A stretch of DNA of 38,735 bases, from contig JAMPXK010000021.1 of assembly GCA_023701245.1 (NCBI GenBank), positions 1 through 38,735 on the forward strand, written 5' to 3'. This document shows, one piece after another, positions 1 to 38,735 of this stretch; position 1 is the stretch's first letter; every line of letters begins with the position of its first letter. The notes beneath the pieces were generated by a model. The model was not told the origin of the DNA, made no database searches, and saw nothing but the letters and a program-made list of their open reading frames with translations. Origin of the DNA: Elusimicrobiales bacterium. Lineage in GTDB: Bacteria > Elusimicrobiota > Elusimicrobia > Elusimicrobiales > UBA9959. The translations under genes and the position numbers were made by a program.

Positions 1-2320
1 CCATCAGGCAGTTCTGGAGGTGGAAAAGGAGGTCCGACGAGGCCAGGTCGCGCGCCGTGTGCAGCAGCCACAGCAGGTCCTTTAGCCGGGCGGGGGAAGG
101 ATCTGCCAGGGCGGCGGCGCCTACGCGCAGCGCCAGCGCCGCGGCCGCTTCCGGGGCCGGGTCGAAACCTGCTTCCAGGCCGGCGGCCTTAAGGCGCGCG
201 GCCAGGGCCGCCAGTTTCTCCAGCTCAGGGCTGCCGCCCTGCAGGGCCCTGAGGAAGGCCAGTTCCGCCGCCTGCCTGGCGTAGCCGGCAGCCTGGGCGC
301 GCAGGGGCGCCCAGGAGGCCAGGGCCTTGCCGGGGAGACGGGCCAGGAGGTAGAGGTAATCATCCAGGATCTTGTTGATGGCCGCGGAGTGGCTGTGCCT
401 GGCGGCGTTGGCCAGGAACCAGGCGTAAAGCGTGCGCTCCTCCCAGGACAGGTCGTCGAACGTGACCTTGACCGCGCCCGGGGCTTTCTCCAGGGCGGTC
501 TGGATCTCTTCCGGGGAACCGAGGGCGAAAACTTCGGCGAAAAGCGAATGGGCCCCGGGCCGGGAGAAGAACATGAGGGGGAATTGCTCGTCGCGCCGCA
601 GGTAGCAGAAGTCCAGGCGCTGTTCTCCGTCGGGCCCGGGCGCGGCCACGCTGCCGCGCAGGCACAGAACGCCGTTCTTTTCCAGCCGCTGCTCGGTCTT
701 TACTTCCTCGGGCAGGCAGGTCTCGCCCGCGCAGAGCATGGCCTCGGAGATCATCAGGGCCGCGGCCTTCTGCCGGGCGAGGCGGCTTTCCTCCGCCGCC
801 TTCTGGAAGAGGGCCAGGCCGTCCCCGGCTTCCGGGTAGTTGGAATGGGCCATGGCCAAGAGCGAGAGGAAGCCGCGGTCGGCGTTCTCGAAGCCGAGGT
901 CCCGCAGTTCCTCTACGACGCGGGCGGCGTAGCGCAGGTTCTGTACGGCCTCTATCCTGGAGATGTCGGAGAAGAACCAGCCGCAGCTGGTGAACATGAA
1001 CATGGCGTTCTTCTGCATCTCCAGCAGGGCCAGCGCCCGGGCTTCGGCGGCCTTGTCGAGGGGGCGCACGGCGTGTTTGGCGAAGAAGGCCTCGCGGGCC
1101 CGGGCCGAGCGGTCCAGGAGCAGGTCCGCGTAATCGTTGCGGGCGTCCCAGGGCGCGCGGAAGAACTTGGCGCCTTCGGCCGCGTAGACGTCTCCGGCGG
1201 CGTCGCGCAGGCTGTTGAGCGCCGCCCGCAGGGGCAGGCGCCAGTTGAGGCTGGCGTTCTCCTCGCGGCCGCAGTCGCAGCCGCCTTTCCAGCGGCGCAC
1301 CCCGTGGGCGCAGCTCCAAGAGGTGCCCTCGCCGTCGGGGCCCGGCTTTATGCGGACCTCGTCCACGGGCGGGTGGAGTTCCAGGTACTGGGAAAAGTTG
1401 ACCGCGCGGATGCCGCGGCGCTTGAGTTCGTGCAGGAAGGCGTGGGCCAAGGTCATGTCGCCGAATTTGTGATGGTGGCCGAAAGTCTCGCCGTCCACGG
1501 CCAGACTTACCAGCTGGGGCCCGTGGTGGGCGGGCTTATAGCAGGCTTCTACGCGGTCGGCGAAGACCGAGGAATTCTTGGCAAGGCCCTCGAAGGCCGC
1601 CGCCTTGGAGAGGGGGCCGTCGTAAAAGAAGACCGCGATGCTGCGGCCCTTGACCCTGGAGCCGTCGGGCAGCGTGTCCTGCCAGAGGTAGGGCCGGGTA
1701 TGGTCGAAATTCCCCGAGGAGGCGTCCTGCCAGTCCTTGGCGCCGTGCGGCTTTACGCGGTCCGCCTGGTAGGGCGACAGGATGACGTACTTCATGCCGA
1801 GGTCGACGAGCAGGCGCAGGGTGTCGTCGGAGGCGGCGGTTTCCGGCAGCCACATCGCCTCGGGCCGGAACCCGAAGCGGCGTTCGAAATCCTTGATGCC
1901 CCACAGCGCCTGGGTCAGCTGGTCCTGGAAGGAGGCCAGCGGCATGATCATGTGGTTGTAGGCCTGGGCTATGGCGTTGGAGTGGCCGGTCTTCTCCCGG
2001 GATTCCCGCGCCGCGCGCAGGACCTTGGCGTAATAGAACGGGTAATGCTTTTCGAGCCAGGAGAAAAGCGTGGGCCCGAAATTGAAGTTCATGTGAAGGT
2101 AATTGTTGGACAGTTCCAGCACGCGCCCGGCGGAGTCGTTGATCCTGGCGCAGGCGTTGGGAAGGTAGCATTCGCGGGCGATGCGCGAGTTCCAGTCGTG
2201 GAAAGGCCAGGCCGAAGGTTGAGGGTCGATCCTGCAGGTCCACGGGTTCTCGCGCGGCGGCTGGTAGAAATGGGCGTGCAGCGCGAAGAACCGGTTGTTG
2301 GCTGGGTGATGCTTTTCCAT
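1..2320 (-). CDS. GH57-family glycoside hydrolase (DUF3536 type), 3' end cut by window
   Basis: The reading frame is open from the ATG at 2320 down to the left edge (773 codons, no stop), so the C-terminus is missing. The N-terminus carries the GH57 signature HAHFYQPP (about residues 15-22). MWLPETA follows at about 156-162, and DGETFGHHH with Glu278 is a likely active-site or metal-binding segment. GH57 enzymes are alpha-glucan hydrolases or transferases with a retaining mechanism. This subtype, with a long helical DUF3536-like C-terminal half, is uncharacterised, so alpha-amylase or branching activity is only inferred. No signal peptide is visible, which suggests cytoplasmic glycogen or oligosaccharide work. 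The ATG has no Shine-Dalgarno sequence but a TATAAT lies 7 nt upstream, so the gene may be transcribed alone without a leader. It is the last gene of the minus-strand run from 8000. Confidence 0.85.
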   Translation of the reverse strand, partial: MEKHHPANNRFFALHAHFYQPPRENPWTCRIDPQPSAWPFHDWNSRIARECYLPNACARINDSAGRVLELSNNYLHMNFNFGPTLFSWLEKHYPFYYAKVLRAARESREKTGHSNAIAQAYNHMIMPLASFQDQLTQALWGIKDFERRFGFRPEAMWLPETAASDDTLRLLVDLGMKYVILSPYQADRVKPHGAKDWQDASSGNFDHTRPYLWQDTLPDGSRVKGRSIAVFFYDGPLSKAAAFEGLAKNSSVFADRVEACYKPAHHGPQLVSLAVDGETFGHHHKFGDMTLAHAFLHELKRRGIRAVNFSQYLELHPPVDEVRIKPGPDGEGTSWSCAHGVRRWKGGCDCGREENASLNWRLPLRAALNSLRDAAGDVYAAEGAKFFRAPWDARNDYADLLLDRSARAREAFFAKHAVRPLDKAAEARALALLEMQKNAMFMFTSCGWFFSDISRIEAVQNLRYAARVVEELRDLGFENADRGFLSLLAMAHSNYPEAGDGLALFQKAAEESRLARQKAAALMISEAMLCAGETCLPEEVKTEQRLEKNGVLCLRGSVAAPGPDGEQRLDFCYLRRDEQFPLMFFSRPGAHSLFAEVFALGSPEEIQTALEKAPGAVKVTFDDLSWEERTLYAWFLANAARHSHSAAINKILDDYLYLLARLPGKALASWAPLRAQAAGYARQAAELAFLRALQGGSPELEKLAALAARLKAAGLEAGFDPAPEAAAALALRVGAAALADPSPARLKDLLWLLHTARDLASSDLLFHLQNCLM

Positions 2321-2327
2321 TGCTGTA

Positions 2328-2333
2328 ATTATA
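2328..2333 (-). promoter_or_regulatory. Perfect TATAAT -10 box just before the GH57 start
   Basis: On the minus strand TATAAT is followed by 7 nt and then the ATG at 2320. Transcription would start at or within a few bases of the start codon, giving a leaderless mRNA. No good -35 hexamer is visible. Confidence 0.45.
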
Positions 2334-2356
2334 GTATAGTGCGGGCGCTCCCGGCA

Positions 2357-3109
2357 TTACCCGGCGTCGGGACGCTTTTGAAGGGCGAGCAGGCGGGAAA
2401 GTTCCAGGTCGGCCGCCTCCGGGCCGGCCACTTTGAGCGGCGCGAGCGGCCGGCCGGCCAGGAAGGACGTTACGAAGAGGTTGCGGGCCGCAAAGAAGGC
2501 CGGGGCGGAGATCGTCGCCAGCAGGAGCCGGAAGTTCTCCAGGCTGGCCGGGCCGCGGCCGGGAAGGGCGGAAAAGTCCAGGTTTTCCGGCTCAAGGAGG
2601 ATGCGCAGGCCTTCCGAAGTCACCAGGTCCGCGCGGAAGAACGTTTCCAGCGCGCGTGCCGGCACGGGAGGGACGGGGGCCCCGGCCGCGGCCAGCACCT
2701 GCGAAAAAAGGCTTTGCTTGAGCGGGGTAAGGTCCGAGGCCGGGAGGGGCGCGTCGTAAGCCGCGGCCGAGAGCACGCGGAGCTCCTCGTATCTGATGAA
2801 AACGGCCGCGCCGCCGGCCTGTACGCTGAGTCCCGCGGCCGAAGGGGCCGCCTTGAGGGCTTTAACCGGGGCCGGCGGAGAAATGAGTTCGTCTTCGGCG
2901 AGAACGGCGCAGGGCAGGCCGGCCTCGGCGGCCGAGGCCTTCAGCGCGCCTGCCGCCTCAAGGGTAAGAGCCCGCCCGAGAAAACCGGGGTTGGCGCGCA
3001 GCAGCTGCACGGCGGCCGCCCGCCCCAGGCCCCGCGCGGCGCAGAGATAGTCCGCGGCGGGGCCGGGGTCGGCCGCGGCGGCGGTCAGGGCGACCGCGAA
3101 CCCGGTCAC
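2357..3109 (-). CDS. Unrecognised 250-residue protein coupled to cyuA
   Basis: I do not recognise this protein. The GTG start at 3109 overlaps the TGA stop of the cyuA-type gene (GTGA), indicating translational coupling. The longer open frame upstream of this GTG is only an arginine-rich shadow of cyuA. The protein is rich in Ala and Leu and has no membrane segment or signal peptide. The first ~90 residues alternate Ala-rich helices with short strands, with a segment about residues 45-70 (helix, then GLPCAVLAEDEL) that looks like a small alpha/beta domain. A second part holds a strand-rich stretch (about 90-115, AVFIRYEELRVLSAAAY) and a helical C-terminus. It contains no obvious catalytic motif. 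The context suggests the same operon as the cysteine desulfidase and MFS genes, but no function can be assigned. Confidence 0.7.
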   Translation of the reverse strand: MTGFAVALTAAAADPGPAADYLCAARGLGRAAAVQLLRANPGFLGRALTLEAAGALKASAAEAGLPCAVLAEDELISPPAPVKALKAAPSAAGLSVQAGGAAVFIRYEELRVLSAAAYDAPLPASDLTPLKQSLFSQVLAAAGAPVPPVPARALETFFRADLVTSEGLRILLEPENLDFSALPGRGPASLENFRLLLATISAPAFFAARNLFVTSFLAGRPLAPLKVAGPEAADLELSRLLALQKRPDAG

Positions 3110-4386
3110 CGGCGCTTCTCCGACATGATGTCCAGTATTATCCTGTCTACCTTGTCCATGCCGAGGCTGGAAATGCGGGAGATGTTCCTGATGGTCTGTT
3201 CCGCCGAGCTGCCGATAAAGCCTTCCTCGTCGGTGATGCCTTCGCCGTTGCTGGCCATCCAGGCCGCCCGGATGGCCGAGTCCGCCGAGGACGCGACCTT
3301 GAGCGCGCAGCCGCTCTTGGCGCCGTCGCAGAGCATGCCGCCGATGTCGCTGATGACGGTGTTGACGGCCAGGGCGGCCTTGCGGCGGTCGGCGCCGGCG
3401 CGCTGCCAGACCACGGCCACGGAAGCGCCTACCCCGGCGGCCACGGCGCAGCCGCAGATGGGGGCGAGCTCTCCGGTGAAGACCTTGATGTAGGAATTGA
3501 CCAAGTGCGAGAGGGCGATGCTCTTGAGGATGCGCCCTTCCGGCACGCCGAAAGCCTTGCCCACCAGCCACGGGATGAGGACGGCCACCACCCCCTGGTT
3601 GCCGGATTCGCCGCTGGACATAACGGGCACGGGTGAGCCCGCCATGCGCGCGTCGGTGGCGGCGGCGGCGGTGAGCTTGGCGTTGGAGAGGATGTCGCGC
3701 TTGAGGTAGCCCTTGCCGATCAGGTCCTCTATGTAATAACCCACTTTTTTGAGCTTCAGCCCGGCCTGCGCGGCGGCGAGGTTCATCTCCACGCCCCGCT
3801 TTATGTAAGCGAGCTGCTGCGGTGTGACGGTTTGCGCCGCCTTGAAAAGGTCTTTGAAACTGGCCTTGCGCAGGGCTTCCTTATAGGGCTGGGCGGTCCT
3901 GCCGCCGGGACGCGAAGCCTTAATGATGGTCTTGCCGTTGTGTCGGAGCAGGGCCACCTGCTTGTGGCTGCCCTCCAGGACGCAGACGGCTTTGTCCCGG
4001 CCGGCGCGCACTTCGGCGGCGATATAGATGCCGCGGCGGGCGTAGTCCACTTCTATGCGGGTCTTGCCGGCGCGCAGCAGGGCCGACGCCTCTTTAAGCC
4101 GGGCGGCGGGCAAACCTTTGAAAAGTTCCGCCCCGAGCTCCGGTTTGCGTACCACGGCCCCGATGGCGGCCGCGAGCAGGTTGCCCTTTTTCCCGCGGGT
4201 GTTGGGAATGGCCACAGCCAGGCCGTTCTTGTAGGTGCCCGGGTCCGTCTTTACCAGGACCGCGGTGGTCCGGCCTTTGAGAAGGCTGGCCGCGGTGGCG
4301 GCCGCGAAGGCCACCGCCACAGGTTCGGTGCAGCCCATGGCGGGGTACACTTCGTGCTTTAAAACTTCGGCGAGCAGGTTTTTCAT
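3106..4386 (-). CDS. cyuA: CyuA/CdsB-type L-cysteine desulfidase (UPF0597, L-serine dehydratase-like)
   Basis: The 426-residue protein opens with the family signature GCTEPVAVA (Cys19) and has the SSGESGNQG stretch (257-265), ICGC (Cys311, Cys313) and MLCDGAKSGC (Cys353, Cys360). Family members are oxygen-sensitive [4Fe-4S] enzymes that break L-cysteine into pyruvate, ammonia and sulfide; the late Cys residues are the expected cluster ligands. Length is normal for the family and no signal peptide is present, so it is cytoplasmic. The start is supported by GGAG about 6 nt upstream. It lies 9 nt after an MFS transporter and overlaps the next gene by GTGA, so the three are probably one transcript. 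UPF0597 proteins are sometimes annotated as serine dehydratase alpha subunits, so serine is an alternative substrate. Confidence 0.85.
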   Translation of the reverse strand: MKNLLAEVLKHEVYPAMGCTEPVAVAFAAATAASLLKGRTTAVLVKTDPGTYKNGLAVAIPNTRGKKGNLLAAAIGAVVRKPELGAELFKGLPAARLKEASALLRAGKTRIEVDYARRGIYIAAEVRAGRDKAVCVLEGSHKQVALLRHNGKTIIKASRPGGRTAQPYKEALRKASFKDLFKAAQTVTPQQLAYIKRGVEMNLAAAQAGLKLKKVGYYIEDLIGKGYLKRDILSNAKLTAAAATDARMAGSPVPVMSSGESGNQGVVAVLIPWLVGKAFGVPEGRILKSIALSHLVNSYIKVFTGELAPICGCAVAAGVGASVAVVWQRAGADRRKAALAVNTVISDIGGMLCDGAKSGCALKVASSADSAIRAAWMASNGEGITDEEGFIGSSAEQTIRNISRISSLGMDKVDRIILDIMSEKRR

Positions 4387-4395
4387 GGTTCTCCG

Positions 4396-5583
4396 TCAGA
4401 ACTGCAGTTGTTTGCGGGCTGTCCAGAACGTCAGCGCGGCCCCGGCCAGCAGCGCGCAGGCCGCCCCCGCGATAAATGGCGCCGCGGGGGAGACGCCGTC
4501 CCAGAGCAGGCCGGCCAGGGCGCTGGCCGCGAAAGTGAGGAAGCCGAGCGTGCCCTGGAAGTAGCCCATGGCGGCGCCGCGGTTCTCCGCCGTGCTGAGG
4601 TGGGCGATAACCGCCTTGGCTATACCCTCGCTGAAGGCCCCGTAGAAGCCGTAGAGGGCGAACAGGGCCCACAGCATCCAGGGCCTGTCGGCCAGGGCGA
4701 AGCCGGCATAGACCAGCGCGAAAACGAGAAAGCCGAAACGCATGGTGCGCACCTTGCCCAGGCGGTCGGCGAGCCAGCCGGCCGGCGAGGCCAGCAGGGC
4801 GTAGACCAGGTTGTAGGCCGTGTAGGCTAGGATGACCTGGGTAAGGGTGAAGCCCAGCGTCCTGGCCTTCATGATGAGGAACACATCGCTGGAATTTCCC
4901 AGGGCGAAAACGGCGTAGAGCGCCACGAAGACCTTGAAGTCGGCGCTCATGGGCGCCGGCGCGGCCGAGCCGGCGGGGCGGGGCTGCGCGGCTTCCTTTA
5001 CGAACCAGACCAGCACTCCCACGCCGAGCAGGGCGGGGAGGAAGGCGGCCAGGAAGATGAAGCGGTAATCCGGTTTCTCCGCGCCCATGAAGTGGATCAG
5101 CGCCAGCGCGGTCAGCGGGCCCAGCGCGGCGCCCAGCGTGTCCATGGCCCGGTGAAAGCCGAAGGCCTTGCCCCAGTGCGCCTTGTCCACCGAGCCGGCT
5201 ATGAGCGCGTCGCGCGCCGAAGTGCGCAGCCCTTTGCCTACCCGGTCCACGAACCGCGAGAACAGCACGAACTGCCAGCTGGCGGCCAGGGCCAGCAGGG
5301 GTTTGGAAACGGCGGAGAGAGAGTACCCGGCCACGACGAACGGCTTGCGGCGGCCTACCCTGTCGGACAGGCGCCCGCCGAGGATCTTCACGAAGCTGGC
5401 GGTGGCTTCGGCCAGGCCTTCTATCAGGCCCACGACCTGCATGGGCGCGCCCAGCACCGAGGTGAGGAAAACCGGCACTATGGGGTAGAGCATCTCGCTG
5501 GAGATGTCGGTGAGGCCGCTGACCACGCCCAGGAAGGTGACGTTGCGGGAGAGACCGGCGCGCATGTCCTTGAAGAAGCCCAT
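4396..5583 (-). CDS. MFS transporter, 12 transmembrane segments
   Basis: The 395-residue protein has about 12 hydrophobic helices and the MFS motif A region (GGRLSDRVGRRKP) after TM2, with a second related loop (AGWLADRLGKVRTM) after TM8. The N-terminal stretch (GLTDISSEMLYPIVPVFL) matches a widespread group of poorly characterised bacterial MFS permeases. The substrate is unknown. Position between feoB (13 nt) and cyuA (9 nt) would fit export or uptake of a metal chelate, cysteine-related compound or thiol, but this is inference from context only. There is a TATAAT near the feoB stop, so the MFS-cyuA part may also have its own promoter. Confidence 0.85.
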   Translation of the reverse strand: MGFFKDMRAGLSRNVTFLGVVSGLTDISSEMLYPIVPVFLTSVLGAPMQVVGLIEGLAEATASFVKILGGRLSDRVGRRKPFVVAGYSLSAVSKPLLALAASWQFVLFSRFVDRVGKGLRTSARDALIAGSVDKAHWGKAFGFHRAMDTLGAALGPLTALALIHFMGAEKPDYRFIFLAAFLPALLGVGVLVWFVKEAAQPRPAGSAAPAPMSADFKVFVALYAVFALGNSSDVFLIMKARTLGFTLTQVILAYTAYNLVYALLASPAGWLADRLGKVRTMRFGFLVFALVYAGFALADRPWMLWALFALYGFYGAFSEGIAKAVIAHLSTAENRGAAMGYFQGTLGFLTFAASALAGLLWDGVSPAAPFIAGAACALLAGAALTFWTARKQLQF

Positions 5584-5595
5584 AAGGTGTCTTCA

Positions 5596-5601
5596 ATTAT
5601 A
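5596..5601 (-). promoter_or_regulatory. Possible internal -10 box before the MFS gene
   Basis: TATAAT on the minus strand overlaps the feoB stop, 12 nt before the MFS ATG. No clear -35 is seen. It could allow the MFS-cyuA segment to be expressed apart from feoB. Confidence 0.25.
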
Positions 5602-7564
5602 GGATTCTTACGAGCACATTCAAAGCCGAAGCGAAGAGCAGCGCCGCCAGGAAATTTACGGCGAAGACCCGGGCGGCGTCCCTGGGGCCCAGTTCCCGCA
5701 CCGTTACCAGGAAGCTGCCAAGGCAGGGCAGGTAGAGGCTGAGGAAAACGCTGGCGACCACGATGGAGCCGGGGGAGAGCGCGAACGGCGTAAGCATGGC
5801 GATGGAAACGTCCTTGCGCAGGAAGCCGAGCACCATGACGGAGACGGTCTCCCCGGGCAGGCCCAGCAGGCCGGTGACCGCCGGCTTAAAGAAGGCCGCG
5901 ACCCCGGCGAGGACGCCGCTGAGGTCCAGCAGGGCTATCACCCCGACGCCGGCGACGATCATGGGGACGGCTTCGAGCAGGAAATCCTTCACGCGGAAGT
6001 AGAGCTTCTTGCCCATCACCCGGCAGCAGGGCGCCTGGTAGGGGGGGATCTCCAGGAACAGTTCCGGGGTTTCGCCCTTGAGCAGGCGCGAGAGCAAAAG
6101 CGAGGCCGCGATGCCGGCGGCGGCGATGGCGGCGAAGACCGCCAGCGTGTACTTGAGCGGGTACGGCGAGAGCAGGCTGAAGATCATGGCCGTCTGCGGC
6201 ATGCAGGGGGCCAGCGCCAGCGTGAGCGCTGTGGCTATGACTCTTTCGCGCGGAGTTTCCAGCACGCGCGCGGCCAGGATAGCCGGCACTTTGCAGCCCA
6301 GGCCCAGCATGAGGGGGATGGTGCCGTAGCCGTGCAGGCCGACCCGGTGCATGGAACTGTCGAGCATGACGGCCAGGCGCGGCAGGTAGCCGATGTCCTC
6401 CAGCACGCCCAGCGCGGCGTAGAAGGAGACTATATAGGGCAGCACGGTGACGAAGGGGATGTAGAGGCCGGTGGTCAGCAGGCCGAAAGATTCCATCGGG
6501 ACCGGGCTGGAGCCCAGGAGCAGGAGCTTGAGGGCGCTGCCGTCCTGCAGGCCGGCCAGGGCCTTGGTGACCAGCGGCAGCCAGGCCGCCTGGAAGAGCG
6601 GGTCCAGCACGCGGGAGATCAGGTTCTCGCCGACGAACCGGATGGCCAGGAAGACCCCCAGCAGCACGCCCGCCGCGAACGGCAGGCCGGTGGAGGGGCG
6701 GGAGGTGATGTCCTCCAGTTTTTCCAGGAACGTGGCGTGCTTGTGCACTATCTTCTGGCATTCGGCGGAGATGCGGCCTATGAGCTTCCACTTTTCGTCG
6801 GGGTCGGAGGGCAGGCAGGCCGGGGCCGGCAGGCGGCCGGCGTTGAAATCCTCCACCGCCGTCTTGAGGCCCGACAGGCCCTCGCCGGTGGTGGCTACGA
6901 AAGGGATCACGCGCACGCCGAGGTGGCGCCCGAGGGAGGCGGGGTCGATCTCCACGCCCTTGCGGCGGGCGATGTCCCACTTGTTGAGCAGGATGACCAG
7001 CGGGGAGCAGAGCGAGGCCAGTTCCAGGGTGTAGAAGAGGTTGCGCTCCAGGTTGGTGGCGTCCACCACGTTGAGGATGAGCGCTTTATCCTCTTCGGCC
7101 AGGATGTCGCGCGCCACTTCCTCCGCTTTGTTGGTGGCGGCGTGGCTGTAGGCGCCGGGTACGTCCACCACGGAAAAACGCTCTCCGGCCAGCACGGTGT
7201 GGCCGGCGGTATATTCCACGGTGGTGCCCGGGTAATTGGAGGAGATGACCTCCAGGCCGGTCAGGCGCGAGAAGACCACGCTCTTGCCCACGTTGGGGTT
7301 GCCGGCCAGCAGGATGCGGCGCGATTTTACCTTTACCGAGACCTTTGCGGCCATGCCGCGGCCGAGGGCCACTCTTGTGCCCATGACCTCCACTACCACG
7401 GGGCCGCCGGAGCGTTCCCGGGAGCGCTTGGTGATGTGGCGGCCCGCGTAGAGGCCCATGGCCCTGAGCTTGGCCTGGAAATCCGCCCCGCCGTCCACCT
7501 CCACGATGTAGCCGGCTTCGTCCTCGCGCATGGCCACGAGAGTTAAAGGGGGAGAGGGTTTCAT
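5597..7564 (-). CDS. feoB: FeoA-FeoB fusion, ferrous iron (or related metal) transporter
   Basis: The 655-residue protein starts with a FeoA-like SH3 domain (about 5-80: KLRAMGLYAG, then GPVVVEVMGTRVALGRG). The FeoB G domain follows: G1 GNPNVGKS (88-95), G2 in YPGTT (111-115), G3 DVPG (134-137), G4 NKWD (194-197). The membrane part has two Gate domains, the first with GLGCKVPAI (421-429) and the second with LPCLGSF. FeoB moves Fe2+ across the inner membrane under control of its G domain, and FeoA is normally a separate small protein. Two differences stand out: Lys instead of the usual Asn after the Gate Cys, and APCMPQTAMI (about 452-461) where classical FeoB has CSARLP. The ATG overlaps the stop of the DtxR-type regulator (ATGA). 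The start without a separate FeoA ORF and the operator upstream support a metal-regulated operon. Confidence 0.92.
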   Translation of the reverse strand: MKPSPPLTLVAMREDEAGYIVEVDGGADFQAKLRAMGLYAGRHITKRSRERSGGPVVVEVMGTRVALGRGMAAKVSVKVKSRRILLAGNPNVGKSVVFSRLTGLEVISSNYPGTTVEYTAGHTVLAGERFSVVDVPGAYSHAATNKAEEVARDILAEEDKALILNVVDATNLERNLFYTLELASLCSPLVILLNKWDIARRKGVEIDPASLGRHLGVRVIPFVATTGEGLSGLKTAVEDFNAGRLPAPACLPSDPDEKWKLIGRISAECQKIVHKHATFLEKLEDITSRPSTGLPFAAGVLLGVFLAIRFVGENLISRVLDPLFQAAWLPLVTKALAGLQDGSALKLLLLGSSPVPMESFGLLTTGLYIPFVTVLPYIVSFYAALGVLEDIGYLPRLAVMLDSSMHRVGLHGYGTIPLMLGLGCKVPAILAARVLETPRERVIATALTLALAPCMPQTAMIFSLLSPYPLKYTLAVFAAIAAAGIAASLLLSRLLKGETPELFLEIPPYQAPCCRVMGKKLYFRVKDFLLEAVPMIVAGVGVIALLDLSGVLAGVAAFFKPAVTGLLGLPGETVSVMVLGFLRKDVSIAMLTPFALSPGSIVVASVFLSLYLPCLGSFLVTVRELGPRDAARVFAVNFLAALLFASALNVLVRIL

Positions 7565-7998
7565 TTGCAGGTCCTCCCGCGCACGCAGGTCCTGGCCGCC
7601 GCCAGCAGCGCGCCTCGCGGCCGCGCTTTAAGGAAGAGCGAGAGCCGGCCAAGGCGCAGCAGGGCTTCGCGGCTGAGGGCGTGCTCCGCCCTGCAGGCGT
7701 CCTGCTCCGCTTTCTTTTCTTCCAGGCCCAGGATGGCGGTGAAAAAATCCTTTAGCAGGCTGTGGCGGCCGGCGATCTCGGCGCCGGCCTTGAGGCCGGC
7801 CGGCGTAAGGCGGATGCAGGCGTAGCGCTGCTGGTCCACCAGGCCGCGCGCGCCGAGCGTCCGCATGGCCGCGCTGACCGAGGGCTTGGAGACCTTTAGC
7901 AGCGCGCTGACGCGGCTGGCGCGGGCAAAGCCCTCCGGGCGGCTGAGGGTGTAGACCGCTTCCAGGTAGTCTTCCAGGCTGGGGGAAAGCTCTTTCAT
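7561..7998 (-). CDS. DtxR/MntR-family metal-dependent repressor, short form
   Basis: The 145-residue protein has an N-terminal winged helix (about 5-65) and the metalloregulator dimerisation domain. Metal ligands can be placed: Asp10 and Glu13 in LEDYLEAVY as in MntR, His79, and Cys102-Glu105-His106 in CRAEH as in DtxR primary-site ligands. It therefore mixes MntR-like and DtxR-like positions. The C-terminal SH3/FeoA-like domain of full DtxR is absent, though a FeoA domain begins the next gene. Family members bind Fe2+ or Mn2+ and then repress uptake genes. A perfect palindrome lies 26 nt upstream and is the likely own operator. AAGGA precedes the ATG by 5 nt. Two extra Cys near the C-terminus (CVRGRTC) are of unknown role. 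Confidence 0.88.
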   Translation of the reverse strand: MKELSPSLEDYLEAVYTLSRPEGFARASRVSALLKVSKPSVSAAMRTLGARGLVDQQRYACIRLTPAGLKAGAEIAGRHSLLKDFFTAILGLEEKKAEQDACRAEHALSREALLRLGRLSLFLKARPRGALLAAARTCVRGRTCK

Positions 7999-8024
7999 CG
8001 CGTCCTTGTGGTGCCGGGCTGATT

Positions 8025-8044
8025 AAGTTAGTCAAGACTAACTT
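8025..8044. promoter_or_regulatory. Perfect 20-bp palindrome, DtxR/MntR-like operator
   Basis: AAGTTAGTC-AA-GACTAACTT is a perfect 9-bp inverted repeat with a 2-nt centre. It resembles DtxR-family operators (TTAG...CTAA half-sites) and sits 26-46 bp upstream of the regulator's ATG. A TTGCTA -35-like hexamer lies just outside it and TTAATC follows 18 bp later, so bound repressor would cover the promoter. It supports autoregulation and iron or manganese control of feoB. Confidence 0.75.
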
Positions 8045-8048
8045 TAGC

Positions 8049-8079
8049 AAAAAACCGCGGCTCCGGGCAAGAGGCGCGG
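8049..8079 (-). terminator. Rho-independent terminator of the dehydrogenase gene
   Basis: Read on the minus strand just after the stop at 8082, CCGCG...CGCGG arms with a CTC/GAG inner extension are followed by six T. It ends the rluE-dehydrogenase transcript and directly abuts the promoter/operator of the next operon. Confidence 0.55.
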
Positions 8080-8081
8080 GG

Positions 8082-8969
8082 TTAGCCCCGCAGGGGGGCG
8101 GTGAGGGCGAGGTGGATGGCGCTCAGGTCCTTGTCGCCGTAGCCGGCGGCGGCGGCTTCGGCCATCAGGGCCTCGGCGGCGGCCGTGACCGGCAGGTGCA
8201 GCCGGGAGGCGGCGGCTTCGGCCAGCATGAACCGGGCGTCCTTGAGCATGTGCTTGAGGGGGAAAGCCGGCGGGTAATCCTTGTTGAGGATATTGTCCTT
8301 CTTAAGGCCGAAGTAGGCGCAGTTGAGGGCCGGGTTCTGGGCCAGCGCCTCGAAAATGAGGGCGGGGTCCAGGGCCTGCGCCTGGGCCAGGGCGGCGGCT
8401 TCCGCCAGTGCCGTGGTAAGCTGGGCGACTATCAGGTTGACGCAGAGCTTGAGCGCGGTGCCGGCGGGCGCCGGCCCGGCGTAGACCACGGCCTTGCCCA
8501 TGGCCCTGAGCACCGGGGTATACTTTTCCACCGCGGCCTTGTCGCCGCCGGCCAGGATGACCAGCTGGGCGCTTTCGGCCGCCGGCTTGGAGCCGGAAAC
8601 AGGGCAGTCCAGGAAAGTGACGCCTGCCACATAGCATTTGCGGGCCAGGGCCGCGGTGTAGGCGGGCGAGAGGGTGCTCATGTTGATGAGGGTGTTGCCG
8701 CCGGCGAAAGCCTGGAGCACGCCTTCGGGGCCTTCCAGTACCGCGTCCATGGCGGCAGGGTCCGAGACCATGGTTATGACCGTGTCGGAGGCCTTGGCCA
8801 GGGCGCGGGGGGTGTGGGCCACTTCGCAACCGGCGTCGGCGAACTGGGTGGTGCGCTGCCGGGTGCGGTTGTAGACGCAGACCTGGTAGCCGGCTTTCAG
8901 CAGGTTGCGCGCCATGGCGCTGCCCATTATTCCCAGCCCGATAAAACCTATGCGCGGCGGTATGCTCAT
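8082..8969 (-). CDS. Beta-hydroxyacid dehydrogenase (HIBADH / GLYR1 / tartronate semialdehyde reductase family)
   Basis: The 295-residue protein has an N-terminal Rossmann fold with FIGLGIMGSAMARNL (9-23), NRT at 34-36, the substrate loop DCPVSGS (121-127), and the catalytic Lys174 in GTALKLCVN, with Asn178 following. Family members use NAD(P)H to reduce small 2- or 3-oxo acids such as tartronate semialdehyde, succinic semialdehyde or glyoxylate. The NRT after the second strand favours NADPH. The exact substrate cannot be read from the sequence. The start chosen is the ATG at 8969, which overlaps the stop of the upstream pseudouridine synthase (ATGA); the longer frame above it is a run-through of that gene. 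A terminator follows. Confidence 0.88.
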   Translation of the reverse strand: MSIPPRIGFIGLGIMGSAMARNLLKAGYQVCVYNRTRQRTTQFADAGCEVAHTPRALAKASDTVITMVSDPAAMDAVLEGPEGVLQAFAGGNTLINMSTLSPAYTAALARKCYVAGVTFLDCPVSGSKPAAESAQLVILAGGDKAAVEKYTPVLRAMGKAVVYAGPAPAGTALKLCVNLIVAQLTTALAEAAALAQAQALDPALIFEALAQNPALNCAYFGLKKDNILNKDYPPAFPLKHMLKDARFMLAEAAASRLHLPVTAAAEALMAEAAAAGYGDKDLSAIHLALTAPLRG

Positions 8970-9532
8970 GATATGCCTCTCAGTTTTGATAGTTCGGCCC
9001 GCGTCAGCGGGCGCCAAAGGCCCGGTTCCAGGCCTTGCAGGGTGAGCGGCCCTATGGCGCTGCGCACCAGCCGCAGCACGGGGAAGCCCACCGAAGCCAG
9101 CATGCGCCTGACCTGGCGGTTGCGGCCTTCTTTCAGCACCAGCTCTGCCCAGGACGTGGGCACGGTCTTGCGGAAGCGGACCGGGGGCACGCGCGGCGCC
9201 AGGCCCGGGTCGGGCAGGGCCCTGGCCCCGCAGGGCAGGGTAGGCCCGTCGTTAAGGGTAACGCCGGCGCGCAGGCGCGCCAGAGCCTCCGGCGTTATTT
9301 CGCGCTCTACCTGCGCCCAGTAGGTCTTGGGCAGTTTGTGCCGGGGGTCGGCTACCCTGGCCTGCAGGGCGCCGTCGGAGGTGAGCAGCAGCAGGCCTTC
9401 GCTGTCGGCGTCCAGGCGGCCGGCGGGATAGACGCCGGCGGGCAGGCCGAAGGCGGCCAGCGAGACGTGCCCGTCCTCCGGGGTGAACTGCGACAGCACC
9501 CCGTAAGGCTTGTTGAAGATCAGCGTGGTCAT
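8966..9532 (-). CDS. rluE: 23S/16S rRNA pseudouridine synthase, RsuA/RluE type without S4 domain
   Basis: The 188-residue protein begins directly with the catalytic domain (FNKPYGVLSQF) and has the RsuA-family motif GRLDADSEGLLLLT with catalytic Asp41, then KTYWAQV and EGRNRQVRRM. Lack of the N-terminal S4 domain and the short length match RluE, which in E. coli makes pseudouridine 2457 of 23S rRNA; which site is modified here is not certain. It is divergent from RNase D, with only 45 bp between the two start codons, and overlaps the dehydrogenase downstream by 4 bp. Confidence 0.88.
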   Translation of the reverse strand: MTTLIFNKPYGVLSQFTPEDGHVSLAAFGLPAGVYPAGRLDADSEGLLLLTSDGALQARVADPRHKLPKTYWAQVEREITPEALARLRAGVTLNDGPTLPCGARALPDPGLAPRVPPVRFRKTVPTSWAELVLKEGRNRQVRRMLASVGFPVLRLVRSAIGPLTLQGLEPGLWRPLTRAELSKLRGIS

Positions 9533-9563
9533 CGTGCCCTGTTCGGCCCTCCCCTCATAATGT

Positions 9564-9572
9564 TATTATATT
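9564..9572. promoter_or_regulatory. Overlapping divergent -10 boxes between rluE and RNase D
   Basis: The AT-rich stretch gives TATAAT on the minus strand (9570 to 9565, with a ~32-nt leader containing GAGGGGAGGG before rluE). On the plus strand it gives TATTAT or TATATT, 5-8 nt before the RNase D ATG. The two promoters would exclude each other, and the RNase D transcript would be nearly leaderless. Confidence 0.4.
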
Positions 9573-9577
9573 TTACC

Positions 9578-10717
9578 ATGAGTTACTCTTTCATCGATAA
9601 GCAGGCCGAATTCAACGACCTGGTGGCCAAGCTGGCCACTCACAAATATCTTTCCATCGACACCGAGTCCAACAGCCTCTACGCCTACAAAGAGAAGCTC
9701 TGCCTCATGCAGCTGTCGAGCGAACATATCAACGCCGTGGTGGATACCCTCGCCGTGGACATCAAGCCCATCCTGCCGCTCTTCGCCGATCCGGCCATAG
9801 AGAAGATCTTTCATTCGGCGGATTCCGATATCCGCGTCTTCAAGGGCGCGCTCAAGTGCGTGTTCGTGAATATTTTCGACGTGATGGTGGCGGCCAAGTA
9901 CCTGGGCATCATCAAGTGCGGCCTGGACAGCATGGTGGGGGAGTTCTTCGGGCTGGAACTGAACAAGAAGTTCCAGAAGGCGGACTGGGGCAAGCGCCCC
10001 CTCACGAAGGAGATGCTGGACTACGCCAGCTGCGACACCATCCACCTTAAGAAGCTGCGGGACATCCTGGGCGCGGACCTGGAGAAGAAGGGCAAGCTGG
10101 AGGAAGCCACGGGCCAGTTCGCCCAGATCTGCAAGATCGAGCCCACGCCGATGCGTTTCGACGAGTCGGGCTTCCTGACGCTGAAGGGCGCGCGGCAGCT
10201 CAACGGGCGCGGCCTGGCTGTGCTGCGCGAACTCTATATCGCGCGCGAAGTGGCGGCGATAAAGAAGAATACCCCGCCGTTCAAGGTGATCAGCGAGGAC
10301 CTGATGCTGCGCCTTTCCGTGGCCCCGCGGGAGGGCCTGCATAACCTGTCTATTTTCAAGGGCGTCAGCGCCTATGTGATGGGCGCGCACGGGCCGTGGA
10401 TCCGCGAGGCCCTGCAGAAGGGGCTGAAGGCGCCGGAGTACCACGTGCCCCGGCGCGAAGTGTCGCGCGAGAAGCGGGCGTATTTCGAATCGGTGAAGGT
10501 GAAGTTCAAGGCGCTGAAGCTCTGGCGCAAAGAGACCGCCGCCCGCCGCAACATGCTGCCAGAGGCCATCATGGGCAACGACGTGATGGAGCGCGTGGCG
10601 CTGGCGCAGATCCGCTCCATAGAGGACCTGCACTCCATCCGCGGCCTGGGCGCCGAAAAGGCGTCCCTCTACGGCGCCGAACTCCTAGAATTCCTCAAAA
10701 AGCACCACTCCAAGTAA
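9578..10717 (+). CDS. rnd: Ribonuclease D with HRDC domains
   Basis: The 379-residue protein is a DEDDy 3'-5' exonuclease: SIDTES (Asp28, Glu30), FHSADSD (Asp84) and the third motif LDYASCD (Tyr149, Asp153). Two helical HRDC-like domains follow (about 210-290 and 300-379, the last with IRSIEDLHSIRGLGAEKA). RNase D trims the 3' ends of tRNA precursors and other stable RNAs in the cytoplasm. The length matches E. coli RNase D (375). The start is the ATG before SYSFIDKQAEF; the open frame further upstream runs antisense through rluE and is not coding. There is no Shine-Dalgarno sequence. The 3' end is followed by structured repeat copy C instead of a simple terminator. Confidence 0.92.
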   Translation: MSYSFIDKQAEFNDLVAKLATHKYLSIDTESNSLYAYKEKLCLMQLSSEHINAVVDTLAVDIKPILPLFADPAIEKIFHSADSDIRVFKGALKCVFVNIFDVMVAAKYLGIIKCGLDSMVGEFFGLELNKKFQKADWGKRPLTKEMLDYASCDTIHLKKLRDILGADLEKKGKLEEATGQFAQICKIEPTPMRFDESGFLTLKGARQLNGRGLAVLRELYIAREVAAIKKNTPPFKVISEDLMLRLSVAPREGLHNLSIFKGVSAYVMGAHGPWIREALQKGLKAPEYHVPRREVSREKRAYFESVKVKFKALKLWRKETAARRNMLPEAIMGNDVMERVALAQIRSIEDLHSIRGLGAEKASLYGAELLEFLKKHHSK

Positions 10718-10730
10718 ATCGTATATTGGC

Positions 10731-10862
10731 ACGGGCGCAGGGGCAGGGTTAGCAAAACCCTCGTGAGGCCCGAGCTTGCATAAGCGCGAGGGCCGAATCG
10801 CGGAGCGAGGCCACGGTGTGGCCGAGCGCGTTTTGCGTTCCTGCCCCTGCGACAGGGCCCGT
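10731..10862 (+). repeat. Structured intergenic element, divergent copy C
   Basis: This fills the 173-bp gap between two convergent genes (rnd and ygiQ). A 12-bp perfect outer helix pairs 10736-10747 with 10840-10851, with an extra ACGGGC/GCCCGT beyond a bulge. Inside, GCAAAAC (10752-10758) pairs with GTTTTGC (10830-10836) and encloses two hairpins: GGCCC...GGGCC with an inner GCTT-gcat-AAGC (10767-10794), and GGCCAC-GGT-GTGGCC (10809-10823). The second corresponds to GCGCAC-GGT-GTGCGC in copies A and B, with compensated pairs, and the 3' arm ends with a similar C-rich run. There is no T tract. It is judged a distant family member on structure plus short shared words. Confidence 0.55.
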
Positions 10863-10890
10863 AGCTAACTCTTGCGGGTGCTTTTTAGCG

Positions 10891-12657
10891 CTAGAGGAGT
10901 TTCTTGATTAGGTCGGGGCGGTTGATGTCGCGAAGGGCTTTGAGGATGAGGGAGCGGTTCTCGGGTTTGTAGTACTGCAGGAGTGCGCGCTGCATGCGCC
11001 GCTCCATTTCTTTTTTGGGGACATAGACCGGCTCCAGGGTGAACGGGTCCAGGCCGGTGAAATAGATGGACGTGGCCAGCTCCATGGGGGCGGGCAGGAA
11101 ATCGTTGATCTGCTGCGGGCGGATGTTGCGTTCCTTGAGGAACACGGCCAGGTCCGCCATGTCGGCCAGGGTGGAGCCGGGATGCGCCGAGATGAAGTAG
11201 AGCACCAGGTACTGCTCTTTACCCGCTTTTTTCGATTCGGCGAGGAACTTGTCCGCGAAGTCCTTGAAGACCTCGACGGAGGGCTTCTTCATCACCGAGA
11301 GGACCTTGGGGGAAATGTGCTCGGGCGCCACCTTGAGCTGGCCGCCGGTGTGGAAGCGCGCTATCTCCGAGATGTACTCCCCGCATTTGAGCGCCAGGTC
11401 CATGCGGATGCCGCTGGCGACGAAAGCTTTCTTCAGGCCCTTGAGGGCGCGCACACGGCGCATGAGCGCGAGCAGCGGCTTGTGGTCCGTGTTGAGGTTC
11501 GGGCAGATGACCGGGTGCACGCAGGAGAGCTTTTTGCAGGCCTTGCAGACCTCCATGTCCTTGCCGCGCATTTCATACATATTGGCCGACGGGGCGCCGA
11601 GGTCCGAGATATTGCCGGGGTGGCGCGGGGTGTCGAGCAGCGCGGCGGCCTCTTTCTCCACCGATCCCGGAGAACGGCTCTGGATGAACCTGCCCTGGTG
11701 CAGGGTGAGCGAACAGAAGGCGCAGCCGCCGAAGCAGCCGCGGTGGATGACGATGGAATCTTTTATCATCTCGAGCGCGGGGATGGGCTCTTTGTACGAC
11801 GGGTGGGCGCGCTTGCTGAACGGCAGGCCGTAGACGGCGTCCATTTCCGGCGTGGTCAGCGGCAGGGCGGGGGGATTCTGCACCACGGCCCTGCCTTCGC
11901 TCTTCTGGACGAGGACAGCGGCGTTGTAGGGGTTCGAATTCTCGTAGATGAGCCGGGTGGCCTGGGAGAACTTGACGCGGTCGCCCGAGACCTCGCCGGC
12001 GGTCGGCATTTCCACCGCGCCGGGTATGGCGAGGGCCGCGGCTTCTTTGGCGCCGAGAGGATAGGCCGTGCCGCGGATATCGCGCAGGTCCTGTATCTTT
12101 TCTCCGCCTTTCAGACGGGCGGCGATCTCGCGCGCCTGCCGCTCGCCCATGCCGTAGACGAGCAGGTCCGCCTTGGAGTCCAGCAGCACGCTCTTGCGTA
12201 CTTTATCCGACCAGTAATCGTAATGCGCGAAGCGGCGCATGGTGGCCTCTATGCCGCCTATTACCAGCGGCGCGTCGGGGTAGGCCTCGCGGCAGCGCTG
12301 GGAGTAGATGATGGTGGCCCTGTCCGGGCGCAGGCCGGCCCGGGCGCCGGGGGAGAAATCGTCCGAGGAACGCACCTTGCGGTTGTGCGTGTACTTGTTG
12401 ATCATGGAGTCCATGTTCCCGGCGGAGACGCCGAAGAACAGGCGGGGCTTGCCGAACTGTTTGAAGTCGGCGGCGGAATCCCAGCGCGGCTGGGCCAGGA
12501 TGGCCACTTTCAGGCCTTCGGCCTCCAGGACGCGGCCCAGGAGGGCCATGGCGAAAGAGGGGTGGTCCACGTAGGCGTCGCCCGTGACCAGGATGACATC
12601 GGCGGCGTCCCAGCCGAGCCGGCGCATTTCTTCCGCGGTAGCGGGCAGGAAACTCAT
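10891..12657 (-). CDS. ygiQ: YgiQ-family radical SAM protein (UPF0313)
   Basis: The 588-residue protein has the YgiQ N-terminus ([30 protein letters not shown]) and a cobalamin-binding-like first half. The radical SAM cluster motif is [11 protein letters not shown] (Cys308, Cys312, Cys315), and the later [10 protein letters not shown] motif is also present. YgiQ proteins are widespread and their reaction is unknown. E. coli YgiQ is longer (about 740), so this one lacks the C-terminal extension. A further Cys group at [18 protein letters not shown] may hold a second cluster. The ATG at 12657 has no Shine-Dalgarno sequence and a TGC-TATCAT extended -10 lies 6 nt upstream. Transcription converges with rnd across repeat copy C. 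Confidence 0.9.
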
Positions 12658-12663
12658 GCGTAA

Positions 12664-12669
12664 ATGATA
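12664..12669 (-). promoter_or_regulatory. Extended -10 box before ygiQ
   Basis: On the minus strand TTTTGCTATCATT contains a TGC-TATCAT extended -10, 6 nt before the ATG. The same 13-mer stands before the MFS gene at 34608. The remaining bases to 12756 are shared with the plus-strand promoter of the outer membrane protein gene, where AT-rich DNA at about 12712-12729 is the best -10 candidate. Confidence 0.4.
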
Positions 12670-12756
12670 GCAAAAAGCCGGGGGCGCGCCGGGGGTTCCA
12701 ATGGCACGCCGTTATTTGTAATAATATAGATAGAAATACGGGTTCCTGGAGGAAAA

Positions 12757-13494
12757 ATGAAAAAACTTATGCTTTCGCTGTGCCTGCTGCCGCTGCTCGC
12801 GGCCGGGGCCAAGGCCGACCCTTTCGAGGATTTTAAGGCCCAGATAGCCGCGCAGGGCGAGGCCCTGCTCAAGCCTTTCGCCATGGACCTCGGCGGCGTG
12901 ATAGGCGGCAACGACTTCAACTCCGGCCGCGGGCTCGGGTTCCCCGGCTTCGAGGCCGGCCTGGCGGCCACGGTGCAGGCCAAACCTTCCAACAGCAACC
13001 GCCTCCTGCGCGACGCTGACGTGAACGCCTTCGGCGCGGCCATGCTGCATGCCGGCGCCGCCCTGCCTTTTTTGGGCGCGGACGTGATGGTGCGCGGCAC
13101 GGGCTACTCCGGCTTCTCCGTGATCGGCGGCGGTCTGCGCAAAGAGATCATCAAGAGCGGCACCCTTACCAAGTTCATCCCGGACGTGTCCGTGAGCGCC
13201 TACTACGACGTGATCGACTACGATTATTTCAAGGGCAGCCACCTGTCGCTGGACGCGGCGGCCTCTTTCGATATCCCGGTGATAAAGCCGTACGTGGGGG
13301 TGGGCATAGACAGGACCACCCTGGAGATAAAGAACGTGAACGCCGCCCTCAACGGGGTGGACGCCACTATCTCCAAGCCGCGCTACACGCTGGGCGTGCG
13401 TCTGTCGCCGCTGCCGCTGCTTTACGTCTACGGGGCGTACAATATCCTGCACGGCGAGACCGGCTATTCGCTGGGCGCCGGCGCCAAGTTTTAA
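12757..13494 (+). CDS. Probable outer membrane beta-barrel protein
   Basis: The 245-residue protein has a clear signal peptide ([20 protein letters not shown], cleaved at about 20). The remainder alternates short amphipathic strands with Gly/Asn turns and ends in [10 protein letters not shown], a C-terminal Phe typical of barrels inserted by the Bam complex. Strand-like segments such as [35 protein letters not shown] and YVYGAYNI suggest 8-12 strands. I do not recognise a named family and no enzymatic motif is visible. GGAGG lies 4 nt before the ATG. It stands alone, divergent from ygiQ, with 58 nt before rocD. It supports a diderm cell envelope. Confidence 0.75.
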
Positions 13495-13552
13495 GCATTC
13501 GGGAGGCTGGCAGCTTTACGGCAGGGCCGCTCCAATCAAAAAGGAGATCATC

Positions 13553-14767
13553 ATGGAAACCAACCAGACCGGGAACACCGAGAGCAGCAGGCTGATAGAG
13601 GTGGCCGAGAAATACGGCGCCAATAACTACCACCCGCTTCCGATAGTAATTTCCACCGCCAAGGGCGTGTGGGTGAAAGACCCCGAGGGCAACAAGTACA
13701 TGGACATGCTCAGCGCCTACTCCGCGCTGAACCACGGCCACCGCCACCCGCGCGTCATCAAGGCGCTCGTCGAGCAGGCAAAGCAGGTCACGCTGACCTC
13801 GCGCGCCTTCAACAACGCCCAGCTGGGCCCGTTCCTGAAAGAACTGTGCGAGTTCACCGGCTACGAGATGGCGCTGCCTATGAACACCGGCGCCGAAGCC
13901 GTGGAGACCGCGCTGAAAGCCGTGCGCAAGTGGGGCTACAAGGTAAAAGGCATCCCGAACGACAAGGCCGAGATCATCGGCGTGACCAATAACTTCCACG
14001 GCCGCACCATCAGCATAGTATCCTGGTCCACCGAGCCGCAGTACAAGGACGGCTTCGGGCCGTTCACCCCGGGCTTCGTCAACGTGCCCTACGGCGATAT
14101 AGAGGCCCTTAAAAAGGCCATCACCCCCAATACCTGCGCCTTTATAGTGGAGCCCATCCAGGGGGAGGCCGGGATAATAGTTCCGCCGGCCGGCTACCTG
14201 AAAGCCGCCTACGAGCTGTGCAAGGCCAACCGCGTGCTGTTCGTGGCCGACGAGATACAGACCGGCTTCGGCCGCAGCGGTAAAAAGTTCGCCTGCGACT
14301 ACGAAGGCGTTAAGGCCGACATGCTCGTAATGGGCAAAGCCCTCGGCGGCGGCGTGATGCCGATCTCCGCCGTGGTGGCCTCCAAGGAAGTGCTGGGCGT
14401 GTTCAACCCCGGCGACCATGGCAGCACGTTCGGCGGCAACCCGCTCGCGTGCGCGGTGGCCCGCGAGGCACTGAAGGTGCTGACGGAAGAAAAACTGGTG
14501 GAGAACTCCTACGAAATGGGCAAGTACTTCATGGAGAAGCTGCGCTCTATCAAGGGCAAGCACATCAAGGAAGTGCGCGGCAAAGGCCTGCTCATAGGCG
14601 TGGAGATGGATTGCGCGGCGCGCCCTTACTGCGAGCAGCTGATGGCCCTGGGCCTGCTGGCCAAAGAGACGCACGACCACGTGATCCGTTTCGCGCCGCC
14701 GCTCGTGATCACGCAGAACGAGATAGACTGGGCCTTCCGCCGCATCAAGAAGGTCCTTTCGAAGTAA
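13553..14767 (+). CDS. rocD: Ornithine aminotransferase
   Basis: The 404-residue protein is a class III PLP aminotransferase closest in style to ornithine-delta-aminotransferase: [48 protein letters not shown], then [10 protein letters not shown]. Asp233 in [13 protein letters not shown] and Lys262 in [14 protein letters not shown] are the PLP-contacting Asp and the Schiff-base lysine, and [13 protein letters not shown] follows. It moves the delta-amino group of ornithine to 2-oxoglutarate, giving glutamate semialdehyde, and links arginine breakdown to proline and glutamate. AAGGAG precedes the ATG by 7 nt. The gene is monocistronic, closed by a strong terminator at 14779-14815. Confidence 0.93.
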
Positions 14768-14778
14768 ACTGTTCCGAC

Positions 14779-14815
14779 GCCCCGCCGGCCGCTCAGCGCG
14801 CCGGCGGGGCTTTTT
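14779..14815 (+). terminator. Strong rho-independent terminator of rocD
   Basis: An 11-bp perfect GC stem (GCCCCGCCGGC with GCCGGCGGGGC), 10-nt loop and TTTTT. The next gene starts only 5 nt after the T run. Confidence 0.9.
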
Positions 14816-14820
14816 ACCTG

Positions 14821-15747
14821 ATGCCCGACTCCGAACACAGCTCCGCAGCCCTTTATTTCCGCGCGGCCGCCGCTACGGCGGTGTGGGGGGCGTCTTATCC
14901 TTTTACCAAGCAGCTGATGACCGAGGTGGCCCCGCTGACCATAGTGGTGTCGCGCGCCGCCATAGGCATAGCGCTGCTGGTCCTCTTTGGCGGGGCGCGC
15001 CTGGCTTTCAAGGACTTCCGCGGCGTTACGCTGTGGCGGCTTTTCGTTCTTTCCGTGCTGGGGGTTTCCGCCCAGCAGTATATCCAGGCCTACGCGCTGA
15101 AGTCAACCCTGGCCTCCAACGCGGGCTGGCTGATCTGTACCATTCCCATCATGGTGGCGGGGCTCGCGGCCGCGCTCGGCGAGCGCCTGGGGTTCTTCAA
15201 ACTTGCGGCTTTCGCCCTGGGTACGGCGGGAACGCTCCTGGTGGTCTTCGGGCGGTCCGGGGCCGGCGCCTTCGTGCTGCCGTCCACTAAAGGCGACCTG
15301 ATCTTCCTGGTCAGCTGCGTGGACTGGACCTTTTACGTGCTCTTCGCCCAGCGCTGGCTGAAGGACTGGCCGCAGGCCAAGGTGACGGCGGCCACCATGC
15401 TGGTGGCGCTGGCGAGCGTGCTGCCCGCCTGGCTGCTGGGCGGCGGGCCGGCGGATTTCGCCGCCGTCAGCTCGCGGGGCTGGGCCGGGCTCGCCTACCT
15501 CGGGGTTCTCTCTTCGGCGGTAGGCTACCTTTTCTGGAACAGCGCCGTGGAGGGGCTTGGCGGCGTGAAGGCCTCCTATTTCATCTACCTGCAGCCGTTC
15601 TCGGCGATGCTCGCCTCCTACCTGCTCCTGGGGGAGAAAGCCGCCATCCCCGCTTTCTTCGGAGGCCTGCTGATACTCGCCGGAGTCTACCTGGTGGGCC
15701 TGAAGGACGGCCGCCGCAAATTCCCGGAGGTTCCCGCGAATGCCTGA
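14821..15747 (+). CDS. EamA/DMT-family permease, 10 transmembrane segments
   Basis: The 308-residue protein has ten hydrophobic helices in two EamA repeats. The first opens with AAATAVWGASYPFTKQLM. The second starts near GDLIFLVSCVDWTFYVLF and ends with FIYLQPFSAMLASYLLLGEKAAIPAFFGGLLILAGVYL, the signature end of the family. EamA permeases export amino acids or other metabolites; the substrate here is unknown. The ATG is 5 nt after the T run of the rocD terminator and has no Shine-Dalgarno sequence, so initiation depends on read-through or an unseen promoter. The longer frame upstream overlaps rocD and has no plausible start. It overlaps murB by 8 bp, so the two are co-translated. Confidence 0.88.
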   Translation: MPDSEHSSAALYFRAAAATAVWGASYPFTKQLMTEVAPLTIVVSRAAIGIALLVLFGGARLAFKDFRGVTLWRLFVLSVLGVSAQQYIQAYALKSTLASNAGWLICTIPIMVAGLAAALGERLGFFKLAAFALGTAGTLLVVFGRSGAGAFVLPSTKGDLIFLVSCVDWTFYVLFAQRWLKDWPQAKVTAATMLVALASVLPAWLLGGGPADFAAVSSRGWAGLAYLGVLSSAVGYLFWNSAVEGLGGVKASYFIYLQPFSAMLASYLLLGEKAAIPAFFGGLLILAGVYLVGLKDGRRKFPEVPANA

Positions 15748-16636
15748 CTATTCCCAGCTTAAAGCCAAGTTCGGCGAGCGCTGCGTTTTGGGGGCGCCGG
15801 CGGCGGGCTTTACCACTTACAAGGCCGGCGGGGCGGCCGAAGCGCTGGCCGAACCCTGCTCGCCCGAGGAATTCTCCTGGCTTGCCGCCTGGTGCCGCGC
15901 CAATAACGCGCCACTTACCGTGCTGGGCGGCGGGTCCAACGTGCTGGTGAGCGACAAAGGACTGCCGGGCGTGACCGCCCTGACCGGGAGGCTCTCCGGG
16001 GTGGAAGCCCGGGGAGCCGTCATTACGGCGCAGGCCGGCGCGCCCTGGGACCTGGTGGCCCGCCTGTCCGCGGAGAAAGGGCTGGCCGGCTTGGAAAAGA
16101 CCTCCGGGATACCCGGTTCCGTGGGGGGCGCGGTGCGCATGAACGCCGGCGCTTTCGGCCAGGAAACTTTCGACCGGCTTAAGGCCGTGGAGGCGCTGGA
16201 CCCCGAAGGCCGGCCCGTGCGCCTGGAAAAGAAGGATATTCCCCACGGCTACCGCAGCACGCAAGGCCTGGAACGCCTGATAATAATTTCAGCCAGTTTC
16301 GAGTTCACGCCGGGCGAGCCGGGCGTGCTGCTGCAGGACCGGTCCTGCGTGCTGGCCTCGCGGGAGGTCAAGCAGCCGCTGGACCTGCCTTCCGCCGGCA
16401 GCGTTTTCAAGCGGCCGCCGGGAGATTACGCGTCGCGGCTGATAGACGCGGCCGGCCTCAAGGGCCTGCGCGTGGGCGGCGCGGCGGTGTCGGCCAAACA
16501 CGCGGGCTTCATAGTGAACGCCGGCGGGGCCACGGCCGCCGACATCTACGCCCTGATAGGCGAAGTGAAGGCGCGCGTAAAGGCCGCGTCGGGCGTGGAA
16601 CTGGAGCTGGAGCAGATACTGCTGGGAGAATTTTAG
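15740..16636 (+). CDS. murB: UDP-N-acetylenolpyruvoylglucosamine reductase
   Basis: The 298-residue protein carries the FAD-binding motifs VLGGGSNVLVSDKG (61-74) and GLEKTSGIPGSVGGAVRMNAGAFG (117-140). Tyr171-Arg172 lies in GYRST, the catalytic proton donor Ser221 in AGSVFKRP, and the final Glu291 in the LELEQILLG end motif. It matches the shorter MurB class without the extra third-domain loop. MurB makes UDP-MurNAc, the second committed step of peptidoglycan synthesis, in the cytoplasm. It is unusual to find it away from the mur/fts cluster, between an EamA permease (8-bp overlap) and an envelope macroglobulin (29-nt gap with a GGGGGAG ribosome site for the latter), which suggests an envelope operon. 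Confidence 0.95.
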   Translation: MPDYSQLKAKFGERCVLGAPAAGFTTYKAGGAAEALAEPCSPEEFSWLAAWCRANNAPLTVLGGGSNVLVSDKGLPGVTALTGRLSGVEARGAVITAQAGAPWDLVARLSAEKGLAGLEKTSGIPGSVGGAVRMNAGAFGQETFDRLKAVEALDPEGRPVRLEKKDIPHGYRSTQGLERLIIISASFEFTPGEPGVLLQDRSCVLASREVKQPLDLPSAGSVFKRPPGDYASRLIDAAGLKGLRVGGAAVSAKHAGFIVNAGGATAADIYALIGEVKARVKAASGVELELEQILLGEF

Positions 16637-16665
16637 GGCCGCGCGGCGGCCCACGGGGGAGAAAC

Positions 16666-19600
16666 ATGAAGATCATTCTTGCGCTGGCGCTGTGTGCGGG
16701 GCAGGCCTGGGCCGCCAACGACGGGCTGGTAAAGGCCGACGGGCTTTTCGAGAAGGGGCTGTACCAGGAAGCCCTGACGGCCTATACGGGAGCGCTCAAA
16801 CTCCCGGGAGACCCCGGGCTGAAGGCCCTGTACCGCGTTGCGGAGTGCGAGAGCCTCCTGTCGCGCTACGGCGAAGCCGCGCAGCGCCTGGCGGCCGTGA
16901 AACTGCCCGCGGACTCGCTCTGGCGGGGCCGGCTGCTGCTGCTCCGCGCGGAAACGGGCCGGCAGTTCCTGGACCGCTACGGCCATACCCTGCCTTCCGA
17001 CGAGCAGAAAGGCACGGAGGACGTCACCAAACTTACCGCCGCGCAGTGGCGCGGCCGCGTGGACGCCGATTACGACGCGCTCTGGCCGCTGCGCCGCGCC
17101 CTGGCCGGCAGCAAGCTGGCGACCCAGGATTATTTCGTCAACCTCAAAGGCGCGGAACTGGCCTATACGCCCACGCTCTGGGACTTCGCCGTGCTGCGCT
17201 GGACCAGTTGGCTGGTCTCGCAGCCGCAGGAAGGCGCCGCCACCTCCGACGCCACGGCGCTGCTGCGCGCCGCCTACGGGGCCGACTACGCCCCGACCCT
17301 GGCTCGGGCGCTGAAGGCCGCCGCCATTCTGGAGGCCGCCGCCGGCCTGGCCGCCGAGGGTGAATTCGTAAAGGATTATTGGCGCGTGCGGCGGCTGATG
17401 CTGGCCTTCGAGCACCCGGAGGCCCTGAGCCAGCCGGACCCCGTTAAGGCCCGCGAACTGGCGCTCGCCACCCTGAAGGGCTGGGGGGATTCTTTCTCCA
17501 GCGCGCTGGCCCGCGCCTGGGCGCTGTACCACGCGGCCGACCTGGCCAGGCAGAAGCCCGACTATAAGGCCGCCGTAGACCTTTGCCGGAGGGCCGAAGC
17601 CGCCTCCGCCGGTTCCAATCCCGCCGGCCGCTGCGCCAAGCTGAGGGCGGAGATAGAACTGCCCAGCCTGGAACTGGCCGCGTCTTTCGCCCCGCCGCCC
17701 GGGGAAAAGATACTGCAGGTGACCGCCCGCAACCTGCCGGCGGTCTATTTCCGCGCCTACAGGACCACCCCGGCGGAACTCACCGCCATTGGCACTTACG
17801 CCGAGCGCGGCTGGAACCGCGTAAAGTACATGCGCGAGGAGGCCGTGCGCTATTTCCTCGGGCGCAAAGCCTTTGCGGAGTGGGAAACCAAGGTCGCTTA
17901 CCCGGCCCCCTACGAGCACAAGCAGGAGCAGGTGCGCTCGCCCGCTTTCAAGAAGGGCCTTTACGTCATAGTGGCGTCCGGCGACTCCGGTTTCGAGGAC
18001 GGCTCGTCCCTGATCCGCGCCGTTACCGTGAACATCACAGACATTTTCCTGCTGGGCACGGCCGGCCTGGCGGGGGATCCCGAGGAGTTCATCTACGAGC
18101 CCGCGGACCCGCGCAGGACCACCGACCGGGAGCTGTTCCGCCTTTACGCCGTCAACGCGCTTACCGGGCGCCCCCTGGCCGACGCCGGGATAGACGCCTA
18201 TTACAACAAATACGATTCCGACTGGGAGCGGGTGCAGCTCCGGACCGGGCAGGACGGAACGGCCTCTTTTTCCCAGCAGGTGCGCGTGGCTTACCCGTCC
18301 CACCAGTATTTCTCGCTGGACCCGCTGCTGGCTCACGGCGGAGCCTACGCCTACTGGAATTCCCCGGTGCAGGCCGGGCTTTCCGTGCCCGCCCCGCTCA
18401 GCCTTTACGTCGAGACCGACAGGCCGGTTTACCGCCCGGGCCAGGAAGTGAAGTTCAAGGTCACCGTCCTGGAACGCAGGCCCCGCGGGCTGCGCACCTA
18501 CGCCGGCCAGGCCAAGGTCCGGGTCATCGCCCGTGACGCCAACTGGGAGGAAGTCTACTCTAAAGCCCTGCCCCTTACGGGCCTGGGCAGCGCCGCGGCC
18601 GGTTTCAGCGTGCCGCAGGGCCGCCTGCTGGGGCAGTATACCCTCACCGCCGAAATAGCCGACTACGGCGGCAGTTTCAGCGGCGCGGCCCGGTTCGGGG
18701 TGGAGGAATACAAGCGCCCCGAGTTCGAAGTCAAGCTGGCGGCCGCGGCCCGCCCCTTCCGCTACGGCGAGAAGGCGGAGATCTCCGGGGACGTGAAATA
18801 TTATTTCGGCTCGCCGGTGCCGGGCGCCCAGGTGAAATACCGCGTGACCCGGTCGCGCTATATCCCGTGGTACTGCTGGTACTGGGGCTGGTTCTACGGA
18901 GCCTCGGCGCCCGTAGAAGTGGCGGCCGGGGACCTGAAGGCGGGAGAGGACGGGCGGTTCACGGTCGCCTTTACTCCCCAGCCGGAAAGCGGCGCCTACG
19001 CGGACTATCCCTCTTCCTACCAGGTAGAGGCGGAGGCCAGGGACGCCGGCGGCCGCACCATAACCGATACCCGCGCCTACAGGGCCGGGGCCAAGACCTT
19101 GATGTTCGACGTTACGGCCGACGCCGGTTTTTTCACGCCAGACGCGCCGGCCGCCCTTACCGCGCGCCTGATGGACCTCAACGACGTGCAGCAGGCCGGG
19201 CAGGCGGACTTTTTCCTGTACCGGCTGGAAAAGGCTCCCGCCGAGGACCAGGAGGCGCAGCAATGGGGCAGTTTCGGAGAAAACCCGTCGCTGGAGCGGG
19301 CTTTCAGCCAGGTGCCCGACGGCAAACTGGCGGAGAGCGGCAGGCTGGTCTTCTCCAAGGACGCTCCCGCCAAACTTAAGCTAAAACCCCTGGCCCCCGG
19401 CGCCTACCGCCTGCGGCTTAAAGCCAAAGATCCCTGGGGCGGGGAGAGCGCCGGCGAGCTGGTGCTGGTCAGCGCCGCGGCCGAGGCGGGGCGTAATGCC
19501 GCGCTGAAACTGCCTGCCGTGGCCCTTTTTGAACGCGGCTCCTACCAGCCGGGCGAGACCGCGAGGGTCCTCGTAGGCGCTTCCGCGCTGAAAGGCTCCC

Positions 19601-22600
19601 GGTACGTGGAACTCCTGGCCGGCAATTTCGTGCTTTCGCGCCGGGTACTTCCGGAAGGCGGCCTGTCGCTCTTTGCTCTGAAGGTGGGCAGGGAGCACCG
19701 CGGCGGGTTCGGCCTGCGCTGGCTGGGCGCCGGCGGTTTCCGCGTTTATTCCGCCATGGGCTACGCGGATGTGCCGCGCACGGACAAAAACCTGAGGCTT
19801 TCCCTGGACAGCAGCGCCTCGCTGGCGCCGGGGCAGAAGGTTTCCTGGCGCCTGAAGGCCAGCGACGCGGCGGGCAAGCCGGTTTCCGGCGAAGCGCTGG
19901 TAAAGATCTTCGACCGGTCCCTGGAGTATTACGGCAAGGACGAGGGGTTCTGGGGCGAGCACCTCTACCCGGGACGCCCGTCGGACGCAGGCGGCCAGGG
20001 CTCTTTGTTCACGCCTTACGCCATAGCTCTGCCGGTCAGGACCGGCGTGATCCAGCGCATGCTCGACGCTTTCCGCAAAGCCGCCGTGCAGGAGCGTATG
20101 GCTTCCCTGCGCATAGCCTCCTCCATGATCGGTTCCCAGCGGAATAGTATCTTCGCCGCCAAGTCCATGATGTTCGAAGATTCGATGGACGCCAACCTTT
20201 CCCCTGATATGGTGCAGAGCGAACTGTCCGGCGCGGCGGCGGAAGGGTTCGCCAGCAGGGCGGGAGGGCCTCCTCCGGCGGCCCCCGGCATGAAGACCAA
20301 GGCCGCGGCTTCCGACTCGCTAAAAAAAGAAGCTGCCCCGGAGCCCAAGGTCCGTACCGACTTTTCCGAGACGGCTTACTACAACCCGCAGATGAAAGTC
20401 CTGAAGGGCGAGGCCGCTTTCTCTTTCAGGATCCCCGAGCGCCTGACTGCCTGGAAGATAACGTCCTACCTGCTGACGCGCGACGCGCGGCGCGGTTCGC
20501 TGACGGCGGAGACCGTGACCAAGAAAGACCTCATGGTGCGCCTGGATATCCCGCGCTTCTTCCGCGAGGGCGACGTTTCCCGCCTGACGGCGGTGGTGAC
20601 CAACGATACCAGGGGGGAGTTGTCCGGGCAAGTGACCCTGGCCGTTTCGCGCGACGGGCGCGACGCGCTGGCGGACTTCAAGGCCGATGCCGCGGCCAGG
20701 CCGTTCACCGTAAAGGCCGGCGGGACGCAGGCCCTGTACTGGGATATCACCGCCCCGGCCGGCACCGGCGCCTACAAGGTCCGGGCCGTGGCCCGGGCCG
20801 GCCGCCTCTCCGACGCCCAGGAGAACGATCTGCCCCTGCTGCCTTCCCGCGAGCGCCTGATCGTCTCCGGGGTGGCGGCCCTCGACGGCAACGCGTCTAA
20901 AAAATTCGAGCTGCCGGAGCTGCTGGCGCCGGACCCCGGCCGCCAGGTAGAGGCGCTGCACCTGGAGATACAGCCGCAGCTGATACTCACGGTGCTCAAC
21001 AGCCTGCCTTTCCTGGTGACCTATCCGTACGAGTGCACCGAACAGCTGCTTAACCGGTACGTTCCGCTGGCCATTACCAACGCCTTCTACCGGAAGTACC
21101 CGGAACTGGCCGCCGCGGCGGGGAAAGTGCCCAAGCGCTCCACGATAACTCCGGAGTGGGAGCGTGATAACCCGGTGCGCCTGATGAGCCTGATGGAGAC
21201 GCCGTGGGAGCGCGAGTCCCGCGGCCGCCAGGCTTACTGGCCCGTGACGGATATGCTGGACCCCGGGACCGTCGCGGCAGAAAAGGAGGACTCGCTCACG
21301 AAGCTGAAGGCCTACCAGTCGCCCGACGGGTCCTTCCCCTGGTTCCCCGGCGGCCACGCCAGCCTCTACCTGACGCTTTACGTGCTGGAGGGGCTGGCCG
21401 AGGCTGCCCGCTACGGCGTGGACGTGCCGCAGGAGATGGCGCGGCGGGCCCTGGCCTATGTCCTGGCCGAAGTGCCGTCCCACCTGAAGCCGGAAGAAGA
21501 GCAGACTTCCCTTATCCTGTACGCGGCTTACGTGGTGACCGCGTTCCCCGAAAGCTGGGCGGAAAGCCGCACCGCGCGCACCTACGCCAAGGCCTGGGTG
21601 GATTACGCCGACAAGCACGCCAACGCCATGACGGCCTTCGGCAAGGCCTACGCGGCCTACGTCTACCTGCGCCTGGGGGAGGGGGAGAAGGCCCAGAGCT
21701 ACCTGGACCGGGCCATGGACGGGGCGCGCACCGACGATATCGCCGGGGTGTACTGGACCCCGGAGAAGATCTCCTGGCGCTGGTACAACGACACGGTGGA
21801 AAAGCACGCCTTTATCCTGCGTACGCTGCTGGCGGTGCGTCCGAAGGACCCCCGGGTGGCGGGCCTGGCCCGCTGGCTGCTGTTCAACCGCAAGGCCAAC
21901 GAGTGGAAATCCACCAAGGCCTCGGCCGCCGCGATCTATTCGCTGCTGGACGTGATGAAGACGCGGGGCTCCCTGGATAAGGGCGACGTCTTTACCGTAA
22001 AGTGGGGGGCCCTGAGCGAGCAGGCGGACCTGAAGCCTTTCGACTGGGTGGCCAAGCCGCTGCGCTGGTCCAAGTACGGCGGGGAGATCTCTAAAAAGGA
22101 CCTGGCCCCCGTGGTGGAAAAGCGCGGGCCCGGCCTGGCCTTCGCTTCGTTCACGGGCGTCTATACTTCGGACAAGACGGCGGAAGAGTCGCCGGCGGGC
22201 CTGATGAACGTGTCGCGCAGGTATTTCCTCCGCGAGAAGGCCGGCGGCGTTTACCAGCTCAGGCCCCTGGCCTCGGGCGACACGGTGGCCGTGGGGGACC
22301 AGGTGGAAGTTCACCTGACGGTGAACACGCGCAGCCAGTTCGAATACGTGCACATCAAGGACCCGAAGGCGGCGGGTTTCGAGGCGGAAGCGCTTAACAG
22401 CGGCTGGCAGTGGGACGGCCTGGGCCGCTACGAGGAGCCGCGTGATTCCCTGACCAACTTCTTCGTGGAGTGGCTGCCGCACGGCGAGTACGTGCTGAAG
22501 TACCGGCTGCGTCCCACTACGCCGGGCCGGTTCCGGCTGGGCGCGGCGGTGATGCAGTCCATGTACGCCCCTGAATTCGCGGCCCACTCGGCCGGCATGG

Positions 22601-22617
22601 TCATCAACGTGAAGTGA
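16666..22617 (+). CDS. Bacterial alpha-2-macroglobulin-like protein with thioester
   Basis: The 1983-residue protein has a signal peptide (MKIILALALCAGQAWA) and then TPR-like helical repeats (about 20-340). The MG2 domain begins near VETDRPVYRPGQEVKFKV (about 578), more MG domains follow, and a Met/Ala-rich low-complexity stretch (about 1145-1225) may be the bait region. After it comes the TAYYNPQMKVLKGEAAFSFRIPERLT...PRFFREGD block. The thioester motif CTEQ has Cys1457, in an alpha/alpha thioester domain, and a C-terminal receptor-like domain is present. Alpha-2-macroglobulins trap proteases by bait cleavage and covalent capture. No lipobox is convincing (ALC-Ala), so it is soluble periplasmic or released. 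Bacterial homologues are often next to pbpC; here the partner is murB. Odd feature: an aromatic run with one Cys (WYCWYWGWFYG, about 735-745). Confidence 0.92.
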   Translation: MKIILALALCAGQAWAANDGLVKADGLFEKGLYQEALTAYTGALKLPGDPGLKALYRVAECESLLSRYGEAAQRLAAVKLPADSLWRGRLLLLRAETGRQFLDRYGHTLPSDEQKGTEDVTKLTAAQWRGRVDADYDALWPLRRALAGSKLATQDYFVNLKGAELAYTPTLWDFAVLRWTSWLVSQPQEGAATSDATALLRAAYGADYAPTLARALKAAAILEAAAGLAAEGEFVKDYWRVRRLMLAFEHPEALSQPDPVKARELALATLKGWGDSFSSALARAWALYHAADLARQKPDYKAAVDLCRRAEAASAGSNPAGRCAKLRAEIELPSLELAASFAPPPGEKILQVTARNLPAVYFRAYRTTPAELTAIGTYAERGWNRVKYMREEAVRYFLGRKAFAEWETKVAYPAPYEHKQEQVRSPAFKKGLYVIVASGDSGFEDGSSLIRAVTVNITDIFLLGTAGLAGDPEEFIYEPADPRRTTDRELFRLYAVNALTGRPLADAGIDAYYNKYDSDWERVQLRTGQDGTASFSQQVRVAYPSHQYFSLDPLLAHGGAYAYWNSPVQAGLSVPAPLSLYVETDRPVYRPGQEVKFKVTVLERRPRGLRTYAGQAKVRVIARDANWEEVYSKALPLTGLGSAAAGFSVPQGRLLGQYTLTAEIADYGGSFSGAARFGVEEYKRPEFEVKLAAAARPFRYGEKAEISGDVKYYFGSPVPGAQVKYRVTRSRYIPWYCWYWGWFYGASAPVEVAAGDLKAGEDGRFTVAFTPQPESGAYADYPSSYQVEAEARDAGGRTITDTRAYRAGAKTLMFDVTADAGFFTPDAPAALTARLMDLNDVQQAGQADFFLYRLEKAPAEDQEAQQWGSFGENPSLERAFSQVPDGKLAESGRLVFSKDAPAKLKLKPLAPGAYRLRLKAKDPWGGESAGELVLVSAAAEAGRNAALKLPAVALFERGSYQPGETARVLVGASALKGSRYVELLAGNFVLSRRVLPEGGLSLFALKVGREHRGGFGLRWLGAGGFRVYSAMGYADVPRTDKNLRLSLDSSASLAPGQKVSWRLKASDAAGKPVSGEALVKIFDRSLEYYGKDEGFWGEHLYPGRPSDAGGQGSLFTPYAIALPVRTGVIQRMLDAFRKAAVQERMASLRIASSMIGSQRNSIFAAKSMMFEDSMDANLSPDMVQSELSGAAAEGFASRAGGPPPAAPGMKTKAAASDSLKKEAAPEPKVRTDFSETAYYNPQMKVLKGEAAFSFRIPERLTAWKITSYLLTRDARRGSLTAETVTKKDLMVRLDIPRFFREGDVSRLTAVVTNDTRGELSGQVTLAVSRDGRDALADFKADAAARPFTVKAGGTQALYWDITAPAGTGAYKVRAVARAGRLSDAQENDLPLLPSRERLIVSGVAALDGNASKKFELPELLAPDPGRQVEALHLEIQPQLILTVLNSLPFLVTYPYECTEQLLNRYVPLAITNAFYRKYPELAAAAGKVPKRSTITPEWERDNPVRLMSLMETPWERESRGRQAYWPVTDMLDPGTVAAEKEDSLTKLKAYQSPDGSFPWFPGGHASLYLTLYVLEGLAEAARYGVDVPQEMARRALAYVLAEVPSHLKPEEEQTSLILYAAYVVTAFPESWAESRTARTYAKAWVDYADKHANAMTAFGKAYAAYVYLRLGEGEKAQSYLDRAMDGARTDDIAGVYWTPEKISWRWYNDTVEKHAFILRTLLAVRPKDPRVAGLARWLLFNRKANEWKSTKASAAAIYSLLDVMKTRGSLDKGDVFTVKWGALSEQADLKPFDWVAKPLRWSKYGGEISKKDLAPVVEKRGPGLAFASFTGVYTSDKTAEESPAGLMNVSRRYFLREKAGGVYQLRPLASGDTVAVGDQVEVHLTVNTRSQFEYVHIKDPKAAGFEAEALNSGWQWDGLGRYEEPRDSLTNFFVEWLPHGEYVLKYRLRPTTPGRFRLGAAVMQSMYAPEFAAHSAGMVINVK

Positions 22618-22623
22618 GCCTAG

Positions 22624-22759
22624 GTCCGGCCCGGGGGGTATGGTTTCGGCGGGCCGTGTCGGACTGAAGCCGCTTGCGCAGCGCGGCGAGGGAGACACGA
22701 GCGGCGCGCACGGTGTGCGCGACCGCGTGCCCGACGGGGCCATACCCCCCGGGCCGGAC
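22624..22759 (+). repeat. Structured intergenic element, copy A
   Basis: The element fills the whole 147-bp gap between two convergent genes. A perfect 20-bp inverted repeat (22624-22643 with 22740-22759) closes a 96-nt core. The core is 93/96 identical to copy B at 36553-36648. Inside it are the pairs TTCGG/CTGAA (22645-22649 with 22664-22668), a GCCGC...GCGGC hairpin, and CGCGCAC-GGT-GTGCGCG (22705-22721). The innermost stem pair is T22644-G22739, a wobble replacing G-C of copy B. No transposase, T tract or coding potential is seen. Confidence 0.85.
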
Positions 22760-22764
22760 TGGGC

Positions 22765-23088
22765 CTAGAAGCGGCGGATGATGAAAGACGAGCGGGAGCC
22801 CAGGGAAAGCAGTTTGAAGAGCGTGAAGAAGAGCGCCGCGCCGGCGAGCATGAGCGGGATGCCAATGATGGCGCCTATGACGGTAGAGGTGAGCAGGGCG
22901 CCCAGCGCCAGCAGCGCCAGGGCGGCCAGGCCCAGGCCCGCGGCGGCCAGCACCTTCAGGCGGGTCAGCAGGCCGGGACTCTGCGGCGGGGGGGCGTAAA
23001 AGCCGCCGCCGCGCGCGGGCCCGCCGCCGGGTTCTATAAGTTCCGGCTCCACCCAGTCGGTGTTTTTTGCAAGGCGCCTGTCGGTCAT
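22765..23088 (-). CDS. Small two-helix membrane protein, unrecognised
   Basis: The 107-residue protein has a polar, Pro/Gly-rich N-terminal tail (about 1-40) and then two hydrophobic helices (about 46-68 and 71-93) joined by a short Ser/Thr turn. It ends in a basic FIIRRF. It looks like a small inner membrane protein with the tail in the cytoplasm. No family is recognised. Its start is supported by TGG-TAGAAT, an extended -10, exactly 6 nt upstream and by the lack of a Shine-Dalgarno sequence. The stop is 5 nt from repeat copy A. It is divergent from the secreted protein at 23124. Confidence 0.6.
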   Translation of the reverse strand: MTDRRLAKNTDWVEPELIEPGGGPARGGGFYAPPPQSPGLLTRLKVLAAAGLGLAALALLALGALLTSTVIGAIIGIPLMLAGAALFFTLFKLLSLGSRSSFIIRRF

Positions 23089-23094
23089 AGTTAA

Positions 23095-23100
23095 ATTCTA
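23095..23100 (-). promoter_or_regulatory. Extended -10 (TGG-TAGAAT) 6 nt before a start codon
   Basis: On the minus strand TTGGTAGAAT is followed by 6 nt and the ATG at 23088. A leaderless transcript is implied. Confidence 0.4.
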
Positions 23101-23123
23101 CCAAACCGGTCCGGGAACTTGAT

Positions 23124-24113
23124 ATGAAAACGTTCAAACTGCCGCTGATCTGCCTCCTGGCCCTCGCCGCCGCGCCAGGGCAGGGCGTTTATGCCGAGGC
23201 GCCCCAGACCAACGCCCTCCTGGTCCTGCCTTCGGAGAAGACCGCTTTCGACAAGGAGTTCCGGGAACTCCTCGATAAAGGCGGCGCCAAGCTGCTGGAC
23301 TCCTATCCGCCCAGCGTCTTTGTCGGCTACATCCCCGCCGCCATGGACGGCACCCTGAAGGAAAAATACGGGGCGCTGGTCTACCGGGAAAAAGTGGAGG
23401 ACTGGAGCTCCTTTGCCCGCTACGGGGAGCGGGCGGTCTTCGCCGTGAACGCCTGGAACAAACGCTTCGTGGAGGACCCGCCCGAGGCGCCGCTGGTGGT
23501 CAGCTCTTCCGTGCGGCGGGCCGCCAAGAAGAAGGAAGCGCTTGTCCTGAACTGGAACGCCGTCATGAAAGCGCTCTATTACCGCCTGCAGATAAGCCAG
23601 ACCCAGGAATTCTCGACGCTGCTGGTAGACGCCAAGACCGCGGCCAACAGCTACGTCATCCAGCCCGCCTTCTGGAAGGACGGGGTCTATTACTGGCGGG
23701 TGGCCGGCGTGCTGGGCCTCAATAACGGGGAAATGAAGGACGGGGCTTTTTCCGAAACCTACACCTTCGCCGTTTCCCGGCCCGGGGCTTCGGTGCGCAA
23801 GGGGCTGGACGCGCCAAACGCGCCCGGCGAGAAGACCTTTTCCAAGAACATTTACTGGGGGCCCTCCGGCCCTTTCAAATATTACCGCCTGCAGGTCTCC
23901 GAGACCGCCGCTTTCGAACCGCCGCTGGCCGACGTATTTACCGACACCTGTTCCTACAAGGTCTCCGGCCTGCCGGTAAAGGCGGACGCCGTCTACTTCA
24001 TGCGGGTGATGGGTTCCGACGGGGCCGCCTACGGCCCCTGGTCCGAGCCGGCCGAGATACGCCTGGAGACGCCGCGCCGGGCGGCGCGCAGCCGCAAGAA
24101 GGGCAAAGAATAA
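23124..24113 (+). CDS. Secreted protein with two FN3-like segments
   Basis: The 329-residue protein has a signal peptide (MKTFKLPLICLLALAAAPGQGVYA, cleaved near 24). An N-terminal segment (30-115) resembles the inhibitor/propeptide-like part of secreted proteases (ALLVLPSEKTAFDKEFRELLDKGG, then SVFVGYIPA). Two similar beta-sandwich units follow at about 130-220 and 232-315. Each carries a Tyr-Tyr-Arg-Leu-Gln core (ALYYRLQISQTQEF and FKYYRLQVSETAAF) and a later Val-Tyr-Tyr/Phe-Trp/Met-Arg-Val strand (VYYWRVAG, VYFMRVMG), the fibronectin III-like pattern. The C-terminus is very basic (RRAARSRKKGKE). No enzyme motif is seen; a surface or periplasmic binding role is only a guess. It converges with the glycosyltransferase gene with 10 bp between stops. 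Confidence 0.7.
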   Translation: MKTFKLPLICLLALAAAPGQGVYAEAPQTNALLVLPSEKTAFDKEFRELLDKGGAKLLDSYPPSVFVGYIPAAMDGTLKEKYGALVYREKVEDWSSFARYGERAVFAVNAWNKRFVEDPPEAPLVVSSSVRRAAKKKEALVLNWNAVMKALYYRLQISQTQEFSTLLVDAKTAANSYVIQPAFWKDGVYYWRVAGVLGLNNGEMKDGAFSETYTFAVSRPGASVRKGLDAPNAPGEKTFSKNIYWGPSGPFKYYRLQVSETAAFEPPLADVFTDTCSYKVSGLPVKADAVYFMRVMGSDGAAYGPWSEPAEIRLETPRRAARSRKKGKE

Positions 24114-24123
24114 AGACCAGGGG

Positions 24124-25323
24124 TCAGCAGCCCAGGAGTTCGCGCCAGAGCCGGGCGGCCCTGGCAAGTTCGAAGTCGCCTGCCCGTTTAAGACCGGCCG
24201 CGCGGTAGCGCGCGAGCAGCGCCGCGTCCCCCAGCAGCCGGGCCATCTCCACTTCCCAGAGAGCTTCCTCTTCCTGCGTTTCGGCGTCGGGCGACCTGCT
24301 GCCGGACAGCGCCGGCATGAGCAGGCCGTAGGGCGAAGGTTCGGGAAGGCCGGAACAGGACGGCGGGGAGGCGGGGGCCAGGATCTCCCTGGGGCCGGCG
24401 GCGCAGTCGGCGGCCATCACGGGCACGCCGCAGGCCAGGGCCTCTACCAGCGCGTTAGGAAAGCCTTCCCAGAGCGAAGTGAAGGCGAACAGGCGCGCTT
24501 TGGCCAGGAAAGGGTAGGGGTTCTCCCTGAAGCCGGCAAAGTAAACATCGGCGTCGGGCGGCGGCTCCCCGCCGCCGGCGAAGACCTTGAGCCCGAGCCG
24601 GGCCGCCAGGCGCGCCAGGTAGCCCTTCAGCTCGCCATCGCCCGCCAGCACCAGCGCCGCTCCCGGCACCGCGTCCCTGACTCCCCTGAAGATCCTCAGC
24701 AGGTGCCATTGCCCCTTGGCGGCCGTAAGGCGCCCGCTGGTGGCCACCACGGGCCGCTCGTAAACCCGCTGCCAGCCGGCCGGCAGCGGCTCGGCGGCCA
24801 GGGCCTGTATGCCGGCCGTATCGCAGCCGTTCTGGATGACGCGGATCTTTGCGGCGGGGATGGCGAAATTCTCCGCGAGGTCCTGTTTTACACCCTGCGA
24901 GTTGGCCACGATGATGTCGGCCAGGGGATAAAAGCGCTTTATCAGCGGCGCCATCAGCAGGCCGCGCAGCCCGGAGAACTCGCCCGAGGGGCGCGTCCGT
25001 TCGCAGATCACGGACCGGTGGCCGCCGCGCCGGGCGGCGAGCACGTTGACGATATTGGCCCGCTCCATGAAAGACAGCACGGTGTCGCCGCGGCCGGCCA
25101 GGGAGGCGAGCTTGCGCGCGTAGAGGGGAATGGCCGCCGTTTTTACCAGGGAGCTGGTGCGGGAGTTGTGCGAGGAAAGGGGCACGGGGGACAGGGCGGT
25201 GGCCTGGGCTATCTCGTTCTCCAGCAGGAACAGCGCCTGCGCCGGGAGGAGGCCGGCCAGGGCGGCCAGCTGTTTTTCCGCTCCGCCCCGGTAAAGGGAA
25301 TTGATCAGCAGCTTCAGCGCCAT
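24124..25323 (-). CDS. Glycosyltransferase family 4 (GT-B fold)
   Basis: The 399-residue protein opens with LKLLINSLYRGGAEKQLAALAG, the acceptor-side Gly-rich loop of GT4 enzymes. In the C-terminal domain it has VATSGRLTAAKGQWHLLRIF (the [S/G]GRL...KG motif, about 195-215), AGDGELKGYLARLA, and the donor-binding EGFPNALVEALACGVPVMAADCAAGPREIL. Such enzymes transfer a sugar from a nucleotide-sugar to lipid-linked or polysaccharide acceptors at the cytoplasmic face of the membrane. Donor and acceptor are unknown. An insertion of Pro/Ser-rich sequence (about 320-350) follows the donor motif. No Shine-Dalgarno sequence is seen; TAGAAT lies 6 nt upstream of the ATG. It is isolated, not in a polysaccharide cluster. 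Confidence 0.88.
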   Translation of the reverse strand: MALKLLINSLYRGGAEKQLAALAGLLPAQALFLLENEIAQATALSPVPLSSHNSRTSSLVKTAAIPLYARKLASLAGRGDTVLSFMERANIVNVLAARRGGHRSVICERTRPSGEFSGLRGLLMAPLIKRFYPLADIIVANSQGVKQDLAENFAIPAAKIRVIQNGCDTAGIQALAAEPLPAGWQRVYERPVVATSGRLTAAKGQWHLLRIFRGVRDAVPGAALVLAGDGELKGYLARLAARLGLKVFAGGGEPPPDADVYFAGFRENPYPFLAKARLFAFTSLWEGFPNALVEALACGVPVMAADCAAGPREILAPASPPSCSGLPEPSPYGLLMPALSGSRSPDAETQEEEALWEVEMARLLGDAALLARYRAAGLKRAGDFELARAARLWRELLGC

Positions 25324-25329
25324 AAACCA

Positions 25330-25335
25330 ATTCTA
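25330..25335 (-). promoter_or_regulatory. TAGAAT -10 box 6 nt before the glycosyltransferase start
   Basis: On the minus strand TAGAAT is followed by 6 nt and the ATG at 25323. It has the same geometry as the boxes at 12664 and 23095. On the plus strand TAGAATATAAC at about 25365-25376 is the likely -10 region of the WD40 gene, which also has AGGAGG before its ATG. Confidence 0.4.
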
Positions 25336-25393
25336 GAATATTTTTTCACCAGCGGGGCGATAGTGTAGAATATAACTATCGCAGGAGGATGCC

Positions 25394-26329
25394 ATGTTAA
25401 ACTCCCTGATAATGCTTTTGCTGGCGCCGCTCTGGGCCGCGCCCGAAACCCCGCTCAAGACCCTGGCCTGGCACAGCGCCGCCGTGGAATGCCTGGCCGT
25501 TTCCCCGGACGGGCAGTACCTGGCCTCGGCCGGGCTGGATACCAACGTGGCGCTGTGGACGGTAAAGACCGGCAAGCTCAAGAAGACCATGGGCGGCCAC
25601 ACGGACGGCGTCTGGGGGCTGGATTTTTCTCCCGACGGGGAATACCTGGCGTCCCTGGGCAACCAGACCATAGAGATCTGGAAGGTGCCCTCCGGCGCCA
25701 ATTTCAAGACCATCCAGGGGCAGAGTTACAGCATGTACGGCGTCCGGTTCTCACCGACGGGGGAATATGTGGCCAGCGGCGGCTATAATTCCATAGGCGT
25801 CTGGAGTTTCCCGGAGGCCAATGCCATCCATACCATGAAGGCCCCGGTGGAGAACGTCTATTCCCTGGTGCCGGGGCCCAACGGCAATTACCTGCTGGCC
25901 GGCAACGGGGACGGCTCCCTGGCCGTATGGAACGTGGCTGATTCACGCCTGATACGCTCTATAAAGGCCCATAAGGAGCCGGTGCGTTCGGCCGCCATTA
26001 CCAGCGACGGCAACTACGCGGTGTCCGCCAGCATGGACGGCACCCTGAAGGTCTGGCGCCTGAGCGACGGAAAACTGGTCAACGGCTACATGGCCCACAA
26101 GGGCGGCGTGCGGGCGGTTGCCGTTTCCCCGGATAATAAATATATCGCCAGCGGCGGGATGGATAACCTGGTGAAGCTCTGGTCCCTGCAGCCCGGCAAG
26201 ACCCGCGCCGCGCTGAAACAGTACCCCGGCCACACCGACAGCGTGGAGGCCGTGGTCTTCTTTCCCGACGGTAAAACCCTGGCTTCAGGTTCCAAGGACA
26301 AGTCCGTTAAACTCTGGAAAACCCCCTGA
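25394..26329 (+). CDS. Exported seven-blade WD40 beta-propeller protein
   Basis: The 311-residue protein has a short signal peptide (MLNSLIMLLLAPLWA) and then seven WD40 repeats of about 40 residues that fill the rest of the chain. Each holds an H..V or similar start, a SPDG(Q/E)YLAS turn and an LW/VW end (examples: VALW, IEIW, IGVW, LAVW, LKVW, VKLW, VKLW). Seven repeats make one closed propeller, a rigid platform for protein-protein contacts. No catalytic domain is attached. Export of a bare propeller is less common than cytoplasmic WD40 fusions and suggests a periplasmic scaffold. AGGAGG stands 7 nt before the ATG. The gene ends at a bidirectional terminator shared with nupC. Confidence 0.9.
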   Translation: MLNSLIMLLLAPLWAAPETPLKTLAWHSAAVECLAVSPDGQYLASAGLDTNVALWTVKTGKLKKTMGGHTDGVWGLDFSPDGEYLASLGNQTIEIWKVPSGANFKTIQGQSYSMYGVRFSPTGEYVASGGYNSIGVWSFPEANAIHTMKAPVENVYSLVPGPNGNYLLAGNGDGSLAVWNVADSRLIRSIKAHKEPVRSAAITSDGNYAVSASMDGTLKVWRLSDGKLVNGYMAHKGGVRAVAVSPDNKYIASGGMDNLVKLWSLQPGKTRAALKQYPGHTDSVEAVVFFPDGKTLASGSKDKSVKLWKTP

Positions 26330-26346
26330 CCTGTAAGCCTCAAATG

Positions 26347-26376
26347 AAAAAAGGGCGGAACTTTCCGCCCTTTTTT
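26347..26376. terminator. Bidirectional terminator between WD40 and nupC genes
   Basis: GGGCGGA-actt-TCCGCCC (26353-26370) is flanked by six A and six T, so it has a T tract on both strands. The converging stops are at 26329 and 26393. Confidence 0.9.
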
Positions 26377-26392
26377 ATTTGCCCGGAGGCGC

Positions 26393-27637
26393 TTACAACA
26401 GGAAGCCGGCTATGGTGGCCGTCATGAAGCAGGCGAGCGAGCCGGCGAGCACGGCGTACAGGCCGAGGCGGGCCAGGTCGTGGCGGCGCTCGGGGGCTAT
26501 GCCGCCGATACCGCCGATCTGGATGGCTATGGACAGGAAGTTGGAGAAGCCGCAGAGCGCGTAGGAAGCGATGACGACGGAGCGCTCGCTCATGACCCCG
26601 GGGTTGGCCTTGAGGTAATTCGCCATGTTGAAGTAGGCCACGAACTCGTTGAGCACCGTCTTCTGGCCCATCCAGTTGGCCACCTGCTGTACCTCGCCCG
26701 AGGGCACGCCCATGATCCAGGCCAGGGGCGTAAAGATCCAGCCGAAGATCATCTCCAGCGTAAGCTGCGGGAAGTTGAACAGGCCTCCCACGTAGCCGGT
26801 AAGGAAGTTGGCCAGGGCCAGGATGGCCATGAAGGCCACGAGGCAGCCGCCCACGTTGAGGGCCAGCTGCAGGCCTACCGTGGCGCCGTTGGCGGCGGCG
26901 TCGATAACGTTGGCGTCGGTGATCTCCAGCTGCATTTTTACCACGCCCCGCGTTTTGGGCTCCTCGGTCTCGGGGACCAGTATCTTGGCCATTACCAGGG
27001 CCGCCGGGGCGGACATGATGGAAGCCGCCAGCAAATGCCCGGCGATATTGGGCAGGTAGCCCATCAGTATGCCTACATAGGCGGCCATCACGCCGCCGGC
27101 TATGGTGGCCATGCCGCCGGTCATCACGGCCATCAGTTCGGAATTGGTCATGGTGGCCACGTAAGGCCGTATCACGAGGGGGGCCTCGGTCTGGCCGACG
27201 AAAATATTGGCGCTGGCCGACAGGGACTCCGCCCCGGAGGTACCCATGAACCTGGCCATCACCTTGGCGAAGACGAGCACTATTTTCTGCATGATGCCCA
27301 GGTAGTAGAGCACGGCCATCAGGGAGGAGAAGAAGATTATGGTGGGCAGCACCTGGAAGGCGAAGAGGAACCCCAGGGACTGGTTGTTGATAAGGCTGCC
27401 GAAGAGGAATTTAGCGCCTTCATCTGAGAAGGACAGGAGCTTTATAATGACGTCGTTGAAGAACTGGAAGGCCTGGCGCCCGAGCGGGACCTTGAGGATG
27501 ATTATGGCGAAAATGACCTGCAGCATGGTGCCGGTAAGAACGGTTTTATAGTTGATGGCCTTGCGGTTCTTGCTGAAGAGCCAGGCTATCGCCAGCAGCA
27601 CGAACATCCCGACGAAACTGATTATCCTTGGTGACAT
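26393..27637 (-). CDS. nupC: CNT-family nucleoside transporter (NupC type)
   Basis: The 414-residue protein has about 10 hydrophobic segments and the concentrative nucleoside transporter signatures: the hairpin GQTEAPLVIRPYV, the MGQKTVLNEFVAY stretch with the cation-site Asn/Glu, and YALCGFSNFLSIAIQIGGIGGIAPERR near the C-terminus. CNT proteins import nucleosides with Na+ or H+ across the inner membrane. Length is normal for bacterial members (about 400). AAGGAGAGA precedes the ATG, and a promoter can be placed over the end of the lepB gene upstream. It is a single-gene unit between two terminators/promoters, apparently for nucleoside salvage. Confidence 0.93.
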   Translation of the reverse strand: MSPRIISFVGMFVLLAIAWLFSKNRKAINYKTVLTGTMLQVIFAIIILKVPLGRQAFQFFNDVIIKLLSFSDEGAKFLFGSLINNQSLGFLFAFQVLPTIIFFSSLMAVLYYLGIMQKIVLVFAKVMARFMGTSGAESLSASANIFVGQTEAPLVIRPYVATMTNSELMAVMTGGMATIAGGVMAAYVGILMGYLPNIAGHLLAASIMSAPAALVMAKILVPETEEPKTRGVVKMQLEITDANVIDAAANGATVGLQLALNVGGCLVAFMAILALANFLTGYVGGLFNFPQLTLEMIFGWIFTPLAWIMGVPSGEVQQVANWMGQKTVLNEFVAYFNMANYLKANPGVMSERSVVIASYALCGFSNFLSIAIQIGGIGGIAPERRHDLARLGLYAVLAGSLACFMTATIAGFLL

Positions 27638-27670
27638 GCTCTCTCCTTGGGCGGCTGTTAACTGACTTCA

Positions 27671-27698
27671 ATTATACAAATAAAAAAATCTCAGTAAA
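27671..27698 (-). promoter_or_regulatory. Promoter of nupC
   Basis: On the minus strand TTTACT, 16 nt, and TATAAT lie about 33 nt before the ATG. The -35 overlaps the lepB stop codon region. Confidence 0.55.
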
Positions 27699-28206
27699 TG
27701 CCGCGCACCCGGCCGGTCACGGCGGAGAGGGGGAGGAAGTACAGGGGCTCCCCCGTGGCGGGGTCCTTCCACGAGGCGGAATCGTTGGAGTTGTCCCGGT
27801 TGTCGCCCAGCACGAACAAGGCTCCTTCCGGGACGGTGAGGGGGCCCAGCGTGTCCCCGGCCAGGGCCTCGTCCGGGCGGGAGTAATGCACGTAGAACTC
27901 CAGTTGGGACTCACCGTTAAGGTAGACCCGCTTCTGGCGGAGCTCCACCGTGTCGCCGGGCAGGGCGATGACGCGCTTTACCGACTCATGGTCCTCGCCG
28001 ACGGGCGACCTGAAGGCCAGGATCTCGCCGCGGCGCGGCGCGCGGAAGCGGTAGGTGAGCTTGTCCAGGATAAGGTGGTGCCCCTTGGTCAGGGTGGGGG
28101 CCATGGAGTCGCTGGCGATGTAGATGGGTTCGCCCAGCCAGCGGCGCGCGGCCAGCGCGGCGGCTACGGTCAGGACGACGATGAGAGTGGTGCGCAGGGG
28201 TTTCAT
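27691..28206 (-). CDS. lepB: Signal peptidase I
   Basis: The 171-residue protein has one N-terminal membrane anchor (about 5-22) and the SPase I boxes: SDSMAPTL with catalytic Ser34, ESVKRVIALPGD with general base Lys77, and GDNRDNSNDS (134-143). It cleaves Sec and Tat signal peptides on the outer face of the inner membrane. At 171 residues it is the short, single-anchor form as in many Gram-positive bacteria, shorter than E. coli LepB (324, two anchors). The ATG overlaps the stop of the GH3 gene (ATGA), so it is made together with two exported proteins. It may be a second, specialised signal peptidase instead of the only one in the cell. Confidence 0.93.
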   Translation of the reverse strand: MKPLRTTLIVVLTVAAALAARRWLGEPIYIASDSMAPTLTKGHHLILDKLTYRFRAPRRGEILAFRSPVGEDHESVKRVIALPGDTVELRQKRVYLNGESQLEFYVHYSRPDEALAGDTLGPLTVPEGALFVLGDNRDNSNDSASWKDPATGEPLYFLPLSAVTGRVRGIY

Positions 28207-29783
28207 TTTGAAAGGTGTACGGGTAGCTGCCCGGCCGGCTCAAGCAGGCCGCTCAAGGCTTCGCCGGCGGCCGCCATGGACGGCGCGGTCATGCCGTAGA
28301 GGGCCAGGGCGGCGCGCGCCTGCGGGTAGCCGGCCAGGTCGTAGGGGTTCATGAGGCTGAGCAGTACCGAGGGCTTGCCCGCCGCGAGTTCGGTGATGAT
28401 CTCGCGCTGGCCTATGTTCTGGCCGGCGGCCCACTGGAAACTGCCCAGCACCAGGATATCCGCCTGCGCCGCCGCCAGCCGTATCTGCTCCTTTTCTCCC
28501 GGCTTAAGGCGGATGTCGAAAAGGTACTGGCTGGCCTGGTAGCCGTTCTCCAGCAGTACCCGGTAGAGGTGGATGGCGTTGTCGGCGAAGCGCTGCGGGG
28601 CGAAAATGATGACGGCGATCTTTTTGTCCCGGGGCAGGGGGAGCAGCCCGTCGTTCTTTACCAGGGTAAGACCGCGGCGTGACAGGTCCCCGGTTATTTG
28701 CACGTAGGCCTTGTCGAACGGCGAGGAGGTCTCGGCGGGGGAGAACAGGCCCGCCGCCCGCTTTGCCGCCAGGACCCGGGCGTAAGCGTCATCGAGGCGT
28801 TCCTGGCTGATGCGCCCGGCGCGCACCTGCGCGGCTATCTCCCGAATGACCGGTGCCGGGTCGGCCTTGCCTATCAGCAGCACGTCGGCGCCGGCCTTGA
28901 GCGCGGCCGCCGCGGCCTTGCGCACGCTGCGGCGCGAGGTAATGGCGCTCATGTCCAGGCTGTCGGTGAAAACCAGCCCTCCGTATCCCAGCTCCCGCTT
29001 CAGCAGGCCGCCCAGTACCGCCGGGGAAAGCGTAGCCGGGTTGCGGGCGTCCAGGGCAGGGTAGAGGATATGCGCGGTCATGATGCCCGGGACCCCGAGG
29101 CGGATCGCCGCGCGGAACGGGACCAGGTGCACGGCGGCCAGGTCGGCCGTGGAAAGGGCTATCTCGGGCAGGGTCTTATGTGAATCCTGGGCGGCGGCGC
29201 CGTGGCCGGGGAAATGTTTGGCCACGGCCACCACTCCCGCCGCCTTGAGCCCGTTGATGATGGCACCGCCCAGGCGCGCCGCCTGCTCCGGGTCCGAACC
29301 TAATGAGCGGATGCCGATTATGGGGTTCTTGGGGTTGGTGTTGACGTCCAGGACCGGGCCGAAGGCCAGGTTTATGCCGGCCCGGCGCAGTTCCTTGCCG
29401 GCCAGGTAGAAGAGGGTGGCGGTATTGTTCTCGTCGGCGGCCGCGCCCAGCATCATGTTGGTGGGCAGTTCCAGCAGGCCGAGGGTGGTGGGCACGTAGA
29501 CGCTGCCGCCCTCGTAGTCCACGGCGATAAAGAGCGGGGCGCCCGGCGCGGCCTCCTGCAGCGCGGCGGTAAGACGGCGGGTGTCTTCCAGCGAGTAGGA
29601 CCCCCACTGCAGCTGGACGCCGCCCAACCCCGCTTTTACGGCGGCGGTGACCGTGGAGATATCGGCCGCGTCGGCCGCGGCTATCAGCAGCTGGGCCGCC
29701 TTCTCCTCTATGGAGGGTCCGGCGGCCCGGGCGGTCGCCGGCAGCAGCAGCAGGAACAGGAGGAGCCGGCGGCGGTAACGCAT
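28203..29783 (-). CDS. Exported GH3 beta-N-acetylhexosaminidase (NagZ-like)
   Basis: The 526-residue protein starts with a signal peptide (MRYRRRLLLFLLLLPATARA). The GH3 TIM barrel contains AVDYEGG (88-93), KHFPGHG (189-195), DSHKTLPE with His202 of the NagZ catalytic Asp-His pair, and the nucleophile Asp274 in FTDSLDMSAI. A C-terminal alpha/beta sandwich follows (about 360-526). NagZ-type enzymes remove N-acetylglucosamine from peptidoglycan fragments. The presence of the catalytic His places it in the NagZ branch; export differs from the cytoplasmic enterobacterial enzyme and resembles the secreted Bacillus form, so it probably acts in the periplasm on cell-wall glycans. The usual Arg after EGG-x-V is absent (GGSVYVPTT). 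It lies 3 nt after the VWA gene and overlaps lepB. Confidence 0.9.
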   Translation of the reverse strand: MRYRRRLLLFLLLLPATARAAGPSIEEKAAQLLIAAADAADISTVTAAVKAGLGGVQLQWGSYSLEDTRRLTAALQEAAPGAPLFIAVDYEGGSVYVPTTLGLLELPTNMMLGAAADENNTATLFYLAGKELRRAGINLAFGPVLDVNTNPKNPIIGIRSLGSDPEQAARLGGAIINGLKAAGVVAVAKHFPGHGAAAQDSHKTLPEIALSTADLAAVHLVPFRAAIRLGVPGIMTAHILYPALDARNPATLSPAVLGGLLKRELGYGGLVFTDSLDMSAITSRRSVRKAAAAALKAGADVLLIGKADPAPVIREIAAQVRAGRISQERLDDAYARVLAAKRAAGLFSPAETSSPFDKAYVQITGDLSRRGLTLVKNDGLLPLPRDKKIAVIIFAPQRFADNAIHLYRVLLENGYQASQYLFDIRLKPGEKEQIRLAAAQADILVLGSFQWAAGQNIGQREIITELAAGKPSVLLSLMNPYDLAGYPQARAALALYGMTAPSMAAAGEALSGLLEPAGQLPVHLSK

Positions 29784-29786
29784 CGC

Positions 29787-31379
29787 TTATTCTGAGAACT
29801 TGTAGCCGCGCTTTACTGCCTGGCGGCGGATAGTGTCTATCATGGCTTTATCCAGGGTGTTGGCGCCGGCCTGTTTCTTCTCTTCCTGCGCCAGGTACAC
29901 CTTGCGCTCGGTCTGGAGGCGGTTGATCTCTTCCTTTATCTTCTTGCGCTCGGCCAGTTTGCCGTCCAGGTATTTGTCCAGCGCGGCCTTGTCCATGGCC
30001 TTGAGTTCTTCCGGCAGCTGTTCTTTCTTTATCTCGTCGCGGTTCACCGCGCCGCTCTCCACCGCGGACACAACGTCCCAGGAGGAGTCCGCCATGGCTG
30101 CGCCGGGAGCGGCGGCCTGGAAGGCCGCGCGTTCGGCCGCTATGCCCTTGCCTGCGCTCCTGGCCATGTTGCTTACTTCCCGCTTGGCCGCCATCTTGCT
30201 CTGGCCGTTGGCCCCGTAGGCCACGTAGGTGTCGTTAAGTTTGCTGCTGAGTTCGCTGATCCGGTCGTCCTGCGGCGCCGCGATGGCGTAGGCGGTCAGG
30301 GACTGGTCTATATTGGCGTAATCGCCTTCGGCCAGGTCCGCGCCGGCCTTCCACTGCTCCGCCAGACCGCGCTGCCTGGCCCCGCAGTAGACGGTGTTGA
30401 CGAAGATGCCTTTGGCCTTGGCTTTGGCCACGGCGTCCTGGTAGGGCACGGTGCCCTGGGTGAAAGGTTCGTTGCCGGCTATGAAAATGGCCTTGTAGAC
30501 GTCGGTCTTGGGGCTCCACTTCAGTTCGGTCACGGCGGCCTTGATGGCCTGGCCGCAGAATTCCTCGCCGCCGTTGGTGCGCAGCGCGAAAAGTTCCTTG
30601 GCGACACTGTCGAGGTCCTGGGTGAAAGGCAGCACCTGGCGTATCCAGCCGGACCCGGCGGACAGGGTGGAATTCCCGTATTCGTAAAGGGCGACTTCTA
30701 TAACGGGGCGGGAGCCGCTCTTTTCCGAAGAGACGAGTTCGTTGACTATTTTCCAGACCTGGGAGCGGGCCTGGTTGATGAGCCCGTCCATGGAGTTGGA
30801 GGTGTCCAGCAGTATGGCCACCTGGACCAGCGGCTTGGAGCCGTAGTCCTGGGGAGGTTTGACCGCCGTGGCCCCGGTGTCGGACCAGGTCTTTGTGACC
30901 AGGGCGGAGGCCGCGGCCAGGATCTTGCCGCTTTCCGTCTCCACCACGCGGGCGTTCACTTCGCAATTGCCTTCCTGCAGGTCGTTGAGCGTGCCGGTCA
31001 CTACCGCGTCCGCGCCGAGCATCTTGCCCAGTTTCTTGACGGTCTCCTCGTCCACCGCACCGGAGGCCTGGAGTTTAAGCTCTTCCATGACCTTCTTCAT
31101 CAGGCCGCGCTCTATCAGTACGACCTTCTTATTGCCGGCCAGCAGGGTGGTCAGGCGCTCCTGCACCACCACCGGGCCTTCGGAGGCCTTTTCGCTGGTA
31201 TAAGGGAAAGCCAGGACGGCGAGTTTGATGCCGGGAGAGGCCTTTACGCCCTTGCCGAGCTCGCCGGCCAGATCGGAGAGTTCCGCCGAGGCGGAGGTGC
31301 CGGCTTTGGCGGCGGGAGCCGCGGCAAAAACAGGCGCCTGGAGCCCGAGCAGCATGAGGAGGATGAATGTTTTTTTCAT
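29787..31379 (-). CDS. Exported CsgG/FlgO-like plus von Willebrand A domain protein
   Basis: The 530-residue protein has a signal peptide (to about 20) and then a CsgG/FlgO-like alpha/beta domain (about 50-165: KLAVLAFPY, VVLIERGLMKKVMEELKLQ, LGKMLGADAVVTGTL). A VWA domain follows (about 185-370) with a MIDAS motif DTSNSM (Asp192, Ser194, Ser196). The C-terminal tail is charged and helical (about 455-510, EERKKIKEEINRLQTERK) and looks coiled coil. VWA domains bind metal and partner proteins. CsgG/FlgO-like domains occur in periplasmic or outer membrane assembly factors. The fusion suggests an envelope adhesion or assembly role, which is inference. AGGAAGG precedes the ATG. It leads an operon with an exported GH3 enzyme and signal peptidase I. 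Confidence 0.8.
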   Translation of the reverse strand: MKKTFILLMLLGLQAPVFAAAPAAKAGTSASAELSDLAGELGKGVKASPGIKLAVLAFPYTSEKASEGPVVVQERLTTLLAGNKKVVLIERGLMKKVMEELKLQASGAVDEETVKKLGKMLGADAVVTGTLNDLQEGNCEVNARVVETESGKILAAASALVTKTWSDTGATAVKPPQDYGSKPLVQVAILLDTSNSMDGLINQARSQVWKIVNELVSSEKSGSRPVIEVALYEYGNSTLSAGSGWIRQVLPFTQDLDSVAKELFALRTNGGEEFCGQAIKAAVTELKWSPKTDVYKAIFIAGNEPFTQGTVPYQDAVAKAKAKGIFVNTVYCGARQRGLAEQWKAGADLAEGDYANIDQSLTAYAIAAPQDDRISELSSKLNDTYVAYGANGQSKMAAKREVSNMARSAGKGIAAERAAFQAAAPGAAMADSSWDVVSAVESGAVNRDEIKKEQLPEELKAMDKAALDKYLDGKLAERKKIKEEINRLQTERKVYLAQEEKKQAGANTLDKAMIDTIRRQAVKRGYKFSE

Positions 31380-31463
31380 TGTGTGTGCCTTCCTGGGGGA
31401 AAGTTAAGACGTTTTCAGGATACCAAATATCCGCCCTCTTTATAAATATCGGTTCGCCCCGTA

Positions 31464-31492
31464 TTGAAATGGCAGGGTAAAAAATGTATTTT
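31464..31492 (+). promoter_or_regulatory. Promoter of the ApbE-like gene
   Basis: TTGAAA, a 17-nt spacer and TATTTT lie 23 nt before the GTG start. A strong AAGGGGG ribosome site is at 31504-31510. Confidence 0.55.
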
Positions 31493-31515
31493 TATGATAT
31501 GTTAAGGGGGAAAAC

Positions 31516-32526
31516 GTGAAACCGTCCGCCAGCTATCTAGCCTTGTCCTTTGCTGCGCTGCTTTGCGCCTGCGGCCAAAAGGAGGAGCCCGCCTATACCC
31601 AGAGCGTGTTCCTCATGAACGTGCCCGCGCAGGTGAAGGTCTACGGGGCCGGGGAGGCGCAGGGCAAACAGATCGCCGACGCCGTGCTGGGGGAATGGGA
31701 ACGCATCTCTTCCGAATTCAGTTTCAGCGACAAGTACAGCCAGACCTCCGTGGTCAACAAGAAGGCCTATGGGGAGTGGGTGAAGGTGGACGAGGAATTC
31801 CTGCGCCTGCTGCAGCTTTCCCTGGACTACTACCGCCTTACCGGCGGGGCTTTCGACATAACTTTCGCGCCGTTGTGGCCTATCTGGAAGGAGGCCGCGT
31901 CCACCCGCAAGATGCCGGCCAAAGAGGATATCTCCAAGGCGCTGGCCAACATGGGGTCGGGGCATATACAGGTGGACCACCAGCGCAAACTGGTGCGGTT
32001 CTCCCGGCCGGTCCAGATCAACATGGGCGGCATCCTGCGCGGCTATTGCTTCGCGCGGGCCGCCCGGATACTAAAGGACATGGCCCCGGGGTACCCGGTG
32101 GAACTGCGCCTGGGCAGCAACATGCTGGCGTTCGGCAAGCGCGCCTGGCGCTACGACATCAAGGACCCTTTCGACGACGACAAGGTCTTCGGCAGCCTGA
32201 ACTTCGAGGACGGCGTGGTCATGTCCTCCTCGGGGCGGGAACATTTCGTGCAGATAGAGGGCAAGCTCTATTCCCATATCCTGGACATCAAGACCGGCTA
32301 CCCGCTGGAAAATTTCTCCAACCTGGTGGTCTATTTCCCGAAGATCGAGGACGAAAGCTTCCTGTCCTCCTCCGTGCTGGCCGTGATGGGCAGGGAGAAC
32401 ACCTTCTCCCTCCTGTCCAAACTGAAGGGCACTTCCGCGGTCTGGATAGACGGCGCCGGCAAAGAGGCGGTGTTCTCCAACGAGGCCAGCCGGGCGCGCT
32501 GGGAGAAGGCCCGCCGGTTCTTTTAA
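31516..32526 (+). CDS. apbE: ApbE-family lipoprotein (FAD:protein FMN transferase-like), divergent metal site
   Basis: The 336-residue protein starts at a GTG behind AAGGGGG. A signal peptide ends in LLCAC-GQ, so Cys19 is the likely lipidated residue. The ApbE fold is clear: GAFDITFAPLWPIW (about 111-124), INMGGILRGY (168-177), LRLGSNMLAFG, SSSGREHF, and HILDIKTGYP (254-262). ApbE transfers FMN from FAD to a Thr of Na+-pumping NADH dehydrogenase and Rnf subunits, using Mg2+. Here GG-I-A-K-G is changed to GGILRG. The usual D-A-L-S-T of the metal site aligns to F282-L-S-S-S, so the Asp is replaced by Phe and the Thr by Ser. Activity could be altered, or the protein may do another flavin job. 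It is a single gene with its own promoter and terminator. Confidence 0.85.
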   Translation: MKPSASYLALSFAALLCACGQKEEPAYTQSVFLMNVPAQVKVYGAGEAQGKQIADAVLGEWERISSEFSFSDKYSQTSVVNKKAYGEWVKVDEEFLRLLQLSLDYYRLTGGAFDITFAPLWPIWKEAASTRKMPAKEDISKALANMGSGHIQVDHQRKLVRFSRPVQINMGGILRGYCFARAARILKDMAPGYPVELRLGSNMLAFGKRAWRYDIKDPFDDDKVFGSLNFEDGVVMSSSGREHFVQIEGKLYSHILDIKTGYPLENFSNLVVYFPKIEDESFLSSSVLAVMGRENTFSLLSKLKGTSAVWIDGAGKEAVFSNEASRARWEKARRFF

Positions 32527-32542
32527 GCGCCGCTGCTAAAAG

Positions 32543-32572
32543 AAAAAGCCCGGGACTTCCCGGGCTTTTTTT
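32543..32572. terminator. Bidirectional terminator between apbE and the asparaginase gene
   Basis: AAAAAGCCCGGG-actt-CCCGGGCTTTTT (32543-32570) plus two more T. The A run gives a T tract on the opposite strand, serving the converging gene that stops at 32587. Confidence 0.9.
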
Positions 32573-32586
32573 ATCCTCGCGGCGGG

Positions 32587-33075
32587 CTACTTGATCTCTT
32601 CGAACTCGCCCTTGGCCTTGTTCTTGCGCACATTGTTCCAGTTGAAGAACCTGCCGTTCATGGCGATATACACGCCGGGCGGCAGCACCTGCGCGAAGGA
32701 GAGCGCCGAACCCAGGTTGAACATCCCGTCAGAGGAGCCGAACTTGTAAGGCACCATGGCGCCGGTCAGCACCACGGTCTTGTCGGTAATGTTGCGGCCC
32801 AGGAGGCGCGCCGTTTCGGGCATGGTGTCGGTGCCGTGCGTGACGACGATGTGCTTTTCCTTGGCGGTCAGGCATTCCCTGAGGATGCGGCCGCGGTGGG
32901 CCGGCTTCATCAGCAGGCTGTCTATCATCATCAGCGTCTTCACCTTCACGGGCAGGCGCGAGCGCCCCAGGCGCAGCATTTCTTCCAGATGCGTCTTGCG
33001 GAAGAAAAGCTCGCCGTTGAGCTCGTTATACTCCTTGTCGAAGGTGCCGCCGGTTACGAAGAGCTTTATCGTCAT
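32587..33075 (-). CDS. One-domain L-asparaginase-like protein
   Basis: The 162-residue protein corresponds only to the N-terminal domain of L-asparaginase (usual length about 330). The active-site residues of that domain are present: TGGTFDK with the nucleophile Thr11, IDSLLM with Ser53, and THGTDTM with Thr82-Asp83. The LTGAMVPYKFGSSDGMFNL segment with its lysine is also there. The C-terminal domain, which supplies the intersubunit part of the active site, is absent and no second open frame follows before the terminator, so this is a genuine short form and not a frameshift remnant. Such short members exist as annotated asparaginase-domain proteins without known activity. It lies 12 nt after an M18 aminopeptidase gene, in the same transcript. 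Confidence 0.85.
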   Translation of the reverse strand: MTIKLFVTGGTFDKEYNELNGELFFRKTHLEEMLRLGRSRLPVKVKTLMMIDSLLMKPAHRGRILRECLTAKEKHIVVTHGTDTMPETARLLGRNITDKTVVLTGAMVPYKFGSSDGMFNLGSALSFAQVLPPGVYIAMNGRFFNWNNVRKNKAKGEFEEIK

Positions 33076-33087
33076 GTGGCCGGCCTC

Positions 33088-34530
33088 TTATTTCCGCCCG
33101 TCCTTCAGGAAGGCCAGGTAGCCCTTGTAGGCCATGTAGATGTCAAGCTTGCCGGCCAGTTCCATGGGGGCGTGCATGGAGAACAGGCCCACGCCGCAGT
33201 CCACCACCTGCATGCCGTAGCGGGCCATGAACTGGGCGATAGTGCCGCCGCCGCCCTGGTCCACCTTGCCCAGCTCGCCGGTCTGCCAGACCACGTTGTT
33301 GCGGTCGAAGATGCGGCGGATATGCGCCATGAACTCGGCCGAGGCGTCGGAAGAGCCGGATTTGCCGCGGGCGCCGCCGTACTTGGACACGCAGACGCCG
33401 TGGTTGAGGAGCGCGGCGTTGCGTTTCTCGCACACGGTGGGGAACATGGGGTCGAACAGCACGTTGACGTCGGCGGAGATCATCCAGGAGTTGTGCAGCG
33501 CGCGTTTCAGGGCCAGTTCGCTGTAGGCGGGCGTGGTGAGGTTGAGCAGTTCCGCGGAGGCGTTCTCGAAGAGGTTGGAGGCCATGCCGGTGGCGCCGAC
33601 GGAACCTATCTCCTCCTTGTCGCAGAGCAGCACACAGGAGGTGTACTCGGGGATGCCTTTCAGGTCCAGGATGGCCTTCAGGCCGGTATAGGCGCAGACG
33701 CGGTCGTCGTGGCCGTAGGCCAGCACCATGGAGCGGTCGAGGCCCGCTTCGCGGGGGGCGGCGGCCGGGACTATCTCGAGCTCGGCCGACTGGAAGTCTG
33801 CCTCGGTGACGCCGTACTTCTTGTTGAGCAGGGCCAGGATATTGTGCTTCACCTTCTCTTTCTTGTCTTTATCGGAGGAAGGGATGGAGCCGGCTACCAC
33901 GTCCAGGCCTTCGCCGGGGATGGCTTCGCCCAGCGTCTTCTTGTACTGGTCCGCGGCCAGGTGCGGCAGCAGGTCGGTGATGCAGAGCACCGGGTCGGAA
34001 GGGTCCTCGCCGATATTGACCTTTACCTTTTTGCCGTCGGGCTTAACGAAGACGCCGTGCAGCGCCAGCGGGATGGTGACCCACTGGTACTTCTTGATGC
34101 CGCCGTAGTAATGGGTGTCGAGCAGGGCCATGCCCGTGTTCTCGTAGAGCGGGTTCTGTTTGAGGTCTATGCGGGGGGCGTCGGTATGGCCGCCTACTAT
34201 GTGCATGCCCTGTTCCAGGGGTTTCTTGCCCACCACTATGGCCATCAGGGTCTTGCCCTCGCTGGAGCGGTAAACCTTAGAGCCGGGGGGGAGTTTCTGC
34301 CCGGTCTTCTCGTAGTTGCGCATGTCCTGGAAGCCTGCGGCTTCCAACAGGAGGATGGCTTCGTCGTGCGCTTCGCGCTCGGTCTTGGCCTTGCCGATAT
34401 ATTCTATGTAAGCCTTGTTGACCTCTTCACAATGCTTCAGGTCGGCGGGGGAGACCTTTTCGTAGCCGTTCTTGTTGTCGTAGGCGAGGCTGGAAGTTTT
34501 ATGGGCGGGTTTCTTCGCGGTTTTCTTCAT
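33088..34530 (-). CDS. M18-family aminopeptidase (aspartyl aminopeptidase type)
   Basis: The 480-residue protein has the M18 metal site: HTDAPR (His115, Asp117), YGHDDRVCAY (Asp275-Asp276), DKEEIGS (Glu306-Glu307), SSDAS and the late MHAPMELAGK histidine. M18 enzymes are cytoplasmic, dodecameric, two-metal peptidases that remove N-terminal acidic or hydrophobic residues. An upstream in-frame ATG four codons earlier is possible, but GGAGG stands between them at the right distance for the ATG at 34530, so this start is preferred. The lysine-rich N-terminal 15 residues are an unusual extension. It forms a two-gene operon with the asparaginase-like protein, which could feed aspartyl residues or free Asp metabolism. 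Confidence 0.9.
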   Translation of the reverse strand: MKKTAKKPAHKTSSLAYDNKNGYEKVSPADLKHCEEVNKAYIEYIGKAKTEREAHDEAILLLEAAGFQDMRNYEKTGQKLPPGSKVYRSSEGKTLMAIVVGKKPLEQGMHIVGGHTDAPRIDLKQNPLYENTGMALLDTHYYGGIKKYQWVTIPLALHGVFVKPDGKKVKVNIGEDPSDPVLCITDLLPHLAADQYKKTLGEAIPGEGLDVVAGSIPSSDKDKKEKVKHNILALLNKKYGVTEADFQSAELEIVPAAAPREAGLDRSMVLAYGHDDRVCAYTGLKAILDLKGIPEYTSCVLLCDKEEIGSVGATGMASNLFENASAELLNLTTPAYSELALKRALHNSWMISADVNVLFDPMFPTVCEKRNAALLNHGVCVSKYGGARGKSGSSDASAEFMAHIRRIFDRNNVVWQTGELGKVDQGGGGTIAQFMARYGMQVVDCGVGLFSMHAPMELAGKLDIYMAYKGYLAFLKDGRK

Positions 34531-34591
34531 TTGGTCCTCCAAAAATGGGCTGGCGTGCGGCTTTTGCTGACGCTATATATTACCATTTTGC

Positions 34592-34597
34592 TATCAT
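34592..34597 (+). promoter_or_regulatory. Extended -10 (TGC-TATCAT) before the MFS gene
   Basis: The 13-mer TTTTGCTATCATT is identical to the one before ygiQ. Transcription would start near 34604, just before the ATG at 34608. Confidence 0.35.
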
Positions 34598-34607
34598 TAT
34601 GGTGACG

Positions 34608-35816
34608 ATGACAGCTTCCAACTACCCCCGCAAGGTCCTCTTCCTCGTTTTCGGCCTCAGCCTCTTCAATTACATAGACCGGCAGGTGCTCTACGCGGTC
34701 TTCCCGCTGCTCAAGGCCGACCTGCGCCTTTCCGACGCCCAGCTGGGTTTCCTGGCTTCGTCGTTCATGATCGTCTACATGTGCGTGGCACCTTTTGTGG
34801 GTTATTTCGGCGACCGGGTGCGCCGGCCCGTTATCATAGGCGCCAGCGCCATTTTCTGGAGCATCTCCACCCTGTTCAGCGGCCTGGTGAAGAATTACGG
34901 CCAGCTGATCATGACCCGCTCGGCGGTAGGCGTGGGCGAGGCCGGCTACGGCACGGTGTGCCCCTCTTTCCTGGCCGAATGGTTCCCCGTGGAGCGCCGG
35001 GCCAGGATCATGGCACTCTACGCGCTGGCCATTCCCGCCGGCAGCGCGGTAGGTTACCTGCTGGGCGGTTTCCTGGGACAGCATTTCGGCTGGCGCAACG
35101 CCTTCTTTATCGTAGCGGTGCCCGGCATGCTGCTGGGGATCATCGCCCTTTTCCTTAAAGAAACGCCCGAGAAGACCCAGCGCTCCGAGCATATCGCCTT
35201 CTCCGGCTACAAGGCGCTGCTCAAGAACCGCACTTTCCTGCTGATCTGCCTGGCGCAGTCCATAGGCACCTTCTCCGTGGGCGGCATGGCCGCCTGGATG
35301 CCGTCTTATTTCGTGCGCACGTTCGGCGTGTCGGTGGCCAAGGCCGGGTTCCTCTTCGGGGCGGTCACGGTGGCCGCGGGCCTGGCGGGCAATTTCGCCG
35401 GCGGCTGGGCCGCGGACTGGCTGCACAAGCGCACCAAGCGCTCCTATTTCATAGTCGGCTACATGAGCTTTTTCCTCAGCATCCCGTTCGGCGTGGCGGC
35501 CCTCATGACGTCGGACCTTAACCTGGCGCTGGCCATGCTGTTCTTCGCCGAGTTCTTCGTCTTCGCCTATTCCGGCCCCTACCACGCGGCCATAGTGGAA
35601 GTGGTGCCGGTGACCATGCGGTCCATGGCCTTCGCCCTGGACATCTTCATCATCCACGCGCTGGGCGACGCCATCTCGCCGTTCCTGCTCGGCGTGGTAT
35701 CGGACTCCATCGGGCTGACGGCGGCCATCTTCATAGCCATGATCTACCTGCTGCTCGGCGGCGTTACGTCGATAGTGGCGGGCGAGACTTATAAAAAGGA
35801 CTTTCACGCCGCATGA
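34608..35816 (+). CDS. MFS transporter, Spinster-like
   Basis: The 402-residue protein has 12 hydrophobic helices. The N-terminus FLVFGLSLFNYIDRQVLYAVFPLLKADLRLSDAQLGFL, motif A (GYFGDRVRRP), and R-S-A-V-G-V-G-E-A-G-Y in TM4 are typical of the Spinster/sphingolipid-transporter-like branch of the MFS. Bacterial substrates of this branch are mostly unknown; lipids, lysophospholipids or organic anions are candidates. Three ATGs are possible (34545, 34599, 34608). The -10 box at 34592 places the transcript start after 34599, so 34608 is used here, with moderate certainty. The stop overlaps the rluA gene (ATGA). It is divergent from the M18 gene. Confidence 0.85.
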   Translation: MTASNYPRKVLFLVFGLSLFNYIDRQVLYAVFPLLKADLRLSDAQLGFLASSFMIVYMCVAPFVGYFGDRVRRPVIIGASAIFWSISTLFSGLVKNYGQLIMTRSAVGVGEAGYGTVCPSFLAEWFPVERRARIMALYALAIPAGSAVGYLLGGFLGQHFGWRNAFFIVAVPGMLLGIIALFLKETPEKTQRSEHIAFSGYKALLKNRTFLLICLAQSIGTFSVGGMAAWMPSYFVRTFGVSVAKAGFLFGAVTVAAGLAGNFAGGWAADWLHKRTKRSYFIVGYMSFFLSIPFGVAALMTSDLNLALAMLFFAEFFVFAYSGPYHAAIVEVVPVTMRSMAFALDIFIIHALGDAISPFLLGVVSDSIGLTAAIFIAMIYLLLGGVTSIVAGETYKKDFHAA

Positions 35817-36463
35817 AAAATGCATTCGAAGTGGTGCGCGAGACGCCGGACCTGCTGGTGATCAACAAGCACTCCGGCGTGCTGACCATGCCCGCCCGCG
35901 GCGACCTGGCCAAGGAGAAGCACCTGGTAGGCCTGCTTCACCAGCGCTTCGGCAAAGTTTTCGTGGTGCACCGCCTGGACCGCGACGCCAGCGGCCTGAT
36001 CCTGTTCGCGCGCACCGAAAAGGCGCACCGCTATTATTCCGGCCTGTTCGAAACGCGCGCCGTGGAGAAGCATTATCTGGTGGTGGTGGAGGGCAAGGTG
36101 GCGGACAAGCGGGGGGAGATAGATAAGCCGCTGAAGCAGCGCGGGTCCGGGCGGGTGTCTGTGGTTTTCGACGGGAAGGCGTCGGTGACGAACTACGAGG
36201 TGCTGGAACGCCACAAGACGGCTACGGTGCTGGACGTCTCTATCGCCACGGGGCGGCGCCACCAGATCAGGGCGCATCTCTATTCCATCGGCCACCCGGT
36301 GATAGGCGACCCTATGTACGGCGACGCGGCCAAGCAGGCCAAATACCCGCGCCTTATGCTGCACGCCTGGAAGCTGCGCTTCAACGACATGAAGACCTGC
36401 AAACCGGTCAGTTTCGAGGCCGATCCGCCGGCCGACTTTCTTGGCGTGCTCAACGTCCTCTAA
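35813..36463 (+). CDS. RluA-family pseudouridine synthase
   Basis: The 216-residue protein is the bare RluA catalytic domain: LLVINKHSGVLTMPA, the catalytic motif HRLDRDASGL with Asp56, KHYLVVVEGKV, and TGRRHQIRAHL near the C-terminus. It has no S4 domain. Family members isomerise uridine in 23S rRNA or tRNA; the target cannot be told (RluA, TruC and RluC-like short forms are similar). The ATG overlaps the MFS stop by 4 bp. A terminator follows 30 nt later, so it is the end of a two-gene unit. Confidence 0.9.
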   Translation: MKNAFEVVRETPDLLVINKHSGVLTMPARGDLAKEKHLVGLLHQRFGKVFVVHRLDRDASGLILFARTEKAHRYYSGLFETRAVEKHYLVVVEGKVADKRGEIDKPLKQRGSGRVSVVFDGKASVTNYEVLERHKTATVLDVSIATGRRHQIRAHLYSIGHPVIGDPMYGDAAKQAKYPRLMLHAWKLRFNDMKTCKPVSFEADPPADFLGVLNVL

Positions 36464-36492
36464 GTAAGGTAAGATGTAAGGGCAACATGTAA

Positions 36493-36515
36493 GGCATCCG
36501 CAGGGATGCCTTTTT
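36493..36515 (+). terminator. Terminator after the RluA-family gene
   Basis: GGCATCC-gcag-GGATGCC (36493-36510) followed by five T. It lies before repeat copy B, so copy B is not normally part of this transcript. Confidence 0.85.
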
Positions 36516-36531
36516 GTTTGGGTTCCCGCTT

Positions 36532-36669
36532 CCGGTACGGGCAGGGGTATGGGTTCGGCGGGCCGTGTCGGACCGAAGCCGCTTGCGCAGCGCGGCGAGG
36601 GAGACACGAGCGGCGCGCACGGTGTGCGCGACCGCGTGCCCGACGGGCCCATACCCCTGCCCGGACCGG
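36532..36669 (+). repeat. Structured intergenic element, copy B
   Basis: A 22-bp inverted repeat (36532-36553 with 36648-36669, one mismatch at 36537) closes a core that is 93/96 identical to copy A. The outer 11 positions of the stem differ from copy A at every base but remain self-complementary. The core hairpins are TTCGG/CCGAA (36554-36558 with 36583-36587), GCCGC...GCGGC, and CGCGCAC-GGT-GTGCGCG (36614-36630). The next gene starts 62 nt downstream, so this copy could sit in the leader of the disulfide oxidoreductase mRNA. Confidence 0.85.
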
Positions 36670-36731
36670 CAGGTGAAACTTTTTAGGGGAACGGGGCATC
36701 TAACAAGGGAAGGGATAAAGGAGAGATACTT

Positions 36732-37376
36732 ATGGCTTTCATGGACCAGCAGACCGCGGACGAAGTGAAGAAGCGCCTGGACGCGCTGGAGACCGAAGTG
36801 AAGATCGTGTTCTTCAAAGAGACGCTGCTTTGCCAGACCTGCGGTCCCGCCGAGGATTTTTTAAAGGAAGTGGCCGCCCTGTCGCCCAAGGTGAAGCTGG
36901 AAGTTTTTAACCGCGTTACCGATACGGAAAAGGCCGCCGCTTACGGCATCACCCTGAGCCCCGCCGCGGTCATAGAGGGGCCCAAAGGCGCCCGGGTAAG
37001 GTTCTTCGGCATTCCCGCCGGGTACGAATTCGTTTCCCTGCTGGAAGCGCTCAAGAACTCCGCCGCCCCCGGCACGGACCTGAAACCGGAAACGCTGGCA
37101 GCCCTGGCCGCCGTAGCGGCGCCGGTGAACATCAAGGTCTTCGTAACGCCCACGTGCCCCTATTGCCCGGCGGCGGTGGTGCTGGCACACAAGTTCGCGC
37201 TGGCCTGCCCGCAGATCACCGCGGAAATGGTGGAAGCCACGGAATTCCCGCAGCTGGCGGAGAAGTACGCCGTGGAAGGCGTGCCCAAGATAGTGGTCAA
37301 CGACAAGGTGCACCTGGTAGGCGCCCAGCCGGAGCCGGCCATGCTCAAGGCCGTGCAGGACTCTTTAGCGGTTTAG
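36732..37376 (+). CDS. Protein disulfide oxidoreductase (two thioredoxin-fold units)
   Basis: The 214-residue protein has two tandem thioredoxin/glutaredoxin folds. The first (about 20-110) carries CQTC (Cys34, Cys37) after VKIVFFKETLL. The second (about 132-214) carries CPYC (Cys142, Cys145) after IKVFVTPT, with the cis-Pro loop EGVPKIVVND. This arrangement matches the PDO family (glutaredoxin-like, archaea and Aquifex-type bacteria) and the N-terminal part of AhpF. It has no signal peptide, so a cytoplasmic thiol-disulfide exchange role with thioredoxin reductase is likely. AAGGAGAG lies about 7 nt before the ATG. It is followed 8 nt later by a small DUF2892 membrane protein, suggesting a sulfur or redox pair. 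Confidence 0.88.
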   Translation: MAFMDQQTADEVKKRLDALETEVKIVFFKETLLCQTCGPAEDFLKEVAALSPKVKLEVFNRVTDTEKAAAYGITLSPAAVIEGPKGARVRFFGIPAGYEFVSLLEALKNSAAPGTDLKPETLAALAAVAAPVNIKVFVTPTCPYCPAAVVLAHKFALACPQITAEMVEATEFPQLAEKYAVEGVPKIVVNDKVHLVGAQPEPAMLKAVQDSLAV

Positions 37377-37384
37377 GAGGCGGT

Positions 37385-37585
37385 ATGTTTACCAAGAACG
37401 TAGGACAACTGGACAGGGTAATACGCGCGGTGACGGGGTTCGCGCTGCTCTTCGCGGCCTATAAGGCCGAGGGGCCGGCCGTATACATACTGGCCGTGGC
37501 CGCCGGCGCGGCCATCATTACCGGCCTGATAGGTTATTGCGGGCTGTATAAACTGCTCGGTATAAACACCTGCAAGGTGGACTGA
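37385..37585 (+). CDS. DUF2892 small membrane protein (YgaP C-terminal-like)
   Basis: The 66-residue protein has the family pattern KNVGQLDRVIRAVTGFALLFAAY, two hydrophobic helices (about 11-27 and 30-48), and the ending GYCGLYKLLGINTCKVD with two cysteines (52 and 63). In YgaP-like proteins this part anchors a rhodanese domain in the inner membrane; here it is free-standing. GGAGG is 5 nt before the ATG at 37385; the longer frame upstream is a shadow of the preceding gene. It is co-transcribed with the disulfide oxidoreductase, and its stop is only 5 bp from the stop of the converging peptidase gene. Confidence 0.88.
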   Translation: MFTKNVGQLDRVIRAVTGFALLFAAYKAEGPAVYILAVAAGAAIITGLIGYCGLYKLLGINTCKVD

Positions 37586-37590
37586 CGGCC

Positions 37591-38735
37591 CTAGCGCGCC
37601 GCCAGTTCTATCTCCGCGGTCTTTTGCGCCCCGTCGGAAACGTAGGCCACGCGCACTTTTTGCCCGGGGCTGAACTTTTTCAGCGCCTCTGAATACGTCC
37701 TTAGGTCCGGTGTTCCCTCCCCGTCGATGCCGGTGACCACGTCGCCGGGCTTGAGCCCTGCCGCGGCCAAAGGCGAGCCGGGAGTAATGTCCTGGGCCCT
37801 TACGCCCTCTCCCTGGAAACCGAAGTCGGGCACCAGCCCGGTGGCGGCCCGGCGCTCCTGGCGCGGGCCCGTTGCGGCGGGCGCGCGGCCCGGCGGGCGT
37901 GTAAGCGGCTGCGACTCCCCGGCAAGGTAATCTATCGCCTCCCTGGCGAATTCCGCCAGCTTCACTATACCCCTTGCGTCGGTCCTGTCGGCCGTATCGG
38001 ACGGCTTGTGGTAGTCCGCGTGCGGGCCGCTGAAGAACTGCACCGCCGGGATGCCTGCTTCGATAAAACTGGCCTGGTCGCTGGAGTCCAGGTCCTCCTT
38101 TACCAGGTCATACTCGGTGCCGGTCACGAACCCCGCGCCGCGGAAAATGTGCACCCATTTGTCCGAAGAGGACGAGCCCAGTACCAGCACCTTGCCGGCG
38201 CCCAGCCGGCCGACCGTGTCGAAGTTGAGCGCCGCGTTGACGGAAGCGCGCTGCGGTTCGGGCAGGGCGGCCAGGAAGGCCTTGGAGCCCAGGCGGCCCC
38301 GCTCTTCCCCGTCGAAGGCGGCGAAGACGATGGCGCGTTCGGGCCGGCGCGCCCCGTAGTAGCGCGCCAGTTCCAGCAGCAGGGCCACGCCGGAAGCGTT
38401 GTCGTCCGCGCCGGGGAAGACGGCCCCGTCGGCCTGCGGCAGGCCGTCGTAATGGGCGCAGAGCACCAGGGTCTCGGCGCTTTTAGAAGCGCCCTTGAGC
38501 ACACCCAGGACGCCTGCCTTGGTCCGGAAGTCCGCGCCTTCGAAAGGCTTCAGGCCTGCGGCGGCGAAGATGCCGGCTATGTGCCGCGCGGCCCTGGCCG
38601 CGCCTGGAGAACCCGGCCCCCGGCCCCCGGGCAGGCCGGAGAGGTAGTCTATGTCCGCGGCTATGTTGGCGGCGGAAAAGACCGACGGGGGATAGGCAAG
38701 GGGGGCGCGCGCGGGGTAGGGTCCCGGCGCGGGGG
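37591..38735 (-). CDS. M28 metallopeptidase with C-terminal PDZ domain, 5' end cut by window
   Basis: The frame is open to the right edge (about 380 codons), so the start and any signal peptide are missing. The M28 zinc ligands are all present in order: CAHYDG (His), GADDNASG (bridging Asp), DGEERGRLGS (Glu-Glu), NFDTVG (Asp) and PHADYHKPSDT (His). Before them is a typical pre-catalytic segment (IDYLSGLPGGRGPGSPGAARAARHIAGIFAAAGLKPF). A PDZ domain (about the last 85 residues, DITPGSPLAAAGLKPGDVVTGIDGE) ends the protein. M28/PDZ enzymes are usually exported aminopeptidases; the PDZ domain may bind C-termini or help oligomerise. The internal GTG at 38502 is not the start, because conserved M28 sequence continues upstream. 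Confidence 0.88.
   Translation of the reverse strand, partial: PAPGPYPARAPLAYPPSVFSAANIAADIDYLSGLPGGRGPGSPGAARAARHIAGIFAAAGLKPFEGADFRTKAGVLGVLKGASKSAETLVLCAHYDGLPQADGAVFPGADDNASGVALLLELARYYGARRPERAIVFAAFDGEERGRLGSKAFLAALPEPQRASVNAALNFDTVGRLGAGKVLVLGSSSSDKWVHIFRGAGFVTGTEYDLVKEDLDSSDQASFIEAGIPAVQFFSGPHADYHKPSDTADRTDARGIVKLAEFAREAIDYLAGESQPLTRPPGRAPAATGPRQERRAATGLVPDFGFQGEGVRAQDITPGSPLAAAGLKPGDVVTGIDGEGTPDLRTYSEALKKFSPGQKVRVAYVSDGAQKTAEIELAAR

Follow-up and report, generated by a model that had tools for sequence, protein, structure and literature searches.

Repeat units in the window

The window, by which we mean the whole 38,735-nucleotide stretch analysed here (contig JAMPXK010000021.1 of an Elusimicrobiales bacterium), carries three copies of a repeat, all on the + strand. 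Copy A, an S-type unit at 22625 to 22758, lies between convergent genes. Copy B, also an S-type unit (36534 to 36667), has, by eye, a terminator-like hairpin on one side and a promoter-like motif of a thioredoxin-like gene on the other. The third copy, a T-type unit (GTTAGCAAAA...TTTTGCGTTCC, 10736 to 10851), is a covariance-model match and is again placed between convergent genes. In the predicted fold of A, the left arm (22625 to 22648) and right arm (22735 to 22758) form the outer stem, the outer part of the left arm being copy-specific and its inner GGTATGG shared, and enclose hairpin 1 (22655 to 22699) and hairpin 2 (22701 to 22726, with the CACGGTGTG loop region), both of which are also given by the pairing in the alignment. 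Hairpins 1 and 2 of B, at 36564 to 36608 and 36610 to 36635, have the same offsets as in A. Next to B, a TGAAACTTTT..GGCATCTAA motif at 36674 to 36704 precedes the thioredoxin-like gene and recurs in relatives by eye; we take it to resemble an ECF-sigma promoter.

A recount of the cores of A (22644 to 22739) and B (36553 to 36648) agrees with the 93 of 96 identical positions given in the earlier note, with differences at 22644/36553, 22665/36574, and 22739/36648. The first and last of these make up the closing pair, which is, as claimed there, U22644·G22739 in A and G36553-C36648 in B. The second proposed pair, G22648-T22665 in A and G36557-C36584 in B, had been given the wrong partner: G22648 is predicted to pair with C22735, and U22665 with G22690 inside hairpin 1, while in the predicted fold of B C36574 pairs with G36599 and position 36584 is unpaired. 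After this correction it still holds that both core differences stay paired only with the + strand folding. Counted outward from the core, nine stem positions are identical between the two copies and the next 11 are all different, and each copy is self-complementary as had been described, A with 21 consecutive paired positions and B with 21 including one mismatch.

Copy number and distribution

A blastn search of the organism's own 2.55 Mb genome with copy A returned 36 rows, consisting of A itself, two opposite-strand rows of A's own arms, and 33 other places. The covariance model, built from 15 copies and 120 positions long, gave 61 matches at 60 places with E up to 0.01 (150 of 4349 first-look candidates scored), including seven truncated at contig ends and one that runs antisense to a palindromic copy. 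The family is therefore far from confined to the two copies on which the earlier note was built, and the search of relatives likewise found many copies; the refuting outcome named in that note, a mere pair of copies without covariation in related genomes, was not borne out. Among 41 genomes searched with blastn, all 25 of the genus match and none of the 16 from another family of the same order; in a sample of the phylum searched with the covariance model under stricter filters, matches were found in 14 of 198 genomes, from 6 of 65 genera. The repeat family is multicopy and is present or absent between species. The lineage is one of uncultured Elusimicrobiota, and the thioredoxin-like gene next to B has its nearest relatives mostly in MAGs named as Elusimicrobia. 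Rfam gives no match at gathering score in the window and none at E<=1 in five loci of the family, in keeping with the earlier remark that no named family fits; copy A has no match in phage and plasmid collections, and our search of the open-access literature turned up no account of a repeat of this kind in Elusimicrobia.

The T-type units provide information on where the element ends. In 10 of 29, GGAGACC and GGTAGGCC, the latter on the right, are conserved outside the arms, whereas the arms themselves vary from copy to copy, with 139 of 140 positions paired; the other 19, including the window copy at 10736 to 10851, are without conserved outer flanks. In the ten units with conserved flanks, the varying arms are therefore part of the element and not derived from the target. 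We considered whether the arms could be a pre-existing palindrome or terminator at the target, and rejected this on the ten T-type units with conserved sequence beyond their arms, a rejection whose reach ends short of the window copies themselves; at B, no sequence matching both arms was seen by eye in relatives. The G013 site of the window T-type copy (L308, around 5057) carries a Y1/RAYT-like transposase gene with the ends AAATAGGGACAGACACC / GGTGTCTGTCCCTATTT.

Two further groups of repeats were noticed. One subfamily has conserved longer ends, GGCAGGCC.AATAA..GGAGCGGG and GGCCTGCC (L200, L215, L326, L315, L333, and L306), and is inverted between genomes G000 and G013 at L188/L317, L200/L326, and L215/L315. 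A second repeat family has cores that are variants of GGGGAACCGCGCAACGGTTCCCTGCAGTC, and its outer stem is again self-complementary and differs between sites; it occurs at L285 (6501 to 6649), at the L148, L149, and L202 orthologous sites in G013, and also at site A in G081, G014, and G023 (L250, L251, L255).

Turnover between genomes

Neither A nor B is present in G013, the nearest member of the genus as judged by both flanks; the flank alignments there are separated by 10 bases at the A site and 17 at the B site. By eye, site A is empty also in L268, L271, and L273, and in other relatives holds other units, sometimes two, or the second repeat family. A clean empty site with target duplication was not found, the closest relative being too diverged for exact junctions.

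Core similarity is uncoupled from the similarity of the adjacent sequence. Three copies in G019 do not differ anywhere in their 104-base cores, and their 45-base upstream stretches are just 62% to 69% identical, to be read against a shuffled control with a mean of 56% and a 95th percentile of 64%; for one of these stretches the nearest counterpart (82%) belongs to a copy with a core identity of 86%. Over all pairs of the 18 best-scoring G019 copies, core and upstream identity are weakly correlated (r = 0.19). In the organism's own genome, the cores of A, B, L142, and L146 are 92% to 97% identical and the arm segments 62% to 77%. Clustering of the cores goes by genome, with 11 label changes vs 30.8 when shuffled (G000, G013, and G019), although this count is based on few columns with many unresolved forks and includes near-copies. 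Comparison of G000 with G013 at L142, an orthologous site, shows almost unchanged arms and a core identity of 80%. Seven further orthologous sites carry the unit in opposite orientations in different species. Four of these have differing arms, suggestive of independent insertions into one spacer, and the other three belong to the subfamily with conserved longer ends.

These observations bear on how the contrast between core and stem should be read. The earlier note took an invariant core with a varying stem as pointing to selection on structure; the conserved pairing on which this drew stands, whereas the contrast is no proof in itself, since cores look shared between sites within genomes and hence appear younger than the stems surrounding them, and DNA-level template switching could be an alternative way of keeping the arms complementary.

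Fold, covariation, and strand

The predicted fold, with an outer stem, a short inner helix, and two side hairpins, is a conserved Y shape. With its arms the unit is about 125 to 160 nt long and the outer stem about 20 to 25 bp, and 122 of 130 matches span 113 to 145 bases. Alignment A2 (113 distinct matches, 4223 cells), with four antisense and seven truncated matches among its rows, was fitted to the covariance model. Of its cells 95.0% are paired, and two-sided change is found in 38 of 40 pairs; the covariation score of 0.588 compares with 0.045 to 0.100 for partners displaced by one, two, or three columns. When 15 copies were aligned with MAFFT, 24 of the 40 pairs showed two-sided changes. 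All five helices pair in 93.4% to 96.1% of cells, the inner helices as well as the outer stem.

For the comparison of strands, 15 of 130 rows were dropped (four antisense, one duplicate, eight contig-end, one edge, and one of another family) together with 8 more that had no usable neighbouring genes. In 106 of the resulting 107 copies the more stable fold is that of the modelled strand and not of its complement (means of −96.3 and −85.9 kcal/mol), a bias that is partly inherited among related copies; the covariance model, too, had been built on this strand. The + strand had been proposed as the folding strand from A and B, and the larger set supports it. Counts over the outer stem of 97 copies came to 1119 Watson-Crick pairs, 43 G·U, and 23 A·C. 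The other mismatches number 79; G·G, A·G, and G·A account for 65 of them and pyrimidine pairs for 11. The excess of G·U over A·C is modest (p = 0.019, where this and the other p-values for strand, stem, and placement counts are guides only, as related copies are not independent). The structure is conserved by covariation, and one of its strands folds better than the other.

The arms might alternatively be a mutational artefact of palindromes, rewritten by template switching in replication alone, with no selection on structure. Arms that are wholly different between near-identical cores and still complementary are what such a process would leave, and PMC8794818 describes template switching as a way to make and keep RNA stems paired. 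We would not, however, expect it to produce a strand bias, and both the surplus of G·U and the better folding of the modelled strand in all copies but one show such a bias; at the orthologous site L037/L038, moreover, the arm of L038 has kept a G·G that was not corrected, as well as a G·U. As a full explanation we regard it as very improbable, while template switching may contribute to the pairing of the stems.

Placement and orientation

The gene contexts of the 107 copies, called with a simple purpose-made gene finder, include 27 convergent and only 7 divergent spacers (p = 0.0008, again a guide), the background in 40 stretches of the organism's own genome being 71 convergent, 78 divergent, and 479 codirectional. 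In codirectional spacers, 28 copies are sense and 45 antisense to the genes (p = 0.06, leaning antisense). The median gap from a copy is 26 to a stop codon and 64 to a start. Copies are thus mostly downstream of genes, in either orientation, and seldom in divergent spacers.

A functional non-coding RNA, or a 3′-UTR stabiliser that benefits the host at mRNA ends, for example against exonucleases, would account for a strand-specific structure with strong covariation and for copies so close behind stop codons. We nevertheless think it unlikely, because the sense of the neighbouring gene is not preferred, the closest relative lives without A and B, and B itself is found, by eye, between terminator-like and promoter-like motifs. 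The absence of a sense preference also speaks against a host-mRNA element. Since the strand bias does not depend on which genes lie nearby, the fold would seem to serve the spread of the element itself and not a host gene.

The proposed role in termination fared no better. In none of 53 copies does the right flank open with a run of three or more T, so that no T-tract directly follows the hairpin as it would in an intrinsic terminator, and B has, by eye, a terminator-like hairpin on one side and a promoter-like motif on the other; L008 and L019 are among the few copies with T-runs further along the right flank.

Orientation was compared with replication-related signals in 49 of 53 rows, 4 being removed as antisense or duplicate. 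It follows neither GC skew (29 of 49, p = 0.25), which is weak in the 1.16 Mb of G013 over which it was inspected, nor coding bias (23 of 49), and we therefore rejected insertion into the lagging strand, leaving a route through lagging-strand ssDNA without support. Two adjacent units were found in 10 of 100 loci, in all ten cases head-to-head and with 15 to 76 bases between the modelled parts, although three of these loci (L032, L037, and L038) represent a single orthologous site; the other 90 gave no sign of a second unit.

Comparison with known repeats

Of the candidates considered earlier, a REP/MITE-like structured multicopy intergenic element is the one borne out by the 61 matches in the genome and their conserved pairing. 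According to PMC3733652 and PMC3116915, REP elements are extragenic and downstream of genes, in convergent or unidirectional spacers, and form inverted doublets. Their units are 20 to 40 bp long, and REPINs are tied to RAYT genes. REP hairpins also have a GTAG or CGTC tag beside them; the ten T-type units with conserved flanks read GGTAGGCC on the right. The Elusimicrobiota repeat shares with REP, BIME, and REPIN sequences its extragenic position, its bias to the 3′ ends of genes, and its inverted doublets. It differs in that the unit is several times longer than a REP and has two side hairpins, and in that no linkage to a REP-associated transposase (RAYT) was found. In 30 loci with Y1 matches (95 kb; 30 of 66 such matches), the model has no match at E<=1, where about two units would be expected by chance at the density of the organism's own genome, so that this zero is weak on its own; in addition, G000, G003, G016, and G024 have no Y1 match and yet carry copies. 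On these two grounds together, mobilisation by RAYT was rejected. The region of the sole Y1 match in G019 (L359, 1 to 2300) contains TATTGAGGTTGAGCCTCAATA repeats, which are unlike the S/T-type family.

ERIC, IRU, and similar enterobacterial intergenic repeats, the subject of PMC2229807 and PMC2759123, have a similar length and are palindromic, intergenic, and multicopy. The Elusimicrobiota family is, in our view, marked by its variable, self-complementary outer stem and by core exchange.

If the units were MITEs of some classical transposon yet to be identified, their structure would be a by-product of inverted ends. Like MITEs, they are small, non-coding, intergenic, multicopy, and present or absent between species, and the repeated ends GGCAGGCC..GGCCTGCC of one subfamily fit such an origin. 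The type seen in the window, however, has no conserved terminal inverted repeat, its arms being copy-specific, and an end-repeat by-product does not predict inner helices that pair as well as the outer stem (93.4% to 96.1%). Neither a partner transposon was found nor a target duplication demonstrated, and since the seven truncated matches are all at contig ends, none of them indicates a copy split by a transposase gene. We consider an origin of this kind improbable.

Interpretation

The reading that we favour, and hold to be probable, is a REP/BIME-like family of non-coding mobile repeats of an Elusimicrobiota lineage, in which the core is copied between sites and the outer stem is under a demand for pairing only. 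Either gene conversion among the copies or transposition of the structured single strand would carry the core to other sites, which would keep the cores of one genome similar to each other. For its part, the outer stem would act as a spacer that needs base pairing only, its sequence free to drift, and compensatory substitution or correction by template switching would keep it paired. No mobilising enzyme for the family was found. A more radical version, which we think rather unlikely, is a mobile element defined by its fold, whose core would be copied as a single strand (RNA or ssDNA) into existing hairpins by an enzyme other than RAYT, with the outer stem as a handle free of sequence requirements.

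Elusimicrobiota is a phylum with few cultured members, and the present family adds a strongly structured repeat to it. Dozens of stems per genome change their sequence and yet stay paired, which makes the family a natural test of where compensatory changes come from, be it selection, template switching, or gene conversion.
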